From the IMG/VR virus record IMGVR_UViG_3300027969_000072, positions 1 through 64,000 of that record: DNA of 64,000 nucleotides; one strand, written 5' to 3'. Position 1 is the first letter of the stretch. The number at the start of each line of letters is the position of its first letter. This DNA comes from a virus. The notes beneath the pieces were generated by a model. It searched no databases and was not told the origin of the DNA. It was given only the letters and a program-made list of their open reading frames with translations. Shown one piece after another: positions 1 through 64,000 of this stretch. The position numbers were made by a program, and so were the translations under genes.

Positions 1-3
1 CCA

Positions 4-84
4 TTAATCGACTAAAATACCCTCTATACTATCTATTATATCAGATGGAGATTGACCTTCATTAAATTTCTTTAAATATCTCAT
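4..84 (-). CDS. Mini-ORF with capsid-targeting-like N-terminus (26 aa)
   Basis: A 26-codon reading frame starts MRYLKKFNEGQSPSD and ends in TAA. The first nine residues match the N-terminal tag shared by many proteins of this phage, with almost no cargo after it. The stop overlaps a following ATG (TAATG) at position 4, so a further minus-strand gene probably begins there and runs off the window. It could be a peptide of its own, a leader that couples translation to that gene, or the remnant of a tagged protein. Short length keeps confidence low. Confidence 0.4.
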   Translation of the reverse strand: MRYLKKFNEGQSPSDIIDSIEGILVD

Positions 85-100
85 TAAGTATATATAAAAT

Positions 101-112
101 TTTAATATATAA
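101..112 (+). promoter_or_regulatory. TTTAATATATAA motif, putative phage promoter
   Basis: Exact TTTAATATATAA four bases before the gp25-like start codon. The same motif recurs upstream of many other gene starts in the window. It may be a -10-like element giving a nearly leaderless mRNA, or an AT-rich translation signal. Confidence 0.45.
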
Positions 113-115
113 TTT

Positions 116-493
116 ATGGCGAATTTTAATTTTATAGATTTCTATATCTGTTATCCAGGACACCCAATGTTTAAATTGGCAGAACTTATCGAAGATGATG
201 TAATCAGAGTTATCATACAAAAGTATGAAATGATTATTTTCACTAATAAAGGTGAAGTTTTAGGTGAACCTAACTTTGGTGCAAACCTAACTGAGTTACT
301 ACACGAAACTAGATTGTCATCAGAATCGATTGAAGGAGAACTGATGGCACAGATTGCAGATTATATACCAGAGGTAGATTCTGTTCCTTACGAATTATAT
401 GTAGAGTTTTTTGAAGATCCTGAAAGATACCAAGAATATATGGTTATAAATTTTACGGTTTCTGATTATCAAGTTTATGCGACAGTAAATTAA
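116..493 (+). CDS. Baseplate wedge protein, T4 gp25-like
   Basis: The 125-residue protein carries the core of the GPW/gp25 family: the strand-loop TNKGEVLGEPNFG followed by helix ANLTELLHE, and a later beta stretch ending YMVINFTVSDYQV. Length fits T4 gp25 (about 130 residues). In T4-like phages gp25 is part of the inner baseplate wedge next to the sheath and helps start sheath contraction. The start is supported by the TTTAATATATAA element directly upstream. Its last bases overlap the 3' end of the convergent SET-domain gene by four nucleotides. I am confident of the family, less so of detailed equivalence to T4. Confidence 0.8.
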   Translation: MANFNFIDFYICYPGHPMFKLAELIEDDVIRVIIQKYEMIIFTNKGEVLGEPNFGANLTELLHETRLSSESIEGELMAQIADYIPEVDSVPYELYVEFFEDPERYQEYMVINFTVSDYQVYATVN

Positions 494-936
494 AGTCTAT
501 AAGAATTATTGTTCCAATAGTTTTCACCATATTCAACAAATATTTCCTCACCAGATTCTATATCTTTTGTTGCAACAAGAACAACATCATCACCATCCAT
601 TGAAATGATACAATTATTTTTAAAACCTGTATTAGAACCCTCTGCATCATTAGCATATTTTGCAAAACAATCAGTTTGTTTACAATCTAATATATCACCA
701 TTTGGTAGGTTCATGAAATAATCATCATCTCCTGATTCAGTTCTTGATTTAACTTCCTCATCAGAAAGTATTTCTCCTTTAAAAACAGAAATAACCTCGT
801 CTTTTTCAATATCAATAGCAGTGAATAAACCTCTACCAGAATTAGGTATCTGTGAAGTTTCTACATATAAATAATCTGATTCATCAGAATTAATTCTATC
901 AAAATCAAAATTTTCAAAAGTTTTTAAGTATCTCAT
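490..936 (-). CDS. SET-domain protein (putative lysine methyltransferase) with N-terminal targeting tag
   Basis: This 148-residue protein has the landmarks of a minimal SET domain. They are the SAM-binding start SQIPNSGRGLFT (residues 28-39), a NHS-C-like segment AKYANDAEG to FKNNC (92-109), and the closing KDIESGEEIFVEYGENYW (124-141), whose Tyr136 matches the family's catalytic tyrosine. SET enzymes transfer methyl groups from S-adenosylmethionine to protein lysines; the compact form recalls viral vSET. In front of the domain sits MRYLKTFENF, the tag seen on many proteins here, so the enzyme is likely packaged and delivered with the DNA. It is first of a minus-strand block of tagged genes when read from the 3' end. 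The substrate cannot be told from sequence. Confidence 0.78.
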   Translation of the reverse strand: MRYLKTFENFDFDRINSDESDYLYVETSQIPNSGRGLFTAIDIEKDEVISVFKGEILSDEEVKSRTESGDDDYFMNLPNGDILDCKQTDCFAKYANDAEGSNTGFKNNCIISMDGDDVVLVATKDIESGEEIFVEYGENYWNNNSYRL

Positions 937-945
937 ATCTTTTAT

Positions 946-1563
946 TTATTTTATTGGACAATGATTTGCAGAGTAGATATATTTAAAATCTCTCTTTATT
1001 TTAACACCAAATGATTTAGCTGCAGTTTCAACATCTAAATAACACTCTGAATCAGAACCACCAACCATAACAACTTCTTGTCCTTTTAATTCAGTGAATA
1101 GTTCTTGTAGTTTTTTAGGTAAATGATACCACTTATGATTATTTCCAATATAAATTATAAATGTACCTTCTTTAGTATTGAAAGTATCGCCTCTTTTTAA
1201 TTCTTTATTAGACTCTTTTTCTTTTAAATCTTTATAAACGTCTTTACTTAAAATATTTTTATAAAAATCCACATCTACATCATAGTTATATCTTTTCTCT
1301 ATTAGATCTTTTTGATTAGGAAAACGATATAAATCTTTATGAACTGGAATGTCTGGATTCTCATCATATAGATAATCTTTATCTACATTCTTACCATTGA
1401 CGTGGTTATCCCAAATTTGATAGACTGATTCAAACTTCTTACAATAATTCTTTAATTCATGTAAATACATTTCAGTAAAAAACTTTCTAAAAGACTTTTG
1501 AACATCGACAATTATCAATGTTTGTTTATCTTGAAAATTATCAAATATTTTCAAGTGTTTCAT
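946..1563 (-). CDS. Isochorismatase-superfamily cysteine hydrolase with N-terminal targeting tag
   Basis: The tag MKHLKIFDNF is followed by the isochorismatase-family opening TLIIVDVQKSF, with the family's catalytic Asp at D20. The C-terminal part has the cysteine loop MVGGSDSECYLDVETAA, placing the likely nucleophile at C174. The fold covers nicotinamidases, isochorismatases and N-carbamoyl hydrolases. A middle segment (roughly residues 60-140) is divergent and charged, so substrate is unknown; nicotinamide or another NAD-related amide is one possibility. The gene abuts the 592-residue tagged gene upstream without a gap (its ATG immediately follows the previous stop), so they are surely co-transcribed. 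Confidence 0.65.
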   Translation of the reverse strand: MKHLKIFDNFQDKQTLIIVDVQKSFRKFFTEMYLHELKNYCKKFESVYQIWDNHVNGKNVDKDYLYDENPDIPVHKDLYRFPNQKDLIEKRYNYDVDVDFYKNILSKDVYKDLKEKESNKELKRGDTFNTKEGTFIIYIGNNHKWYHLPKKLQELFTELKGQEVVMVGGSDSECYLDVETAAKSFGVKIKRDFKYIYSANHCPIK

Positions 1564-3342
1564 TTAGTCTAACATTGCTAGTTTTTTTCTAATAATTGTA
1601 ATTATAGATTGAATACCATTATTTATATTTCCATAATATTGTCTTCTATCTGTAAGTGCTGGATATAAATAACGAACTTCGTTATAATAACTACCTGGAC
1701 GCATTCTATCAAATAAACCATTTAAGTTTGTTATAGACATTCTATCAGATCTTAATAAACTTTTTATAGAATAAATTTCTTGTATTAGAAATTCAACATC
1801 TTCTAAAGTATCTACTTTGATTGATGAAATATATTTATTTATCTCTACAGATAAGTTATCTATATTAGACAGTATTCTAAGATCTTTATCCATCCAGTCT
1901 TCATTAGCATCCGTTTTAATTTTATCTCTAAGTTGTTTAATGAATCTAGTTGTACTATCTACTTTTTTAATTGAATTATCTAATAAACTTTTATATTTAT
2001 CGTTAATAATAGTAATAATATCTATAAAATCTCTATCCTGTTTTAAATCTTCAACTGCAGTTCCTACTAATCCATCTTCTGCAGATCGAATATCTGCCTT
2101 TTCTGCAGTTTTTATTTTTTTAATCATCTTAAAGATATAACCCGCTATAGTTGATAGAGTATCCATTTCATTAGTACTTGCAGAATTATTTAAGAAGTAC
2201 ACACAAGATCTACCACCAAGAACTCTAGTAGCCATACTAGTAAACTTACTAACATCTTGTAATTCTCCAGTTAGTTTAAAACTAGTAGCAATTTTATCAA
2301 AGTATCTTTTAATATTTGCTTTCTTTATATCATCATTAGATATAAGTGCTGTTGCACCTGATCTTGATTCAGTTCTACCAGATTTTACTTCTGTTTTCTT
2401 TACAACTGCCAACTTATCTAGTTTAGAGAAGTCTAATATAATTGCAAAATTTGCATCTTTCAATGTAGAAGTAACTTGAACTGGTCTAACACGGAAGTTA
2501 GACATATCAAATAATGTATTATATCCATAAGGATCTTGACCACCTGCATTAACTTTAGCTTTTAATAAATTTATATTATTACATTTAGAAGTTGTAAGAG
2601 TCCAAGTTTCACTACCAATAGTTCTCCAGTCACTATTCCAAGGTCTAGGATATCTTCCTCTTCTATTTTGAACTGCAAATACCTTAATCTCATTACCATA
2701 TCTTACTTCTTTGTAAACATAAGCAACAATTTGTGTTTCAACATTATAAGCTGTTCCATTCCAATGATTATCCACAAAATCTACTGATATTATATCACCA
2801 GTTTCTAATTGATTTTTTATTTGTGTTTTAGGAATTCTTTTAACTACATCATAGTCCGCAAGATTTGATGAGAATGTTGTTGTAGTTGTATTAGTTGATG
2901 CTCTATAAATACCGTCTACTGCAGTTGTTGCAATATACTTACCTTCTGCATTAAACCAAAATTTAAGTAAAGATAGATCTGATCTTTTAGGTTTGATACC
3001 AGTACCTTTACAAGTACCACAATCAACAACTCTAAATCCTCTACCCCAAGGTCTTCTTACTTTACCATTATCACATCTTTCACCATGAACAAATTCACCT
3101 ACTGCATCACAAGGTTGATCATCAGAAACAACATTGTTAAATTTTAATGCTTTGTTAAAAGGCAAATATGTAAATAAGTCATCACTAAGCTTGGATTCAG
3201 GTATATCAAATTTTTGACATACTGTTTTTAGATTTGATAAAAAAATATTTTTATCATCTTTTCCCTTAATATGTTTAAGTGTTGCGTTAAGTGTTGTAGC
3301 ATCAAATGCTTCAAATAATTTTATATATTTTAGATTTTTCAT
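1564..3342 (-). CDS. Large tagged protein of unknown function with a zinc-knuckle-like segment
   Basis: The 592-residue protein begins MKNLKYIKLFEAFDA, a version of the shared tag with an L-F-E cleavage-type site at residues 9-11. Around residues 75-115 it has four cysteines in a pattern ending CGTCKGTG, the CxxCxGxG form of DnaJ-type zinc knuckles. A beta-rich middle with many aromatic residues follows, then a mostly helical C-terminal third with coiled-coil character. The start overlaps the end of the next tagged gene upstream by four bases. I do not recognise the family. A packaged internal or core protein is the best guess. Confidence 0.6.
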   Translation of the reverse strand: MKNLKYIKLFEAFDATTLNATLKHIKGKDDKNIFLSNLKTVCQKFDIPESKLSDDLFTYLPFNKALKFNNVVSDDQPCDAVGEFVHGERCDNGKVRRPWGRGFRVVDCGTCKGTGIKPKRSDLSLLKFWFNAEGKYIATTAVDGIYRASTNTTTTTFSSNLADYDVVKRIPKTQIKNQLETGDIISVDFVDNHWNGTAYNVETQIVAYVYKEVRYGNEIKVFAVQNRRGRYPRPWNSDWRTIGSETWTLTTSKCNNINLLKAKVNAGGQDPYGYNTLFDMSNFRVRPVQVTSTLKDANFAIILDFSKLDKLAVVKKTEVKSGRTESRSGATALISNDDIKKANIKRYFDKIATSFKLTGELQDVSKFTSMATRVLGGRSCVYFLNNSASTNEMDTLSTIAGYIFKMIKKIKTAEKADIRSAEDGLVGTAVEDLKQDRDFIDIITIINDKYKSLLDNSIKKVDSTTRFIKQLRDKIKTDANEDWMDKDLRILSNIDNLSVEINKYISSIKVDTLEDVEFLIQEIYSIKSLLRSDRMSITNLNGLFDRMRPGSYYNEVRYLYPALTDRRQYYGNINNGIQSIITIIRKKLAMLD

Positions 3343-5042
3343 ATTACTGGTCCAACTATTTCTATTTTTAATCCTTTACTTCTAAGAGAGGATATTATTG
3401 ATTTACTTTCTTTAGTTACTAAGTCTCCAGAAATTATCAATTTCTTCAAACTTTCTGATACAATTGATTTCAAATCCTCTGCAGAATCTAAAGTATATAT
3501 TACTTGTAACTCTTCTAATGCTTTGAAAGTAGAGAAGTCAAAAGATCCAACATTATCACAACTAATTATTTGTAATTTTGTGATATTTGGATTTGATTTA
3601 TTGATATCCTGTAAAACATCATTAGAGAATTTACATTTATCAAATGCAATATTTGTTGTTTTGATATTATCAAAATCCTTTAAAGTATGTATTTCAATAA
3701 ATTTAAACTTAATCCAATCTAAAGTAATGTTTATATTTAATAAACTATCAGGTATTTCAGTAGTTTCGATAATCAATTCTTTAATTCTTGCATTAGGATC
3801 AACTCTAACATTTTTCCAATTACCAATTTGACTTAAATATAATGTTTTAATGTTTTTACCAATCATTTTACCTTGAGTAAGTGATAACTTATCTTGATAT
3901 GGGGATTCTAATGAATCTTCAAAATCTAAATCTGGGGTATATAAGTATCTTTCACCTCTTTGTCCCGAATTTACATTTCCTGTATATTTAGTAACAATTT
4001 CCTCAAATTTATTCTGCATTCTATCTGGATAAGCTCTATCAAAATATAATCTTGTAGGAGCATTCTCTTCAAATGACTCTAAATTTCTAATAATCATTCT
4101 AGATAATGGTAAATGTTCTGATATTTTTTCACCTTCCCAGAAAATAGGAGTTTCAAAAATTAAAAAAGCTGGTATACTATTTGGATCAAATACATTTGCT
4201 AAAATCTTAGAACTATATCCACCACTATATAAGTGTTGACAAGAAGAATAGAATTTAGAAATAGACATATTTAAGATGTCTTTTGGATTGTGACTAATTT
4301 TTAAGAAAATATCTTTATTGAAAATTTCAAAGTCTAATTTATATTGTGTATTCTCGTTTGTTGCAGCAAAGTTTATAAAACTTCCTAAGTTTCTATTTTC
4401 AGAGAATAAATTTGATGATGCCATTTTATCCGCTTCAGACCATCCTTCAACATTTGCATCAATACATTTATCAACTAAATCATTATAATCACCAATAAAA
4501 GAGTTTATATTGATTAAGTTATTACTAAAGACTAAATCACCTACTTTCTTCTCAACTCTAATCATATTACCTTGTTCATCTCTGATTGGTCTGTTTGATT
4601 CATCTTTAGAGATTACAGAAGTTGCCATTGTATCAGCAATTGATAGTTTTCTAAAAACTGAACTGAATATAGCAAGTATTTGATCTAATTTAGGTTTTCT
4701 AATATCAAAACCTTCAAAAATTCTTTCGTATGTTGCTTTATCTTCTCTAAATAAATCAGTATTGATAGATTGATTTAAAACATTACCAAATTGTTCTGGT
4801 AAACTTGAAAACAAAGTAAAAAGTTGTGGCATATCTGTTTGACAAAAAACACCCAATACATCATTCTTATCTTCTTCAGATAACTTCCAACTTCCTTGTA
4901 TAATCTTATCAGTAGGTGTTACCTCTTCATAATCTAAGTATTTCTCTCCCCATTTACGTGTTACTTCTTTAGCTTGTCTTGGTAGAATAACATCACGTAA
5001 TTTTGCTTCTAAAAAAAGATTTCTATTTTTAATCCATTTCAT
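3339..5042 (-). CDS. Large tagged protein with SC/DRxY domain and leucine-rich C-terminus
   Basis: The N-terminus MKWIKNRNLFLEAKL fits the shared tag. The middle (about residues 255-345) carries SSCQHL, then a strand with IPAFLIFETPIFW, then MIIRNL and LYFDRAYPDRM. The order Ser-Cys, strand, Arg, Asp-Arg-x-Tyr also occurs in the twin zinc-knuckle proteins at 59.9-63 kb, so this may be a divergent relative lacking the zinc part. The C-terminal third has irregular leucine-rich repeats (for example NITKLQIISCDNV, ALEELQVIYTL). It is first gene of the minus-strand tagged block and has a TTTAATATATA element upstream. Function unknown. Confidence 0.6.
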   Translation of the reverse strand: MKWIKNRNLFLEAKLRDVILPRQAKEVTRKWGEKYLDYEEVTPTDKIIQGSWKLSEEDKNDVLGVFCQTDMPQLFTLFSSLPEQFGNVLNQSINTDLFREDKATYERIFEGFDIRKPKLDQILAIFSSVFRKLSIADTMATSVISKDESNRPIRDEQGNMIRVEKKVGDLVFSNNLININSFIGDYNDLVDKCIDANVEGWSEADKMASSNLFSENRNLGSFINFAATNENTQYKLDFEIFNKDIFLKISHNPKDILNMSISKFYSSCQHLYSGGYSSKILANVFDPNSIPAFLIFETPIFWEGEKISEHLPLSRMIIRNLESFEENAPTRLYFDRAYPDRMQNKFEEIVTKYTGNVNSGQRGERYLYTPDLDFEDSLESPYQDKLSLTQGKMIGKNIKTLYLSQIGNWKNVRVDPNARIKELIIETTEIPDSLLNINITLDWIKFKFIEIHTLKDFDNIKTTNIAFDKCKFSNDVLQDINKSNPNITKLQIISCDNVGSFDFSTFKALEELQVIYTLDSAEDLKSIVSESLKKLIISGDLVTKESKSIISSLRSKGLKIEIVGPVI

Positions 5043-5070
5043 ATTAGTATAATTATAATTTATTGTGATT

Positions 5071-5081
5071 TATATATTAAA
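5071..5081 (-). promoter_or_regulatory. TTTAATATATA motif, putative phage promoter
   Basis: The motif reads toward the tagged gene starting at 5042, 28 bases upstream of its ATG. It would drive the whole 490-5042 tagged block. Confidence 0.4.
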
Positions 5082-5109
5082 AAAATTATCTTAAAAACAT
5101 ATTTTTTCA

Positions 5110-5117
5110 TATATTTG
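5110..5117 (+). promoter_or_regulatory. TATATTTG, Bacteroidota-type -7 box
   Basis: Matches TAnnTTTG, the -7 element of Bacteroidota primary-sigma promoters, 55 bases before the small gene at 5173. I see no clear TTTG at the -33 position, so support is partial. Confidence 0.35.
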
Positions 5118-5172
5118 TATAATGAATAAACAAACTAAGAAAAAAACTATATAGTTAAAAAAAGATTTTAAT

Positions 5173-5439
5173 ATGCAAAAAGAAACAAGAACGGTCTTCA
5201 ATGAGATTACATTTACAAACTTATGTAAAAGTGGAACCGCAAAACATGGTGTTGATTATAATAAAACTGATGTTTATTTTACTAAGGAAGATATAAGAAA
5301 ATTAGCAAAAGGTGAAATGGTAACTAAAAATGAGAACGATCAAGTATTCCTATATTTACTACAAGATCTTGGAATTGAATTGATTAAGGAGATAATTAGA
5401 AGATCTCCAATTTATGGTGAAATGTATTACGAACTTTAA
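5173..5439 (+). CDS. Small protein of unknown function (88 aa)
   Basis: An 88-residue charged protein with no motif I recognise. It has a predicted beta-alpha start (TVFNEITFTNLCKSG) and a helical C-terminal half rich in Lys, Glu and Ile. It lies 12 bases before a small membrane-anchored gene and probably shares its mRNA, which starts at a host-type promoter-like element and ends at the terminator near 5966. Its position in a short operon of unknowns suggests an accessory rather than structural role. Confidence 0.55.
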   Translation: MQKETRTVFNEITFTNLCKSGTAKHGVDYNKTDVYFTKEDIRKLAKGEMVTKNENDQVFLYLLQDLGIELIKEIIRRSPIYGEMYYEL

Positions 5440-5451
5440 TAAATTGAAAAA

Positions 5452-5961
5452 ATGACTGCAATTACAATACTACAAATTACAGTATTTATAATATCACTAT
5501 GTCTGTTAGGTTCCCTAATAGGCAATGTTATACTTTATTCTAAATGTGAGAATATAAGAGAAGAGAAAGATAAAGTCTCAAAAGAAAGAGATAAAGTCTC
5601 AAAAGAAAAGGATAAAGCAGAATCTTTTAAGAAAAATTTAATTTCTATTGAACCTGGTCATAGAGTAATTTATCCAGACTACGGACTAACCTGGACAGAT
5701 CAAGATAAAGATGGTAATGATTTACCACCAGAATCATTTAAAGTAACATATGAGTTGGAAGTTTTAGAAGTCACTGAAAATAAACTTAAAATTAAAGCTA
5801 TTGATATTACATCAGAAGATAAAATTGGAAGAGACCCCGCGAAGAAATCTGGTATTATTAATTTTATGAAAAATAAATGGGTAAATAAAAATCAAGTTCA
5901 ACTAATAGTTGATGATTCTGTTAAAAGAAATCTTAAACTAGAACAATTAGGAATAAAATAA
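5452..5961 (+). CDS. Single-pass membrane protein with coiled coil (169 aa)
   Basis: Residues about 5-30 form one strongly hydrophobic helix (ILQITVFIISLCLLGSLIG). It is followed by a charged heptad stretch built from repeated KDKVSKE units, then a globular beta-rich C-terminal domain. The topology is an N-terminal membrane anchor with a soluble domain. No family recognised. It is second in a two-gene operon and is followed at once by an intrinsic terminator shared with the convergent gene at 5990. Confidence 0.6.
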   Translation: MTAITILQITVFIISLCLLGSLIGNVILYSKCENIREEKDKVSKERDKVSKEKDKAESFKKNLISIEPGHRVIYPDYGLTWTDQDKDGNDLPPESFKVTYELEVLEVTENKLKIKAIDITSEDKIGRDPAKKSGIINFMKNKWVNKNQVQLIVDDSVKRNLKLEQLGIK

Positions 5962-5965
5962 AAAA

Positions 5966-5991
5966 GTCGAGATAATTCTCGACTTTTTTTT
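5966..5991. terminator. Bidirectional intrinsic terminator
   Basis: Stem GTCGAGA/TCTCGAC with a four-base TAAT loop, A-run on the left and T-run on the right. It separates two convergent genes. Confidence 0.8.
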
Positions 5992-6499
5992 ATTTTAACT
6001 TTATTACTCTAATATTAGACTTATCCAAATAGAATTCTTTTAGATTTTTATTTAATATCAATTTTGATGATTTCTCACCGATCACAATTTGATTTTCAAA
6101 CTCGTCTGATAAGTAAACATTATATCCCAACTCTTTAATATAAGCATCATAGATATGATTAGAGGTAATTATCCAGTTATTTGATGTAAGACCATATAAT
6201 TCTTTTTTAAGTCGTTTATTTGACTTTAAATTGAATAATCTAGATACTATATTCTTTGGATAAAAATTTATTTCTTTTGACTGGCAATCAGACATTAGTT
6301 CAAATAAAAAAGTGTTAGTATCTTCCAAAGAAGTTACTAACAAATCTTGTAATTGATAAACTTCTATTTTATTTGAAGTCTTTATATTTCCATTTTCTTT
6401 AAAAGTCTCACTAATAGTAAATTCAACTGGATTTTCATCCACCCAAATTACCTCATTAAAGTAAGATAATAATAAATATTCTATTGATTCAGTTTCCAT
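5990..6499 (-). CDS. Hypothetical protein (169 aa)
   Basis: No recognisable domain. The protein is acidic to neutral, with mixed alpha and beta pattern, and no signal peptide or membrane segment. Its start is three bases after the stop of the gene at 6503, so the two are co-transcribed and possibly translationally coupled. The mRNA ends at the bidirectional terminator near 5966. Confidence 0.55.
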   Translation of the reverse strand: METESIEYLLLSYFNEVIWVDENPVEFTISETFKENGNIKTSNKIEVYQLQDLLVTSLEDTNTFLFELMSDCQSKEINFYPKNIVSRLFNLKSNKRLKKELYGLTSNNWIITSNHIYDAYIKELGYNVYLSDEFENQIVIGEKSSKLILNKNLKEFYLDKSNIRVIKLK

Positions 6500-6502
6500 A
6501 AA

Positions 6503-7000
6503 TTAAAAATCACAATCAAAGTAATCTAAAATCATACCATTTCTATCATTGATAAAAAGTAATTCAGATCTTTTAACTAATTGATATTCAAAATATCTTC
6601 CAACTTTAAATAAAGTTCTTACAAAAGGAATATCTTCATTATAATTTACTTGACCTTCATCAACCATTAAACAAAGAACTTTCTTATCATCTTCTGAATT
6701 ATAGTTTACTATTTCTTCATCGTAATCTTTTTGTAGTCCAGTTTTACCATAACAGATAAACTTTGTTTTTAATTCTTCTCCAGTTGGAGTCCATTTGATA
6801 GAAATATCATCTCCTATAACCAAGTTAGAATCTTCTTCTTTTAGATAAAGTCTTATCCAAAAATAAACCTTTTGTTCTTCAACTACCTGTTTTATTTCTT
6901 GTTCCTCTTTACTTATCTCATCAGATAAATCAGTAGTATCCAAAGTTTTAACTTGTTCAACTAAATCTTCTAAGTAACCAATTGTTGTTATATCACTCAT
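6503..7000 (-). CDS. Hypothetical acidic protein (165 aa)
   Basis: Starts MSDITTIGYLEDLVEQVK. The N-terminal 50 residues are acidic and helical, rich in Glu, Asp and Gln. The rest is beta-rich (VYFWIRLYLKEED, LFKVGRYFEYQLV). No family recognised. It leads a three-gene minus-strand run with a 49-codon gene upstream and a hypothetical gene downstream. Confidence 0.55.
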   Translation of the reverse strand: MSDITTIGYLEDLVEQVKTLDTTDLSDEISKEEQEIKQVVEEQKVYFWIRLYLKEEDSNLVIGDDISIKWTPTGEELKTKFICYGKTGLQKDYDEEIVNYNSEDDKKVLCLMVDEGQVNYNEDIPFVRTLFKVGRYFEYQLVKRSELLFINDRNGMILDYFDCDF

Positions 7001-7022
7001 TTAATAATTTACTATTTTCTAG

Positions 7023-7172
7023 TTATATATCTTTTTCCAAATTAGTTTCATTATTTCTAGGAATATCATGTTTATCTAAGTCTTCATGTGTCAAGTCGAC
7101 TCCATAAGAAATATGTTTTTTATATTTAGTACAAAATAATTGTACTCTTTCTTCTAATGTTAGTTCTCTCAT
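7023..7172 (-). CDS. Small protein of unknown function (49 aa)
   Basis: A 49-codon frame starting MRELTLEERVQLFCTKYKK and ending NNETNLEKDI. The composition is soluble and charged, with a helical first half. It fills an otherwise empty gap and points the same way as the gene at 7000, 22 bases downstream. Codon use resembles neighbouring genes. No function can be inferred. Confidence 0.45.
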   Translation of the reverse strand: MRELTLEERVQLFCTKYKKHISYGVDLTHEDLDKHDIPRNNETNLEKDI

Positions 7173-7223
7173 ATTTATTATATGAAGAATATAAATGTGA
7201 GTTTAAAAAATAATATATAGTTT

Positions 7224-8207
7224 ATGAAATGGATTAAAACTTACGAAGAACTAACACCAAAAATCTATAGAGATGCGGGACAAAGATTTATGAATATGCC
7301 TCACAAAGTAGATAAAGGTAGAAAGTTAAAAGATTACGGATCAGAAAAAGAATGGGGTGTTTATAATATAGAACTTGTTAGAAACTATAGTGATATAAAT
7401 AAAAAGACTAAATTCACAAAACCTAAGGCAAAATTTATTTTAAATACAAGAACTCCTGGGTCATCTGTAAATGATATTAATACAAGATATGAAGATATAT
7501 CAGTAGAAGAAATGCTTGATCTTTGGGGTGATGCAGAAAGAGAATTGTACTTCACAGTACAATTTTATTTCGAACCATTAGAAGAAACAAAATCACAAAT
7601 AGGTAGAACCTTACCGACGTGGGATGTTCCACTATTTTCATTTAAAGTAAATATGTCTAACTGGGATGATGGGTTAGAAAGTTGGAATAATCCAGAAGAA
7701 TGGGATGATGATGAAAATCCACCTAAACAATACACATTACAAGAAATGTATGATGATTGTAGTGATTTAAGTATTAGTTTAGCACTTCCTCAAGTAGATC
7801 CAAAACCTATGTGGACGGGTGGTAGAGAAGCGACAAATATGTATCATTATGGTATATTCTCAGATAGAAATAGTGCATTTAGATTTAAGAAATTGTTACC
7901 AAGTCTTATAGATGATCAGGTAGAAGGTGAAATTTGGAAGGTATTTTCACTATTAGGAGATTCTAGAAACTTCCAAAGATGTATTCATGCGTTAAAATAT
8001 GGTGTAAAGGTAAATCATTTGTATGATGATGTTGAAGCACTTAGAGGTTCCCCAGATTATAGAAATCCAAATACTAAGTGGTTTCGTTATAGTATTGCAG
8101 ATATACCAAGAGAAGTTCCTAAAAAAGAAGAACCTAAAGAAGAGCCAAAACAATTGGAAGAACCTAAAGAAGAGCCAAAATCAATTTGGTATCAATCAAG
8201 AACATAA
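7224..8207 (+). CDS. Tagged protein of unknown function with E/K/P repeat tail
   Basis: The N-terminus MKWIKTYEELTPK matches the shared tag. The 327-residue body is tryptophan-rich (WDVPLF, WDDGLESWNNPEEWDDD) and ends in tandem KEEPKEEPK units (about residues 300-322) that look like a flexible linker or packing tail. An AATATATAG variant of the phage promoter motif precedes the start. A strong terminator follows the stop. I do not recognise a fold. Packaging into the head is inferred only from the tag. Confidence 0.6.
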   Translation: MKWIKTYEELTPKIYRDAGQRFMNMPHKVDKGRKLKDYGSEKEWGVYNIELVRNYSDINKKTKFTKPKAKFILNTRTPGSSVNDINTRYEDISVEEMLDLWGDAERELYFTVQFYFEPLEETKSQIGRTLPTWDVPLFSFKVNMSNWDDGLESWNNPEEWDDDENPPKQYTLQEMYDDCSDLSISLALPQVDPKPMWTGGREATNMYHYGIFSDRNSAFRFKKLLPSLIDDQVEGEIWKVFSLLGDSRNFQRCIHALKYGVKVNHLYDDVEALRGSPDYRNPNTKWFRYSIADIPREVPKKEEPKEEPKQLEEPKEEPKSIWYQSRT

Positions 8208-8210
8208 AAA

Positions 8211-8234
8211 AAGAGGACTTAGTCCTCTTTTTTA
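8211..8234. terminator. Bidirectional intrinsic terminator
   Basis: Perfect stem AAGAGGAC/GTCCTCTT around TTA, with A-run left and T-run right. It sits between convergent genes. Confidence 0.8.
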
Positions 8235-8810
8235 TTTAAACTCTATTATCTCGTGTTCACTTAAAGTTTTTCTTGGTTCATTAGAAATCAATTCGTGTCT
8301 TTTACAACACTCTAAAATATATTTAGAATGTCCTATATAATCTTTTCTTACTTTAATTGCAAGTGGACTATCATTTAGTGCGGTAGCCTCTGGATATTTA
8401 ACTAGAGCATATCCTAATGTTAGGTGCATTCCGTAGAATGGTTCTCTTGATAAACCCATAACTTCTCTAATACTTTCTGCTTCTGGGCAGTGAACTCTTA
8501 ACCACCAGTGTTCACCATTACTTCTTGGCTCAGTTTCAACATAGAAATCAATTTCTTTACCATTGAAGATTTGTGCAAATTGTTCAAATGTTTTAGCATC
8601 CATTTTATCATTGATGAAAGTAACGTGAGTTCCTCTCAGGGTACTATTTAATTCAAGACTAAATCTTTTCTTTAAAAACCAAGCGTAATATCTATCTAAT
8701 TCACAATTAGTACGGATCATAGCAACTCTCTTCCAAGAAGCTTGACTAACATGCTTCCTAGTTTTGTCCTCTGGACTAAAATCTAATATACCTCTTACTT
8801 TAAATACCAT
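8232..8810 (-). CDS. 2H phosphoesterase-like protein (candidate cyclic-nucleotide or RNA phosphodiesterase)
   Basis: The 192-residue protein has two H-x-T motifs in hydrophobic strands: THVTFI (H62, T64) and MHLTLGY (H129, T131). They lie about 67 residues apart, the hallmark of 2H phosphoesterases such as LigT, CPDase and phage Acb1. These enzymes cleave 2',3'-cyclic or 2'-5' phosphodiesters; Acb1 degrades CBASS cyclic nucleotides. Direct kinship to Acb1 cannot be shown here. A TATCTTTG host-type -7 box lies immediately upstream, which suggests early expression with a nearly leaderless mRNA and suits a counter-defence role. It is transcribed alone and ends at the shared terminator. Confidence 0.6.
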   Translation of the reverse strand: MVFKVRGILDFSPEDKTRKHVSQASWKRVAMIRTNCELDRYYAWFLKKRFSLELNSTLRGTHVTFINDKMDAKTFEQFAQIFNGKEIDFYVETEPRSNGEHWWLRVHCPEAESIREVMGLSREPFYGMHLTLGYALVKYPEATALNDSPLAIKVRKDYIGHSKYILECCKRHELISNEPRKTLSEHEIIEFK

Positions 8811-8814
8811 ACGA

Positions 8815-8822
8815 CAAAGATA
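8815..8822 (-). promoter_or_regulatory. TATCTTTG, Bacteroidota-type -7 box
   Basis: Exact TAnnTTTG match five bases upstream of the 2H phosphoesterase ATG. The -33 region is T-rich without a clear TTTG at ideal spacing. Confidence 0.45.
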
Positions 8823-8854
8823 GTAAAATTATATATAAAATAAAAATCAAAGTT

Positions 8855-9007
8855 ATGAAAACTAAAACGAAACAAGAAATTTCTTTTTTGAAAGAAAAAT
8901 TTTTAGTAGAATATTGTAAAAAAATGGGTTGGAATCACAACGAGTTATCAACTAGTCAGATGTTACTTATAACTCAACAAAAGGGTTATCAAAATCCACT
9001 AAACTAA
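8855..9007 (+). CDS. Small protein of unknown function (50 aa)
   Basis: Fifty codons starting MKTKTKQEISFLKEKFLVEY and ending KGYQNPLN. It is basic and mostly helical, with a WNHNELSTSQ loop in the middle that could suit a small nucleic-acid-binding helix pair. It lies between divergent promoters, 41 bases before the glycosyltransferase gene, and reads the same way. No family recognised. Confidence 0.45.
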   Translation: MKTKTKQEISFLKEKFLVEYCKKMGWNHNELSTSQMLLITQQKGYQNPLN

Positions 9008-9048
9008 TTGATAAAATACAATATAATTAGAAAAATAATAAATTAGTA

Positions 9049-9777
9049 ATGAATACACATTCTTTTACCTATATAATTGGATATAGACACAGCCCAGATA
9101 GGCTAAACAATCTTAGACGAGTTCTTGATTGGATAAATGGGTTCGCAAATGTAGAAGTTATTCTTGTTGAACAAGACAAACACTCTAAAATATCACACTT
9201 ATCATTAAAATGTAGACACATTTTTATTAAAAGTGATAAACCTTATAATAAATCTTGGGGGTATAATGTTGGATTAAAGTCTTCAAATACAAATATTGTA
9301 ATATTTGGTGATGCAGATACTATAGTAGATCCAAATAAGCTTATTGAGTCTATTCAATCACTTGATAAATATGAAATGGTTAGTCCACATAATTCTATCA
9401 TTGATCTTTTTCCTAATGAAGCAAATACACAATATGAAGACATATTAAAAATCAATAGACCTGGTAGAGAAACTTCTTTATGTAGTGGAATTTCTATATT
9501 TAGAAAAGCTGCTATACAAAAAATAGGTGGTTGGAATGAATCATTTATCGGATTAGGTGGTGCTGATGAGTTTTTATCACATAAAGTAAAAAACTTTTTA
9601 ACAAGTAATGTATTGCAGATAAGTGCATATCATTTCTTTCATAATAAAATTGATACTAATCCAATAAATGAAAAGATTCTTCAGCAAATGGTTGGAATCT
9701 CTAAAGAAGATTTAGTTAGATCTATAAATATGAGTGCACAAAAAATAGGTATGAGTAATTTCTATGATACTTTCTAA
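9049..9777 (+). CDS. GT2-like glycosyltransferase
   Basis: A 242-residue GT-A fold enzyme. The opening strand FTYIIGYRHSPDRL begins the Rossmann half. The metal-binding DxD is in VIFGDADTIVDP (D88, D90). The acceptor side has GGWNESFIGLGGADEF, typical of GT2 and the GT27-like C-terminal galactosyltransferase module. It would transfer a sugar from a nucleotide sugar to phage DNA bases, a virion protein or a host surface glycan; the acceptor cannot be chosen from sequence. It overlaps the next gene by 14 bases, so the two are translationally linked. Confidence 0.78.
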   Translation: MNTHSFTYIIGYRHSPDRLNNLRRVLDWINGFANVEVILVEQDKHSKISHLSLKCRHIFIKSDKPYNKSWGYNVGLKSSNTNIVIFGDADTIVDPNKLIESIQSLDKYEMVSPHNSIIDLFPNEANTQYEDILKINRPGRETSLCSGISIFRKAAIQKIGGWNESFIGLGGADEFLSHKVKNFLTSNVLQISAYHFFHNKIDTNPINEKILQQMVGISKEDLVRSINMSAQKIGMSNFYDTF

Positions 9778-10537
9778 AACTGAAGAGGAAATAAAAAAGG
9801 AGATAAAATACTTATGTAATTTCTCAGAAAAACAACATAGTGGTTCTATTGCTACTATATCTTACATGGATTTTATAGAAGAAGATACATTAGAAGAACA
9901 ATTGAAGATAAAATCGAAAAATCGAGAATTAGTAATTGATATTGTAACTGGTGAAAAAGAAGAGTCTGCTTGGGATAGTAGGATTGATTTACCAAAAATT
10001 GATGATAATTATACACAGACTATTAGTCCAAAAATATTTTCAATGACTGTACAAGCAACTACATTTACTTCTTATAAAGACTTGCATACAGATTTATTAA
10101 AATATATTGAAAACTTTACACAAGGACAACCTGTTTTAAAAAATGGAATGTCATCATTTGATTTAACTATAACTAATGATTCTGATAAAACTTTCAGAGA
10201 AAACTTTGAATATAATCAAAGAAGAATTATATCTAAATTAGTTAGTTGTGGTAATTATATTGCAGTAAACAATAGACGTGGACCAGGAACTACTTTAATT
10301 GTTCATCCAGAAACTATATCAAGGTATTTTGGAGATAAGACTCTTGTAAATGCAGCAAATTATACTTTGATTGAATCTAATATAATCTTAAAAGATAAAT
10401 TTATTATTTTAAGAGCAGATATAAATTCTGGTAATGAAGATGGATTATTTGTAATAAAATCACTTAATGAAGATAAATACTTTATGAAAGAAACACCAAG
10501 TCTAAAAAATAGAATTATGTGGTTTCATATAAAATAA
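9764..10537 (+). CDS. Unknown protein with a segment resembling the T4 gp23 capsid fold (tentative)
   Basis: The 257-residue protein has no clear domain. Its C-terminal half carries GNYIAVNNRRGPGTTLIVHP, then IILKDKFIILRADI and DGLFVIKS. That order recalls the gp23 stretch where RG-x-GNFIIAS is followed by a strand with KYRVYID and a VGYKG turn. An acidic N-terminal helix precedes it. The start overlaps the glycosyltransferase stop by 14 bases. A capsid-fold relative, perhaps a decoration or vertex-type protein, is possible but not secure. A strong terminator follows. Confidence 0.5.
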   Translation: MILSKTEEEIKKEIKYLCNFSEKQHSGSIATISYMDFIEEDTLEEQLKIKSKNRELVIDIVTGEKEESAWDSRIDLPKIDDNYTQTISPKIFSMTVQATTFTSYKDLHTDLLKYIENFTQGQPVLKNGMSSFDLTITNDSDKTFRENFEYNQRRIISKLVSCGNYIAVNNRRGPGTTLIVHPETISRYFGDKTLVNAANYTLIESNIILKDKFIILRADINSGNEDGLFVIKSLNEDKYFMKETPSLKNRIMWFHIK

Positions 10538-10543
10538 GAAAAG

Positions 10544-10566
10544 CCTCTCAATTTGAGAGGTTTTTT
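10544..10566. terminator. Intrinsic terminator between convergent genes
   Basis: Stem CCTCTCA/TGAGAGG around a three-base ATT loop, then a T-run on the plus strand. Confidence 0.75.
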
Positions 10567-11104
10567 AATTTATAGATTGTACTCTAACTTTATCATATTT
10601 TAAAAGAAGTTTATACATTCGTTCCCATTCATCATTAGGATTTTCAACTACTTTTTCAGACCATTGATTATTACTAAGATATTCAACGATCATACCTACT
10701 TTAAAATCTTCTTTAGATTTAGGAATCCAATATCTTTTTGATTCTACAAAAGAAAATGATAATCCTCTATACAAATATGAAATATTTTCAGAATCTGTAT
10801 TAAACATATTGATTTCTAATAGTTTCTCGGCACCTGTTCTATAGATTCTTCTAGGAGTTTTTTCACCTTTATACTTAATAATTGCAGATTCTTGATGAAA
10901 ATGATTTAGCAAAAAAATAACATCCTTTCTCAATGTATCATTATCAACATCACTATAACCCATGGCAGAATTATCAAATTCTTCTTTATAGTAAGTTTGT
11001 AAGGGAAGTATCTGATAATCTTTCGCATAAAGAACAGATGTCATATCATCCAAACCATCAGATGATAATATAAGATAAGATATATTTGGGTTTTCTAAAT
11101 TCAC
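10565..11104 (-). CDS. Hypothetical protein (179 aa)
   Basis: Starts MNLENPNISYLILSSDGLDD. The protein shows a mixed alpha/beta pattern with several Trp and Tyr residues in its C-terminal half (YWIPKSKEDFKVGMIVEYL, WERMYKLLLKY), possibly a small SH3-like barrel. No family recognised. It is last in a minus-strand operon led by the ligase-like and polymerase-like genes. Confidence 0.5.
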   Translation of the reverse strand: MNLENPNISYLILSSDGLDDMTSVLYAKDYQILPLQTYYKEEFDNSAMGYSDVDNDTLRKDVIFLLNHFHQESAIIKYKGEKTPRRIYRTGAEKLLEINMFNTDSENISYLYRGLSFSFVESKRYWIPKSKEDFKVGMIVEYLSNNQWSEKVVENPNDEWERMYKLLLKYDKVRVQSIN

Positions 11105-11114
11105 AAAGTATATA

Positions 11115-11273
11115 TTATTTTTCAGATTCAGTAATCAGGAATATACTTACTAAATCTTTTTTTACCAATTGTTTTACTTTTGAAAAATATTCAATTGCTT
11201 CTTCTACACTATAACAAGATGTTTTTATTAAAACTTCTTTTGTTGCCTTTGTTCTTAAATAAAATGTTTTCAT
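11115..11273 (-). CDS. Small protein of unknown function (52 aa)
   Basis: Fifty-two codons starting MKTFYLRTKATKEVLIKTSC and ending LITESEK. The beta-strand, helix (YSVEEAIEYFSKVKQLVKK), strand pattern is that of a compact alpha/beta peptide, similar to small phage proteins with a DUF-type ferredoxin-like half. It lies in line between the polymerase-like gene and the gene at 11104. Confidence 0.5.
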   Translation of the reverse strand: MKTFYLRTKATKEVLIKTSCYSVEEAIEYFSKVKQLVKKDLVSIFLITESEK

Positions 11274-11289
11274 TTCTTATATATTATTT

Positions 11290-12522
11290 TTAGTTTATGT
11301 TAAACTCTTTTCTGAGCTCTATTTCAAAAATTTGATTCACTTCTTCCTTATATTTTCTAGGTATAACGATACTATCATGAATTGTTATTAGTTTTATCTC
11401 TGGATAAAATTGCATTACTTTTTTTATAACGGTATTAAAGACTAAATCCGATTCTGCTTTTTGTAAGTCATATGCCAGAACTCTATAATCACCATTTTCT
11501 TTTTTATAATTTTTAATAAACTGATGAATTGTTGGAAACAATTTTTTAAAATTTTTATCTACTTTACTTGTAGTAATATTTCTTCCAAAAAGAACCTTAT
11601 ATGTCATCTCTTTAACTTTTTTCTTATTACTCTCACCTAATTGATTCATAACATATTGATAATATGTTCCTGATATGGTAAGTTCTTTAAATAAGAGAAG
11701 TTCCTTCTGATCTACTAGATTAGAATCCATATCGATTATTTTAGTTAGAAATAGTGGTTGACTATTTGGTATATCAATTTCACAGGTTTCTTCACCATCT
11801 ATCAGTAAACAGTTTTTTCTAATGAATGATTTAAGTATTGTATAATTTGTATGCATTCTACCATAATCATCAAAGTGATAAAAGATATGTTTATCATTTA
11901 TACAATCAACAGAGTATATGTTTCTGTTATAGATGTCTATATCTTGATGTTTTAAGGAATCTAGAAAGAAAATAGCTCTATCATATTCGATTTTAACACT
12001 GAATAAATCAGAGACTAATTTTTCCTTTATAATTGGTTCAATTAAACTCAATTTAGAAGTATCATTGATATGAATCATATCAACAAATTTATTTTTATAC
12101 TTTTTTAAAAGTACTTTATCTAGATTTTTATATCTTTTTATTTTATCGGTAAATATATTCTCATCTAAAGCATATATTCTTGAGGTAACTCCGTTTTGAT
12201 AGTTTGTTTTAAGTATCAAAATACCATTTGTAACTAGGTAGTTGATGTAATAGTTATAAAGATAACCATACTTATCTTTTAGTATAGTCGCATTTAGAGC
12301 GAATCTATTTTCTTTTTTGAAATAATACTTTAATATTAAATTATGTACTATATCAATTAGATAGTTTGTTTTAAGTTTAACGTTGTTAAATTCTAATGTT
12401 TTTATAGTTGATATTCCATACAAACATTCTGGTAAAAATTGAAGAGAAAACAATTTATCATCTATGCGTTTTGCTACGCTGTCAGAGCTTTCATTAGTGA
12501 TTATTACATTTTCAATATACAT
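11290..12522 (-). CDS. Family-A-polymerase-like protein lacking an exonuclease domain
   Basis: The 410-residue protein has a helical, winged-helix-like N-terminal region and a C-terminal palm-like module. Three pieces match the order of DNA polymerase A motifs. Motif A is EIDIPNSQP (D250). Motif B-like is KVKEMTYKVLFG (302-313), with the helix LQKAESDLVFNTV after it, as in the Pol I Q-x-x-AAD segment. Motif C is TIHDSIV (H382, D383), replacing VHDE. Such compact proteins occur in mobile elements of Bacteroidota to my knowledge, with unclear role. It may prime, copy or repair nucleic acid. It sits 17 bases after the gp23-like small gene in the same operon. Confidence 0.55.
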   Translation of the reverse strand: MYIENVIITNESSDSVAKRIDDKLFSLQFLPECLYGISTIKTLEFNNVKLKTNYLIDIVHNLILKYYFKKENRFALNATILKDKYGYLYNYYINYLVTNGILILKTNYQNGVTSRIYALDENIFTDKIKRYKNLDKVLLKKYKNKFVDMIHINDTSKLSLIEPIIKEKLVSDLFSVKIEYDRAIFFLDSLKHQDIDIYNRNIYSVDCINDKHIFYHFDDYGRMHTNYTILKSFIRKNCLLIDGEETCEIDIPNSQPLFLTKIIDMDSNLVDQKELLLFKELTISGTYYQYVMNQLGESNKKKVKEMTYKVLFGRNITTSKVDKNFKKLFPTIHQFIKNYKKENGDYRVLAYDLQKAESDLVFNTVIKKVMQFYPEIKLITIHDSIVIPRKYKEEVNQIFEIELRKEFNIN

Positions 12523-12538
12523 AGTTTTTATATGAAAA

Positions 12539-12760
12539 TTAGTCGGTATGTTTGGTTAAATTTTCAATTTTTTTCTTTCTATTTTGTTTTCTAATTGATG
12601 ATTTAATTTCATTACCTAGTAATCTTTCTAATTCTGCCTCAGCATCAATATTGTGAAAAGAACTAACATCTTTTACTAACTCTGTAGACCAATCACATCT
12701 AATTTTTCTTGATTTTACTTCTACACTAACAGACTTTGTTTTTAAATTTATTTCTTTCAT
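12539..12760 (-). CDS. 73-residue protein resembling an internal segment of T4-like major capsid protein
   Basis: The middle, VKSRKIRCDWSTELVKDV followed by FHNIDAEAELERLLGNEI, closely follows the gp23 segment that reads TRKL-x-A-x-x-T-x-ELAQDL-x-x-x-HG-x-D-A-x-AEL-x-x-x-L-x-x-EI. In gp23 this lies inside a protein of about 520 residues; here it is nearly the whole protein, followed by a basic tail. It may be a domesticated capsid fragment, a relic, or a mimic that binds the capsid lattice. The gene is intact, with its own start and neighbours in frame-independent close spacing, so it is not simply a broken capsid gene. Confidence 0.5.
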   Translation of the reverse strand: MKEINLKTKSVSVEVKSRKIRCDWSTELVKDVSSFHNIDAEAELERLLGNEIKSSIRKQNRKKKIENLTKHTD

Positions 12761-12773
12761 ATTTTTATATTAG

Positions 12774-12794
12774 AAAAACCCATTATTATATGGG
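12774..12794 (-). terminator. Intrinsic terminator inside the operon
   Basis: Stem CCCAT/ATGGG with six-base loop, followed on the minus strand by five U residues. It overlaps the stop region of the gene ending at 12786 and may reduce read-through to the gp23-like and polymerase-like genes. Confidence 0.6.
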
Positions 12795-14117
12795 TTTTTT
12801 TGTTGTATTTATTGGTTCAATTGGCATTTTGCCACCTTTACCTTTTTTCTTTTTATCATTTGATACTCCTTTTTCAAATTCAGAGTAAACATCTGGATAA
12901 ACTTCTCCATCTCCATCAACATCATATTGAATATCAAAGAAGTCTCCAAAGTCTAATAAACCAGCTCTTGTCAATTCTATCTCACTAATTCTTTGTAAGT
13001 AAGTTCCAATGTGATCGTCAATATCATCAATAAACTTATTAAATAATTTTACTGTATTATCAGTGAATATACCAATTGCTTTTTTTCTTTTCTTACTAAA
13101 TGAACCAAGAATAACCTTGAAAATATATTCAAGTTTTTCAGACTCTGATAAATATTCTTTAGTTACTTTATTTAGAATAAGTTCTGTATTTATTTTAAAT
13201 TTATCTTTATCAAAAAATTCTGGTACTACAAAATCAAAGTCCAATAGATCCTGTTTTACTTCACTAATATAGATGTTATAAAGTTTACATATTAGATAAA
13301 TATAAATTTCATCTTTTGATGAGCCTTTTAACTTTATATCTTTCAAATCAACAGATTGACAGAAGTTTAAAAAGTTTATCAATATCAAAGTGTATATTTC
13401 AACAAATTCAGTATCATTATTTTCACCTAATCTAGTATATAAAGGATTTAATAATTCAAATGACATATCATCTGAGCTATTTCTAATAATCAACTTCTCA
13501 ATATTCTTTTGAAAATCATCATCCATTAAAAATGAACCTTCAGAAAGTGGATTTAATATCTTATAAAAGAAAAAGGTAAATGATTTCTCACCAAAGATAT
13601 AATCTAAGTCTTCTTCACTGGTATTTAAAAAGTATTTAATTGCTTCAATCATCTTATCAGTTAGTTTTCCTTGAAAAACAACTGGTATAATCTCAACATC
13701 AAAAAGTCTTGCGTACTCATTTAATTCTTCCAAAACAAATTCATACTTACCCGACTTATTTATCGCAGTTAAAACCAATTTATTTTTAGGAACTCTATTA
13801 TATTCTATGTTAGCAGGTTGTTCGTCTGGAAAATATTCAAAACAAAACCACCATTTTCTATTCAATAGACTTTTTACTCTATTATCCAAAGAGTTGAAAT
13901 AATTAATTGCAGGATTATAATAATTCTGCATTGCCAAATCTATAAGATTGATTGGCTCACTTGAAATACTCTTTGTTTTAATCGTAAATTCTTTACCATT
14001 CCAATTAACCCAAATTTTACTTCCTTGTATATCTTCTATAATAGATATTTCATTACTAAATAAAGAATTTAATAATTCTTCATCATTTATACCATTTAAG
14101 GTAACTAATTTACTCAT
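12786..14117 (-). CDS. RNA/DNA-ligase-like protein with a degenerate motif I (tentative)
   Basis: Residues about 25-55 read like a nucleotidyltransferase motif I region (IIEDIQGSKIWVNW, then FTIKTKS), but the lysine of K-x-x-G is replaced by Asp in EDIQGS. Further on, WWFCFEYFPDEQP and NKLVLTAI fit the motif III and following strands of RNA ligases. A long helical C-terminal part follows, then a Lys/Gly-rich, disordered tail with an Asp-rich DVDGDGEVYPD stretch. If the comparison holds, the protein binds nucleotide or RNA without forming the usual lysyl-AMP. It leads the operon that runs to 10565. Confidence 0.45.
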   Translation of the reverse strand: MSKLVTLNGINDEELLNSLFSNEISIIEDIQGSKIWVNWNGKEFTIKTKSISSEPINLIDLAMQNYYNPAINYFNSLDNRVKSLLNRKWWFCFEYFPDEQPANIEYNRVPKNKLVLTAINKSGKYEFVLEELNEYARLFDVEIIPVVFQGKLTDKMIEAIKYFLNTSEEDLDYIFGEKSFTFFFYKILNPLSEGSFLMDDDFQKNIEKLIIRNSSDDMSFELLNPLYTRLGENNDTEFVEIYTLILINFLNFCQSVDLKDIKLKGSSKDEIYIYLICKLYNIYISEVKQDLLDFDFVVPEFFDKDKFKINTELILNKVTKEYLSESEKLEYIFKVILGSFSKKRKKAIGIFTDNTVKLFNKFIDDIDDHIGTYLQRISEIELTRAGLLDFGDFFDIQYDVDGDGEVYPDVYSEFEKGVSNDKKKKGKGGKMPIEPINTTKKPI

Positions 14118-14162
14118 AACTTGATTTCTGTTTTTTTATCAATTTGTTATATATATTGTATT

Positions 14163-14444
14163 CTACTGTTGTTCCTGTAAAGAAACTATAATTTTTTCTA
14201 AATTCTCTTTAGTAAATCCATTTAGTGGACCACCACCTGATTTTAGATAATCTTGATATAGTTGATTATAATCATCTAGTGTATAAATTGTATTATTTAT
14301 ATCACTAAAAATTACTGAGGTATCTGATGAACTTATTGTATTATTATCTAATGGAGTTGTTCCAAATCCCATACCCATTTCTGGACCAACTAATTCAGTA
14401 CCACTTACTTCATTTATAAACTTATCAAATGTTTTAATCTTCAT
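14163..14444 (-). CDS. Small tagged protein (93 aa)
   Basis: Begins MKIKTFDKFINEVSG, a near-perfect counterpart of the T4 capsid targeting sequence. I-N-E at residues 10-12 gives an [LI]-x-E site like those cut by prohead protease gp21. The remaining 80 residues are Gly/Thr/Ser-rich and then acidic and helical, with no known domain. Its start overlaps the end of the upstream gene by 11 bases. A small packaged internal protein is likely. Confidence 0.6.
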   Translation of the reverse strand: MKIKTFDKFINEVSGTELVGPEMGMGFGTTPLDNNTISSSDTSVIFSDINNTIYTLDDYNQLYQDYLKSGGGPLNGFTKENLEKIIVSLQEQQ

Positions 14445-14898
14445 TACTTTGTTCTATTTTTTCATAATATTCGCCTTGTTCTTGTAGAGAATATTTGTTT
14501 GATTTTTGATTATAAATTATGTTGTATAAAAATCTATCTTGAAGTTTATATGTTTCATCACCTCTCATAAATAAAGTACAATCATCTTCCGAATGTACAT
14601 TCTCTATATTTAGAATTTGTAATCCAATTTTACCATTTCTATCACTTAAATCACAAATTACTGACTTACCACTATCAAGTAAGTTTCTAACTCTTTCACA
14701 AGTTGTATTCTTAGACAAATACATAAGGTCTTTGGGAGTTTCTTCAGATTTATGATTATATAATTCTAAAAATCTTTCCTCCCTATCAGAAAGTGCTTTC
14801 TTTTTAGAAATTTTATCTAATATACGATTAGCCTCAATTTCCTTTAAAGATTCACCAAGAATATAGTACTTCAAAGTCTTTTTTAGTCCCATCTCCAT
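14434..14898 (-). CDS. Hypothetical protein (154 aa), possibly tagged
   Basis: The N-terminus MEMGLKKTLKYYILGESLKE is a basic amphipathic helix ending L-G-E, somewhat like the shared tag but not a clean match. A helical segment (SDREERFLELYNHKSEE) and a beta-rich C-terminal half follow. No family recognised. It is translationally coupled to the small tagged gene downstream through an 11-base overlap. Confidence 0.5.
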   Translation of the reverse strand: MEMGLKKTLKYYILGESLKEIEANRILDKISKKKALSDREERFLELYNHKSEETPKDLMYLSKNTTCERVRNLLDSGKSVICDLSDRNGKIGLQILNIENVHSEDDCTLFMRGDETYKLQDRFLYNIIYNQKSNKYSLQEQGEYYEKIEQSNED

Positions 14899-14973
14899 AT
14901 GATTTATTTTATTTATTATATATTATTATTTATTATAGTAAAAAATATATAAAATGTTAAAAGGATTAAGTTT

Positions 14974-14984
14974 TTTAATATATA
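14974..14984 (+). promoter_or_regulatory. TTTAATATATA motif before the tape measure start
   Basis: Lies five bases before ATG 14990, the same spacing seen before the gp25-like gene. It supports 14990 rather than 14954 as the tape measure start. Confidence 0.45.
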
Positions 14985-14989
14985 CTTTT

Positions 14990-17900
14990 ATGGATAAGCA
15001 GTTATTAGACGCATTAAATAATTTATCAGATTCACTTGAAATGATCTCAAAAGCACTTGAGAAAAAAGAGGGTAGTAATACTACAACTACGAATGCCTTA
15101 CAAAGTGGAGATTTCTCAAAACAACTAACTGAAATTACAGTTAGTTTAAAATCTATTAAGTCTGATACAACAAAAATCTTAGCAAAACAAGATACTATTC
15201 TTCAAATGCAGAAGTCAAAAGATTCTGACAAAAAAAATGCTATTGATGAAACTGGTGAAGATCCTAAAAAACAAAGTAATCTTAAAAAGGGTGTAACTAC
15301 AATACTTTTAATCGCTGTTGCCGTATTAGCAATTGGTCTTGCATTTAAAATAATAGGTAAAGTTGACTTTCTGTCAGTTGTCTCACTTGGTTTAGCAATT
15401 GTTTTAATATCACATGCATTTCAAAAGGTTGCTGAGGCCAAGATAACCGTTGAACAAGCAATTGTTGCAGGTAAGGTTATGGTTGTAATGTCTATAGCGA
15501 TTATGTTATCATCTTGGGTTCTATCTTTTATAAAACCAATATCATTTGGTCAAGCAGCAACTGCAATTTTAATTGCGGGTATGTTTACAGTAATTGCATT
15601 TGGAATTAAAAAATTGATAAATGCACTAGGAGAAGACATAATAACATTAGGAAAAGCTATTCTTTTTCTACCAATTTTATTACCAGCAATTGCATTAGGA
15701 ATTGCACTATCATCTTGGGTATTGGCATTTGTAAAGCCAATATCATTTGGTCAAGCAATAACATCTATTTTAATCGCAGGTATGTTCACAGTAATTGCAT
15801 TTGGAATTAAAAAGTTGATAAACGCACTAGGAGCCGATATAACAACATTAGGAAAAGCCATTTTATTTTTACCTCTAATATTACCAGCAATTGCATTAGG
15901 AATTGCCGCATCATCTTGGGTATTACAGATGATAGTTCCAATATCATTTGCACAAGCAATAACAGGTATTTTAATTGCAGCAATGTTTACAGTAATTTCA
16001 TTTGGAATTAAAAAACTAATAGGTGCATTTAAAGGATTAGATCCTGCATCAGCCGCAATTGCCGCAGTATTGATGCCTTTATTACTAGTTGCAATGTCAA
16101 TGGCAATTGCTAAATCATCAGAATATTTAGCAGAGATAGTTCCAATAAGTTTTGCCAAATTTATTACAGCAATTGGTATATCAATAGTATTTGTCGTATT
16201 AGCATTTGCGTTAAAACTAATGGCACCCGCAATTAAAAAGATAAAAATAGGTGATGTTGTTGTATTACCTTTATTATTCACTGCATTATCACTTGCAATT
16301 ATGTTATCTTCTAAAATATTGGCAGAGACCACACCAATCGACTATGCTCTATTATTTAATATTGTAGTATTCTCTATTGTTTTTGCGATATCCGCAATTG
16401 CAATGGGGTTTGCCGCTTGGGTATTAGCAAAAATAGGAATTAAGAAGATTATAGAAGGTGGATTATGTATGATTATACTAGCTGGAGTTGTAGCAGTATC
16501 ATCACTTTTAATTTCAGAAGGTAAATATGATAATTATCCGGGCTGGGAATGGGCACTTGGTACAGGTGCTTCTATATTAGCATTTGGTTTAATAGCAACT
16601 GTTTTTGGTTTAATAATTGAAACTGGTATTGGTGGAGCAGCACTAGCATTAGGAGCCCTTGCTATAGTAGGGATTGCAGCAGTAATAGTTGCAACTTCTT
16701 ATATTTTATCAACAGGTAAATATACAAACTATCCTGGTATAGGATGGGCAATGGGTGTTGGTATAAGTTTAACTGCATTTGGTTTAGCTATGGCTGGTTT
16801 AGGTAGTGTAATTCTTTTATCGTTTGGATTAGGAATGGCTGCATTAGTTGCAGGTGGTGAAGCGGTTTTATTGATAGCACAAACAATAGTTGATTCAGCA
16901 GCAATCTTATCAAAAGGTAATTTCACCGGTGGTCCTACATTAGAATGGGCAGGTGGAATTGCTCTTGCATTGGCAGCATTTTCTCCGGTTTATGCAATGT
17001 TGGCCGCAAATAAAATAATGAGTTTATTTGGTGGTGGAGTTGGACCGGATGACTTTGCACAAGCAATAAGAACAGTATCACAAGGTATAGTAGATGCGGC
17101 AAACTTTTTTGCAGATCCTAAAGTTAAAAATAGTTTTAAAGGTGGACCACCTAAAGAGTGGGCAGAGGGAGTTGGTGGTGCTATAGCCGCTTTTGCACCT
17201 GTATATGCAGCACTTAGTAGTGGTGGTATGTTTAGTACAAAAGTTACACCAGAGGATATGAAAGCAGGTATTCTAACTATTGTAGATGGTATAATTGCGG
17301 CAGCGGATGCTTTTGGTAAAAATAAGTCTAAGTTTGATTTATCAAATACACCTTCCGCGGACTGGGGTAAAAATGTTGGAGGAGCTTTACAAGCCTTTGC
17401 ACCAGTATTTACTTATATGAGTGAAAATAGTGGTTGGTTTACATCAGGTGCAGATGCTGCAAATGAAATGGTATATGGAATTAACTCAGTTGCTAATGCA
17501 ATAGTTTCAGTTGCTAATAAATTTGGTAAAGTTAAAGCAGCTGTTTGGAAATCTTATCCACCAAGTACGTGGATAACTAATATATCAAAATCAATTAAAG
17601 ATTATGTTAAACTTGCAACTAGTTTAGTCGATGTTGATTTAGCAAGTATTTTAAACATAGATGTTATTGCACTTTTAATGGTAGCAACTGCAAAAATAAT
17701 TCATAATAATAAGAGATATTTTACCACTATGAATAATGCCTTTGTTCCGAGTTTAACGAGAAATTTAACTGGATATAGAAGTCTAAGTAATCGTCTAGCA
17801 AATACAAGTTTAATAGGTTTAGCAAAAACTAATTTAGTTGCTTTATCATTAGTAAGAGCAGCAAAAACTATATGGTCAGGAAGACAATATTTTTCAAAAA

Positions 17901-18529
17901 ATATTGATCCTAATTATATGCAAAACTTATCCAAAAACGTAATGGATTATGCAAAACTAGCAAATTACTTAACTAGTACTAATAAAAACTCTGGTTTCTT
18001 TAGTGGAGTTAAATCCTTACTTGGTTTAGATCCGATTTCGCAAGCAGCAAGAGGTATGATTACTATCGCAGGAGCTTATGATAAGTTAGCAACGTCATTG
18101 AAGAAATTCGGTGGTGCACTTTCATCAATTGATGGTAATAAAGTCAATTTAATAAGAAAGCTAACTGGTAATTTAGCAGTATTAGCAGCGATGAATCAGG
18201 ATAATTTAGAAAATATGATGAGAACTCTTGAAGAAAGAGCAAGTGTATTTAGTAAGTTAGTTGAATATGATGGTGAGAAATCAAAACGTCCAACTGTTGG
18301 AGATAAAAAAGCAGCACCGACTGCGGCAACAAAACCAGGAGGTAAATCAAAAATGGATACTCATGCACAATTAGACATGATTATTCAATTATTAGGTAGT
18401 ATAAATCAGACTACTATGACTTTAGATCAACATGTTACTGGTGCATCTGAAGGTAAGGTACAAACTAAATCTGTTGTAGGTGGTGGAAATAGTGGAGGTG
18501 GAGGTAACTGGTTTACTAATATGTTTTAA
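14990..18529 (+). CDS. Tape measure protein
   Basis: An 1179-residue protein from this start. An in-frame ATG lies at 14954, but a promoter-like element falls between the two, and MDKQLLDALNNLSD is a more natural beginning. A coiled-coil N-terminus (to about residue 85) is followed by a long series of hydrophobic helices with near-identical repeats of about 67 residues, then a soluble Ala/Gly-rich helical region and a Gly-rich end. Length, hydrophobic repeats and position among tail genes fit a tape measure that sets tail length and lines the tube. Some hydrophobic segments may form the membrane channel during DNA entry. Alternative: another large hydrophobic virion protein. Confidence 0.7.
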   Translation: MDKQLLDALNNLSDSLEMISKALEKKEGSNTTTTNALQSGDFSKQLTEITVSLKSIKSDTTKILAKQDTILQMQKSKDSDKKNAIDETGEDPKKQSNLKKGVTTILLIAVAVLAIGLAFKIIGKVDFLSVVSLGLAIVLISHAFQKVAEAKITVEQAIVAGKVMVVMSIAIMLSSWVLSFIKPISFGQAATAILIAGMFTVIAFGIKKLINALGEDIITLGKAILFLPILLPAIALGIALSSWVLAFVKPISFGQAITSILIAGMFTVIAFGIKKLINALGADITTLGKAILFLPLILPAIALGIAASSWVLQMIVPISFAQAITGILIAAMFTVISFGIKKLIGAFKGLDPASAAIAAVLMPLLLVAMSMAIAKSSEYLAEIVPISFAKFITAIGISIVFVVLAFALKLMAPAIKKIKIGDVVVLPLLFTALSLAIMLSSKILAETTPIDYALLFNIVVFSIVFAISAIAMGFAAWVLAKIGIKKIIEGGLCMIILAGVVAVSSLLISEGKYDNYPGWEWALGTGASILAFGLIATVFGLIIETGIGGAALALGALAIVGIAAVIVATSYILSTGKYTNYPGIGWAMGVGISLTAFGLAMAGLGSVILLSFGLGMAALVAGGEAVLLIAQTIVDSAAILSKGNFTGGPTLEWAGGIALALAAFSPVYAMLAANKIMSLFGGGVGPDDFAQAIRTVSQGIVDAANFFADPKVKNSFKGGPPKEWAEGVGGAIAAFAPVYAALSSGGMFSTKVTPEDMKAGILTIVDGIIAAADAFGKNKSKFDLSNTPSADWGKNVGGALQAFAPVFTYMSENSGWFTSGADAANEMVYGINSVANAIVSVANKFGKVKAAVWKSYPPSTWITNISKSIKDYVKLATSLVDVDLASILNIDVIALLMVATAKIIHNNKRYFTTMNNAFVPSLTRNLTGYRSLSNRLANTSLIGLAKTNLVALSLVRAAKTIWSGRQYFSKNIDPNYMQNLSKNVMDYAKLANYLTSTNKNSGFFSGVKSLLGLDPISQAARGMITIAGAYDKLATSLKKFGGALSSIDGNKVNLIRKLTGNLAVLAAMNQDNLENMMRTLEERASVFSKLVEYDGEKSKRPTVGDKKAAPTAATKPGGKSKMDTHAQLDMIIQLLGSINQTTMTLDQHVTGASEGKVQTKSVVGGGNSGGGGNWFTNMF
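15508..16030 (+). repeat. 201-bp in-frame direct repeats in the tape measure gene (about 2.6 copies)
   Basis: The string TCTTGGG beginning the SSWVL unit occurs at 15512, 15713 and 15914, exactly 201 bases apart. Each unit encodes 67 residues containing PISFGQA, then FTVIAFGIKKL and LPAIALGIA. The first two units are nearly identical in DNA; the third diverges and is shortened. Confidence 0.85.
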
Positions 18530-18561
18530 ACAAATATAATATAAATACATATAATATAATT

Positions 18562-18993
18562 ATGAACAAAATATCTTTTTTAAAAAAATTAAAACTTTTT
18601 CTATCTTATAGAAGAATAGTTAAACAATACAAAGAGGAACTTGAAACAGGTTTAAATATAAGAGTTGATAATGCTTATCGATTATATACTGTTTTAAATG
18701 TTCCGGAAGAACTTATCGGTGAGGCATATTCACTAAAAAAAGCAGATATTGATAGAATATCAGAAACTTATATTAGAGAATATAGTGGGGAAGTTGCAAG
18801 ATTCCTAAACTCTAAAGGACTAGTTGAACTTTTTAGATCATATGAGATTAAGAAGGTTGATAAATACTCTTATCTAATTGTAATTGGATTCTCATTACTT
18901 GAGACACCTAAACTTTATAACAACCTTTATTATAAATTTATTCCAACCTTAGCGATATTAGGTATCATATCTTACTTTTTACTTAAAAATTAG
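18562..18993 (+). CDS. Small protein with C-terminal membrane anchor (143 aa)
   Basis: Starts with a basic helix (MNKISFLKKLKLFLSYRRIV) and has a helical soluble body. It ends with a hydrophobic segment FIPTLAILGIISYFLLKN that can span a membrane. No family recognised. It lies just after the tape measure and before two small soluble genes, a position where tail assembly or ejection-related proteins are common, but nothing in its sequence proves that. Confidence 0.55.
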   Translation: MNKISFLKKLKLFLSYRRIVKQYKEELETGLNIRVDNAYRLYTVLNVPEELIGEAYSLKKADIDRISETYIREYSGEVARFLNSKGLVELFRSYEIKKVDKYSYLIVIGFSLLETPKLYNNLYYKFIPTLAILGIISYFLLKN

Positions 18994-19041
18994 TAAACTT
19001 TCTTTCATATTTCTTTATAATATAAAAATATAAAATATAAT

Positions 19042-19467
19042 ATGGATAATTTTTATGAGCTATCGGAAGATACAATAAATGATTTTTTTGATGTTTTTAA
19101 TAAAAAAACATTTCCTGTGAAAATAGAATTCGAATTCATCGGAGTTAAAAAACAAAAACAACTTATTAAAATCTCTAAAATTGCAGATGACTACGCATTT
19201 GTTCTTAAAAAAGATTTAAAAATCACTATCAATGAAGATTTAATGGATGCATTTGATGAGGAATCAAGAACTATCTTAATCGAACAAGAAATTGATAAAA
19301 TCAACATGAATTTAGAAAGTGGTAAAATTAAGTTAGTAGGAACTGACTTTAATACATTTTCTTCAATTGTAGTAAAATATGGTGTTGAGAAGGTTAGTAG
19401 AGCCAACCAAGTGGAAACTTTATTTGCAGAGCAAAAAGAAGATCAAGATAACGATTTTATCGTATAA
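19042..19467 (+). CDS. Hypothetical acidic protein (141 aa)
   Basis: A small soluble protein starting MDNFYELSEDTINDFFDVF and ending in an acidic tail (EQKEDQDNDFIV). The middle has two beta strands and an acidic helix (DAFDEESRTILIEQEIDKI). The gene is 16 bases upstream of the gene at 19484, so the pair is co-transcribed behind the tape measure. A tail assembly chaperone is a positional possibility. No motif supports it. Confidence 0.5.
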   Translation: MDNFYELSEDTINDFFDVFNKKTFPVKIEFEFIGVKKQKQLIKISKIADDYAFVLKKDLKITINEDLMDAFDEESRTILIEQEIDKINMNLESGKIKLVGTDFNTFSSIVVKYGVEKVSRANQVETLFAEQKEDQDNDFIV

Positions 19468-19483
19468 AAATAATTAAAAAAGT

Positions 19484-20143
19484 ATGTCAGATATACAAAC
19501 AAACGTAATTAAACCAAGTGTTATTTTTACAGAAAATGATATAGATTATAAAAATATTGGAGAAGATTTTGAATCTAATCTAGATAGTAAATATCAAGCA
19601 ATTTTAGATTTTATCAAAAATAATAGTGGTAAAGGAAAAACAGAATTAGAAAAAGATAGTCTTTATAAAAGTGCACAAGAACTTTGTATCGATTATACAA
19701 ACGCATTAAAATCAACTAAGTATAACTTTAACTTAAATAGAGTTCAATGGAAATTTTTAAGTGATTTAATTCAAAGTAAATTAGAATATGATGTAAATAC
19801 TATATTCTTAGCAATTGAACTAACAGAAATACTAGGAACTATGAGAGCTGATAAATTTACAAATGATACAGAGTCTATTGCATTCTTAGTAGATGCAACA
19901 GAGATAACATATATCTACCATTTAATTGCAGAACATAAAGTTAGAGGTCTTACAAAAGATACTTATACATTCTCTGAAATTCTTAAAAGAATTGGAGCTG
20001 TTAGTAAAGTTTTTAACTATTACGATACTATTGGTAAAAATGTTTCAACAGATGTCTTAGACTGGGTTGCTTGTTTTGAAGAAGGAGTTACTCAAGATGT
20101 TAAAAGTAATCAAACAGAAATTGAATTTGAAGAAGTAAAGTAA
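19484..20143 (+). CDS. Hypothetical helical protein (219 aa)
   Basis: Soluble and mostly helical, starting MSDIQTNVIKPSVIFTENDI. Repeated amphipathic helices (for example FLSDLIQSKLEYDVNTIFLA) and an acidic end (QTEIEFEEVK) are visible. It closes the tape measure operon and ends at a bidirectional terminator. Family unknown; structural or chaperone role is inferred only from position. Confidence 0.5.
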   Translation: MSDIQTNVIKPSVIFTENDIDYKNIGEDFESNLDSKYQAILDFIKNNSGKGKTELEKDSLYKSAQELCIDYTNALKSTKYNFNLNRVQWKFLSDLIQSKLEYDVNTIFLAIELTEILGTMRADKFTNDTESIAFLVDATEITYIYHLIAEHKVRGLTKDTYTFSEILKRIGAVSKVFNYYDTIGKNVSTDVLDWVACFEEGVTQDVKSNQTEIEFEEVK

Positions 20144-20150
20144 TAAAAAA

Positions 20151-20180
20151 ACCCTTAGATAAAATCTAAGGGTTTTTTAT
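20151..20180. terminator. Strong bidirectional terminator
   Basis: Ten-base-pair perfect stem ACCCTTAGAT/ATCTAAGGGT around a three-base loop, with A-run left and T-run right. It ends both the tape measure operon and the giant tail gene. Confidence 0.85.
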
Positions 20181-23100
20181 TTACTCTTGTGTAATCTCAG
20201 CTAATGTTATAACTGTACGTCGTCTTGGTGGTCTTGGTGGAGTAGTATTGATTATAATAGGATCAAATGGTCCTATTGTCTCAATAGGTTTGTAAGGTTC
20301 TGTTAAATCTTTTAATCCTCTTATCTCATAATTCTTTTTATCATTATAAATACACCCATATCCATTATCTGATATTACCTCTACAGTCACAAATGGATCA
20401 ATATTTGAGTCTAGTGCAAAATTGAATGGTAATAAGTCATTTCCCTGTCTAAACTCAGAGATAGTCTGAACTGGATCCCAATCTATTTCCTTCCATTCTG
20501 TTACTTTGTTCCAAATATAAGTTCCAGTTTGAATATTATTAGTAAAATCAGAATATGGTGTAGTATTTGATTGAGTAGAACTTAATAAAACATAGACATC
20601 TCTATTATATTCAACTAAACTTGTTTCTGAGTATGACTGGTTAGATACCCAAGGTTCGACATTTTCATATTTTCGAGGAGAATTTACTTTATTAGTAAGA
20701 TTCACTAACATGTTAAACTCTACTCTTTGATAAACCGATTCATATAACTTACCATAGTAAGTAACTCTATCACCAAACTCATAGCTAACGAATGGAGCCC
20801 ATTCTTTATATGTTTTATAAGTTCTAATCCTAATAGTAAAGTAGTCTGGTAAATTTAGTGCCTTACCATTAAAAGGTTTTGGAGGTACAACCAAACCAGT
20901 TTTAGTTTTGTCTGCACCTACATCTGGAATAATTGAATAGAAATCCAATACACAGTTATATACGGTAGAACCACTATTTACAGGCATAAGATAAGCTTCA
21001 TTTAATTTAGATGTAATCGGTGTCATATTATCATAGATATTTACTATTCTAGTATCTTGTAGTTTATGTTGTATTTGAGTTCCTCCAGCAAAGTAAGCAT
21101 TACCAGTAATATCAAGTATCTTATGTGTTAAAGGTATAATATTTTTCTTTAACCAATATTTTAAACCCTGAAGTTTTATAATAACTTCATCCAATGTATA
21201 GTTCAAAGTATTATTACCTTCTTTATCAGTAATAAAATAAGTTAAATTAAACAAATTGGTATCTTCAAAGTTATCATTTGGCATTGTATGTTTAATAAAA
21301 TCATTCTCGGTCCAACCTTCAACACTATTATCAAAAATATCAGGAATCTCAACTTTAAAAAGTTTTAAAAAGTTTTCAGAACTAGCATCAATATTTCTAT
21401 AATATTCATTTAATTGTAGATCATTATAACCAAAGAAGTTTATAGCATTTATAATTGATTTATAAGATCCAATATAAGGATATATCAAATGCTTCATCAT
21501 CAACATTTCCTTTCTCTTCATATTCAAATAAACCCAGTCAATACCACCTTCTTCAATATCATATTGTTTAAATATAAATACATCTTCCGGTGAAATTAGT
21601 TTACCAACATTACCCAATTCAATCTTGTGTCTAACGTCTTCTTCTTCTGTCTGACCATAAGTAAAAAATCTACCAATCTCTTTATCAATAACTTTAATAC
21701 CAAAACTTAAATAAAGTACATCATTTACGGTTGGATGATTAACAGTTGTTGATTCTAGTTCTAAAATATCAGTTGATAAATTAAAGAAATCTACTATTAA
21801 AGATTTTGAATAAACCTCTCTAATTTTAAGTAAAGTACCATTATTATATGATATATACTGATTTGTATGACTAGTCTTATCTTTAATATAGATTACAATA
21901 TGTTGACCTGGTTTTAGTCCTTTATCAGTAAAGTACTCAGTTGAGTATGTACTAAGAGATATTAGACCTCTTTTATCAGGACCATTTATATCTAATGTTT
22001 GTAAAATTACTTCTGTATTCTCTTTAGTTTCAATAGTAAAGTTTATATCCTCTCTTTTATACAATTGTAGTATAGAACGAAGAGCACCTTCATTTTGTGA
22101 TTGAAAACCGATAAATAATTGAAGTGGTTCTACAGAAGTAGAAATATCAACCTCATCATCAATATAACTTAATGAATATTCAATTTCATCAAAAATTGTT
22201 TGTTGATATTCAGATACAGAAACCTTAGATACATCAGTATTAGAATTTCTATTTAAAACAATATTATTTAAAGGCTTGGACCCAACATATGAATATGATC
22301 CGGTTGTAGTTCGAGATAATTGTTCACCAGAAAAATCATATAAAAAGAATTGTGGTACATTATCAGAAAACCATTTCCAATAATATTCTACTCGATAATC
22401 ATCTGTGAAGTTTTCTCTAGGTCTTCTAAAATAATCTCTAGTTTTTAACCACATATCATCTCTTTCCTCAAAATTAGGATCTAAAGTACCATATACATTA
22501 TCATTTATATAACTAGCAGTTGCAACTACTATCGTTCCATCATTATTCAAACCTACTTCTATTTCAACTATTTGATTAAATGATGGTTGTAATACCCACA
22601 TAGATTTTCTATCAGGGTTATAAATTATTTTTGTTGTTGGTGCAGCAAGTGAATTCAAATAAACTAATTGTTGTGTTATTGAGTCTATAACAACTACTGA
22701 GTTTCCATTTTGTGATGAGATATAAATAGCACCATCATATTGATTTAATGCCATATATCCATAGTTTGCAATATCTGTTTGTTTTAAAATACTACCATCT
22801 AATCCTAACTTTGTTACTTCAAAAGACGAATCTGATACATTCATATCACCTGTTAAATTATTGAAAATAATGTCATTAAATAACTGTGTTGTAATAGATA
22901 ATAAATTTAGGGTCCCATTATCGATTTTATATAAACCAGCAGCACCATAAACAAATATAGATTCATTTGCAGGTTCATACAAAATATTATCAATAACACC
23001 CGGTAGATTATACACCACTTGTAATAATCTCGTATTACCATCTATTCTCAAAACATTATCAACAGTAACAACATAAATATCATTTTCAAATTCATTATAT

Positions 23101-26015
23101 GTCATCTTACCAGTATTACCAAAGATAGAAATAACCGATGGAAAATCTGGTACTGAGTTAAATGTCGTAGATTTAAAGATATGTACTTCCGATAAATTAC
23201 TATAACTAATGTAAACATCACCATTATTAGGATTTACTATCAAATCAACCGCATCATAAGCCAAAGAAAATGATGTAAGTAAATAATTTGTAGATGGATC
23301 AACAATATAAACTTTATTTAAGGATAAACAATAAATATAGTTATTTATAGGGTTAAATTCCATTTTAATACTATTCACATTACCCGGCAAAGTAATTGTT
23401 GTAATATATGTTCCAGTATATGAGTCATGTACAACTAATTCATCACCTAAAGAAAGTATAGTCTCTGATAGTTGAATATACTTAATATCAACTAAATTAG
23501 TAGTTGATTCATATTCACTAACCGCATAAGTATTAGGATAAAAATTTATATTAAATTGTGTATCACTAAACTGATACTGATTAAACTGACCACCGCCAGT
23601 AGAACTAATAGGATCACATTCTGTCTGTCCAAATCCTAGATTAAATGCAATGGTAACAAATGGTGATTTATTACAAATTGTATTGTTATAATCCCAGAAA
23701 GGACCTTGATAACTTAAATTTAATACATGTGGATCTAAGAACTCAATAGCAAACTCTTGATTCATCCAAGGCCAATATGTATTATTAAGTGAAAATACCA
23801 TACCTGTGGCGAATCCTTCTTGTTCAAATGATAAAGATGATGATGCGGATAAAATAACTTCATTAGAAGCAACTAAAGTGCCTCGATTACCTTTTATCTT
23901 TTTTGTTATTTTATAATCATTTAAACCAGGTAAATTTACTTTACCGGTTGTAATAGTATAATCAAACGCAACATCAGTTTGTTTAATATCAAACTTTAAA
24001 ACACTATTTATATTAGTAATAAGAAATCCATATTCCTTTAAATCATTTGAATATAAATCAACCCAAGACTTCAATGTCAGTGGAACATCAAAGACCGAAG
24101 CAGTTGCAGTTGATAATGATGATGTTGTACTTTGTACAATGTGATCTTTATTATTTATCTTTATATTCAAAGAAGGTCCCAAATCATTAAAAAGTACTCT
24201 TGAATGTTCAATAAAATAATTTGCAGTAGTTCCAACTAATACAGAACTAACATCAATTGGTACATTAGGATATTCTGTTTTAATAACTATTGAATTAAAA
24301 AATACAGAACTAATAGGACCACCCGTAACATACGTGTATTCCAATTCAGCATTGATACCAAGTTTATATAAACTGATATAATTTCTTGTTATCCAATTTC
24401 TAAGAGTTCTATCAATTGTTCTTGGTAAATCTAAACCAATTCCAGTATAAACATAAGATATTTGCTCTTCATAAATCATTTTGTTTATGATTATCTTTAA
24501 ACCATACTCATCCAAATCAGTAAAAACTATATTGTATTTAAAGTTCTCTGAGTAATCATAATTAAATTCAGTTTTAAGAGTCTCATTTACCTCAATAAGT
24601 CTCTCAAATGATCTATATTCATTTCCAATCGAGTATGTTGGTCCAACCTGTGTATGATAGAAATTGACAACAGCATATCTACTTGGATAAACTAAATCTG
24701 CTTTTAAATAACCCTTATCATAATAAAGATCAACATTAAATATATTCAAATCAGTTTTATATTTCTCTGCAGCAGCGGCTAGTGTTGTCGAACTAGAATG
24801 AGTAAAACCATAGTCATAATAATACTTTTCTTTTGTTAGATATATCTGTGCAAATAATAATGATTCAACCACTGTCGATTCATTCACTCTAATAAATGTT
24901 GGATTTGACCAGTGAGTATTATCATTACTAGGATTTATAAACCTAGTTGTCTCATCCGCGTGAGAATGAGTATAAGCTTGAACACACTGATATAGTTTAC
25001 CATCAAAAGTAACTTGATCATCTAAATTATAAAACTTTATATTATTATTTGAAGTAAAGTCATAAGTATCAGCAGTTGTAAAGAAGTTTTCATTTGTTAC
25101 AGAACCAACTACCTTAAATTCTTGTCTAGATTTTAACATAGTTGGATAGTATATGTAGTTAGTTACCAATATTTTACTATCAGAAGTTATTTCTAAACCT
25201 CCATCATACAACTTTGGTAAGTCTGTTCCTAAAACAACCTCAATAATTAAATCAGAGTTTGTCGGTAGTAAAGTAGGACTAGTTAAATATTCAAAATGTA
25301 TAATATCAGTTATTTCCGGACCCTTTATAGTATAAATACCATCATTTATATTACTATTTACTACATTTAACTTTTTACCTCTATAAACTTTATCATAGAA
25401 GTTTGGTTCATTCCAAGGTGATAAGTTATTTACATAATTTGTATCAATATAGTTATAAACACCAACTGCATTTATACCGGATATTGTTTTACCAACATAT
25501 AGATTAGTATTAGAATAATCTCCATAATAATTACTTTCAAAAGTAGAGTTATCAACTGTTGATATAATTAAAATTGCATTCTTTTTTGTACCAACAACAA
25601 CAAATGTTTGATCTGGATTAGTAAATTCTAATAATGTTTGATTAAATATAATCAAAGTTCCTACTGGAAATACTGATTCAAAATTAGTACCATATATCCA
25701 CTTAGAATAGAAATCAGGATCGTTATTTACCGGCTCTATCTTAGTTATTTGTTTGTTTAAAGAGTTTGTACATCCATAGAAATGAAATCCATACTCATTA
25801 AATAACTGAAATTTATTAGTTCCTAATTCACCTGGTGATTCAAATTCAAATGATGGTATTCTCTCCAATGTATAAAGAGCATATGTTTTAAAAGTATCTG
25901 TTGAATTCTCATCAAAAAGAATATCTCCTTGAAATAATTGAGTTGTTTCATCATATCTGAAGTTTAGAGCATCTCCCTGTTTATTAAAGAAATATAAGTT
26001 TTCGTGACTTGACAT
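20181..26015 (-). CDS. Giant tail/baseplate protein with internal beta-propeller (1944 aa)
   Basis: The largest gene in the window. Residues about 845-1150 contain YVTN/NHL-type propeller blades (IYCLSLNKVYIVDPSTN, GDVYISYSNLSEVHIF, GAIYISSQNGNSVVVID). Short chitin-binding-like modules lie near residue 340 (DDQVTFDGKLYQCV) and near 1760-1800 (FGDRVTYYGKLYESV). A region near residues 1500-1600, with YPYIGSYKSIINAINFFGY, resembles the gpI-type tail protein core of baseplates. The mixture suggests a baseplate wedge or fibre-bearing protein that touches the host surface glycan. It stands alone behind a TTTAATATATA element. Exact T4 counterpart unknown. Confidence 0.6.
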   Translation of the reverse strand: MSSHENLYFFNKQGDALNFRYDETTQLFQGDILFDENSTDTFKTYALYTLERIPSFEFESPGELGTNKFQLFNEYGFHFYGCTNSLNKQITKIEPVNNDPDFYSKWIYGTNFESVFPVGTLIIFNQTLLEFTNPDQTFVVVGTKKNAILIISTVDNSTFESNYYGDYSNTNLYVGKTISGINAVGVYNYIDTNYVNNLSPWNEPNFYDKVYRGKKLNVVNSNINDGIYTIKGPEITDIIHFEYLTSPTLLPTNSDLIIEVVLGTDLPKLYDGGLEITSDSKILVTNYIYYPTMLKSRQEFKVVGSVTNENFFTTADTYDFTSNNNIKFYNLDDQVTFDGKLYQCVQAYTHSHADETTRFINPSNDNTHWSNPTFIRVNESTVVESLLFAQIYLTKEKYYYDYGFTHSSSTTLAAAAEKYKTDLNIFNVDLYYDKGYLKADLVYPSRYAVVNFYHTQVGPTYSIGNEYRSFERLIEVNETLKTEFNYDYSENFKYNIVFTDLDEYGLKIIINKMIYEEQISYVYTGIGLDLPRTIDRTLRNWITRNYISLYKLGINAELEYTYVTGGPISSVFFNSIVIKTEYPNVPIDVSSVLVGTTANYFIEHSRVLFNDLGPSLNIKINNKDHIVQSTTSSLSTATASVFDVPLTLKSWVDLYSNDLKEYGFLITNINSVLKFDIKQTDVAFDYTITTGKVNLPGLNDYKITKKIKGNRGTLVASNEVILSASSSLSFEQEGFATGMVFSLNNTYWPWMNQEFAIEFLDPHVLNLSYQGPFWDYNNTICNKSPFVTIAFNLGFGQTECDPISSTGGGQFNQYQFSDTQFNINFYPNTYAVSEYESTTNLVDIKYIQLSETILSLGDELVVHDSYTGTYITTITLPGNVNSIKMEFNPINNYIYCLSLNKVYIVDPSTNYLLTSFSLAYDAVDLIVNPNNGDVYISYSNLSEVHIFKSTTFNSVPDFPSVISIFGNTGKMTYNEFENDIYVVTVDNVLRIDGNTRLLQVVYNLPGVIDNILYEPANESIFVYGAAGLYKIDNGTLNLLSITTQLFNDIIFNNLTGDMNVSDSSFEVTKLGLDGSILKQTDIANYGYMALNQYDGAIYISSQNGNSVVVIDSITQQLVYLNSLAAPTTKIIYNPDRKSMWVLQPSFNQIVEIEVGLNNDGTIVVATASYINDNVYGTLDPNFEERDDMWLKTRDYFRRPRENFTDDYRVEYYWKWFSDNVPQFFLYDFSGEQLSRTTTGSYSYVGSKPLNNIVLNRNSNTDVSKVSVSEYQQTIFDEIEYSLSYIDDEVDISTSVEPLQLFIGFQSQNEGALRSILQLYKREDINFTIETKENTEVILQTLDINGPDKRGLISLSTYSTEYFTDKGLKPGQHIVIYIKDKTSHTNQYISYNNGTLLKIREVYSKSLIVDFFNLSTDILELESTTVNHPTVNDVLYLSFGIKVIDKEIGRFFTYGQTEEEDVRHKIELGNVGKLISPEDVFIFKQYDIEEGGIDWVYLNMKRKEMLMMKHLIYPYIGSYKSIINAINFFGYNDLQLNEYYRNIDASSENFLKLFKVEIPDIFDNSVEGWTENDFIKHTMPNDNFEDTNLFNLTYFITDKEGNNTLNYTLDEVIIKLQGLKYWLKKNIIPLTHKILDITGNAYFAGGTQIQHKLQDTRIVNIYDNMTPITSKLNEAYLMPVNSGSTVYNCVLDFYSIIPDVGADKTKTGLVVPPKPFNGKALNLPDYFTIRIRTYKTYKEWAPFVSYEFGDRVTYYGKLYESVYQRVEFNMLVNLTNKVNSPRKYENVEPWVSNQSYSETSLVEYNRDVYVLLSSTQSNTTPYSDFTNNIQTGTYIWNKVTEWKEIDWDPVQTISEFRQGNDLLPFNFALDSNIDPFVTVEVISDNGYGCIYNDKKNYEIRGLKDLTEPYKPIETIGPFDPIIINTTPPRPPRRRTVITLAEITQE

Positions 26016-26035
26016 TTAGTTTATTAAGTTTTGAT

Positions 26036-26046
26036 TATATATTAAA
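26036..26046 (-). promoter_or_regulatory. TTTAATATATA motif, putative phage promoter
   Basis: Directed at the giant tail gene, 21 bases before its ATG. It forms a divergent pair with the copy at 26063. Confidence 0.4.
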
Positions 26047-26062
26047 TTTTGAGTTCTTGATA

Positions 26063-26073
26063 TTTAATATATA
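26063..26073 (+). promoter_or_regulatory. TTTAATATATA motif, putative phage promoter
   Basis: Directed at the tagged gene starting at 26094, 20 bases downstream, back to back with the copy on the other strand. Confidence 0.4.
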
Positions 26074-26093
26074 CTAAAAAATTATTTACTTAT

Positions 26094-26672
26094 ATGAAGT
26101 ACTTAAAACTATTTGAATCATTCTCCGGTAGAATATCAGAAAATTTACAATACCACATTGATAATAATAAACCTATTGTTGAAAATGTGTTTAGACCCGG
26201 TTCTAATCAATACTTTAACTTAATCAAAGAAGCAAGAGAGTTATATGATAATAATCAAATTGAACTATCTGAATTAGATACCGAACTATTTGAATCAACT
26301 GATATAGGTCGATTCGCCGAATATGAAGGTCAAATAGTTCCTTTAGATTTACCAATGGAAGTTATTGAAGAATTAAACGAAGCAGAATATAAAGGTAGAG
26401 AAGTCAAGTTGAATTATCCAATGAGAGGTGGTACTAAGAAATACCAAGTTTTTGTTAAAAATCCTAAAACTGGTAAAGTTAAAAAGATTGCATTTGGTGA
26501 TGTACACGGTGGCTTAACTGCTAAAGTAAGTAATCCTAAGGCAAGAAGTTCTTTTGCAGCAAGACATAAGTGTTCAACTAAAAAGGATAGAACTACTGCA
26601 GGTTATTGGGCATGTAGAATAAATAAATACGGACATTTATTTGGAGGTAAGACATACCCTGGTTATTGGTAA
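26094..26672 (+). CDS. Tagged virion protein with a conserved phage Cys/His domain
   Basis: Begins MKYLKLFESFSGR, the shared tag with L-F-E just before Ser. A helical middle is followed by a C-terminal domain of about 75 residues with KYQVFVKNPKTGKVKKIAFG, then ARHKCSTKKDRTTAGYWACR and GKTYPGYW. That R-H-x-C ... YW-x-C pattern recurs in proteins of marine T4-like phages and large viruses (DUF5872-like in my recollection) and could bind metal. A second LFES site (ELFESTD) lies before the domain, so maturation cleavage could release it. It leads a run of three tagged genes and a cupin. Confidence 0.6.
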   Translation: MKYLKLFESFSGRISENLQYHIDNNKPIVENVFRPGSNQYFNLIKEARELYDNNQIELSELDTELFESTDIGRFAEYEGQIVPLDLPMEVIEELNEAEYKGREVKLNYPMRGGTKKYQVFVKNPKTGKVKKIAFGDVHGGLTAKVSNPKARSSFAARHKCSTKKDRTTAGYWACRINKYGHLFGGKTYPGYW

Positions 26673-26689
26673 AAAAAATTTATAATAAT

Positions 26690-27787
26690 ATGAAATACTT
26701 AAAGACATACGAGAATTTTTCAGACATAAATATATTAGAAGGTATTGATAATGATGATATATCTAACTTTAATATGATATTCAATTCATTATATGAAAGT
26801 CATTTAACTATAAATGAGAAAATACTAATAGATTCCAACTATGGTATGATAAACGAATCTTGGTTTTCTGATTTAGTAGATAAAGGTAAGAGAGGTGTTC
26901 TAACAGTAAAATCTAAAGCAGGTGAACTATTAGTTGATTTGGCGAAAAAAGCAAAAGATGTATTAGATTTTGCAAAATCACTAGCAGGACAAATTGGTAA
27001 TTATGTTAAGACACAATTTTTATCAATGGAACAGAAAATAAAAGAACATGCGTTAAAAGATAGCGGGTTTATAGAACCACTAATCGAATTTATAGAAAAT
27101 AAAAAACTAATTAAACTAAAATCTTATATAACGAGTATATCAGAGTTACTAAAATATATAGCATCAGGTCAAATTATAACAGATTTAGTGACTAGATTAT
27201 CAGAAACATTTTCAGGTGTATTAAACTTAGGAACTAATGAAGGACTTATTTATTTAGATGATAATTTTTTATTAGAGGATAATGGAGAGGAAGAGAAAAA
27301 ATCATTTTTACAAAGACTAGGTGAGAAAATAATGACTTATCCACCATTTAATTGGATTCCAAAAATCGAGGATTTAATGAAACAAGGAATAAGTAAGCTA
27401 TCACAACTAATGGATAAATTTTTCGGTTGGTTGACAACAGGTAAATCAGAATCTGTGAGTAGATTTGGAAAGTCTTTCGTATTTCTATTTCAAATATTAG
27501 AGTTATACATTTTTTATAAAGTTTTAGGTAGTATAAATAAATTTAAAGATTTTGTCTCAAAGGCAAGTGGTTTTGATGAACTAACTAACTCAATACAAGA
27601 TAAATCGATGGATGAAGTTTGGAAAATGGTAGGATTTAATGGAGAAGATATTACAAAAGGTATAAAAGCAGCAGTTATGAAAATACCATACGTTGGTTCA
27701 ATACTAAATGTATTAGACACATTGGTAATATCTGTGGGTATCTATATGATAGTAAAGCCAAAACTTGATGCATTAAAAATAGCATAA
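26690..27787 (+). CDS. Tagged protein with amphipathic helices and C-terminal hydrophobic segments
   Basis: I choose ATG 26690 because it gives MKYLKTYENFSDIN, the shared tag; an earlier in-frame ATG at 26666 overlaps the previous gene. The 365-residue product has long amphipathic helices (DLVDKGKRGVLTVKSKAGEL, LAKKAKDVLDFAKSLAG) and two strongly hydrophobic stretches (FVFLFQILELYIFYKVLG and VLDTLVISVGIYMIV at the end). It could insert in a membrane after ejection. Family unknown. It lies between two other tagged genes with almost no spacing, so the three form one operon. Confidence 0.6.
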   Translation: MKYLKTYENFSDINILEGIDNDDISNFNMIFNSLYESHLTINEKILIDSNYGMINESWFSDLVDKGKRGVLTVKSKAGELLVDLAKKAKDVLDFAKSLAGQIGNYVKTQFLSMEQKIKEHALKDSGFIEPLIEFIENKKLIKLKSYITSISELLKYIASGQIITDLVTRLSETFSGVLNLGTNEGLIYLDDNFLLEDNGEEEKKSFLQRLGEKIMTYPPFNWIPKIEDLMKQGISKLSQLMDKFFGWLTTGKSESVSRFGKSFVFLFQILELYIFYKVLGSINKFKDFVSKASGFDELTNSIQDKSMDEVWKMVGFNGEDITKGIKAAVMKIPYVGSILNVLDTLVISVGIYMIVKPKLDALKIA

Positions 27788-27791
27788 ATAT

Positions 27792-28376
27792 ATGAAATAC
27801 TTAAAAGAATACAAAATATTTGAATCTATAGAGGAAAAACTATATCATGGTAATAGAAAAGGAGATTTCCCACCAAAGAGAAAAAGATTTGCAGGTGCTA
27901 TATTTTTAACAAGTAATTTAGACTTTGCAAAAAACTTTGCAGGATTCGATGAAAGAGAACAATTTCCAGAAGGAGCCGTTTGGGAAATAAAAATAAAGTC
28001 AAATCTAAAAATATGTGATCCGGTGCAAGTAAAGACAATGAAAGAGTTAGAACTTAAATCAATATTACAAAAAATGATAGATGATAAATATGAAGATCCT
28101 ACAAATGGTAAAAAATTTATAGCAAATAGAGGTAAAGGATTCAAAGGATTTGATTATCATACCGAAAAAGAATTTGATTTAGAAGATGTTTCACAAACTG
28201 TTTATAACTATCTTTGGCTAATAAAGAATGGTTCCTGGCAAATAATAGAATGTGATCCAATTATCAATCAAATAAAGTCAAAAGGATATGATGGATTTAT
28301 GGTTGCAGAAAGAGGTTCTAAAAATGTGGCAATATTTGATGAATCCTCGATTGAAAAATTTAATAAGATTTTATAA
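27792..28376 (+). CDS. ADP-ribosyltransferase-like protein with N-terminal targeting tag
   Basis: After the tag MKYLKEYKIFESIEE (with I-F-E before Ser) comes KLYHGNRKGDF, the LYHG strand typical of ART-fold proteins (H19 in the NAD-binding position). GAIFLTSNLDFAKNFAG then matches the second conserved strand-helix, and VWEIKI the next strand. The C-terminus has GYDGFMVAERG and NVAIFDESSI, the usual final ART strands. Such domains occur in phage polyvalent proteins, and T4 Alt is a packaged ADP-ribosyltransferase carrying the same kind of targeting peptide. A plausible job is modifying host proteins at infection. The catalytic Glu is not certain. The stop overlaps the next ATG. Confidence 0.65.
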   Translation: MKYLKEYKIFESIEEKLYHGNRKGDFPPKRKRFAGAIFLTSNLDFAKNFAGFDEREQFPEGAVWEIKIKSNLKICDPVQVKTMKELELKSILQKMIDDKYEDPTNGKKFIANRGKGFKGFDYHTEKEFDLEDVSQTVYNYLWLIKNGSWQIIECDPIINQIKSKGYDGFMVAERGSKNVAIFDESSIEKFNKIL

Positions 28377-28642
28377 TGTTACCTTTTAAAGAAGAAATAG
28401 TATCAGATAATGTATTTATCAGAGAGTTTAAACAAGATACTGACTCTGGAGATTATCAATGGCACAGAGATAGAGAAGATAGGATAATTGAATCTATTGG
28501 TGAAACAGATTGGATGATACAAATAGATGATGAATTACCAAAAGTTATCAAAGGAGAAGTTTTTATACCAATGGGTGTTTATCACAGAGTTATAAAAGGA
28601 ACTGGAGACTTAAAAATAAGATTACAAAAAAACCCTATCTAA
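28376..28642 (+). CDS. Small cupin-fold protein
   Basis: The 88-residue protein has YQWHRDREDR, then IQIDDELP, then GEVFIPMGVYHRVIKG and LKIRLQK. This is the H-x-D ... IP ... H layout of a minimal cupin that could hold a metal through H30, D32 and the later His. Its ATG shares the last A of the upstream stop (TAATG), which implies coupled translation with the ADP-ribosyltransferase-like gene. A linked role, such as immunity or cofactor handling, is only a guess. The convergent terminator overlaps its stop. Confidence 0.55.
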   Translation: MLPFKEEIVSDNVFIREFKQDTDSGDYQWHRDREDRIIESIGETDWMIQIDDELPKVIKGEVFIPMGVYHRVIKGTGDLKIRLQKNPI

Positions 28643-28654
28643 TAGGGTTTTTGT
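28624..28654. terminator. Bidirectional terminator overlapping two stop codons
   Basis: Stem AACCCTAT/ATAGGGTT with flanking A and T runs that extend the pairing (ACAAAAA/TTTTTGT). The convergent genes overlap within it by eight bases. Confidence 0.75.
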
Positions 28655-28835
28655 AATTTAACTCGTGGTTAAATCGTTTACTTATAAAATCATTTAACTT
28701 CATACACTTCTCAAACATTTCTTGTTCTTCTAATTCTTTTACAATTACTTGTAAATAATCTTTTGTATAAATTTTTAAATTACGGTTATATAATATACCA
28801 TTTGTAATTCTTTCAAATACGTTTTCTGCTCTCAT
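28635..28835 (-). CDS. Small helical protein of unknown function (66 aa)
   Basis: I place the start at ATG 28835 (MRAENVFERITNGILYNRNL), one base past the stop of the gp47-like gene. A longer frame to 28889 would run 50 bases into that gene. The protein is helical and basic. T4 has the small gene 46.1-type proteins near gp47, but no sequence link can be claimed. It is probably translated by coupling with the nuclease gene. Confidence 0.55.
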   Translation of the reverse strand: MRAENVFERITNGILYNRNLKIYTKDYLQVIVKELEEQEMFEKCMKLNDFISKRFNHELNYKNPIR

Positions 28836-28836
28836 T

Positions 28837-29955
28837 TTAATCTTTTTTAGAACTATAGTTCTCGTTATAAATTTTAATAACCTCATCATATTCAGCTACT
28901 ACTCCTTCTCTAAAAGTATCATTGTCATACTTTTGTTTGTTTATATACTCTTTTATATAATCTGCGTAATCAAGTTGTATAGAAATGTCTAATTTCTCTT
29001 CATCAAATTCCTCATCAGGTGTTATATCAACAGATTCATCAACCTTAGTAACTATATCATCAATATAATCAACAGAAGAAAATCCACTATTTTCTAATAA
29101 AACCTCTAACTTTCTTCTTAACTTTCTATTACTAATAAGTAAGTTATTTGAAATAGACAAATCAATATAATCTTTTGAATTTCTTAAAGCATCCAATCCA
29201 TCAACATCAGTTTCTGAAATAACATTATATTTTCTGAATACTGGTGAATATGTATTTGGTATAAACGTCACTTCATCATCAGATAAATCCAACATTGTTA
29301 TTCCTTTTTGATCACCATAATCATTTCTATCCATTTGATATAAAGACCCTATAAACGTGAAATTACTATTCTCTTGGCGAATATGTATATGACCAGAGAA
29401 AGCTCTCTTATATGACTTAAAATCTTCTACATCTATCTTATCAGCGTTTCTATGAGCAACCGAATTAAGGTGCATTTTACATCCGTTTAAGTCAGAGTGA
29501 CACATTAGATAATCACCTTGATTAGATCTAATTTCATTGACCATATCTAAACGTTTTTCAACCCAAGGCATTAAAACGATTCGTTGACCACCCAATTGTA
29601 AGATTGTCGTTTCTTCATATACGGTAATGTTATCGATATATCCATATAATCTAACAGAGTTTACTTCATTAGAACCTTTATTAAACAAATCATGATTTCC
29701 TAACATTATATGAACTGGTAATATCTTACTTAACTCTTTTAAAATCTTTTCTACTTTATTTAAAGTTATTATTGGTATGCTAGTTCTATTATCAAATAAA
29801 TCTCCTAGATGTATTAGTACGTCACCTTCTCTAACATTTTCTTTTAAATAAGGAATTACAAATTCATAAAATGTAGATTCCATCATATTTTGCCATTTAT
29901 CCAGATTATTTAAGTAGATACCAAAATGGGTATCTGTTATCATAAAAACTCTCAT
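28837..29955 (-). CDS. Recombination nuclease subunit, gp47/SbcD/Mre11-like
   Basis: A calcineurin-like phosphoesterase with all main metal-binding motifs: MITDTHFG (D8, H10), LIHLGDLFDNR, MLGNHD, MCHSDLNG and FSGHIHIRQ. The length (372) fits T4 gp47 (339) and SbcD. With its ATPase partner gp46/SbcC, which is not in this window, it resects DNA ends for recombination-dependent replication and repair. A GIY-YIG endonuclease gene lies nine bases upstream on the same strand. The acidic region at residues about 290-330 is a variable C-terminal part. Confidence 0.85.
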   Translation of the reverse strand: MRVFMITDTHFGIYLNNLDKWQNMMESTFYEFVIPYLKENVREGDVLIHLGDLFDNRTSIPIITLNKVEKILKELSKILPVHIMLGNHDLFNKGSNEVNSVRLYGYIDNITVYEETTILQLGGQRIVLMPWVEKRLDMVNEIRSNQGDYLMCHSDLNGCKMHLNSVAHRNADKIDVEDFKSYKRAFSGHIHIRQENSNFTFIGSLYQMDRNDYGDQKGITMLDLSDDEVTFIPNTYSPVFRKYNVISETDVDGLDALRNSKDYIDLSISNNLLISNRKLRRKLEVLLENSGFSSVDYIDDIVTKVDESVDITPDEEFDEEKLDISIQLDYADYIKEYINKQKYDNDTFREGVVAEYDEVIKIYNENYSSKKD

Positions 29956-29963
29956 ATTTTAAT

Positions 29964-30695
29964 TTAATTTTTATATCTCCATTTGAATCCATTTGAAGAT
30001 TTTCTTTGTCCTTTACAAACTTGTACTATTTTACTATTATGAGTTTTAGTAGATTCTGCTGCCTCCTTTATTGATTTAAAATCTTTAATGAAATTACCAT
30101 CTAAGTCCATTTGTATTATACCACGTTCATAATTACCAAAATGCATCATTTTATCAATGAAATCAACCGGTATTTTTTTATCATAGTTATCTTTTTTGTA
30201 TCTCCATATAAACTTACCTGCAGTTTTTCGAATACCTCTGCAACAAGGACCAACATTCACAACACCTGTCTGTGCAACTGCTTCTCCCATTGAAGAAAAC
30301 TCCTTAATAAGAATACCATCTAGTCCATATTGTAAAACAGGAACATCAGAATAACCTTGACCTCCTTCAACCATATTTGATAATGGTCCATTACCTGTTA
30401 TAATTCTACCTATCTTAGAAATTACGTATTTCTCATATTCAAATGCATCAATTTCTGATAAATTATCCTTTATTTTTAAAGATTTAATTTCCATATTATT
30501 TTGATGAATCTTATCTATTATATGACGTTTTATATTATTGTTTACTTTTTCTTTTAAAGATGATTTAATTCTATCATTAATTCCTTTACCTACATAAAAA
30601 GGCTCATAATCAAAGTATAAACCATCACCATAATCAAAGAAACCAGGTTTATCACTTCTTAAAAAAATATATACATAAAAATTATCGGTACTCAT
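29964..30695 (-). CDS. GIY-YIG homing endonuclease with NUMOD-type repeats
   Basis: The N-terminal GIY-YIG domain shows FYVYIFLRSD and FYVGKG, with the following helix IKRHIIDKIHQNN and the conserved Glu region EIDAFEYEKYVISKIGR. Two NUMOD1-like DNA-binding repeats follow. Each has a strand with QYGLDG or QMDLDG, a helix with SSMGEA or KSIKEA, and KFIWRYKK or GFKWRYKN. This is a free-standing selfish endonuclease beside gp47, as often found next to replication genes of T4-like phages. A TTTAATATATA element sits right before its start. No intron is evident. Confidence 0.85.
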   Translation of the reverse strand: MSTDNFYVYIFLRSDKPGFFDYGDGLYFDYEPFYVGKGINDRIKSSLKEKVNNNIKRHIIDKIHQNNMEIKSLKIKDNLSEIDAFEYEKYVISKIGRIITGNGPLSNMVEGGQGYSDVPVLQYGLDGILIKEFSSMGEAVAQTGVVNVGPCCRGIRKTAGKFIWRYKKDNYDKKIPVDFIDKMMHFGNYERGIIQMDLDGNFIKDFKSIKEAAESTKTHNSKIVQVCKGQRKSSNGFKWRYKN

Positions 30696-30700
30696 GATTT

Positions 30701-30711
30701 TATATATTAAA
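30701..30711 (-). promoter_or_regulatory. TTTAATATATA motif, putative phage promoter
   Basis: Six bases before the GIY-YIG endonuclease ATG and directed toward it. The 150-base gap to 30849 also holds other AATATATA variants on the plus strand (near 30757 and 30793) that could serve the tail tube gene. Confidence 0.4.
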
Positions 30712-30848
30712 ATAACATGATTACCTACAGAATAAAATAGAAAAAAATCACTTTTTTATTATAATATATAGAGATAGAGAATACAGAAAAGTAAATATAT
30801 AATTTAATAATTTGTTATTCAAGTTAAACAAAAAATAAATAAAAGCAT

Positions 30849-31469
30849 ATGCCATTACCACATTTTACCCAATTACAAGGTGTAGGTTCACCTGGGGGAC
30901 CTGGTACACTACCAGATGAAGTAGTATATTTAAACTTATTTGAGATAACATTTATATTACCTGTTATCTTACAAGCACAAGGTAGAGATCCAATCTTGTT
31001 ATTGCAAAATGCAACTAAGATAGATCTTAACTTAACAGAATTTGATATAACCTCTAAACAACAGAGATTCAAATACTCTACAAGAGAGTTTCTTTCAACT
31101 CCTAATAAAACTTCTGGTGAAATTGTTATTCCTATTCAGGTTAATGTTAATCAACAGGGTTCTATGGAGAATTGGAATACAATGAAAGCTTGGTATGACT
31201 TAGCATTCAACTCTCAAAATGGAGCACTTCACTATAAAAGTGATTTGATTGGTACTATTATTGTAAATCAACACGATAAAAAAGGAGTTGTTTTAAGAAG
31301 AGTTACTTTCCAAAACTGTCAATTATATAAACTAACAGGATTCTCACTTGACTGGTCTTCAAATAACATTCAAGATAACGTTAGTGGTACTTTTACATAT
31401 GATTACTTCATTGATGAGTATATTGATAATAACTTTACAATCAACCCACCGTTGGTTTCTGGTTACTAA
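30849..31469 (+). CDS. Tail tube protein, gp19-like
   Basis: The 206-residue protein has the start of T4-like tail tube proteins: VYLNLFEITFILPVILQAQG and LLLQNATKIDL. Strands typical of the tube fold follow (GEIVIPIQVNVNQQ, GALHYKSDLIGTIIVNQ, VTFQNCQLYKLTGFSLDW). The size is near T4 gp19 (163) with extra terminal residues. It stands alone on the plus strand between the recombination genes and the baseplate/sheath genes, with its own terminator. A tube-initiator paralogue is a lesser alternative. Confidence 0.65.
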   Translation: MPLPHFTQLQGVGSPGGPGTLPDEVVYLNLFEITFILPVILQAQGRDPILLLQNATKIDLNLTEFDITSKQQRFKYSTREFLSTPNKTSGEIVIPIQVNVNQQGSMENWNTMKAWYDLAFNSQNGALHYKSDLIGTIIVNQHDKKGVVLRRVTFQNCQLYKLTGFSLDWSSNNIQDNVSGTFTYDYFIDEYIDNNFTINPPLVSGY

Positions 31470-31494
31470 TATCATCTTATATTAAAATAAAAAA

Positions 31495-31520
31495 ATCCAT
31501 CAAATTGATGGATTTTTTTT
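31495..31520. terminator. Bidirectional terminator
   Basis: Stem AATCCATCAA/TTGATGGATT with a one-base loop centre, A-run left, T-run right. It separates tail tube from the gp26-like operon. Confidence 0.8.
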
Positions 31521-31532
31521 ATTTTTATCTAT

Positions 31533-31784
31533 TTAGAATTTAGGCATTTGCATATTTCCTGTCATACTTTGAGCACTTTTCATCATTGATCCAGTGTCTG
31601 GCATTGAACCTCTTTGACCCTCTTCCTCTTTTTTCTGGTTCTTGTCTTCTTCTTCAAGAATCTCATTAACTAATTTAATGTTTTCTTCAAGCATCCAAAA
31701 AGGCCATTCATCCATTGCTGCTTCCTGAGTATGGAAATGTTTTTGAAGTAGTAATTTATTCTTTAATATATGCTTCAAAGGCAT
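31533..31784 (-). CDS. Small baseplate-assembly-type protein (83 aa)
   Basis: Start set at ATG 31784 (MPLKHILKNKLLLQKHF), overlapping the upstream gp26-like gene by 29 bases; a longer frame to 31877 is antisense to conserved codons and unlikely. The protein has AMDEWPFWMLEENIKLVNEI and a charged, then Met/Ser-rich tail. A short helical protein with a PFWML-type core just after gp26 recalls T4 gp51, the baseplate hub assembly factor. The similarity is suggestive only. Confidence 0.5.
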   Translation of the reverse strand: MPLKHILKNKLLLQKHFHTQEAAMDEWPFWMLEENIKLVNEILEEEDKNQKKEEEGQRGSMPDTGSMMKSAQSMTGNMQMPKF

Positions 31785-32703
31785 CATGAATAACGAAAAT
31801 ACCTGACGTTCCGTTGGGAAACTGCATTTCTGTGGTAACCTCCTCACCACACGTACAAGCCTTACCAAGTTTTTCAATACCGAAAGTCATTTTACCTATA
31901 GCAGCATTTAAAAATTGAAATGAAATGTCATCCATTTCTTGGAATTCTTTTAATTTTGCTTTAATACCATCTAAAGTGATACTTGATCTACCATTTAACA
32001 TAAATGGAATGATTTTTAAGAAAGCCAAATTAGGAGTATTTTTCTCATTATTCTCTTTAATGATATAATCAGTAAAAGCTTTTTGTAATCCAATATTAGG
32101 AGGAGTTATTTCAAACTGACCACCATTTATTGTTTTAAACGAGAATGAACTTGAAGCAGGTGAGTAAAATTTATCCAATTTCTCATCAATTTTATGAAAT
32201 CTAAAGTTATCTCTTTTTAATTCTATTGCTATTTCTTCACCACAAGTACATTTTGCATTTACTGTCAGTGAATTACCTTGTTGAAATGTTAGTTCTCTAA
32301 TTAAGAAGATTAAATAAATTCTGTCTTGATCTTTAACTTCTAAAAAAGAACCTACTCTACCATCGGTATATTTAATACGAACACATGCTTGTAACATATC
32401 ATTCATTTTTTCAACTACATCGTAGAAGTTATTATCATCTACCATTGAGTAAGCTTGAATTTCTCTAACTTGAGCAGGTCTAACCATAAACATAGTTCCA
32501 ATTGGATAGAATTTTCCACAAGGAAAGTCTCTAACATCAAAGCTAAAATATTGTAGATCACTAGTTCTTGTACTTTCAAGTACTGGCTCAGTGATAGTAT
32601 CATCAAATGAACTAGGTGTGTTATTTTTTTTAGTAGTGTCTATATCACCTAAATGTCTTTTTAAGTAATCTTCTTCACTCATATCCTTTTTATTATCTGA
32701 CAT
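31756..32703 (-). CDS. Baseplate protein, T4 gp26-like
   Basis: After an acidic, disordered N-terminus (about 45 residues) the protein has RDFPCGKFYPIGTMFMVRP, followed by DMLQACVRIKYTDGRV and IYLIFLIRELTF. This is the layout of the T4 base plate family (gp26 hub). Two CTCGEE cysteine pairs, near residues 152 and 285, could hold a zinc ion. The length, 315, exceeds T4 gp26 (208). The next small gene overlaps its end, and both end at the terminator near 31495. The assignment is by pattern and neighbourhood. Confidence 0.55.
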   Translation of the reverse strand: MSDNKKDMSEEDYLKRHLGDIDTTKKNNTPSSFDDTITEPVLESTRTSDLQYFSFDVRDFPCGKFYPIGTMFMVRPAQVREIQAYSMVDDNNFYDVVEKMNDMLQACVRIKYTDGRVGSFLEVKDQDRIYLIFLIRELTFQQGNSLTVNAKCTCGEEIAIELKRDNFRFHKIDEKLDKFYSPASSSFSFKTINGGQFEITPPNIGLQKAFTDYIIKENNEKNTPNLAFLKIIPFMLNGRSSITLDGIKAKLKEFQEMDDISFQFLNAAIGKMTFGIEKLGKACTCGEEVTTEMQFPNGTSGIFVIHDAFEAYIKE

Positions 32704-32782
32704 AATTTAATTATTATTTTTTATTTATATATTGATACAATCAATGTCTCTATTATATTAAATAATAACTAATTGGTTTAAA

Positions 32783-32815
32783 ATAAAAAACCCTTAGATT
32801 TCTCTAAGGGTTTTA
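32783..32815. terminator. Intrinsic terminator of the tail sheath gene
   Basis: Stem CCCTTAGA/TCTAAGGG around a TTTC loop. On the minus strand it is followed by a U-run. Confidence 0.8.
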
Positions 32816-32831
32816 ATATTTATTTAAGTGA

Positions 32832-35800
32832 TTATGCGTTTTGGAATCCACCAGCTGCAATAGCACCAGTTCTTAAAATTGTAACATTGTTTACAATGAT
32901 ACCCATACCTTTAATTGGTTCTACATAAGTATCAAGAACTCCAATTTGACTGTCAATAATATCAGATGTATTATTCTCATCATCCATTTTGTTGAAGTAG
33001 TTATATAAACCATTTCTGTTTACATAAGTTTCACAAATAACGTCAGCTCTTAATTTAATTTCAGCTCTAACATCAGGAGTATTGAATTTCCATTGGTAAT
33101 CAAGCAACATTGCAGAAAGTTCTCTTTCTAACTCAACTAGAACTTCTCTCACGTGGATTAAAGATAATGCTGATTTATAAAGTGTTAAAGCAGTGTTTTC
33201 TGTCTCAATCACATATCCTCTGTTTCTTTTGAATACAATTGGATTCATTTGTGCTTGGTTTAAGAATTCAATATCTGTTGGGTCAAATTCGTGTTCAACA
33301 CCAGCAATATTTGTAATTCTACCATTTGTAACACCAGCCGCAATTGTCCAAGGAGTAACTGAACTTACGTTAGAAATATGTTTTCTCATATAAGTAGTTG
33401 CTGCATAAGACGCAGGTGGGAAATCTAATGGTCTACCATTATCATTTACTGTTACATAAGGTGTGAAATAACCAACTGTAGAAACACCAGTTCCATCACC
33501 GAATGAGTAAAGGTATGCAGGATTACTTTCTGGATCACCACCTTTAGCAATAAACTCAACTTGTAAAGTACCTTCACTGTTTACGAAACTAGGAGATGAA
33601 GAGTTTTTGAATGATTTTAATGATGGCATATTTATGAAACCAAATACATTTAATCTTTCTCCACAAATATCTACTAATTGTTGTTTCGATCTTTCAGTTA
33701 AACCTAATCCGAATGAATCTACTAAATATCTAAAGTCAAATGCTTCTTTATTGATTAAAGCCTTGAATAGCGGAGTTCCTTTAGCAACTAAGTTTAAAAC
33801 TTGGTTTTGTTTAGTTTCTGTACCATCTGGTAAAGAAGCTTGTCTAATTCTAAATCCTTTCATCGCAATACCTTTATAAGTTGTTGCATATTGATCAACA
33901 CTTGAATATCTTGTTGTTTGGTAATCTTGACCACCCGCTTCATTAGTATATGGAGTTCTTGATATTTTTGCATCACAAGTAATTTCAGATAAACTAGTAT
34001 TACCAGCATATTGTCTTTTACTTAAAACTCTTGTAAGATTTCTTTGTTGAGTTTGACCATTCATCAATTCAACATTTTCATTATCTGCCAATAAGAAATC
34101 ACCAACTTTTAATTCAGTATATCTTGAACCATTTACTAAAATTTTATTAGGAGTTTCAACATATCCAGATGGTGTTTCAATTTCAATAGTTTGTTTTAAG
34201 TTACTTAATTCTGACTGTACATTAAATGTAAAATTAGTTTGTATATCAATATTTTCTGTTGATGCTAAAGTTTTTTCTGTAAAGTCTACTTCTAAAGTAC
34301 CATCTAAATTGATAAGCATTTTTAAATAATGTTTATCTAAATTATTATAAACCATAGTAACATCCGATACTTGTTCAAACGTAACATTCTCAGATACAGT
34401 ATACGCAAAGAAATGATTACTTGCAGTAAATCCTAATGCCTGTGCCAATTCAACTGCACTATCTTCTGGATGAACAGTGTTTTGTGCTATTGTAAATACA
34501 CCAGTATTGCTCTCAGACTGAGGGAATGAAATTTCTTCCAATAAACCTAAATCTAAAGCAGCCTCTGCTTGAACACCAGTAAGTCCATCTACTTCAAAAA
34601 CAATATAGTTATATCCTGCATAGTCTCCAGTAACACCAGAAGCAGCAGTTATATTAGTTGGACTTGGAGAAGCTTCACCATTTACAAAAGTAACATTTAC
34701 TTTTAAGACATTACCATCATTATCAATAAAATCATTAACAATTCCATCAGATCCAGCAAGTAATCTATTATCATAGAAGAAGTCACCAGTATTGATCAAA
34801 CCATTAAAATATTTTTCATAGAATGTAGAATATTTAGCAACAACACCTTGTACTGGTGTAGCACTGATATTAGTAGTAAGTAATCCATCAGTACCAAGTA
34901 TAAATTCATTATCTTCTTTATAGAAAATCAATCTACCCTCACCTGCTATGTAAGACACATCAGATAAACCAGTTTTAAGTACAAAAGATTTGTTTTGAGA
35001 TGTTGAAGTAACTATATTTGTTACAGTCATATCTGCTAAACTTTTCTTAGTTCTATTTCCAGTTATATCTTCACTTACAATCATAGTAGCTCTATCTTTA
35101 TAAGAACTATTGATGAAAGATAAGATTGTATTAAACATTTTTATTTTTCTATATTGGCTATAGTTTTTAGAATCTGCGGCAGCATTTGTTCCCCAGAAAA
35201 CTAATTGAACATCACCTTGTGCATAACCAGGAGTATTACTTAAATCATAAACATAATAGTCATGAACTGTTGAGTTTGTACCGAATCCAAGGTCATTAGA
35301 AACACCATCAGTAAGATAAACACCATCAACATACTCAGGAACAACAAAATCAAATATACCACCTGATGTACTTATTGCAACCGGTGAAAATTCTATTGAT
35401 GATTCAATAAATTCTTGTTGATAAACATCAACTGTTAAGTAACCTAGAACTATATCAGTTGCACCAACTGATGGATTATAACCAGCAGAATAACTACTAA
35501 CACTTGAAATAACTCCACTTGAGTTAAGAGTAAATGCAGTTGTATAACTTGCAGTTGCATTACTGTAAGGATAGTTTACTGATCTCAATGTAGTTGATAC
35601 AGTACCACCTACAACTGGAACATATTGACCACCTATAACACAGAATGGTTCAAATTGTGAATTATCTGCTAGATATTTAACATTTATTGTTGATGAAGTT
35701 CCAGATCCTGCATAAGTATATCCAGAACCAGGTTGACCACCTTCTAAAACACTAACGTGTAATACAGCACCCTCTGTAAACCAAGCAGTTCTATGTTTAC

Positions 35801-36926
35801 CACCAGTAACTACACCAGATTGAGCAGGATCACCATAAGCGTGACCCATTTGATCAACATATGAGTAAGTACCAAATAAAGCAACAACATTTCCAGGTAA
35901 ATCCAATGGAACTTGTGCAAATTCTACTGACTCTACAATAGTTTCTTTGTAAGATAAGAAATCAATAGTTTTTTTCTCAGAACCAACTAAAGTACCACCT
36001 ATAAGGTCAACTAAACCAGTATAGAAGTCTTGTTCTACTAAGTCTGCATTAAATGCACAATATAAACCTGTTGAATCTGTATCTCTATTTATTGTTGTTT
36101 CGATAAATATATTTTTACCGTTTAAATCTCTAAAATATGGAATCAATGACAAACCTTCATAATAAGCTAATAAAGTCATATTTCTATCATTTGCAAAATT
36201 TCTTAATTGACCTTTAATTAAACCATCTGCATTAAAATATTGACCCCATCTGTTATCAACCGCCAATTCTTTGTAGTTAGACCAATCACCACCTACAACT
36301 ATAACATCAACCATATAGTCAGATGCATAATCTACAGTACTTACATAAGCAGGCATTTTTTCAATAGAACCATACCATTCTAATAAAGTTCTATCAAATC
36401 CAGATACCGCAGTTTTTACTACAAAAACTGTAATATATCTATCAGATAAGTTAGTAAAACTGAACGCTCTATCAGAGTATCCACTATTACGTTTTGTTAG
36501 ATTGATAAATGATTCAGTATCTTTCTTCCAGAAACCAGTTGTATCAAAGAATCTTCTATAAGGTCCTTCTCTCTTAATATCATTAGTTTTTAATGCAGAA
36601 GAAGACAAAGATTTATATTCAATAATATCTAATGTATCATCAGTTATCAATAAGTTCATTGCATAAACAGGACTTGTTTCTAACATTTTAGAAACAGTTC
36701 TGTGAAAAAACGAACCTTTTCTTTCCAAGTTTCTATCCAACTGACCAAAAACTGTTTCTAAGTCATTTACAGTTGTTAGTCTAATCGGTGTATTAACAGG
36801 TCCTTTTTTAGAAACTCCCATTACAAGGTTAGTTATTCCTTCTACAGTAGCTGTACTGAATACAGACTTGTCAATTTCTTCGATGAAGATACCAGATCTT
36901 TTGTATTTTCCAATTTGAATTGCCAT
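32832..36926 (-). CDS. Tail sheath protein, gp18-like, unusually large (1364 aa)
   Basis: The N-terminus RSGIFIEEIDKS and LVMGVSKKGPVNTPIRLT, with DLETVFG, is the sheath family opening. The C-terminus is the conserved sheath core: NTALTLYKSALSLIHVREVL, LLDYQWKFNTPDVRAEIK, and a final strand GIIVNNVTILRTG. The protein is about twice the length of T4 gp18 (659). The extra residues, roughly 330-1000, are Gly/Ser/Thr-rich beta domains probably exposed on the tail surface. It forms the contractile outer tube that drives the tail tube through the envelope. It is a single-gene unit with a TTTAATATATA element upstream. Confidence 0.85.
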   Translation of the reverse strand: MAIQIGKYKRSGIFIEEIDKSVFSTATVEGITNLVMGVSKKGPVNTPIRLTTVNDLETVFGQLDRNLERKGSFFHRTVSKMLETSPVYAMNLLITDDTLDIIEYKSLSSSALKTNDIKREGPYRRFFDTTGFWKKDTESFINLTKRNSGYSDRAFSFTNLSDRYITVFVVKTAVSGFDRTLLEWYGSIEKMPAYVSTVDYASDYMVDVIVVGGDWSNYKELAVDNRWGQYFNADGLIKGQLRNFANDRNMTLLAYYEGLSLIPYFRDLNGKNIFIETTINRDTDSTGLYCAFNADLVEQDFYTGLVDLIGGTLVGSEKKTIDFLSYKETIVESVEFAQVPLDLPGNVVALFGTYSYVDQMGHAYGDPAQSGVVTGGKHRTAWFTEGAVLHVSVLEGGQPGSGYTYAGSGTSSTINVKYLADNSQFEPFCVIGGQYVPVVGGTVSTTLRSVNYPYSNATASYTTAFTLNSSGVISSVSSYSAGYNPSVGATDIVLGYLTVDVYQQEFIESSIEFSPVAISTSGGIFDFVVPEYVDGVYLTDGVSNDLGFGTNSTVHDYYVYDLSNTPGYAQGDVQLVFWGTNAAADSKNYSQYRKIKMFNTILSFINSSYKDRATMIVSEDITGNRTKKSLADMTVTNIVTSTSQNKSFVLKTGLSDVSYIAGEGRLIFYKEDNEFILGTDGLLTTNISATPVQGVVAKYSTFYEKYFNGLINTGDFFYDNRLLAGSDGIVNDFIDNDGNVLKVNVTFVNGEASPSPTNITAASGVTGDYAGYNYIVFEVDGLTGVQAEAALDLGLLEEISFPQSESNTGVFTIAQNTVHPEDSAVELAQALGFTASNHFFAYTVSENVTFEQVSDVTMVYNNLDKHYLKMLINLDGTLEVDFTEKTLASTENIDIQTNFTFNVQSELSNLKQTIEIETPSGYVETPNKILVNGSRYTELKVGDFLLADNENVELMNGQTQQRNLTRVLSKRQYAGNTSLSEITCDAKISRTPYTNEAGGQDYQTTRYSSVDQYATTYKGIAMKGFRIRQASLPDGTETKQNQVLNLVAKGTPLFKALINKEAFDFRYLVDSFGLGLTERSKQQLVDICGERLNVFGFINMPSLKSFKNSSSPSFVNSEGTLQVEFIAKGGDPESNPAYLYSFGDGTGVSTVGYFTPYVTVNDNGRPLDFPPASYAATTYMRKHISNVSSVTPWTIAAGVTNGRITNIAGVEHEFDPTDIEFLNQAQMNPIVFKRNRGYVIETENTALTLYKSALSLIHVREVLVELERELSAMLLDYQWKFNTPDVRAEIKLRADVICETYVNRNGLYNYFNKMDDENNTSDIIDSQIGVLDTYVEPIKGMGIIVNNVTILRTGAIAAGGFQNA

Positions 36927-36954
36927 ATTTTTTATTTTAATTTTTTAGTTTAAT

Positions 36955-36966
36955 GTATATATTAAA
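36955..36966 (-). promoter_or_regulatory. TTTAATATATAC motif, putative phage promoter
   Basis: Directed at the tail sheath gene, 28 bases before its ATG. Sheath is a late gene in all known relatives, which supports a late-promoter reading. Confidence 0.45.
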
Positions 36967-36986
36967 AGAAAAAAATCATATTTTCT

Positions 36987-37568
36987 CTATTTTTGATTAA
37001 CATTAGATATTTTTTTGATATATTCGGTCATATCTGAACCTGTCTTGTTGATTTTAGCAGTATGTTCTGCAAAACTTTTATTAAAATCATTTTGAATCTG
37101 TGTCAATTTAGGAGTTCGATCCATAATTCTTTTATTTACATCTGCTATTTTTTTAGTAATAACTAATTTTTGTGCAGGATCATTACTCTTATTAGCATCT
37201 AAATCTTTTAACTCTTGATTAAAATCATCAATGAATGCTTTATCATACACATTTTGTTGTTTCATTGATTCCACATCAGCCTTTAACTTCGCCAAATGTG
37301 CATATTCTACAAGAAAAGGATTCCTATCTTTACCATTCTGTATATCAGTACCACCTAGTATTTCCTTTAATTTAGTCTCAATTTGAGTAGGATCTTTTAC
37401 TTCTAAGTATAACTTATCAATTAAAGATTTCTTTGTCTTATACTCATCTAAATTAAGTTTCATAGTATTCATTCCATCCTTTGCTATCTTAACATCAGGA
37501 GTATCTGTCACCTGAACATCAAATTCAGCTTCTTCTAAAAACATAACATATTTTTTTAAATGTTTCAT
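36987..37568 (-). CDS. Tagged coiled-coil protein (193 aa)
   Basis: Begins MKHLKKYVMFLEEAEFD, the shared tag with F-L-E at residues 10-12. The rest is almost all charged helix with heptad character (KLKADVESMKQQNVYDKAF, DFNQELKDLDANKSND). Such a protein would suit a prohead core or scaffold component, which in T4 is helical, packaged and cleaved. Its ATG overlaps the stop of the 906-residue tagged gene (shared A), so the two are made together. Confidence 0.6.
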   Translation of the reverse strand: MKHLKKYVMFLEEAEFDVQVTDTPDVKIAKDGMNTMKLNLDEYKTKKSLIDKLYLEVKDPTQIETKLKEILGGTDIQNGKDRNPFLVEYAHLAKLKADVESMKQQNVYDKAFIDDFNQELKDLDANKSNDPAQKLVITKKIADVNKRIMDRTPKLTQIQNDFNKSFAEHTAKINKTGSDMTEYIKKISNVNQK

Positions 37569-40288
37569 TATATTGTTTTTATTTCGGTTCCAGCTTTCTT
37601 ATCAACCTCAGACTTAACATCACTTTTTATACCTGCTTTATTAAGAATTCCATTAAACTTAGTTCTTTGTTCATCAGATAGTTTATACAGTTCGTCTTCA
37701 TCTACTTTATTAAGTGTATAAACATTTGTTATCTGTATATTATCCGCCTCAGACTGAGTACCCTTTGAATCTACTGTAACTATACTTAACTTCTGATTAG
37801 ATTTTAATTTTTTAAAATTTTCAACAGATATTTTAGTATAGAATACATCACCACTTCTATCAGTACTCAATGGTTTTGTAAAATCACCTTGACCAATTTC
37901 GTGTTTTGGTTCTAATGAATCTAAATAAGTATTAAACTTCTTTAAATATGTTGTAGATATAATCCAAACATAACCCGCAGCAACTTTATCTATAAAGAAT
38001 GATCTTTGTATATCTCTATTAAAAGTTTGAGGATCTGTTTTAGAAGCACCCTTACCCTCTATTGTAAAGAATGTATTTGGTGTTGCACCAATATCAGTTT
38101 GTTTTTTTAATTCTAGTTTAACTGCATTTGCTGCAATAGCGGCAGCATTTTCTGCACTTTCTGCTAACGCAGCACTATCAATATCTGAGGCAGCCTTACC
38201 TTCACTAACAGTACCATCACCAAAATATTTCTCAATAAATGTAGCAACCGCACCTGTTGTAGCAGCACTTTTATATAATGTATCACCATCTAAAACATCA
38301 TTGATAAATTTTCTAAATGAAGCACCTGCCTTAGGCTTAATAGTCCAATCTTCTGGATTAGCAGGATCTGGATCTGTTACTTTTGGTAATCTTAAATTTG
38401 CATTATCAGTAAATATTGCTTGGTACTTACGGTCTTTTCTTATATTATTTACTGCTTCTTCCCACATATCAAATAATTTATTATTTCTATAAGGACCTGT
38501 TTTACCACCATCTTCACCTGATTGACCAAATGATGTATATTCAGATAATGTATTTGTATCAACGGCCTCTGTTCTCTTAGTAATAGTTTTAACAGTATAA
38601 ATCTTATACGCCTTAATGAATAAATTCATAATTGCAATAATTGGATCTATTGTCATCTCTATTTTTTTACCATCTTCTGTTTTTACTTGATCTATTTTAG
38701 TTTGTATAGACTTTCTTTCTTCATCAGAAACAGTATAAGCTCTTACTTCAATACAAGTTTTATTAAAAAACTCTAATATTTTTGCAGAAACGTCATCAAC
38801 ACCTTTACCATCATCCTTTCCTTGTGTCTGTGATGCAGTTCCAGTAGTAGTTGTAGGTTTATTATCATCATCAGTTGGTGCTGCTTGTCCACTACCACCC
38901 TGATTATCTAAAATATTTTTAGCTTCTAAGAATGAATAGTAATCAAATAAAGACTCTTTTTTAGCAGTAACTATAGGTAATTTATTTATTTCTCTCAATG
39001 TTGTTACAAATGTTTGTAATGGAACTTTTAGATCACCTAAACCACCATATAAATTCTCTTTCTCAAATTGAAAAGCTCTTTTAGCAAATCTTGCAATTTT
39101 CTCAGCAACAACTACAGTTTTATTCTTATCATTTAGTACTTCAATACCTTCCGTATAAAGTTTATCTTTCTCTTGTATTGTAGCTTTTTTATCACCAACC
39201 AAATATCTATTTATCTCATTATAAAGATTTTTTATAAGTTCTTTATTACTAGTATTATTTGAATTTGTAGCAATATCATTGATGAATTTATAATCAACTC
39301 CAATTCCTTTTTCTCTTGTAGATATTAAAACTTCAATATCTTTTTTCAATTTATTGAATGCTTGAGTTAAATGGTCTTCACCAACTACAGTCTTACCTCT
39401 ATTTGCACCCCCACCAGTTCCTATTGTATCAACAGTTGCTTCCATAAGAAGAACCATTCCAGAAGGAAGTGATTGATCATCTTTTGCATATCCACTTAAT
39501 TTAGGATTTTTACTTCTAATAGAAGCAATATCTAATTTATTAGGATTTTTAACCACATCACTTTGAATTAGATTTAATTTATCTCCATTCTTTGTAATAT
39601 ATGTCTTTTTTGGTTTACCCGTTGAACCTGTTGAACCAGTAGTATTAACTTTTGTATAGTTGGCCAAAATTAAAGCAAGTGCTTTTAAATTTTTAACCAT
39701 CGTAACATATCCAGTACCTGCAGCTCCCGTATCAGTAGATTTATCACCATCAGTAGAATCTTTATCATCCTCTTTATCCTCTTCATCATCATTTGAACCT
39801 TGATCATCTTTAAATTGATCTAAAAATTCTCTAAATTTCTTCAATTCTTCTAAAAGAACTGCTTTTTTATCAAACTCTGCCATATCAGTAACTCTTTTAA
39901 TACAACCATCAGTCAGTCCTTTTAGAATACCAACTTTGAAATTATTCTCAACTGCGTGTATTAGTTCTTTAAAGAATACATCTAGTTCTATTTGAATTAC
40001 TAATTGTTGATCCTCTGCAGATAAACTATAAACTTTAGCTTGACCTACAATTTGTTCAAACTCATCTTTTAACTGACTAATTAAGCTTTTTATTCTAGGT
40101 ACTTTTGCAGCGATTCTTGCTTTTCTAATAACATGATTTATTAAACGACCTAATAAAGAGTCATTCCAACCCACATCATTTGCAAATGGACCAGCACTTG
40201 AGGTCATCTCTAGTAATGTTTCATATGGAACTCCTTGTATATGTTGTTTCTTCTTTAAGAAATCTTCTCTTTTGTTTAAATATCTCAT
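37568..40288 (-). CDS. Large tagged head-type protein (906 aa)
   Basis: The start MRYLNKREDFLKKKQ is a looser form of the shared tag. A second conserved-looking segment, YETLLEMTSSAGPF, could hold a maturation site (L-L-E). Helical domains alternate with an acidic Asp/Glu/Lys linker (about residues 170-195) and Gly/Thr-rich linkers. The last third is alpha/beta with VAGYVWIISTTYLKKF. No enzyme motif is visible. Size, tag and coupling with the coiled-coil gene suggest a packaged internal protein or core component. Confidence 0.6.
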   Translation of the reverse strand: MRYLNKREDFLKKKQHIQGVPYETLLEMTSSAGPFANDVGWNDSLLGRLINHVIRKARIAAKVPRIKSLISQLKDEFEQIVGQAKVYSLSAEDQQLVIQIELDVFFKELIHAVENNFKVGILKGLTDGCIKRVTDMAEFDKKAVLLEELKKFREFLDQFKDDQGSNDDEEDKEDDKDSTDGDKSTDTGAAGTGYVTMVKNLKALALILANYTKVNTTGSTGSTGKPKKTYITKNGDKLNLIQSDVVKNPNKLDIASIRSKNPKLSGYAKDDQSLPSGMVLLMEATVDTIGTGGGANRGKTVVGEDHLTQAFNKLKKDIEVLISTREKGIGVDYKFINDIATNSNNTSNKELIKNLYNEINRYLVGDKKATIQEKDKLYTEGIEVLNDKNKTVVVAEKIARFAKRAFQFEKENLYGGLGDLKVPLQTFVTTLREINKLPIVTAKKESLFDYYSFLEAKNILDNQGGSGQAAPTDDDNKPTTTTGTASQTQGKDDGKGVDDVSAKILEFFNKTCIEVRAYTVSDEERKSIQTKIDQVKTEDGKKIEMTIDPIIAIMNLFIKAYKIYTVKTITKRTEAVDTNTLSEYTSFGQSGEDGGKTGPYRNNKLFDMWEEAVNNIRKDRKYQAIFTDNANLRLPKVTDPDPANPEDWTIKPKAGASFRKFINDVLDGDTLYKSAATTGAVATFIEKYFGDGTVSEGKAASDIDSAALAESAENAAAIAANAVKLELKKQTDIGATPNTFFTIEGKGASKTDPQTFNRDIQRSFFIDKVAAGYVWIISTTYLKKFNTYLDSLEPKHEIGQGDFTKPLSTDRSGDVFYTKISVENFKKLKSNQKLSIVTVDSKGTQSEADNIQITNVYTLNKVDEDELYKLSDEQRTKFNGILNKAGIKSDVKSEVDKKAGTEIKTI

Positions 40289-40335
40289 TATGATAAAAAA
40301 ATTTTTAGTATATATATAAAATAATAAGTATCATT

Positions 40336-40367
40336 TTTGGATATTTTAAATATTATCTATATCTTTG
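40336..40367 (+). promoter_or_regulatory. Bacteroidota-type promoter (TTTG ... TATCTTTG)
   Basis: TTTG at 40336-40339 and TATCTTTG at 40360-40367 have centres 26 bases apart, the expected spacing of the -33 and -7 elements of Bacteroidota sigma-A promoters. Transcription would start near 40372, just before ATG 40385. Confidence 0.6.
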
Positions 40368-40384
40368 TTAAAATAAAAATAACT

Positions 40385-40939
40385 ATGGCAGATTTTAATA
40401 TTGATAAGGTAGTTTGTTTAAATCTAAAGACAATGGATTTAAAACAAATTTTTAGTATTTCAGAAACATATTCTTGGGATTTTGAGGTATTATTAAATGA
40501 TAAAAAAACAGGTTCTACTAAATTATATGTTGAATCCAACACAGGTGAAGTTATCGGTATGGAAGAACAACTATGGTGTAAATACACTAATAAATTCCAT
40601 GATCCACAATTCATGGTTTTTAGTAAGTTTTCACCAGTTACTAAAAAGATCTATGATAGATTAAAAAATATGCAACCAGTTAAAGTACCTAAAGTACCTA
40701 AAACTGAAAGATCATTAAATACTTACTTATATTTACTTGAAAAAGGATATGATATTAGAATGGTAAGTTTTGACCGATATATTGAGTCTTTACGAAATAA
40801 ACAAAGTGAGAATAGCGATGTTCTTATTACAGAAGACTTATCAAAACTAAGACAAAGTGAGATTGAATCATTGATTGATGCTGCGTTAGATAGAAAAGAC
40901 TACACAGAAGTTGATAAACTAATGAAGTTTAGAAAATAA
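40385..40939 (+). CDS. Hypothetical protein (184 aa), host-type promoter
   Basis: I use ATG 40385 (MADFNIDKVVCLN); an upstream in-frame ATG at 40337 lies within the promoter. The N-terminal half is alpha/beta with GSTKLYVESNTGEVIGMEEQ, the C-terminal half helical and basic. A Lys/Pro run (KVPKVPKT) separates them. The C-terminal helices (SLRNKQSENSD, EIESLIDAALDRKDYTEVDK) look like a small helical adaptor. No family recognised. It is the best case here for expression from an unmodified host promoter, so probably an early gene. Confidence 0.55.
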   Translation: MADFNIDKVVCLNLKTMDLKQIFSISETYSWDFEVLLNDKKTGSTKLYVESNTGEVIGMEEQLWCKYTNKFHDPQFMVFSKFSPVTKKIYDRLKNMQPVKVPKVPKTERSLNTYLYLLEKGYDIRMVSFDRYIESLRNKQSENSDVLITEDLSKLRQSEIESLIDAALDRKDYTEVDKLMKFRK

Positions 40940-40945
40940 TATTAA

Positions 40946-40972
40946 AACCAGGTAAATCACCTGGTTTTTTTT
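40946..40972 (+). terminator. Intrinsic terminator
   Basis: Stem ACCAGGT/ACCTGGT with five-base loop and T8 run. Confidence 0.8.
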
Positions 40973-40984
40973 ATATATACTCAT

Positions 40985-41494
40985 ATGATAAACTTAAAAA
41001 CATATGAGAATTTTACAGGTAGGATAAAATATACCAAACCAGAAGACTTAGATACTCACGAAGTTATCGAGTTGATAAATATTTTATTTGAACTAAAACC
41101 TAGTTTACCAGATGAATTTCCAAAAGCAGACTTATCAAAACTAATTAAAAATGAAGTAACTTATTTATCAGATGATGATAGATTTAAAATAGAAGTAGGG
41201 TTTAGTGAAAATGATACTTATGTAAATAAAGAAGGTGAATTGATTACAGGTAAATACAAAACCATATTTAAAGTAAATATATTTAGAAATATAGAAGATG
41301 ATGAAGAAAGTGGCTTTAAACTTTCAGAAGTCAAAGAATACATTCTTCTAACATCACAATTGGTTGAAAAAACATATGATAAAGTACAAATGTTGGTTGA
41401 TATAGAAGATAATAAATTATCAATACAGGAGTTTGAAGATTTATCTGATAATACTGAATTAAATGAAGTAACATTTCTTATAAAAATATTATAA
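40985..41494 (+). CDS. Tagged protein (169 aa)
   Basis: Begins MINLKTYENFTGR, a clear copy of the shared tag, very close to the MKYLKTYENF start of the gene at 26690. The remaining 155 residues are acidic, with alternating strands and helices (DTYVNKEGELITGKYKTIFK, LSEVKEYILLTSQLVEKTY). No known domain. The gene has its own terminators on both sides and an ATATATA element just before the ATG, so it is a stand-alone cassette. Confidence 0.6.
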   Translation: MINLKTYENFTGRIKYTKPEDLDTHEVIELINILFELKPSLPDEFPKADLSKLIKNEVTYLSDDDRFKIEVGFSENDTYVNKEGELITGKYKTIFKVNIFRNIEDDEESGFKLSEVKEYILLTSQLVEKTYDKVQMLVDIEDNKLSIQEFEDLSDNTELNEVTFLIKIL

Positions 41495-41496
41495 AA

Positions 41497-41524
41497 AACC
41501 GAGATAAATCTTGGTTTTTTTTTA
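41497..41524 (+). terminator. Intrinsic terminator
   Basis: Stem AACCGAGAT/ATCTTGGTT (one G-U pair), two-base loop, then a long T-run. Confidence 0.75.
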
Positions 41525-41637
41525 TTTTTTATTTTTTTTCAAATCCAAATCTTCATTTTTGAGGAAAAATTAGATAAATTGAAAAAGAATGTCAGGTGTC
41601 AAAAAATATATATACTTGTAAAAAGATTATTTTTAGA

Positions 41638-41928
41638 ATGGGAATTATAGAACTTAAATATAGTGATAAATCTATCACAACAAAATCGGAAATTTTAAAG
41701 AAATTAAAAGAACTTGGATTCAATTGGCTAATTGATTCTGAAGTAGAGAATGCTATTATAGAAATTAAGAAAGAAACCTTAATTTGGCATGAAGGTGTTT
41801 TTAAATATGGAGATTGGAAATACGGGATATTCAAGAATGGTGCTTTTCATGGAACATGGGAAAACGGCATTTGGGAAGATGGATTTTTTAAAGGGACTTG
41901 GAAGAGTGGGTTGAACAAACCTATCTAG
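41638..41928 (+). CDS. Small protein with aromatic W/G repeats
   Basis: Start at ATG 41638 (MGIIELKYSDKS); the frame could extend to a GTG at 41596, but that is less likely. The last 45 residues hold tandem strands of the type G-x-[FW]-x-x-G-x-W, such as WHEGVFKYGDWKYG and NGAFHGTWENGIWEDG. These resemble MORN-like or phage Trp/Gly repeats that form a flat beta sheet. A short helix precedes them. It may bind a surface or lipid. It precedes the 151-residue unknown in the same operon. Confidence 0.55.
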   Translation: MGIIELKYSDKSITTKSEILKKLKELGFNWLIDSEVENAIIEIKKETLIWHEGVFKYGDWKYGIFKNGAFHGTWENGIWEDGFFKGTWKSGLNKPI

Positions 41929-41947
41929 ATAAAAATAATTACTAACT

Positions 41948-42403
41948 ATGAGAAAGAAAAAGACTTTACTGAAAGAAATTGGAACTAAAATCATTTATGA
42001 TGACAACACAATAATAATTAGCAGGGAGGGAAATGAATGGTTCTTCGAAATAGGTAAAGAGTTGACAACAGATTTAGGGGAAGCAGTTTCATTATTACTA
42101 AGAAATTGTGATGCAAGTGATGAAGTTTGGAAAACTGATATTAAAGAAATGAATATTGATAATATATCACCAGAAAAAAGTTTATATTGGCTAACAGGTG
42201 GTGAGAGAGAGTGGAAAACACTAGAGAATTATAATAGACCTTGGTGTGATTGTTACTTAGATTTTCAAGAAGAATTTGGATTATTAGTTATAAGTATTAT
42301 AAAAAGATCTAAAACATTAGAAGATATGAGAAAACACTTTATAGAATATTTAAACTTACCTGTTCTATATGACTTTGCACTAAGTAGAAAATTATTAAGA
42401 TAA
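41948..42403 (+). CDS. Hypothetical protein (151 aa)
   Basis: Starts MRKKKTLLKEIGTKIIYDDN. It has a basic helix, a strand-turn (TIIISREGNEWFFEIG) and a helical second half with WLTGGEREWKTLENYNRPWC. The Cys pair WCDC is the only notable motif. No family recognised. It lies 20 bases after the W/G-repeat gene and ends at a terminator. Confidence 0.5.
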   Translation: MRKKKTLLKEIGTKIIYDDNTIIISREGNEWFFEIGKELTTDLGEAVSLLLRNCDASDEVWKTDIKEMNIDNISPEKSLYWLTGGEREWKTLENYNRPWCDCYLDFQEEFGLLVISIIKRSKTLEDMRKHFIEYLNLPVLYDFALSRKLLR

Positions 42404-42410
42404 AAAATAA

Positions 42411-42438
42411 AAACCTATCATAAAAGATAGGTTTTTTT
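42411..42438 (+). terminator. Intrinsic terminator
   Basis: Stem AACCTATC/GATAGGTT with a six-base loop and T8 run. Confidence 0.8.
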
Positions 42439-42455
42439 TATTTATATATAGTACT

Positions 42456-43307
42456 ATGAACGGACATTTTTTTGACTTAAATAGTCTAATAACAATGAAT
42501 AGTAAAGTTTGGATAGTAAATACTCGAACTCCTAATAAACCTTTGATAAGAATATCAAAGTCTGAATTTAATCTTTTAAGAAAAGGTGTTTATAAAAAGG
42601 ATAATATAAACTTTAATATAGATGGACAAACTTATTGGTTAAGTGAAGAACTTTTTAATAAGATTAAAATTAAATCTAAAAATAATAATGTAAATATATC
42701 AGAACTTTCTTTCTCAATGCAAGAATTTATGAATAAAGATATTATTGAAAATGGTGACTTTACAATACACTTAGAGAATATAAGACATCTTAATAATACT
42801 CAAGATGATATTTATGTTATTTGCTCTAAAAACTCTAAAAGAAGTTATGAGTCACTAATTGAGAAACTAGAAGAAAAACTATTAGACTTTGGACTAAAAA
42901 TAAAGAACTTCTATTTCATATCAGAAACATTCTATAACAGAGATAGAGACGATATAATACACAAAAAAGTAAGATTGGTACTCCAACACATAATTGGATT
43001 AAAGACCGCTGATACGAAGTTTACAGAAGAAGAAATAACTAAATATGATCAAGTTTCTTTATATGATGATGATGTAAATACAATCAAATTAGCAAAAGGT
43101 GTAAATGATGTACTTCAATTTTTAGTAAAGAATAGTGATGATGAAGTAAAAGAGAAAGTAAAAGAGGTACTTAAAATGGAAGAGTGTGAACTTATTATAA
43201 ATCAAGTTACTTTTAATAAAGTAAACCCATTTATTATAACTAAAGTAGAGTTAAATCTAAATAAAATTGTAAGAACTTTTGAAAATTTTATATACAAAAA
43301 AGACTAA
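42456..43307 (+). CDS. Hypothetical protein with a degenerate HAD-like C-terminal half
   Basis: The 283-residue protein contains DDIYVICSKNSKRSYESLIE (a strand ending in Ser/Lys, as in HAD motif II), HKKVRLVLQHIIG (a Lys as in motif III) and QVSLYDDDVNTIKLAKGV (YDDD as in motif IV). A motif I D-x-D is not visible, so it would lack the usual nucleophile. The N-terminal 70 residues (SKVWIVNTRTPNKPLIRISK) seem to be a separate domain. A binding rather than catalytic role is possible. Confidence 0.5.
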   Translation: MNGHFFDLNSLITMNSKVWIVNTRTPNKPLIRISKSEFNLLRKGVYKKDNINFNIDGQTYWLSEELFNKIKIKSKNNNVNISELSFSMQEFMNKDIIENGDFTIHLENIRHLNNTQDDIYVICSKNSKRSYESLIEKLEEKLLDFGLKIKNFYFISETFYNRDRDDIIHKKVRLVLQHIIGLKTADTKFTEEEITKYDQVSLYDDDVNTIKLAKGVNDVLQFLVKNSDDEVKEKVKEVLKMEECELIINQVTFNKVNPFIITKVELNLNKIVRTFENFIYKKD

Positions 43308-43327
43308 CAAATGTTAGTCTTTTTTTA
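43301..43327. terminator. Bidirectional terminator
   Basis: Stem AGACTAAC/GTTAGTCT with four-base loop between convergent genes, A-run left and T-run right. Confidence 0.8.
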
Positions 43328-43945
43328 TTTCTCATCCCTTTTAGTCATCGCATTTTTAATCAAATCATTTAGATCTCGATTATTAGTAACTAATCCCTCC
43401 GAAGATGTATCAGATTTTTCTGCTTCGGCTTGTTTAACTTCAGGGTTTTCAATTTCATTATAACCTAAGTCTTTTCTTAATGTTTTATAGAACTTCTCTA
43501 ATTCAGTTCTTTGATTTGATAAAAACTTACCATTCTCTCTAATCTGACCAATTGTTTGATTGACAACTTCATGCATTCTTGCTGCGTTATCACCATTATC
43601 AACTTGTCTTAATTGAGATAGAAAGTTTTTTCTAGTCATTTTTGATAAGAAAATTGCTTCTGCATAAACCATGGCATCCTCTCGCATCTTATTCCTAATA
43701 TAAGAGTGTTCTTTTAATTTTGGTATATCACTTAGATATAAATCAACCAAAGATTCTAATACATCCATTGATTGTTGTGTAGCCACAGTTAAATCAGCAT
43801 CATAATCATATATCTCAATTTCACCTAAATCAGGTAAATCTTCTGGCTTTGCTAAGTGTAGAGAGATGTCGAATTCCGAGTTTTCTGACTGGATTTGATC
43901 GAATTCATCTTGTAGTCTAATTCTTTGTTCCTCACTTTTTGACAT
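43325..43945 (-). CDS. Acidic protein divergent from terminase; candidate small terminase subunit
   Basis: Start at ATG 43945 (MSKSEEQRIRLQDEF). An upstream frame to 44020 would overlap the terminase gene and encodes an unlikely hydrophobic start. The 206-residue product is helical and acidic. A central helix set (MREDAMVYAEAIFLSKMTRK, then LRQVDNGDNAARMHEVVNQT) resembles the oligomerising core of small terminase subunits in general terms. Its ATG lies 48 bases from the divergent large terminase gene. The assignment rests on position and composition. Confidence 0.5.
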   Translation of the reverse strand: MSKSEEQRIRLQDEFDQIQSENSEFDISLHLAKPEDLPDLGEIEIYDYDADLTVATQQSMDVLESLVDLYLSDIPKLKEHSYIRNKMREDAMVYAEAIFLSKMTRKNFLSQLRQVDNGDNAARMHEVVNQTIGQIRENGKFLSNQRTELEKFYKTLRKDLGYNEIENPEVKQAEAEKSDTSSEGLVTNNRDLNDLIKNAMTKRDEK

Positions 43946-43993
43946 AAGTAAACGGTTTTTTACAATATATATAAAAAAAGTTAAAGTCCAATT

Positions 43994-46141
43994 ATGGCAA
44001 AAGAAATAATAGAGAAACAAATGATCTTTACCACGAAGCTGGTAGATGAATCAACAGATAAAATAAATGATGGTATAGTCATCAAAAGATACCAAAATCC
44101 TTGGTTAAAATCTGAAGTAGGATTAAGAAGAGCAGGTGTATCTTTTAGGATGTCACCTGAAGAACAAGAAGAATATATTAAGTGTGCATTAGATATACAC
44201 TACTTCACAGAACAATATTGTAAAGTAAAAACAGAAGATGGATCAGTAGGTCAAATTAAGTTGAGAGAGTATCAAAAAGAAATATTAGATAATTTTGTAA
44301 ATAGTAGATTTAACATACTAATGGCAAGTCGTCAGGTTGGTAAAACAATATCGGCATCAATTTTCATGTTGCATACAATTCTATTTAGTAATGATAAGAA
44401 TATAATGATTGTCGCCAATAAAGGAGATACTGCAGTAGAGATTGTAGATAAAATTAAGTCTATATATTCATTATTACCATTCTTTTTAAAACCAGGTATT
44501 AAAACTTGGAATCAAAAGTCTCTAACATTTGAGAATGGATGTAGAATAAAAACATCCGCAAGGTCTAAAACTCCAGCAATTGGTTTTACGATTGACGTAC
44601 TTTATCTTGATGAGTTTGCACATATTCCCTCAAATATTATCGAACCTTACTATACCGCTGCTTATCCAACCGTGTCAGCAGTACAAAACTCAAAGATTAT
44701 TATCACATCAACACCAAATGGTATGAACTTGTTTCATAAATTACTTAATGATGCAGAAAGGCCAGATGGAGATCCACTTAAAAATAACTATAAAGCAATG
44801 CGTGTTTACTGGCATCAAGTTCCGGGAAGATTTGTTACATATTTGAGATTAAATGATCATAGATTATATGAACATGGTGTAACAAAAGAACAAATATTTA
44901 GTAGTATCAAAGAAACATATCCAGAGAATATAACAAAAACTCATATGGGATTCAATTCGGATTTTCAAAAAGACATCATCTCTGTATTTAATAATGAGAG
45001 ATGTACTGATGAAGATGTTAAAAACTTAACATTTATTGATTCAAAAGGATTCGAAGTACCTTTGAGAGCAATTGGTGAGATGACAACTTGGAAAGAAGAA
45101 GCAGTAAAGGATATTGGTGGTGAGGATGCTTTTAACCAAGAATATGGTTTAAGATTTATCAATTCAAGTAAGTCATTATTAAATGAAGCAATAATTGATA
45201 GTCTTTTAAATAATAAGAAAAATTATAAATTTGAGGAGATTTACGAATTTGAAAGTAAATTAAGATTTAGTTATAAAGATTTAAGGTGGATAGATGATGA
45301 TGAGATTTTTATACCAATGAATAGGAAAAATGAAAAGATTATACTATCAGTCGATATTGCAGAAGGTTTAGGACAAGATTATTCAATTATAAATATATTT
45401 AAAATATCTAAAAAAGATATGGATACAATAGAATCACAAAGATTGGCATATAAATCAGTTACAGATTTTTTTAGATTAGAACAAATTGGATTATTTAGAA
45501 GTAACTTAGTTTCAGTTAAACAATTAGCAGAATTACTTTATATTTTAGCATTTGAGTATTTAAACCCAGATAATGTTAAAATAGTTTTAGAGTTAAATAA
45601 CTATGGAAATACTTTACTTGCTGAACTACCACACGTTTTTGATGGGAATAATCAATATGGATCATCTATTTTCCTTAGATACAAACATAGAGCTGATGCA
45701 ACCGAAGAAAAAGTTGGATTAAAAGTAGGTGAGAATAAGAATATGATGGTTAAAGATTATCAAGATTTAATGATTTCTAAAGGATTTTCTATAAATAATG
45801 AGGAAACTGTTAGAGAGATTACAACATTTGTTAAACATACAACAACTGCAGGTAATACTAGATATGCTGCAGATGTTGGACATGATGACTGTGTAATGAC
45901 CATTGTAAATGCAACTTCTGCATTTGTAAAAAATGATTTTAAGGAGATGGTTGAAGATACTTTACAAAATGATCACATATTTAAGATATATGTAGAAGAT
46001 TGTTTAAAAAATCTTGAATTTACAGAAACTGTTGATTATACACAACTACTAAATGTTAGAAGAAAAATTTTAAATAGAAATAAAACAGTTAGTGAATCTA
46101 ATACAACTGGAATAAATTGGTTTAATAGTGGTGGTAAATAA
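43994..46141 (+). CDS. Terminase large subunit, gp17-like
   Basis: A 715-residue packaging motor. The ATPase domain has the Walker A variant ASRQVGKT (residues 111-118), Walker B plus catalytic Glu in VLYLDEFAH (202-210) and the coupling motif IIITSTPNGMN. The RNase H-like nuclease domain starts with ILSVDIAEGLGQD (Asp near 454) and has the late acidic motif DVGHDDCV near residue 630. Length slightly exceeds T4 gp17 (610). It cuts concatemeric DNA and pumps it into the prohead. The gene is separate from its neighbours and ends at a strong terminator. Confidence 0.93.
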   Translation: MAKEIIEKQMIFTTKLVDESTDKINDGIVIKRYQNPWLKSEVGLRRAGVSFRMSPEEQEEYIKCALDIHYFTEQYCKVKTEDGSVGQIKLREYQKEILDNFVNSRFNILMASRQVGKTISASIFMLHTILFSNDKNIMIVANKGDTAVEIVDKIKSIYSLLPFFLKPGIKTWNQKSLTFENGCRIKTSARSKTPAIGFTIDVLYLDEFAHIPSNIIEPYYTAAYPTVSAVQNSKIIITSTPNGMNLFHKLLNDAERPDGDPLKNNYKAMRVYWHQVPGRFVTYLRLNDHRLYEHGVTKEQIFSSIKETYPENITKTHMGFNSDFQKDIISVFNNERCTDEDVKNLTFIDSKGFEVPLRAIGEMTTWKEEAVKDIGGEDAFNQEYGLRFINSSKSLLNEAIIDSLLNNKKNYKFEEIYEFESKLRFSYKDLRWIDDDEIFIPMNRKNEKIILSVDIAEGLGQDYSIINIFKISKKDMDTIESQRLAYKSVTDFFRLEQIGLFRSNLVSVKQLAELLYILAFEYLNPDNVKIVLELNNYGNTLLAELPHVFDGNNQYGSSIFLRYKHRADATEEKVGLKVGENKNMMVKDYQDLMISKGFSINNEETVREITTFVKHTTTAGNTRYAADVGHDDCVMTIVNATSAFVKNDFKEMVEDTLQNDHIFKIYVEDCLKNLEFTETVDYTQLLNVRRKILNRNKTVSESNTTGINWFNSGGK

Positions 46142-46143
46142 TA

Positions 46144-46174
46144 AAAAAAGACATCTTAAAGATGTCTTTTTTTT
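46144..46174. terminator. Bidirectional terminator
   Basis: Stem AAAGACATC/GATGTCTTT with short loop, flanked by A and T runs, between terminase and clpS. Confidence 0.8.
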
Positions 46175-46457
46175 ATTCATTCACTTCCATGGTAGCAGAG
46201 AGTCCCGCTCCTCTTAGTTTATTTTTCATTTCTGAAATGGTTTCTAAATCACCATATTTAACATCACATTTTCCACTATTATGAATTATGTGAGCACACT
46301 GTGTAGCTTGTTCATATTCATGATCACAAACTTTCATTAGACAACTAATAACGTGGTCAAATGAATTGTAATCATCATTATGAACTATTAGTTTATAAGG
46401 TTTAGATAAAATCTCTTGTACTTTAGACTGTGTTTTTTTCTTAGTAATAGTTGGCAT
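46173..46457 (-). CDS. clpS: ClpS-like adaptor protein
   Basis: The 94 residues follow ClpS closely. YKLIVHNDDYNSFDHVI contains the N-D-D of the N-degron pocket, CDHEYEQATQCAHIIHNSGK carries the pocket His, and GLSATME is the last strand. The wording (HNDD, CDVK, GLS) is that of Bacteroidota ClpS. ClpS binds proteins with N-terminal Leu, Phe, Tyr or Trp and hands them to ClpA/ClpC for ClpP degradation. Here it could redirect host proteolysis. It follows the HAD gene by one base in the same operon. A ClpP gene lies 12 kb away. Confidence 0.88.
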   Translation of the reverse strand: MPTITKKKTQSKVQEILSKPYKLIVHNDDYNSFDHVISCLMKVCDHEYEQATQCAHIIHNSGKCDVKYGDLETISEMKNKLRGAGLSATMEVNE

Positions 46458-46458
46458 T

Positions 46459-46971
46459 TTAATTGAATGTTTTTGTTGTTTTGTTTATTACATCTATTAT
46501 AGTGATTTTACAATCAATAGTTTCCGTCCATTTTTCAAATTCAACTAGATGCTCAAATCTATCATCATACATGATGAATTCCTCTGGTTGCAATTCACTA
46601 ATTAGTTTTTCAAATAATCTACTTTTAAAAGTAAATGTGTCTCCACCATTGTTTAAATATAGAGCATCGAATGATAAATTTAGTTTATGTAAAACTTTTT
46701 CCACTTCAGTTCTTAATTTTTCAATACGACCTGTTGCACAAAAAACATAGTTATCAGGATCAGAGACTGCTTTTAAGTATTCTTGGTATACATAAGGGTT
46801 TATTTTTGTATCAAAAATATCTAAGTCTAAGGTTTCTGGTTTAGACCACCATCCTCTATGAGGCCAATCTGTACCAAATTTTTCTTTCCAGATAGGTTTA
46901 CCTTCCTCTGGTTTCAAGGTATGACAAAGAGTATCATCAAAGTCAAAACATATCAATTTTTTTATCTCCAT
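46459..46971 (-). CDS. HAD-superfamily phosphatase (Swiss-army-knife RNA-repair type)
   Basis: Motif I is ICFDFDDTL (D10, D12); WPHRGWWSKPETLD marks the HAD domain found in RNA-repair proteins. Motif II is FCATGR and motif IV FIMYDDR. At 170 residues it is a single domain. The family hydrolyses phosphate from nucleic-acid ends or small molecules; in this genome an RlaP-like nucleotidyltransferase offers a possible partner. A TATATTTG host-type box precedes the gene, and clpS follows one base later. Confidence 0.78.
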   Translation of the reverse strand: MEIKKLICFDFDDTLCHTLKPEEGKPIWKEKFGTDWPHRGWWSKPETLDLDIFDTKINPYVYQEYLKAVSDPDNYVFCATGRIEKLRTEVEKVLHKLNLSFDALYLNNGGDTFTFKSRLFEKLISELQPEEFIMYDDRFEHLVEFEKWTETIDCKITIIDVINKTTKTFN

Positions 46972-46991
46972 ATTTTCTATAAAATTTTATA

Positions 46992-46999
46992 CAAATATA
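46992..46999 (-). promoter_or_regulatory. TATATTTG, Bacteroidota-type -7 box
   Basis: TAnnTTTG match 20 bases before the HAD ATG, so it could drive the HAD-clpS operon. Confidence 0.4.
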
Positions 47000-47009
47000 T
47001 ATAAAAAAT

Positions 47010-47088
47010 TTTAATATATAAAATATTATTAGTATTATTATATGTTTTAGTAAATTACTAACCAGACTAAAAAAAATTTAATATATAA
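47010..47088 (+). promoter_or_regulatory. Two TTTAATATATAA motifs in a 183-base gap
   Basis: Exact copies at 47010-47021 and 47077-47088, both reading toward the coiled-coil LysM gene at 47154. No gene is seen in the gap. Confidence 0.4.
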
Positions 47089-47101
47089 TAAAAAATAATA
47101 G

Positions 47102-47133
47102 AGTTGTAAAGTTATTTTATTATCTTTACAACT
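47102..47133 (+). promoter_or_regulatory. Ten-base-pair hairpin in a leader region
   Basis: AGTTGTAAAG and CTTTACAACT are perfect reverse complements around a 12-base loop. No T-run follows, so it is not a usual terminator. It lies 21 bases before the LysM-protein ATG and could control that mRNA or be an operator. Confidence 0.5.
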
Positions 47134-47153
47134 TAAAAAAATAATAAAAAAAT

Positions 47154-47744
47154 ATGAAATTTAACTTTAATATAATTCTAATTTTATTTTTACTAATATC
47201 AACAGTTGGTTTTGGACTTACTTGGTACTTCGGTGGCTTTTCTGAATCAAAAGAAAGAGTTAAACAGCTTGAAAGAGATTATAAAAAATTAGAAGGAGAG
47301 AAAAAAATTGCAGAAGAAAAAGTTGCTGCTTGGCAGGAGGTATACCGACTAAAGGATATAGAAGATAAAAAATTGATAATAGAAGTTACTAATGCAAAAA
47401 AAGAAGTAACGATTGCAAGAGCAATGGCTGCAAAATTTCAGTTAGAACTTTCTAACATAAAAGGAGATATGGCACAGACACGAAGAGAAATTGAAGAGTT
47501 GAAAAATAATCCAAGAGTTCTAACTGATGAGGAACTTTTAAAAGATTTAGTAAAAAATACAACCCCTAAAGAGATTCAAAAAGTAGATAAACCAACAGAA
47601 ATTAGACATAAAGTACTAAAACATGAAACATTATATTCTTTATCAAAGTTATATAATGTAAGTATAAGTGAAATGATTGAACAAAATAAGTTTTTGGTGA
47701 ATGGTTTACAAACAGGACAAACTTTAATAATTATTACTAAGTAA
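47154..47744 (+). CDS. Membrane-anchored coiled coil with C-terminal LysM domain
   Basis: An N-terminal hydrophobic helix (ILILFLLISTVGFGLTWYFG) is followed by a charged coiled coil of about 100 residues (residues 30-130). The last 45 residues are a LysM domain: RHKVLKHETLYSLSKLYNVS, EMIEQNKF, LQTGQTLIII. LysM binds peptidoglycan, so the protein would bridge the inner membrane and the cell wall. Roles in lysis, superinfection exclusion or envelope reinforcement are possible. The next gene, 20 bases on, also encodes an envelope coiled coil, so they may work as a pair. Confidence 0.7.
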   Translation: MKFNFNIILILFLLISTVGFGLTWYFGGFSESKERVKQLERDYKKLEGEKKIAEEKVAAWQEVYRLKDIEDKKLIIEVTNAKKEVTIARAMAAKFQLELSNIKGDMAQTRREIEELKNNPRVLTDEELLKDLVKNTTPKEIQKVDKPTEIRHKVLKHETLYSLSKLYNVSISEMIEQNKFLVNGLQTGQTLIIITK

Positions 47745-47764
47745 CCTAAAAAATAAAAATAAAA

Positions 47765-48271
47765 ATGAGAAAATTATTTACAATACTAATAACATTAGTT
47801 TTTACAACAATGTTTTCACAGGGTAAACAAATAGAATATCCAAAGTTTGAGGTTGATTCACTTGGTCAAAAAGTAATAACAATGACTATTCCACAAGCGA
47901 TGCATCTTAATAATAACTCAAATATTCTAGAAAAATTTGAGAAGTTGTCAGAGGAAATGAAAGATTATGAGACACTAACATTAAAAGTAATTGATGAAAA
48001 GGATAAAGTAATTGCCAAACTAGATATTGTTGTTAAAAAACTAGACGAACAAATACTGATTAAAGATGATAAAATAAAGTCACTTCAAGGTGAAATACTT
48101 GCTTGGATGCAGAAAAGTAAAGTATTAGAGACACAATTAGCAAATAGACAACAAGTAATTGATGAAAAAGATAAACAATTAGGACGGCTAAAAACTAAGA
48201 TGATTGTAGGTGGAATAGGTGGGTCTATAGTAATAATAGGATTAGTATTATCCGTATTAGGAGTTTTTTAA
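47765..48271 (+). CDS. Secreted coiled-coil protein with C-terminal membrane anchor (spanin-like topology)
   Basis: The N-terminus MRKLFTILITLVFTTMFSQG is a cleavable-type signal peptide (likely cut after FSQ), without a lipobox Cys. A long coiled coil (about residues 55-140) is followed by a final membrane helix GGIGGSIVIIGLVLSVLGVF. The periplasmic coiled coil with a C-terminal anchor resembles lysis spanins, although a classic unimolecular spanin has an N-terminal lipid anchor. It pairs with the LysM protein just upstream. Confidence 0.6.
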   Translation: MRKLFTILITLVFTTMFSQGKQIEYPKFEVDSLGQKVITMTIPQAMHLNNNSNILEKFEKLSEEMKDYETLTLKVIDEKDKVIAKLDIVVKKLDEQILIKDDKIKSLQGEILAWMQKSKVLETQLANRQQVIDEKDKQLGRLKTKMIVGGIGGSIVIIGLVLSVLGVF

Positions 48272-48298
48272 AAAAATACAAAAAATGGCTTTTTATTC

Positions 48299-48310
48299 TT
48301 AATATATAAA
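48299..48310 (+). promoter_or_regulatory. TTAATATATAAA motif, putative phage promoter
   Basis: A near-exact copy of the recurring motif, 23 bases before the tagged gene at 48334. Confidence 0.35.
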
Positions 48311-48333
48311 TCATATAAAAAATAAACAAAAAC

Positions 48334-48894
48334 ATGAAACACGTTAAAGCATTTGAAAAATTTCGTATTCAAAAAAATAGAGAAGAGATTATTAAAGAAT
48401 CTGTTTTCCAAGTTAACGATCTTTATAAAGTAAAAACTATGATTGACTTACCTCAATCTTTAATCAACGCTTATGTTAAAAAAGTAAAAGATACAACAGG
48501 TAAAAACTTACGTCAATTTTTTGGCGATGTAGATATTGCAGAAGAAATCATTAAATATGTAACAACTACTTTCTTAGATATAGATAAAATTCCTGGTGGT
48601 GCTATAATGGGTGGCCAAACTCAAGCACAAACACAAGGTCAAGGACAAGTTCAAGTACAAACTGAACCTCAGGCACAAACTGAACCTCAGGCACAAGCTC
48701 AACCACAAGTACAAACTGAAGGTCAACCACAAACTCAAGCACCTGCAGAAGGAGAATTTGAAGAACCTGCACAAGGACAAGCTCAAGAACCTGCACAAGG
48801 ACAAGCTCAACCTGCACAAGAACCTGCACAAGGACAAGCTCAAGAGGAAGAAGAACCTAAAGAAGAAGAGGAAGAGGAAGAATTACCACTTTAA
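48334..48894 (+). CDS. Tagged protein with Gln/Pro/Ala/Glu repeat tail
   Basis: Begins MKHVKAFEKFRIQ, the shared tag. Residues to about 88 form a small helical domain (LYKVKTMIDLPQSLINAYVK). The rest is low complexity: QAQTEPQAQ-type and PAQGQAQE-type units, then an acidic run ending EEELPL. The design of tag, small domain and disordered acidic tail suits a prohead core or internal protein, as in T4 gp22/gp67-type components. The tandem DNA repeats create long but false frames on other strands. Confidence 0.6.
   Translation: MKHVKAFEKFRIQKNREEIIKESVFQVNDLYKVKTMIDLPQSLINAYVKKVKDTTGKNLRQFFGDVDIAEEIIKYVTTTFLDIDKIPGGAIMGGQTQAQTQGQGQVQVQTEPQAQTEPQAQAQPQVQTEGQPQTQAPAEGEFEEPAQGQAQEPAQGQAQPAQEPAQGQAQEEEEPKEEEEEEELPL
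48618..48844 (+). repeat. Tandem minisatellite encoding Q/A/P/E units
   Basis: Units such as CCTGCACAAGGACAAGCTCA recur three times between about 48765 and 48844, preceded by shorter ACTGAACCTCAGGCACAA repeats near 48660-48700. All stay in frame, so copy number can change without breaking the gene. Confidence 0.75.
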
Positions 48895-48907
48895 TCTAAT
48901 AATAAAA

Positions 48908-48937
48908 GAAAAACCACTCATTGAGTGGTTTTTTTAT
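48908..48937. terminator. Bidirectional terminator
   Basis: Stem AACCACTCA/TGAGTGGTT with A-run left and T7 right, between convergent genes. Confidence 0.8.
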
Positions 48938-49275
48938 TTAATATACTTTGTAAGTATAAAATCTCTTCGTATTATCATTAGTAAATTAAACATATCTTCA
49001 TCATCATTTTTATAATACTTAATATGTTTGTTTATGATCTCTAAACTTAAATCTTTTTTATTATAATTTATCCAATCCTCTTTTATATAAATTGGCATCT
49101 TAGAAACATCACTGATCTTTTCTTTATCATCTTGAATATAAAAATACAAACTATCTCTTTCGAGAATAATAGAGGTCAATCCTAATATCCAGTGATTCTC
49201 ATAATCACTTAAAATTGATACTATTTTAAAATCACCAAAATTAGAGTTAAACCCATTTAATTCTAGATTATTCAT
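48934..49275 (-). CDS. Hypothetical protein (113 aa)
   Basis: Starts MNNLELNGFNSNFGDFKIVS. It shows beta strands (WILGLTSIILERDSLYFYIQ) and a helical C-terminal half. No domain recognised. Its first codons overlap the end of the membrane protein gene upstream by eight bases, so it belongs to the operon led by the RlaP-like gene. Confidence 0.5.
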   Translation of the reverse strand: MNNLELNGFNSNFGDFKIVSILSDYENHWILGLTSIILERDSLYFYIQDDKEKISDVSKMPIYIKEDWINYNKKDLSLEIINKHIKYYKNDDEDMFNLLMIIRRDFILTKYIK

Positions 49276-49903
49276 TATTATAACTATCTAAAAATCTTTT
49301 TTCCTCTGGTGTAAGATTTTCAATACCAACAGATGTAATTCTATCTAATATATCATCTATATTAAACTTTATCTCATTCTGTCTTTTTATCTTTTCAATA
49401 TCTGACATTTCTTCTTTTGGAAAAGCACCAAACATACCCTTCTTCATATCTTCTACTTTTATTTTGAATTTACTCTCAAATTCATCACGAGAGAAGACCA
49501 TCCCCATTACATTTACAACATCATTTATCTCATGCTTATAGAAAACATCTAGACCCACAATGATTTCATCAACTAATAATTTATCTATTGAATCTGATGT
49601 ATAGATACACTTATCTCCCTTAAATATAGCAATATCACGTCTATCCATAAGATAAACAACATTTACCATACCTATATTATTTAGTTCGGTCATAATAGTA
49701 ACAGTACCATTGATACGACTAACAAAACTTGTTTTATTTGTATAAAGATTATCCAATACACTTTGAAAAATATCCGTAATTTCCTTTCGATACTTACCAT
49801 CGTTATATCCCTCAATAATCTTTCTTAAAAGATTATTAAATAAATATCCTAAACAAAAGAACCCTATAATAATTGCGATAATTGAACCGTTACTGTATAC
49901 CAT
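49268..49903 (-). CDS. Single-pass membrane protein of unknown function (211 aa)
   Basis: An N-terminal hydrophobic helix (SIIAIIIGFFCLGYLFNNLL) is followed by a soluble alpha/beta domain of about 150 residues, with strands VVYLMDRRDIAIFKGDKCIY, and a charged helical end. No family recognised. It overlaps the RlaP-like gene by 14 bases and the next gene by eight. Tight coupling suggests a common function, perhaps membrane-linked RNA surveillance, which is speculative. Confidence 0.5.
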   Translation of the reverse strand: MVYSNGSIIAIIIGFFCLGYLFNNLLRKIIEGYNDGKYRKEITDIFQSVLDNLYTNKTSFVSRINGTVTIMTELNNIGMVNVVYLMDRRDIAIFKGDKCIYTSDSIDKLLVDEIIVGLDVFYKHEINDVVNVMGMVFSRDEFESKFKIKVEDMKKGMFGAFPKEEMSDIEKIKRQNEIKFNIDDILDRITSVGIENLTPEEKRFLDSYNNE

Positions 49904-51155
49904 AAACTGATTTTCTAATTTTTACTAATAAACTATTTATAAAATTTTCATCTACCTTTTCTGGTAAATTTGATTCTTTAAACAAAGTATCCACTTCTTT
50001 AATCTCACTTTCAACATGATCAATCAAAGTTTGTAAATCTATTTCACCTCTTCTAATTGAAAGAAGTTCTTGTGCATTATCTCTTTTAACAAGTATACCT
50101 TTACCTTCTGCAATCTCTCGTGCCATATCCATCAATCTACGACAGTGCATCATATTCTTACCATCAATTTGTTGACCGTGAGACTTAACATCTACCCATC
50201 TTTGAAGATTTCTTTTTGATAACCATTCTTCATACTCTCTAAAGTCTTTACAGTGTTCAGAATATCCATCTTTATTATAAGTAATAGTACAAAATGGTTC
50301 TTGTCCCTTTGGAATTGATGATAATCTCAATTGATTTGAGACACCTAAGTTCTTTTCTGCCTCTTTTTGAAAAACTAACTCAAGTCTATCAATTTGATCA
50401 TCAGTCATATTAGTAAGTTTACTTCTATCAATAGTTGCACCTGCTTTAACCAATCCCTTATAACCTAGACCCAATGCAAGACCAGAGTCTTTACGTTGTT
50501 GAATCATAGTATCACTTAACTCTCTAGATTCTTTTCCAGAAAACATCATATCAGATTCAGTATCATAGAATAAGGTATATACGTCTTTTGCATATGGAAC
50601 ATTTACTGCACCAATAAATCTTTCATCATATTTCCCATCATTCCATTTTTTCCATGGAATAGCTTTTGTTCCTTGTATAACATAACAAAAATCAAGTAAG
50701 TCTTTACGAGTTACTTTATCTTTTTCCCAGTTTTGTTTTTTATTTTGACCTTTTGCTTTACCAATTTGAGCTCTCGCATAACCACCAAAAGAGTTGGCAC
50801 AGATTTTAGTAATAAACTGATCTCTATTCTCTAATATTAAATCAAAAATAGGATCTTTATAGATAATACAGTCTTCTGGTGTATTAAGTAATTCTAAAAC
50901 TGTTGGGTTATTACTAGCTAATAGTTCTAAAAATCTACGTAACTCATAGATTACAGTATCATTAGTATCATCATTTACTTGTTGCTTGTATTTACTACCA
51001 AGAATATCATCCAATGACTGGATAAATACACCTGCGTAGTCAGTATCGGAAGTTTCTATATTAGTTCCGTATGCATGTGACCCCCTAACAACCAAGAAGA
51101 TTGGTTTAGATCCAGGAGATCTTTCATTTATAAGTTGGCTTAGTTGTTCTTTCAT
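49890..51155 (-). CDS. RlaP-like nucleotidyltransferase (RNA-repair family)
   Basis: The polymerase-beta-type core is clear: LVVRGSHAYGTNIETSDTDY, with G25-S26 and the metal-binding D37 and D39. The 421-residue length and downstream segments (SFGGYARAQIGKAKG, YKGLVKAGATIDRS, MMHCRRLMDMAREIAEGKG) fit the RlaP family (PF10127/COG3541), found beside RNA-repair ligases and HAD proteins. It may add nucleotides to cleaved RNA, for example host tRNA cut by defence nucleases. A TATATTTG box precedes it. Operon partners are a membrane protein and a small unknown. Confidence 0.8.
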   Translation of the reverse strand: MKEQLSQLINERSPGSKPIFLVVRGSHAYGTNIETSDTDYAGVFIQSLDDILGSKYKQQVNDDTNDTVIYELRRFLELLASNNPTVLELLNTPEDCIIYKDPIFDLILENRDQFITKICANSFGGYARAQIGKAKGQNKKQNWEKDKVTRKDLLDFCYVIQGTKAIPWKKWNDGKYDERFIGAVNVPYAKDVYTLFYDTESDMMFSGKESRELSDTMIQQRKDSGLALGLGYKGLVKAGATIDRSKLTNMTDDQIDRLELVFQKEAEKNLGVSNQLRLSSIPKGQEPFCTITYNKDGYSEHCKDFREYEEWLSKRNLQRWVDVKSHGQQIDGKNMMHCRRLMDMAREIAEGKGILVKRDNAQELLSIRRGEIDLQTLIDHVESEIKEVDTLFKESNLPEKVDENFINSLLVKIRKSVYGIQ

Positions 51156-51172
51156 CTTTATTATAATTTTTA

Positions 51173-51180
51173 CAAATATA
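51173..51180 (-). promoter_or_regulatory. TATATTTG, Bacteroidota-type -7 box
   Basis: TAnnTTTG match 17 bases before the RlaP-like ATG. No clear -33 TTTG at ideal spacing. Confidence 0.4.
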
Positions 51181-51202
51181 GTGAAAAAAATTTAATGTTC
51201 AA

Positions 51203-52546
51203 CTATCTAAACTTCTTTTTTAATTCACTTAAATCTAGTAGATACATATCCTTTGGATCAGTACCCTCTAATATTTTAATTTCTTCCTTTTTAGCAGTGA
51301 AGTCCTGTTTCATCTTTTCAAATAACTCTTTTGTCAAAGAGTAGATTGGCATTCTTAATAAATAATCATAAGAGTCATCTATTTGCTCTAAACCTAATGT
51401 TTCTATACTTGTTATAATCTCAGTTTTAGAAACATTATTTATTTTTAATTTCTCATCTAAAATATATTTTATAAATCTACCTCTATTACTTAATATCTTT
51501 AATTCTCTATTAAGTTTATCTAATGTATGTTTTTTTCTTATATCATAATAAGTTAGTCTAAATTTAGTGAAGTATTCTATTATCTCCTCCGATGTTTCAA
51601 ATATTTTTAATTTACCAAACTCATCAAGTGTTGTAAATATCTCTGTTGATGATTCTTCTAACTTTAATAACTTAATCATTGCAGTATCATCAATACCCTC
51701 TAAAACGGCTCTTTGAAATTTAATGGTATAATCTATATTATCTTTACAATTATCATCATATGATACAATGTCTTTATTATCAACTAGCTTATCTAGTATC
51801 TCTTCATACTTTTCATAAGTCATAGAAGGTGGTAATTCTGTTATTCTAACAGTTGAAGTATTCACTCTTTGGAATAAACCTCTTATTATCCATCTTTTAG
51901 GATTTTCTTTATCTTGTATGAATTCACCAGTAAACTCATTTAAAGAAGGTTTAATACTCGTTATTTTTTTACCCTCAATAACTCTTACACAAGTATCAAT
52001 AATACTTTTAATGTCTCTATTTAACACATTAGAGGCAAATCCTACTGCAATACCAGAAGAGCCATTCAATAATACTGTTGGTATAATTGGTAGAAAGTAT
52101 CTAGGTTCAATTGTTTCACCTTCTTCTTCTTTATATTCAAGTAAATCAAAATCTTTATAAATCAATCTAAAATTATCACTTAATTTTGTTCCGATATATC
52201 TTGCCGCACCCGGTTGTGGAGAACGTAATGAACCAAATTGTCCATCTTCTTCTAATAATGCAGCATTATTTTTAAATTTCTGTGCCATTGTAACAATAGC
52301 ATTTTCTAATGAGGTATTACCATGATGATAGAAAGCATCTGATGCTACTTTACCAGCCAATTGAAATACCTTTAGATTCTTCTCATTACCTGTTCTCCAT
52401 ATTTGATTGGAGATGTGAATGATCTTTCTCTGTGTTGGTTTAAAACCATCAACAACTGATGGTATTGCCCTACCTTCAATAGAATACATTGCGAACTCTT
52501 TATACTCAAGTGAAAGAAAGTCTGAAATTGTTTTTTCTGTTATCAT
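51203..52546 (-). CDS. DNA topoisomerase II medium subunit, gp52-like
   Basis: The GyrA/ParC-type cleavage domain is evident: RAIPSVVDGFKPTQRKI, VASDAFYHHGNTSLENAIV, and the active-site loop RSPQPGAARYIGTKL, with R116-Y117 as the catalytic pair. FLPIIPTVLLNGSSGIAVGF follows. Length 447 fits T4 gp52 (442), which lacks the C-terminal wrapping domain of GyrA. The protein cuts and rejoins DNA in a complex with ATPase subunits not found here. It relieves supercoiling during phage replication. Confidence 0.92.
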   Translation of the reverse strand: MITEKTISDFLSLEYKEFAMYSIEGRAIPSVVDGFKPTQRKIIHISNQIWRTGNEKNLKVFQLAGKVASDAFYHHGNTSLENAIVTMAQKFKNNAALLEEDGQFGSLRSPQPGAARYIGTKLSDNFRLIYKDFDLLEYKEEEGETIEPRYFLPIIPTVLLNGSSGIAVGFASNVLNRDIKSIIDTCVRVIEGKKITSIKPSLNEFTGEFIQDKENPKRWIIRGLFQRVNTSTVRITELPPSMTYEKYEEILDKLVDNKDIVSYDDNCKDNIDYTIKFQRAVLEGIDDTAMIKLLKLEESSTEIFTTLDEFGKLKIFETSEEIIEYFTKFRLTYYDIRKKHTLDKLNRELKILSNRGRFIKYILDEKLKINNVSKTEIITSIETLGLEQIDDSYDYLLRMPIYSLTKELFEKMKQDFTAKKEEIKILEGTDPKDMYLLDLSELKKKFR

Positions 52547-52610
52547 AATTTTATATATAGTAAAAAATAATCTTTGTTTTTATCTAGATTGAAAACAATA
52601 ATAATTTAAT

Positions 52611-53285
52611 ATGAAAAAAGTAAAGAAATATAGTGATTTTTTAATACTAGAAAGATACGATAAGAATATAAAAGCACAACTTATTAAAATGGGTGTGACT
52701 GATAAAGAAGAATTGAAAAAACAAATCTCTTTATCTAAACAAGGACACTTAGCTACTTACTTACATTCTAAAGGTGAGAATTTTACATTTGGTATTCTTA
52801 GAGCAATATTTAAAGACGCAGTTGATGCAAAAAAGAAAACAACACTAAAGAAGAATATATTTAGTATTCTACCAATTGCAATTCCTTTATCATTAGCACC
52901 TTTCTTTCCAGTACTTGCGGTAGTAGGTACAATATTTGGTTCCTCTCGTTTAGTACACAGAGTATTTGATACATTATTTGAATATTTAGAACCACAATCT
53001 AAATATACCGATTTCTTAAAGAAAACTATTGATACTTATATGATGTTACCAGAAGGAGAAGTTCCGTTAAAAGATAGATTTTCAAGAGCATTTGTTGTAT
53101 CTGATAGATTGATCGAAGCACTTAAACCTGAAGTAGTAAATAGTTTCACATCATTTATTAGTGATAAAATGGAAAAGGAAGATGATGGTAAATTAGTACC
53201 AGATCATTATATAGAAAATGAGTTAAAAACTTATATTAATGATAATTTTGATGTAAATCCTGCAATACCTTTAAAGAAGAGTTAG
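52611..53285 (+). CDS. Tagged protein with a central membrane segment
   Basis: Begins MKKVKKYSDFLILERYDK, with the tag core and an I-L-E site at residues 12-14. The 224-residue protein has a basic helical N-terminal part (GHLATYLHSKGENFTFG), a hydrophobic stretch SILPIAIPLSLAPFFPVLAV, and a helical C-terminal half. Its composition is unlike a scaffold and suits a protein that inserts in a membrane. Convergent with the next gene by four bases. Confidence 0.55.
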   Translation: MKKVKKYSDFLILERYDKNIKAQLIKMGVTDKEELKKQISLSKQGHLATYLHSKGENFTFGILRAIFKDAVDAKKKTTLKKNIFSILPIAIPLSLAPFFPVLAVVGTIFGSSRLVHRVFDTLFEYLEPQSKYTDFLKKTIDTYMMLPEGEVPLKDRFSRAFVVSDRLIEALKPEVVNSFTSFISDKMEKEDDGKLVPDHYIENELKTYINDNFDVNPAIPLKKS

Positions 53286-53791
53286 TCAATATAAACATTA
53301 AAGTCTTTCCCATTAGAGAAAACAAAATCACCAGGTATTTCAACACCATCATAGAATACTTCAGAAACCATTTTAAAACTTTCCAATCTTTTAATTTTCA
53401 AAGTAAGTAACTCTGGATTAAATTCTTCAATTTCAAAATCTCCTTCAAAAAAAGTACCTTTTTCAGTAGATACACAGGTAATAGCACATTCCTCATCAGT
53501 AGAATAAATAGGTTTTGTTATTACTTCATTATAAATCAATTCATCACAAGGTCTTTCATATATAGTTGTACCTTCTTCATCAATAATTTGAATTGAAGAC
53601 TCTTCTAAATAAGCAGCAGAGCAGTGAAAGTTATCGTCGATTTCATACCAACTAAAGTCTTCATCAATATATTGACTAAAGTATTCCTCTAATGAATCAC
53701 TACTTTCATATATTTTCTCAACTTTCTCATTTGTCAAAGTTCCCTGAGTAACTTCTGCACCGTATCCGGAAATGTAAATTTTTAATTTCAT
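53282..53791 (-). CDS. Hypothetical acidic protein (169 aa)
   Basis: Starts MKLKIYISGYGAEVTQGTL. It is rich in Glu and beta strands (ITCVSTEKGTFFEGDFEIEE, EVFYDGVEIPGDFVF), with no helix-rich core. No family recognised. The strong negative charge could suit a DNA-mimic type of protein, but that is conjecture. Its 3' end overlaps the convergent tagged gene. Confidence 0.5.
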   Translation of the reverse strand: MKLKIYISGYGAEVTQGTLTNEKVEKIYESSDSLEEYFSQYIDEDFSWYEIDDNFHCSAAYLEESSIQIIDEEGTTIYERPCDELIYNEVITKPIYSTDEECAITCVSTEKGTFFEGDFEIEEFNPELLTLKIKRLESFKMVSEVFYDGVEIPGDFVFSNGKDFNVYID

Positions 53792-53842
53792 AATAATTAT
53801 ATTAAATTATTCTTAGGAGTTGAAATATAAAATATATACAAT

Positions 53843-54007
53843 ATGGAACTATTAAAAAAACTAGGAATTGAAAAAGTTAAAGTTGTTGATAATAACTTCG
53901 ATGAGATTTATGATAAGTATGAACAAAAAGCCAAAGAACTAGGATTTTATGGTGAACTTAAATTTATTAAAGAACATAGTAAAGTGATTATTTATGTGGT
54001 AAATTGA
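53843..54007 (+). CDS. Small protein of unknown function (54 aa)
   Basis: Fifty-four codons starting MELLKKLGIEKVKVVDNNFD and ending VIIYVVN. Helix-strand pattern with many Lys and Glu. An AAATATATACAATATGG start context fits other genes. Its last 16 bases overlap a convergent small membrane gene. Confidence 0.5.
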   Translation: MELLKKLGIEKVKVVDNNFDEIYDKYEQKAKELGFYGELKFIKEHSKVIIYVVN

Positions 54008-54153
54008 TCTTTATCTATAAGAAGATATATTCCCAATAGGAATATAATAAAGGAATTAAATATAGGAAGTCTAACTTCTATAAAATAGTTATTATCAACC
54101 AATATTCCAATCAATAATGAAATCACAATTAAAACTATACCTATAATCTTCAT
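53992..54153 (-). CDS. Small membrane protein with two helices (53 aa)
   Basis: Fifty-three codons starting MKIIGIVLIVISLLIGILVD, a full membrane helix. A short polar turn (NNYFIEVRLP) and a second helix (FNSFIIFLLGIYLLI) with a charged end follow. A two-helix mini-protein with this hairpin topology could be a holin or an exclusion protein. Nothing more specific can be said. Confidence 0.5.
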   Translation of the reverse strand: MKIIGIVLIVISLLIGILVDNNYFIEVRLPIFNSFIIFLLGIYLLIDKDQFTT

Positions 54154-54170
54154 ATTTGTATATATTAAGT

Positions 54171-54182
54171 TTTAATATATAA
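54171..54182 (+). promoter_or_regulatory. TTTAATATATAA motif, putative phage promoter
   Basis: Exact copy of the recurring motif, 23 bases before the secreted nuclease gene. Confidence 0.4.
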
Positions 54183-54205
54183 TAAGTTAAAAAAATAAAA
54201 AACAA

Positions 54206-54790
54206 ATGAAAAGATTACTATCGATTTTCTTATTTATAACAACATTCACTAGTTATTCTCAAGTTGTTAGAGACAGTGTATTAGTTAAAACTGACATTTT
54301 TGAAGTATCATATTCAGAAAAATTTGAACAACCATTAAGAGTTAAGTACCGTGTACTTTGTCAAGATGGTAAAGCATCAAGACAAGGTATGGACTTCTAT
54401 ACTGAAAAACTTTATAAGACATCTGATGCAAAGGATTATGAATCCAACGTATATGACAAAGGACATTGTGCACCGGCTGCAGATTTTAATTGTGATAAAG
54501 TAATGTTATTTAAAACATTCACTTATTTAAACTGTACATTACAAGATCAATACTTAAATAGAGGAACTTGGAGACTTTTAGAAGTATATGAAAGAGAACT
54601 AGCTAAAAAATATACAGTTGATGTTGAGATAAAACTTATATTTTCCAATAAATCAATTAAGCTACCAACTGGTGCAACAGTACCAGATGCTTTTCTTAAA
54701 ACTATAAAATATAATGGTATAACAGAAAAGTATTACTTTGTAAATGAGAGACCAAAATTTAGTAATTTTAAACTTTACTTAATAAAATAA
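54206..54790 (+). CDS. Secreted DNA/RNA non-specific endonuclease (NucA/EndoG family)
   Basis: A signal peptide, MKRLLSIFLFITTFTSYSQ, is followed by a beta-beta-alpha metal nuclease. YDKGHCAPAADF holds the catalytic His87 (usually D-R-G-H). FTYLNCTLQDQYLNRGTW gives the metal-binding Asn109 and the Q/LN-x-G-x-W motif. LPTGATVPDAFLK is the family's later loop. The enzyme should act in the periplasm or outside, degrading DNA for nucleotides, clearing lysate DNA or cutting the DNA of competing phages. It is transcribed alone and ends at a terminator. Confidence 0.82.
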   Translation: MKRLLSIFLFITTFTSYSQVVRDSVLVKTDIFEVSYSEKFEQPLRVKYRVLCQDGKASRQGMDFYTEKLYKTSDAKDYESNVYDKGHCAPAADFNCDKVMLFKTFTYLNCTLQDQYLNRGTWRLLEVYERELAKKYTVDVEIKLIFSNKSIKLPTGATVPDAFLKTIKYNGITEKYYFVNERPKFSNFKLYLIK

Positions 54791-54819
54791 AAAAGAGACT
54801 CATTTGAGTCTCTTTTTTT
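54791..54819. terminator. Bidirectional terminator
   Basis: Stem AAAGAGACTCA/TGAGTCTCTTT with two-base loop, A-run left and T-run right. Confidence 0.85.
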
Positions 54820-56050
54820 AGTTAAATTCGATTTCTAAAATTTTAATAACTTCTCTTATTGTTTCTTCTTCAAGATCTGTTTGTTTTACAATATAATTAA
54901 AGTCTGCTTTCAATACACTCTTAGCAGTGTCAAATCCAACTTTCCTAAACTCATCAATAATCCAACCATCAATTTCATCAGAGAAATCTTCTAATAAAAC
55001 GTCCTCATTGTGTTCAACATCAGAAAATACATTTATTTTATATCCACTTATTTTACTTGCTAGTTTAATGTTCATACCACCTTTACCAATTGCCAATGAA
55101 ATATTTTCAGAAGGTATAATCACATTAGCTGCTTTCTTCTCTTCATTTAACTCAACAGTTGCTTTACTTTGACCAAGTGCTCTCATAACAAATAATGATT
55201 TATTTGTAGTGTAACTGATAACATCAATGTTTTCATTATTAAGTTCTCTTACAATACTATGTATTCTACTACCTTTAACCCCAACACAAGTTCCAACTGG
55301 ATCAATTCTATCATCATAAGACTCAACAGCAACTTTTGCTTTAGAACCAGGTTCTCTAACAACTGCTTTAACTGTAATTAAACCATCAAATACTTCAGGT
55401 ATTTCAAGTTCAAATAACTTTTCTAAGAATTTGTTAGAAGTTCTTGATAAAGTCATAAAAAGTTTACCATTATCAATAGAAACACTTTGTAAAATCGCTC
55501 TAATTGAGTCACCTTTTCTATAAAAGTCACCAGGTACTTGCTCAGTTTTAGGTAAAACAAACTCATTACCTTCATCATCAATAACAATAGCTTCTTTTCT
55601 TAAAATTTGATATACTTCACAAGTGAAAATTTCACCTTCTCTATCTTTATATTTTTTATACAAAGATTCCTTACCTAAATCAATGATTTTAGATTTAAGT
55701 ATTTGACGAATTGATGAAATTGCACGTCTTCCAAAATCAGCGATTTTAACTTCATCAGAGTAATCCTCACCTATCTCAAAACCAGATTCGATTTTATTTA
55801 CATCAGTAAATTTAATGTGAATATTCTCATCATAATCATCATCATTATCATCAATAACCATTCTATTTCTCCATATTTCTAAATCTCCCTTATTTGGATT
55901 TACAATAATATCAAAGTTATCAGTAGATCCATATTTTTTTAAGATTATAGTTTGAAAAACTTCTTGCATTATTTTAATCATTGACTCTTTATCAATGTTT
56001 TTAACATCTTTTAACTCGGTAAAAGACTCTACTAGATTTATATTATCCAT
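54818..56050 (-). CDS. nusA: NusA transcription elongation factor homologue
   Basis: The N-terminal domain (NLVESFTELKDVKNIDKESM, KKYGSTDNFDIIVNPNKGDL) reads like Bacteroidota NusA. The S1 domain lies at about residues 135-200 (REGEIFTCEVYQI), followed by KH1 (RIDPVGTCVGVKGSRIHSIV) and KH2 (ISLAIGKGGMNIKLASKISG). Length 410 equals the short NusA of that phylum. NusA binds RNA polymerase and nascent RNA to alter pausing, termination and antitermination. A phage copy could steer host polymerase through phage terminators or replace the host protein. It stands as a single gene. Confidence 0.93.
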   Translation of the reverse strand: MDNINLVESFTELKDVKNIDKESMIKIMQEVFQTIILKKYGSTDNFDIIVNPNKGDLEIWRNRMVIDDNDDDYDENIHIKFTDVNKIESGFEIGEDYSDEVKIADFGRRAISSIRQILKSKIIDLGKESLYKKYKDREGEIFTCEVYQILRKEAIVIDDEGNEFVLPKTEQVPGDFYRKGDSIRAILQSVSIDNGKLFMTLSRTSNKFLEKLFELEIPEVFDGLITVKAVVREPGSKAKVAVESYDDRIDPVGTCVGVKGSRIHSIVRELNNENIDVISYTTNKSLFVMRALGQSKATVELNEEKKAANVIIPSENISLAIGKGGMNIKLASKISGYKINVFSDVEHNEDVLLEDFSDEIDGWIIDEFRKVGFDTAKSVLKADFNYIVKQTDLEEETIREVIKILEIEFN

Positions 56051-56103
56051 AGTATTTATATTATATTTTTATTTGTATTAAAATTATACAATTATGTTTA
56101 AAA

Positions 56104-56130
56104 TAAAAAAGATGTAATTAAACATCTTCT
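56104..56130 (-). terminator. Intrinsic terminator of the lipoprotein operon
   Basis: Stem AAGATGT/ACATCTT around AATTAA, followed by a U-run on the minus strand. It overlaps the stop region of the gene ending at 56118. Confidence 0.6.
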
Positions 56131-57044
56131 TCTTTTTTTTCTTTTTTCCTCTTCCACAATAGCCAAAACCATTGAAAAAGCGGGATAAAAATTACACCCA
56201 TAAACCACTCCCAGTTTTTGAGTATAAAGTCTTTTATACTGGAACCCAGATTAGACTTGACTTTTATCTTTCTCTCAAAGACGGTAATATCTTTATAATA
56301 ATCATTACCATCCTCTTTTATTCTAATTTTTACATTAAGTTTTAAATTATTTTCACCACCTTGTAAAGGAATTACATTCCAACTCCATTCAGTATATCCC
56401 TCATCATCTATATTTTGAATTTCTGTTGATAATGTAGTTATCTCAAAATCCCTTTTACTTGATAATAAACTTGCTGACATTATTGGAGAAACTGTTATGG
56501 ATTCAACTCTAACATCTTCTAAATTATCTGATATAGGAATTTCTCTATCACCAACTAATAAAACTGTTCTATCATCCTTCTTACTTATTCTTACTTTTAC
56601 TAAATAATCATCACCAACTTCCATTTCACTAGGAACTGAGTAAGCAATTAAACCCTTAGGTCTAATTTCCTTTGTTTGAATTATCAGTGTCTCATTTTTT
56701 TTAACATTTTTACTCTTTACATCTTTATTATCAACAGTGGCTGGTTCCGTCTCTTTTGCAGATTTAGCAATTATAATACTATCTTTTGTTCCTGAATATT
56801 TTTCATTTTCTTCACTACCAGGACAACCCATATTATCTCTACTACCTTTTATATCAGGACATTTATCATCTTTGTCAGGAACACCATCTTTATCATAATC
56901 AGGAAACCTCTCTATCTTATCCACAAGAGGTGGTGGAGGTAGTGGAGTACTATCAGTTCTTGTATCCATTGTAGTTTTACAAGAAAATAATATAAATAAA
57001 AAAAGAAAGAATATATATCTCATAACATATATATTCTTTCTCAA
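56118..57044 (-). CDS. Lipoprotein with thrombospondin-3-type calcium repeat and C-terminal membrane anchor
   Basis: The N-terminus ends in a lipobox, FILFSC, so the Cys should be lipidated. PDYDKDGVPDKDDKCPD is a TSP3/OmpA-linker calcium repeat. The middle is a beta-rich domain (SVPSEMEVGDDYLVKVRISK), and the C-terminus has a membrane helix (WFMGVIFIPLFQWFWLLWKR) with a Lys/Glu tail. Lipid anchor at one end and membrane helix at the other is the topology of a unimolecular spanin, which fuses inner and outer membranes at lysis. The longer start (57044) is listed; ATG 57023 (MRYIFFLFLF) is an alternative inside a hairpin loop. Confidence 0.65.
   Translation of the reverse strand: MRKNIYVMRYIFFLFLFILFSCKTTMDTRTDSTPLPPPPLVDKIERFPDYDKDGVPDKDDKCPDIKGSRDNMGCPGSEENEKYSGTKDSIIIAKSAKETEPATVDNKDVKSKNVKKNETLIIQTKEIRPKGLIAYSVPSEMEVGDDYLVKVRISKKDDRTVLLVGDREIPISDNLEDVRVESITVSPIMSASLLSSKRDFEITTLSTEIQNIDDEGYTEWSWNVIPLQGGENNLKLNVKIRIKEDGNDYYKDITVFERKIKVKSNLGSSIKDFILKNWEWFMGVIFIPLFQWFWLLWKRKKEKKEEDV
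57004..57041 (-). terminator. Fifteen-base-pair hairpin with a U-run, overlapping the lipoprotein start
   Basis: GAAAGAATATATAT and ATATATATTCTTTC are perfect reverse complements (plus an outer A-T pair) around an eight-base loop. On the minus strand the hairpin is followed by TTTTTTTATT, as in an intrinsic terminator for the gene ending at 57051. The loop contains ATG 57023 of the lipoprotein frame. Confidence 0.6.
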
Positions 57045-57050
57045 ATCTTC

Positions 57051-57476
57051 TTATTTCAAAACTTCATTGATTTTATAATCTCTAAAACTTTGAACATCAA
57101 TGTCTGTAGGTTTTACTTCATAAAAACTTATACTAACCATCTCCATATATTTCTCAATCTCTTCATCATTTGCCAGTGGATGTAAAGTATTTTCAACATC
57201 ATTCCAAGAATCTTTTTTAACTATCTTACCATACTTTTCAACCAAAGATTGATTGAATTTTTCATATTCTTCAATATCAACATTTAATATGTCCTCTAAT
57301 TCATATGAATAATAACTAAGTGAAGTTGTTTTAAATTCCTGTTTATTTAATTCATTTACTTTTTTATCCGCATCTTCTTTTGAGAAACAAATAAGTTCAG
57401 GATTTCCACCCTCTGATTCTGAATAGATATTATCATCATACTCATATCCTTTTTTTACAATTACGTGTGCTTTCAT
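57051..57476 (-). CDS. Hypothetical protein (141 aa)
   Basis: Starts MKAHVIVKKGYEYDDNIYSE. The first 50 residues have strand-turn-helix character (ELICFSKEDADKKVNELNKQ), as in small phage proteins that start with a VIVKKG-type strand and a DA-x-x-K helix. The rest is helical and acidic. No family recognised. It sits between two unknown/lipoprotein genes, two bases after the upstream stop, and before the hairpin at 57004. Confidence 0.5.
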   Translation of the reverse strand: MKAHVIVKKGYEYDDNIYSESEGGNPELICFSKEDADKKVNELNKQEFKTTSLSYYSYELEDILNVDIEEYEKFNQSLVEKYGKIVKKDSWNDVENTLHPLANDEEIEKYMEMVSISFYEVKPTDIDVQSFRDYKINEVLK

Positions 57477-57478
57477 TT

Positions 57479-57991
57479 TTATTTTAATAAATCGTTAATT
57501 TTTTTATCTCTAATGTATTGTGTTCTTAAACCTGCCAATGACATATTCCAATTATTTTTAATATCGCTAATATATGAGTTATTTAAAAAGTCTTCTTCAA
57601 ATTTATCTATATTTAATGAAAATCCACTTCTTTCCCTTTCCAATTTATAAATATAATCAAATTTATAATCTGGATAATCATATGATAAATCATCAGTAAC
57701 TAAAATAACTGGTAAGTCTGTTACTTCTCTTATAGAGTCAAGTAAAAAGTTAAATTTTCTATTTGACTCAATAATGATAATATTTACTCTAAATAAGTTC
57801 TGTGACAAGACATCAGGTATTGAGTCATATGTAGTATAAGTACAAGAAGCACATTTAAGTTGTAATGTGTCATTCTTATGAGTTAGAAATAAACAATTAT
57901 GACCCATAAGATCATAATCGTCTATTAGTTTACTAACAACATAGTTAGCCTTATCATTTAAGAAAAGATTTGTTTTACCAATGTCTAACAT
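57479..57991 (-). CDS. Hypothetical alpha/beta protein (170 aa)
   Basis: Starts MLDIGKTNLFLNDKANYVVS. Parallel-strand pattern NCLFLTHKNDTLQ, FRVNIIIIESNRKF and LPVILVTDDLSYDYPD suggests a Rossmann-like or RecA-like fold without a P-loop. The C-terminal helices are basic. No family recognised. It starts two bases after the site-2 protease gene and is surely co-transcribed with it. Confidence 0.5.
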   Translation of the reverse strand: MLDIGKTNLFLNDKANYVVSKLIDDYDLMGHNCLFLTHKNDTLQLKCASCTYTTYDSIPDVLSQNLFRVNIIIIESNRKFNFLLDSIREVTDLPVILVTDDLSYDYPDYKFDYIYKLERERSGFSLNIDKFEEDFLNNSYISDIKNNWNMSLAGLRTQYIRDKKINDLLK

Positions 57992-57993
57992 TT

Positions 57994-58611
57994 TTAATAT
58001 TTTTGTTCTATTTCTTTATATGAATAAAATACAAATAAGGCGGCAAATATCGCCATAAGTAAATTACTAGTCATAATAGAGACAATAAAAAGTAATATAC
58101 TAAAAACTATAGAAATATATCCATTTATTTTTCTTCCAATCGAAGGTTTAGTCAACCATTGACAAATTGCTTTACTAATTCGACCACCATCCATAGGATA
58201 AATAGGTAATATATTAAAGATAAATAAAAACATATTTACCTGTGCAAATATATCTAATCCTAAATAAGAACCAATAAAATATAATATTAAGTTCGACAAA
58301 GGACCTGCAGCAACAATTAAGATTGTTTGATTATAAGGAGAATAAGTAGTATCAATTGCAGCGGCACCATTAAATACATCTAGGTAAACATGTTCCACAG
58401 AATGATTTAATTGTTTAGCAACTGCGGTATGTGCTAATTCATGGATTAAGACTGCTGCAAAGATTGATAAGAACCAATCTAATCCAGTTAGAAATCCTTG
58501 TTCAGTAAATCCACCAGATTGTAACATAAATAAAGGAAGTAAGATAAAGAACCAGTATTTCAAATAAACTGGAGTTCCCATAAAATCAAATAACTTAAAA
58601 GCGTTTTTCAT
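57994..58611 (-). CDS. Site-2-type intramembrane metalloprotease (M50 family)
   Basis: The membrane helix AAVLIHELAHTAVAK carries the zinc site H57-E58-x-x-H61. The second metal motif is ILPIYPMDGGRISKA with D141. NGAAAIDTTYSPYNQTILI and AAGPLSNLILYF match the S2P core (G-x-x-x-N). About six hydrophobic segments are visible in 205 residues, a compact S2P without PDZ domain. S2Ps cleave membrane-bound anti-sigma factors and signal peptides, so a phage copy could release a host sigma factor or process an envelope protein. A TATCTTTG box lies upstream, divergent from clpP. Confidence 0.85.
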   Translation of the reverse strand: MKNAFKLFDFMGTPVYLKYWFFILLPLFMLQSGGFTEQGFLTGLDWFLSIFAAVLIHELAHTAVAKQLNHSVEHVYLDVFNGAAAIDTTYSPYNQTILIVAAGPLSNLILYFIGSYLGLDIFAQVNMFLFIFNILPIYPMDGGRISKAICQWLTKPSIGRKINGYISIVFSILLFIVSIMTSNLLMAIFAALFVFYSYKEIEQKY

Positions 58612-58633
58612 ATATAATTTTTAGTTTAAAAGA

Positions 58634-58641
58634 CAAAGATA
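58634..58641 (-). promoter_or_regulatory. TATCTTTG, Bacteroidota-type -7 box
   Basis: Exact TAnnTTTG match 22 bases before the S2P ATG, directed toward it. The -33 region reads TTTT on that strand. Confidence 0.45.
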
Positions 58642-58673
58642 TGAAAAAAGAAGTGAAACTAAAAAAATATTAT

Positions 58674-58705
58674 TGATAAACTTTTATCACTTTTTGATAT
58701 ATCAA
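58674..58705. promoter_or_regulatory. Two palindromes between the divergent S2P and clpP genes
   Basis: TGATAAA-CT-TTTATCA (58674-58689) and the perfect 12-base palindrome TTGATATATCAA (58694-58705) sit side by side. They could be operators for a repressor acting on both genes. Confidence 0.4.
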
Positions 58706-58730
58706 TTTAATAACTTTAAATTATAAAAAA

Positions 58731-59468
58731 ATGGATTTTGGAAAAGATTTTAGAAAGTATGCTTTAAGTGAAGGAATTTCTTCTTTAAACTTAGATTACT
58801 TTGAAAAAGGTTTAGTAGAGAATAGTATGACACCATATATTCTTGAAGAGAGAGAAATGAGAGTAACGCAGATGGATATTTTTAGTAGACTCATGCGAGA
58901 TCGTATATTATGGGTTGCCGGTGTTGTAAATACACAAATGTCAACCGTTGTTCAAGCTCAATTGATGTATTTAGACTCTGTTGAGAAAAAAGACATCAAA
59001 ATGCATATTGACTCACCAGGTGGATCAGTTTTAGCTGGATTAGGTATGGTTGATGTTATGAGATATATCAACTCTGATGTTGAAACAATCAATACTGGTA
59101 TGGCAGCATCTATGGGTTCTATCTTATTATCATCTGGAACTAAAGGTAAAAGAGCATCATTAAACTTCTCTAAAGTAATGATACATCAAGTTTCTTCTGG
59201 TGCATCAGGACACGTTGAAGATAATCGTATTTCTCAAATGGAATCAGAAAAATACAACTATATCTTATTCAAGATGCTTGCAGAGAATAGTGGTAGAGAT
59301 TTTGATTATGTACTTGAAAGTGCTAGAAGAGATAATTGGTTAAACTCACAAGAAGCTTTAGACTTTGGATTTATTGATGAAATCATCATAACTGATAAAT
59401 CAACTCCGATTACTACTTACTTGGATGGTTTTGAAGATTACTACACTAAGGAAGTTTTAAGAAAATAA
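58731..59468 (+). CDS. ClpP-like serine protease with atypical triad
   Basis: The ClpP fold is clear: IKMHIDSPGGSVLAGLGMVD, then NTGMAASMGSILLSSGTKGK with catalytic Ser127, and KVMIHQVSSGASGH with His152. In the last part (VLESARRDNWLNSQEAL) the position that holds the catalytic Asp in bacterial ClpP appears to be Ser197, as judged against the D-S-D-R-D-N-W form of Bacteroidota ClpP. The protein has a 45-residue N-terminal extension before the hydrolase fold. It may form a ring for host or phage ATPases, be weakly active, or act as a subunit that alters host ClpP. Stands alone with a terminator after it. Confidence 0.85.
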   Translation: MDFGKDFRKYALSEGISSLNLDYFEKGLVENSMTPYILEEREMRVTQMDIFSRLMRDRILWVAGVVNTQMSTVVQAQLMYLDSVEKKDIKMHIDSPGGSVLAGLGMVDVMRYINSDVETINTGMAASMGSILLSSGTKGKRASLNFSKVMIHQVSSGASGHVEDNRISQMESEKYNYILFKMLAENSGRDFDYVLESARRDNWLNSQEALDFGFIDEIIITDKSTPITTYLDGFEDYYTKEVLRK

Positions 59469-59476
59469 TAATAAAT

Positions 59477-59509
59477 AAAAACCCATCTTAAATTAAGATG
59501 GGTTTTTTA
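59477..59509. terminator. Strong bidirectional terminator
   Basis: Stem AACCCATCTTAA/TTAAGATGGGTT with a one-base centre, A-run left, T-run right. Confidence 0.85.
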
Positions 59510-59849
59510 GTATTCGTTCTAATTTATATTCTCTTCGTAGTATCTGTTTATTTAGTAAGTCTAAGTTTAGAGGATTATATCCAGTTTTTAGTGTCATTGG
59601 TGAATATCCTTCTGTAATCTTCGGTTCTATAAGAACTGTATAAAAACCACCTACATGTAATATGTAATCTTTTATCTCATATTCTATATGTGAGAGATAT
59701 GTAGGTGCAAAGAATTTACACCTCCATCCGATCGGATACCATTTTTCGAGTATCTTTAATTGTATTTCTACTGGTGTTTTACTGAAACGATTTGTTTCAT
59801 TGGAATTGTAATCCCAAAAAAATAACGCTTTCTTACCAAATGTACTCAT
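59493..59849 (-). CDS. Hypothetical protein (118 aa), host-type promoter
   Basis: I place the start at ATG 59849 (MSTFGKKALFFWDYNSNETN). The frame could extend to 59867, but the TATCTTTG box at 59865-59872 overlaps that codon. It has aromatic-rich strands (WYPIGWRCKFFAPTYLSHIE, DYILHVGGFYTVLIEP) and a basic helical end. The pattern recalls small phage proteins with a beta-barrel that binds nucleic acid or protein. No family recognised. Confidence 0.55.
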   Translation of the reverse strand: MSTFGKKALFFWDYNSNETNRFSKTPVEIQLKILEKWYPIGWRCKFFAPTYLSHIEYEIKDYILHVGGFYTVLIEPKITEGYSPMTLKTGYNPLNLDLLNKQILRREYKLERILKNPS

Positions 59850-59864
59850 TTTATATAATTTTAA

Positions 59865-59872
59865 CAAAGATA
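59865..59872 (-). promoter_or_regulatory. TATCTTTG, Bacteroidota-type -7 box
   Basis: Exact TAnnTTTG match 15 bases before ATG 59849. It decides the start of that gene. Confidence 0.45.
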
Positions 59873-59927
59873 TGTATAATTTATGAGAATGAGAAAATAA
59901 TATATAATAAAAAATTATATTATAATA

Positions 59928-61367
59928 ATGTTAAAAAAATATATTGATTTTATAACAGAATCTCATGATTTAATAACAGAATCAAAATTGATCGAACTTC
60001 TATTAGAATCAGATGTAATGTTTTCAGATAACTTTAAGAAAGTATTGGGAAAGATTGATAGTCCTGTTGCTAAAAAGATTTTAGGCTTAGAGAAAAAAGA
60101 CTTACCAGTAGTTGCTAACTACTTTGATATAGATCCAGAAAGAAATGATTACTTATATTTTACTGCAGATAGAAAAGCTCAAGAGATTTTAAATGACCCA
60201 AAAGAATTATATCGTTTTGTAGGAAACAATGGTGGATGGCTAACTCATGGTGAAGCTAATAATGCTATTTTTGGTAGATTAGGATATGTTCCAGAAGGTG
60301 ATGTTTATAAACCTACATCAGCAGAAGTTGGTGAAGTTGTTGAAAAGATAGTTTCTGAAAAATCTGGTAAAACTTGGATTTGGTTAAAATTTGCAAATGG
60401 TCAAGGTGTTTTTAATTTAGAAAAATTGAGACCAGTTGATGATAGAAACAAATTAGTTTGGTCAAAAAATCGTCAGGATGTTAGAGTTGGTAGATCAATG
60501 AATGCTCTTTTAGCTTTAGCCGCTAGAGAAGATGATACAGCTAAATTTACAGCAAGAGATATTGAAATCTTTGTGAATTTATATAAAGCTCAGATGGACA
60601 AATTCAATGATAAGTTCTCATTCTTTGATGTTGTTCAAGGTGATGATATTTATTATAAGTATCAATATGATAATTACTATGACCCAAGTGGTACATTAGC
60701 AAATTCTTGTATGGCAGAAGCTGACTCTAGTTGGTTAGATCCATATACTGAAAATAACACAGTATCTTTAATTATTTATAAATCACAAGATGATGATAGT
60801 AAAATTATTGGTCGTGCAATTCTTTGGGAATGTTTAAATGGTAAAAAATTAATGGATAGGGTTTATACTAATTCTGATTCTGATGTTGAACTGTTTAGAC
60901 AATTTGCACAAGATAGTGGTTGGTGGTATAAATCAAATAATAATAGTTCTTCAACTATAAATGCTATAGGTCCAGAAGGTCAACAAGAAAATTATTTTAC
61001 TGCACAAGTTCAATTACACAAAAGACATGAAAATTTTCCTTATATGGATACTTTAAAATATTATAGCCCTGAAACTGGAATTATATCAAATGAAAATTCA
61101 GAAAGTGGGGTAGTTTACTATTGTGAATCAACTGAAGGTTATTATGATAAACTTTGTGCAACTTGTGAACAAGATGGTACTATTACTTGTCCAACTTGTA
61201 ATGGTGATGGAGAAGAAGTTTGTACTGAATGTAATGGAGACGGTGAAGTAGAAGTTGATGGAGAATCAACAGAATGTTCAACTTGTGGTGGAGAAGGTAG
61301 AAAAACTTGTTCACAATGTGATGGTGATGAACAGATTACTTGTCCTGATTGTGAGGGAGATTACTAA
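59928..61367 (+). CDS. Tagged protein with SC/DRxY domain and DnaJ-type zinc knuckles (twin A)
   Basis: The N-terminus MLKKYIDFITESHDLITES holds the tag with two I-T-E sites. The middle domain (about residues 130-390) includes NSCMAE near 263, NNTVSLIIYKS, GRAILWECLNG and MDRVYTNSDSD. The C-terminal 70 residues carry six CxxC motifs in CxxCxGxG-like spacing (CPTCNGDG, CTECNGDG, CSTCGGEG), as in the DnaJ zinc domain. The next gene encodes a paralogue. Zinc knuckles could bind RNA, protein substrates or a host chaperone. The middle domain is conserved between copies but I cannot name it. Confidence 0.65.
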   Translation: MLKKYIDFITESHDLITESKLIELLLESDVMFSDNFKKVLGKIDSPVAKKILGLEKKDLPVVANYFDIDPERNDYLYFTADRKAQEILNDPKELYRFVGNNGGWLTHGEANNAIFGRLGYVPEGDVYKPTSAEVGEVVEKIVSEKSGKTWIWLKFANGQGVFNLEKLRPVDDRNKLVWSKNRQDVRVGRSMNALLALAAREDDTAKFTARDIEIFVNLYKAQMDKFNDKFSFFDVVQGDDIYYKYQYDNYYDPSGTLANSCMAEADSSWLDPYTENNTVSLIIYKSQDDDSKIIGRAILWECLNGKKLMDRVYTNSDSDVELFRQFAQDSGWWYKSNNNSSSTINAIGPEGQQENYFTAQVQLHKRHENFPYMDTLKYYSPETGIISNENSESGVVYYCESTEGYYDKLCATCEQDGTITCPTCNGDGEEVCTECNGDGEVEVDGESTECSTCGGEGRKTCSQCDGDEQITCPDCEGDY

Positions 61368-61382
61368 CAAATAAAAATGAAA

Positions 61383-61407
61383 AAATCCCTTTTTAAAGGG
61401 ATTTTTT
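61383..61407 (+). terminator. Intrinsic terminator between the twin genes
   Basis: Stem AATCCCTTT/AAAGGGATT with short loop and T6 run. It shows the twins have separate mRNAs. Confidence 0.75.
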
Positions 61408-61417
61408 CATGATGCAA

Positions 61418-61429
61418 TTTAATATATAA
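61418..61429 (+). promoter_or_regulatory. TTTAATATATAA motif, putative phage promoter
   Basis: Exact motif four bases before the ATG of twin B, the same spacing as in front of the gp25-like gene. Confidence 0.45.
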
Positions 61430-61432
61430 CTT

Positions 61433-62986
61433 ATGATTTCAAAATATTTAGACTTTATTACAGAAAGTAAACTAGAACTTCTTTTAGAAGCCAAAATAGT
61501 TTATACCCAACAGTTTTTAGATGTATTAGATCAAATAGATTCTAATATAGCCAGTCAAATTTTATCATATAAAGGTAGAGATATGGATGTTGATAGAAAC
61601 TATATTGATATAAATAGAGATAAAACTGATAGTATATTTTTCAAACCACAAGATAAGATTGATAAGGCTATATACACATTACGTAGTAATGGTGGTGTTT
61701 ATGATAATCTATCAAAGGCTGCTGAGAAAATGGATATTATTCATGGTTGGAAGGAACCATCTGATGGTCAGACTGGAATAGTTATAAAAAAACTTACTTT
61801 AGAGGAAGTTTTAAAGATTTCTCCAAATAGTCCAGGTGTTTGGTCTTATATGTATGATAATAATCAACAATTATTTATTTTTCAATTTGAAGAAAGAGGT
61901 AAAACTTATGAGGCAATTGTTTTAGATAACTATCTTGTAAAAGATGTTTCTAAAATAACATCTACTGAGGTAAATGTTGGTAGATTTGTTAGAGCTTTTC
62001 TAAAAAATTTAGGATTAGAATATAAAGATAAAGAAATTGAAGACTTTGTTGATAAATATAAAAAAGTATTAGAATTACAAAAGAATGTTTTTAAAAGATT
62101 TAAAGAAGTCAAAGGTGATGAAATAAAAAAATGGTATTTAGAAGATAATTATGAAAAAGTTGCAGGACCATTAGGTGGTTCTTGTATGCGTCATTCAGAA
62201 TGTCAGAAATATTTTGATATTTATACCGAAAATACTGATAAAGTATCTATGATTATTTTAATAAGTGAGGAAGATTCTACTAAAATTAGTGGTAGAGCTA
62301 TTCTTTGGTTAGATGAAGAAGGAAGAAGATTTATGGATAGAATATACACTATCAGAAATTCTGATATACTTCTATTTAAAGAATACTGTTATAAAAATGA
62401 TTATTATCACAAAGCAGAACAAAGTTATGAAGAAGATTCTAGTTTAGTTTTTAATGGAAATGAAGTATATGGTAAAGAAAGTGTAGTAACAGTTAAACTT
62501 AGAAGAGAATATTATGATTATTATCCTTATATGGATACTATGAAATATTATAGTCCAGATCTTGGTCTAATCTCTAATAGAGAGTTCCCCTGGTCGAATC
62601 ACACAACATATTATACACTAACTCAAACTAATGGTTCTAATGGACAAGGTTGTGATATATGTGAAGGAAGTGGAATAGTTGATTGTCCTGAATGTGAAGG
62701 AGAACGTACTACAAATTGTCGTGTTTGTCATGGTACTGGTGAATCAGATTGTTCTGAATGTGAAGGAAGTGGTGGAGTAGATTGTCAAGAATGTTCTGGA
62801 TCTGGAACAATAGAATTATTGTCTGGTGAGGTAGAATGTTCTACTTGTTATGGAACTGGTAAGAATGAATGTGAAACATGTGAAGGTGAGAAAAGAGTAG
62901 AATGTTATAACTGTGATGGACGAGGTGAAGAATCTTGTGATATATGTAATGGACGAGGAGAAGTCGGTTGTCCTGAATGTAATTAA
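61433..62986 (+). CDS. Tagged protein with SC/DRxY domain and ten zinc-knuckle pairs (twin B)
   Basis: A paralogue of the preceding gene. The tag MISKYLDFITESKLELLLEA again has I-T-E. The middle domain has GGSCMRHSEC near residue 250, DKVSMIILISEEDSTKISG, GRAILWLDEEG and MDRIYTIRNSD. The zinc region (about residues 406-516) is longer than in twin A, with ten CxxC pairs such as CEGSG, CHGTG and CNGRG contexts. The domain pair arose by duplication and the zinc array then grew or shrank. It has its own promoter-like element and terminator. Packaging is inferred from the tag. Confidence 0.65.
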   Translation: MISKYLDFITESKLELLLEAKIVYTQQFLDVLDQIDSNIASQILSYKGRDMDVDRNYIDINRDKTDSIFFKPQDKIDKAIYTLRSNGGVYDNLSKAAEKMDIIHGWKEPSDGQTGIVIKKLTLEEVLKISPNSPGVWSYMYDNNQQLFIFQFEERGKTYEAIVLDNYLVKDVSKITSTEVNVGRFVRAFLKNLGLEYKDKEIEDFVDKYKKVLELQKNVFKRFKEVKGDEIKKWYLEDNYEKVAGPLGGSCMRHSECQKYFDIYTENTDKVSMIILISEEDSTKISGRAILWLDEEGRRFMDRIYTIRNSDILLFKEYCYKNDYYHKAEQSYEEDSSLVFNGNEVYGKESVVTVKLRREYYDYYPYMDTMKYYSPDLGLISNREFPWSNHTTYYTLTQTNGSNGQGCDICEGSGIVDCPECEGERTTNCRVCHGTGESDCSECEGSGGVDCQECSGSGTIELLSGEVECSTCYGTGKNECETCEGEKRVECYNCDGRGEESCDICNGRGEVGCPECN

Positions 62987-63015
62987 AAAAACACATCTTT
63001 AAGATGTGTTTTCTT
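62985..63015. terminator. Bidirectional terminator
   Basis: Stem AAACACATCTT/AAGATGTGTTT with no or minimal loop bases, A-run left and T-run right. Confidence 0.75.
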
Positions 63016-63244
63016 ATTGGAATATATTTATAATCTTTCTTTTTCTAATAGCAACTTTCATACTTATTTTATAATAATACTTTTTCTGAACACTTGGATA
63101 CAAAGAAGCAAAGTCATAAGACATAAATGGATTATCAATTAAATTCTGATGTGGTTGTGGTGGACTAACTGTTAAAGTTTGACCTCTATAGGTTTGTCTA
63201 TTTGTAAGTAAATCTCGATATAATTTTTCTAATTCTTCATCCAT
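63014..63244 (-). CDS. Small protein with a family-B-polymerase-like DFASLYPS motif (76 aa)
   Basis: The central stretch FMSYDFASLYPSVQKKYYYK contains D-F-A-S-L-Y-P-S, the exact look of motif A of family B DNA polymerases, but the protein has only 76 residues and no other polymerase motif. An N-terminal helix (MDEELEKLYRDLLTNRQTY) and a basic C-terminal helix (ISMKVAIRKRKIINIFQ) flank it. It is probably not an enzyme. The ATG shares a base with the stop of the nucleotidyltransferase gene, so they are translated together. Confidence 0.55.
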   Translation of the reverse strand: MDEELEKLYRDLLTNRQTYRGQTLTVSPPQPHQNLIDNPFMSYDFASLYPSVQKKYYYKISMKVAIRKRKIINIFQ

Positions 63245-63954
63245 TATTTCTCAGTTACTTTTCTAAATAAACTTAACATTAGATTATATGTAATTTTAAA
63301 CTCTAAATTTAAAGAATCCCAATCCCATTTACTATCTTTCTTTTGATAACTAGGAACTTCATCAAACATAAGTCTTCTCCAAATAAAGTTAGCAGTTGTA
63401 AAGTCAGTTATTCTACCACTTCTGGCAATTTGTGTTGCAAACATAGGTATTCTTATAGAATGATAGAATGATTTTATAGCAGTACGATACTGATCATCAA
63501 TCAATAGTTTTTTCTTACATTTTATCCAAGAATTAGAACTAATATGTGATGAAGCATGTCTTAATTTTTTTAAGTCTAAGTTAAACTCATATTTTTTATC
63601 TTCTTTTAACTTAGCCCAGTCTGGTGCAAAGATACATTCAAGATTATTCATACGATGCCAATCTAAATCCTTTTGAAATCTATCTGGTGTATAAATGTGA
63701 ATGTTATATGTAATAAATCTATGATTCATATTATAAGAATACTCGTCTTGCACAGTTTCTTTTAACTCAATTGCTTCTACTGAATTATTTGCAACTATAA
63801 TAATATCCCAGTCAGATGCTGAATCATAATTACCATAAACACGTGAACCAAAAATAGTTACGTTAAATACTCGACTTGGATGTAGACCGGAAATCTTGAT
63901 AACATCATCTAATTTGGGAACCCATTTGAATGTTGCGGGTAGTAATTTTACCAT
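63244..63954 (-). CDS. Minimal nucleotidyltransferase-family protein
   Basis: The signature VTIFGSRVYGNYDSASDWDI is the G-S-x(n)-D-x-D motif of polymerase-beta-type nucleotidyltransferases, with an upstream strand and helix (LHPSRVFN). The 236-residue length includes a helical C-terminal half (KSFYHSIRIPMFATQIARSG). The substrate may be RNA ends, a small molecule or protein (AMPylation). It differs from the RlaP-like protein at 50 kb, so the phage has two enzymes of this superfamily. It couples to the small DFASLYPS gene downstream and overlaps an upstream partial gene by seven bases. Confidence 0.75.
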   Translation of the reverse strand: MVKLLPATFKWVPKLDDVIKISGLHPSRVFNVTIFGSRVYGNYDSASDWDIIIVANNSVEAIELKETVQDEYSYNMNHRFITYNIHIYTPDRFQKDLDWHRMNNLECIFAPDWAKLKEDKKYEFNLDLKKLRHASSHISSNSWIKCKKKLLIDDQYRTAIKSFYHSIRIPMFATQIARSGRITDFTTANFIWRRLMFDEVPSYQKKDSKWDWDSLNLEFKITYNLMLSLFRKVTEK

Positions 63955-64000
63955 ATTTTTTTACTTAATAATTTCTTTAATTTTTCTTCTCTAATTTGAG
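63948..64000 (-). CDS. 3' end of an upstream gene (partial)
   Basis: A minus-strand frame enters from the window edge and ends QIREEKLKKLLSKKIW before TAA at 63948-63950, overlapping the nucleotidyltransferase start (ATATGGTAA). Only 16 residues are visible, basic and helical. No other ORF fits the edge so well, but the evidence is thin. Confidence 0.35.
   Translation of the reverse strand, partial: QIREEKLKKLLSKKIW

Follow-up and report, generated by a model that had tools for sequence, protein, structure and literature searches.

The gene at the start of the window, by which we mean the whole 64,000-nt stretch analysed here (taken from the beginning of a virus record that is 91.5 kb long and itself a fragment), encodes a member of the SET family whose phage copies, and only those, begin with a short tag that has its pattern in common with the internal proteins of phage T4. 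Further, relatives of this phage have scaffold-like repeats fused to their prohead protease, and one upstream motif is common to tagged genes and virion genes. Given the T4-like tag at its front, the phage particle probably contains the enzyme and delivers it into the host with the DNA. We lean, with modest confidence, towards the hypothesis that it is a late-made SET methyltransferase with a T4-type capsid-targeting signal, which would be loaded via the scaffold, ejected with the DNA and would then methylate host proteins. The interpretation in the initial annotation is partly supported, holding for SET identity, rarity in phages and the packaging-type tag, and its observation is confirmed with one correction, namely ND and not NHS-C.

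Table 1. Features of the window and its relatives, with the evidence for each
Feature	Position	Strand	Basis or remark
SET-domain protein, 148 aa, complete ORF, ATG start	490..936	-	PF00856 match; dN/dS among phage orthologues
Capsid-targeting-like tag MRYLKTFENF, residues 1-10	907..936	-	kept in phage orthologues, absent from bacterial homologues; genome-wide enrichment
Variable acidic linker from tag to SET domain, residues 11-21	874..906	-	mean identity 0.51
SET domain, residues 34-137	526..837	-	Pfam match
GxG, G34-R35-G36, SAM-binding loop motif	829..837	-	both glycines invariant in 27 relatives
A95-N96-D97, where N-H-S is usual	646..654	-	invariant in 27 relatives
Y136, at the SET catalytic Tyr position	529..531	-	invariant; aligned with Tyr of EZH2 and KMT2D
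Y140-W141, C-terminal of SET core	514..519	-	invariant within ND subfamily
Tagged neighbour MKHLKIFDNF, 205 aa	946..1563	-	no Pfam match; adjoins SET in relatives examined in detail
Tagged 592-aa protein, looser tag MKNLKYIKLFEAF	1564..3342	-	same strand run
Tagged 567-aa protein, looser tag MKWIKNRNLFLEA	3339..5042	-	first gene of minus-strand run
TAATATATA motif, promoter-like, before the run ending with SET	5071..5079	-	enrichment before tagged ORFs
TAATATATA motif, upstream of gp25-like gene	103..111	+	motif search
Baseplate wedge gp25-like gene, converging on the SET gene	116..493	+	phrog_261, E 5e-6
Protease-repeat ORF	L020:25272-27371 (LR756502); also L030, L031, L032, L033

The SET protein and its descent

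In a Pfam search the protein matches PF00856 over the full profile (positions 1-105 of 105) with E 1.4e-13 and 51.6 bits, the curated cut-off being 22.4. Among SET enzymes in PDB, the single sequence finds LegAS4 (8e-7) and EZH2 (2.7e-6), and profile matches are stronger (KMT2D 7e-14, EZH2 1e-13). Judged from these matches, the ORF is a real SET-domain protein, which bears out the family of lysine methyltransferases to which it was initially assigned. AlphaFold models from alignments of 7 and 10 sequences reached a pLDDT of 41.6 and 38.7; with values of about 40 these models are unusable, so the fold assignment rests on sequence only.

GxG is the SAM-binding motif of SET proteins. When 27 phage and bacterial relatives are aligned, the invariant residues include G34, G36, G54, Y73, D84, A95-N96-D97, E131, Y136 and Y140-W141. 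The GRG and the final Tyr that had been noticed earlier are indeed present, whereas the NHS-C-like region holds only in part: its Asn is kept, but Asp stands in the place of His and Ala in that of Ser, and Cys is absent (YANDAEG). Since the ND form is uniform in all 27 relatives, it is a subfamily trait and not the decay of one copy. We found no characterised SET enzyme with ND in this analysis; EZH2 and KMT2 carry NH. We predict the protein, a member of the small SET subfamily 'YANDA...YGxxYW' of Bacteroidota, to be a SAM-dependent methyltransferase acting on proteins (at lysine). One could argue that with ND for NH the SET body has become catalytically dead and now serves for binding or as a decoy, as the NHS is not conserved. 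We give this idea a small probability, because none of the 27 relatives, which come from across Bacteroidota, departs from GxG, the Asn, the Glu, the catalytic Tyr or YW, and because a dN/dS of 0.07-0.26 between phage orthologues points to purifying selection on the gene.

The remark that SET proteins are rare in phages agrees with our searches, since tblastn with three SET queries against 50,697 GenBank phage records returned two distinct SET-bearing phages. The sole relative found there with the query from the window is LR756502.1, an uncultured 642-kb phage (copy L015, 63% identity), and the only addition from the two other SET queries is Pseudoalteromonas phage PH1. The latter is a cultured phage, whose SET-like gene (KX365747.1 33104-33340) is annotated as hypothetical. 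IMG/VR contains 21 further contigs with the SET gene, which together with LR756502 makes 22 copies beside that of the window. A complete 642-kb huge phage is among the largest genomes of Al-Shayeb et al., and the hosts predicted in that work for phages above 634 kb are Bacteroidetes (PMC7162821).

Cellular genome contigs gave no relative when searched with tag-based patterns, while a query with the SET core only led to a Flavobacterium copy (L078), which, as judged by eye, has a menD-like gene on one side and one for an S1-type RNA-binding protein on the other. Two other candidates, L151 and L165, turned out on reading to be chance matches to AND-motif DNA patterns and were discarded. A SET homologue of the untagged ND type is patchily distributed in Flavobacterium, with 29 of 250 species genomes having it (about 12%), and more distant ND-type members exist elsewhere in Bacteroidota. 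A tree that included distant NHS-type rows showed long-branch trouble; the final tree was therefore made without them and rooted by distant ND proteins. In this tree the Flavobacterium-type rows are one clade (100/99), nested inside the phage rows beside the lineage of the window (85/86). Because of this nesting, the tree mildly favours acquisition of the SET gene by bacteria from phages, the tag having been lost.

The N-terminal tag

The window copy and all 22 phage copies found elsewhere start with M[KR]YLKxFExF, which is absent from 26 of the 26 bacterial homologues inspected (nearly all of them from Flavobacterium); the Flavobacterium copy L078 starts at the position just past the tag. To judge by these alignments, the tag is a separable module. 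Mean identity among the phage copies is 0.84 in the tag, 0.70 in the SET region and 0.51 in the linker, and amino-acid change is suppressed in the tag (pN 0.10, pS 0.60) compared to the linker (pN 0.30, pS 0.58). A role at the level of DNA or RNA was considered and rejected, since the codons of the tag vary and synonymous change is as high as elsewhere. Given the close homologues in Flavobacterium, it might also be supposed that we are dealing with an ordinary host-type gene in a phage, whose N-terminus is tag-like by chance. This is already contradicted and in our opinion has next to no probability, because the tag is kept in 22 phage contigs and absent from the bacterial copies, is more constrained than the linker, and is found on 9-13% of ORFs.

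For genome-wide searches the tag was defined as a Met separated from [FY]xxF by 1-6 residues, which had to include Lys/Arg at least once and were not to contain Asp/Glu/Pro. Because the T4 signal was known when this pattern was written, the T4 result is a consistency test and not a blind one, though the pattern could still have returned many other T4 proteins. It matches 6 of 244 ORFs of T4, all three internal proteins IPI, IPII and IPIII included. In this record it is present at 14 of 107 ORF starts versus 3 of 424 internal Met (0.7%; Fisher p 2e-6), and in LR756502 at 81 of 917 versus 13 of 2859 (0.5%; p 2e-27). None of 98 ORFs of crAss001 and none of 113 ORFs from the Flavobacterium loci has it. 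The packaging-type tag that the initial annotation saw in front of the SET domain is thus non-random.

Tagged or untagged status mostly agrees within orthologue pairs, and the tag is common to unrelated proteins in both this record and LR756502. There are 45 orthologue pairs in which neither side has the strict tag, including terminase, sheath, tube, topoisomerase, ClpS-like and ClpP-like proteins; a few of these strict-negative pairs (1564-3342, 3339-5042, 37568-40288) carry looser tags. Tagged proteins of LR756502 mostly have no Pfam match. Single matches are to Acb1 (anti-CBASS), T4 RNA ligase 1, NUDIX, GNAT, methyltransferase, glycosyltransferase and ankyrin families, poly(A)-polymerase-head is matched as well, and the listed Pfam matches of these proteins include no portal, tail or DNA polymerase families.

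Several observations on individual tagged genes may be added. A dense cluster of small tagged genes of the MKHLKxYKIFES type occupies LR756502 1-50000, where 15 of the 81 strict matches lie. Three tagged paralogues (window 59928-61367 and 61433-62986, L002:9008-10405) have near-T4 tags (MLKKYIDFITES) and C-termini with DnaJ-like CxxCxGxG repeats. A 194-aa protein at window 27792-28376 (+) has a tag-like start (MKYLKEYKIFES) and by eye resembles an ADP-ribosyltransferase. As Pfam returned no match for most other tagged proteins of the window, 946-1563 and 27792-28376 included, the isochorismatase-like look of the former and the ADP-ribosyltransferase-like look of the latter are unproven.

With respect to processing, a looser form of the T4 site, [FY]xxF[ILVFM]xE, is present in 20 of 95 tagged ORFs, about a fifth. 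The tag of the SET protein belongs to the [FY]ExF group, which lacks the [IL]xE site of the prohead protease: its aromatic pair is F7 and F10 (FENF), three residues apart in a basic N-terminal peptide, and LDE or LPE occurs further downstream in only some SET orthologues. Other tags, MKIKTFDKFINE for instance, come closer to the T4 signal than FENF does. Without a cleavage site in its tag, the SET protein may be carried unclipped. Since the processing site is missing, we file the SET tag as a variant of the T4 signal class, and the SET protein resembles a capsid-targeted cargo enzyme.

Head machinery and the upstream motif

Head machinery is seen only in relatives, because the record is a fragment without capsid genes of its own. 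In relatives with the head region we find a gp23-like capsid protein (E down to 5e-30), and the gene preceding it contains a prohead protease domain of the S77 family, which scores below the Pfam cut-off (E 7e-7 to 2e-5). This domain is part of an ORF of about 700 aa that continues into some ten tandem NIxYSEY[IL]AENLDK repeats. No other ORF with at least three such motifs was found in the window record, LR756502, T4 or the stretches of crAss001. Between YSEYIAE and the T4 signal YQEFIAE, 2 of 7 positions are different. We infer that the repeat region may serve as a scaffold with built-in cleavage sites, and that the tags may be single copies of a related motif.

The SET gene is the last of a four-gene tagged run on the minus strand, headed by the TAATATATA motif, and several relatives have a copy of the motif directly before SET. 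Of the 92 tagged ORFs, 47 have TAATATATA in the 60 nt preceding them, as against 122 of the 816 without a tag (p 5.5e-14), so it is about three times commoner before tagged ones. It is also located before the gp25-like and sheath genes of the window and the tube gene of LR756502, and it was not found before the topoisomerase, ClpS-like, ClpP-like, NusA-like and tRNA-synthetase-like genes. By eye, a shorter form, AATATATA, can be recognized at the terminase, protease and capsid genes of LR756502. In our opinion TAATATATA is probably a late promoter element of this lineage.

It is conceivable that the tag is a different sorting or control signal, for example for targeting to a phage compartment or for recognition by phage Clp proteins. 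The phage does encode ClpS-like, ClpP-like and Clp ATPase proteins, which is why a ClpS degradation signal was considered, and a cargo list of 9-13% of ORFs is large for packaging, a reading that itself is drawn from sequence. On the other hand, the pattern returns the T4 internal proteins known to be targeted to the head, the scaffold repeats resemble the tag, and the upstream motif is common to tagged and virion genes, so we regard another sorting signal as unlikely. The ClpS variant is not favoured, as the tags begin with Met-Lys/Arg and such a start is not a typical ClpS signal. The ClpS-like and ClpP-like genes were recognized by eye (window 46173-46457 (-) and 58731-59468 (+)) and the Clp AAA+ ATPase by Pfam (L003:11440-13500 (-)); the ATPase is tagged in this record and untagged in its LR756502 orthologue.

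Proposed role and comparison with known systems

We consider packaging and injection of the SET protein well motivated, and the following sequence of events can be proposed. The protein would be made late, together with virion genes, and the aromatic pair [FY]xxF of its tag would dock on the prohead scaffold, a part probably played here by the YSEY[IL]AE repeats that continue the S77 prohead protease. Enclosed in the head, it would enter the cell along with the DNA, and there, as a presumably active enzyme, it may methylate a host protein, or a small number of them, ahead of the onset of phage translation. The substrates that were named at the outset (chromatin-like proteins, RNA polymerase, ribosomal proteins) receive no support from the present analysis.

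Alternatively, the tag may be a packaging signal while the enzyme acts inside the virus as particles are assembled, methylating the scaffold, the capsid or virion proteins that bind DNA, so that delivery would be incidental. The tag, the scaffold repeats and the upstream motif fit an assembly role too, and the SET gene does lie among other tagged, presumably virion-bound proteins. However, the untagged homologues in 29 of 250 Flavobacterium genomes make a cellular protein plausible as the natural substrate, and an enzyme residing in bacterial chromosomes is likelier to have a bacterial substrate than a phage one. Hence we regard a role in assembly as rather improbable and prefer delivery into the host. 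The same untagged homologues provide a natural control, and Flavobacterium is a place to seek the substrate.

A wider hypothesis, which we hold to be evenly balanced, is that huge Bacteroidota phages have an expanded capsid-targeting code, with about one ORF in ten bearing a tag related to the protease-fused scaffold repeat, and that dozens of enzymes including SET would be injected as a takeover and counter-defence kit. The tag would then allow the cargo that uncultured huge phages inject to be predicted from sequence, with 81 candidates in the 642-kb LR756502. No paper found in the open-access literature searched describes a phage SET protein or such a tag in huge phages. If the delivery hypothesis is true, this would be the first case, in the open-access literature searched, of a virion-delivered protein methyltransferase in a bacteriophage, with a parallel in vSET of an algal virus.

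Among cellular SET enzymes, Legionella LegAS4 and the eukaryotic EZH2, KMT2 and SETD7 align with the window protein in their SET domain motifs at low identity, and EZH2 and KMT2 have NH where its family has ND. The ND-type SET proteins of Flavobacterium (L078 and relatives) belong to the same family, with the same invariant residues and about 49-62% identity to the window protein (13 aligned), but they lack the tag and reside in a bacterial chromosome.

The chlorella virus PBCV-1 packages its SET protein vSET, an H3K27 methyltransferase implicated in early host takeover (PMC7019647). Both vSET and the phage protein are small single-domain SET proteins of large DNA viruses. Packaging of vSET has been reported (PMC7019647), whereas that of the phage protein is predicted from its sequence; further, vSET has a eukaryotic host and a histone substrate and does not come from a tailed phage. 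A T4-type tag is not described for it (PMC7019647), and the two are likened here by description, not by sequence.

T4 Alt, an ADP-ribosyltransferase, is comparable to our proposed cargo in that it modifies proteins, is packaged and reaches the host together with the DNA (according to the sequence record note), but its chemistry is different and its N-terminus, MELITELFDED, lacks the tag pattern. As for the T4 internal proteins IPI, IPII and IPIII, the cargo differs, being SET here, and about 80 tagged ORFs in one genome compare to three in T4; scaffold-like repeats fused to the protease are likewise a difference from T4. The T4 targeting sequence is MKTYQEFIAE in IPII and IPIII, while the SET tag is without the [IL]xE processing site. 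In T4, targeting depends mainly on residues 4 and 7, and processing is governed by residues 8 and 10 (PMC9026906). Residues 4 and 7 of IPIII are Tyr and Phe, with the same [FY]xxF spacing as in the phage tags. The likeness thus extends to the N-terminal position, the basic start and the [FY]xxF spacing, and a T4-type protease and capsid protein are also present in relatives within this phage group.
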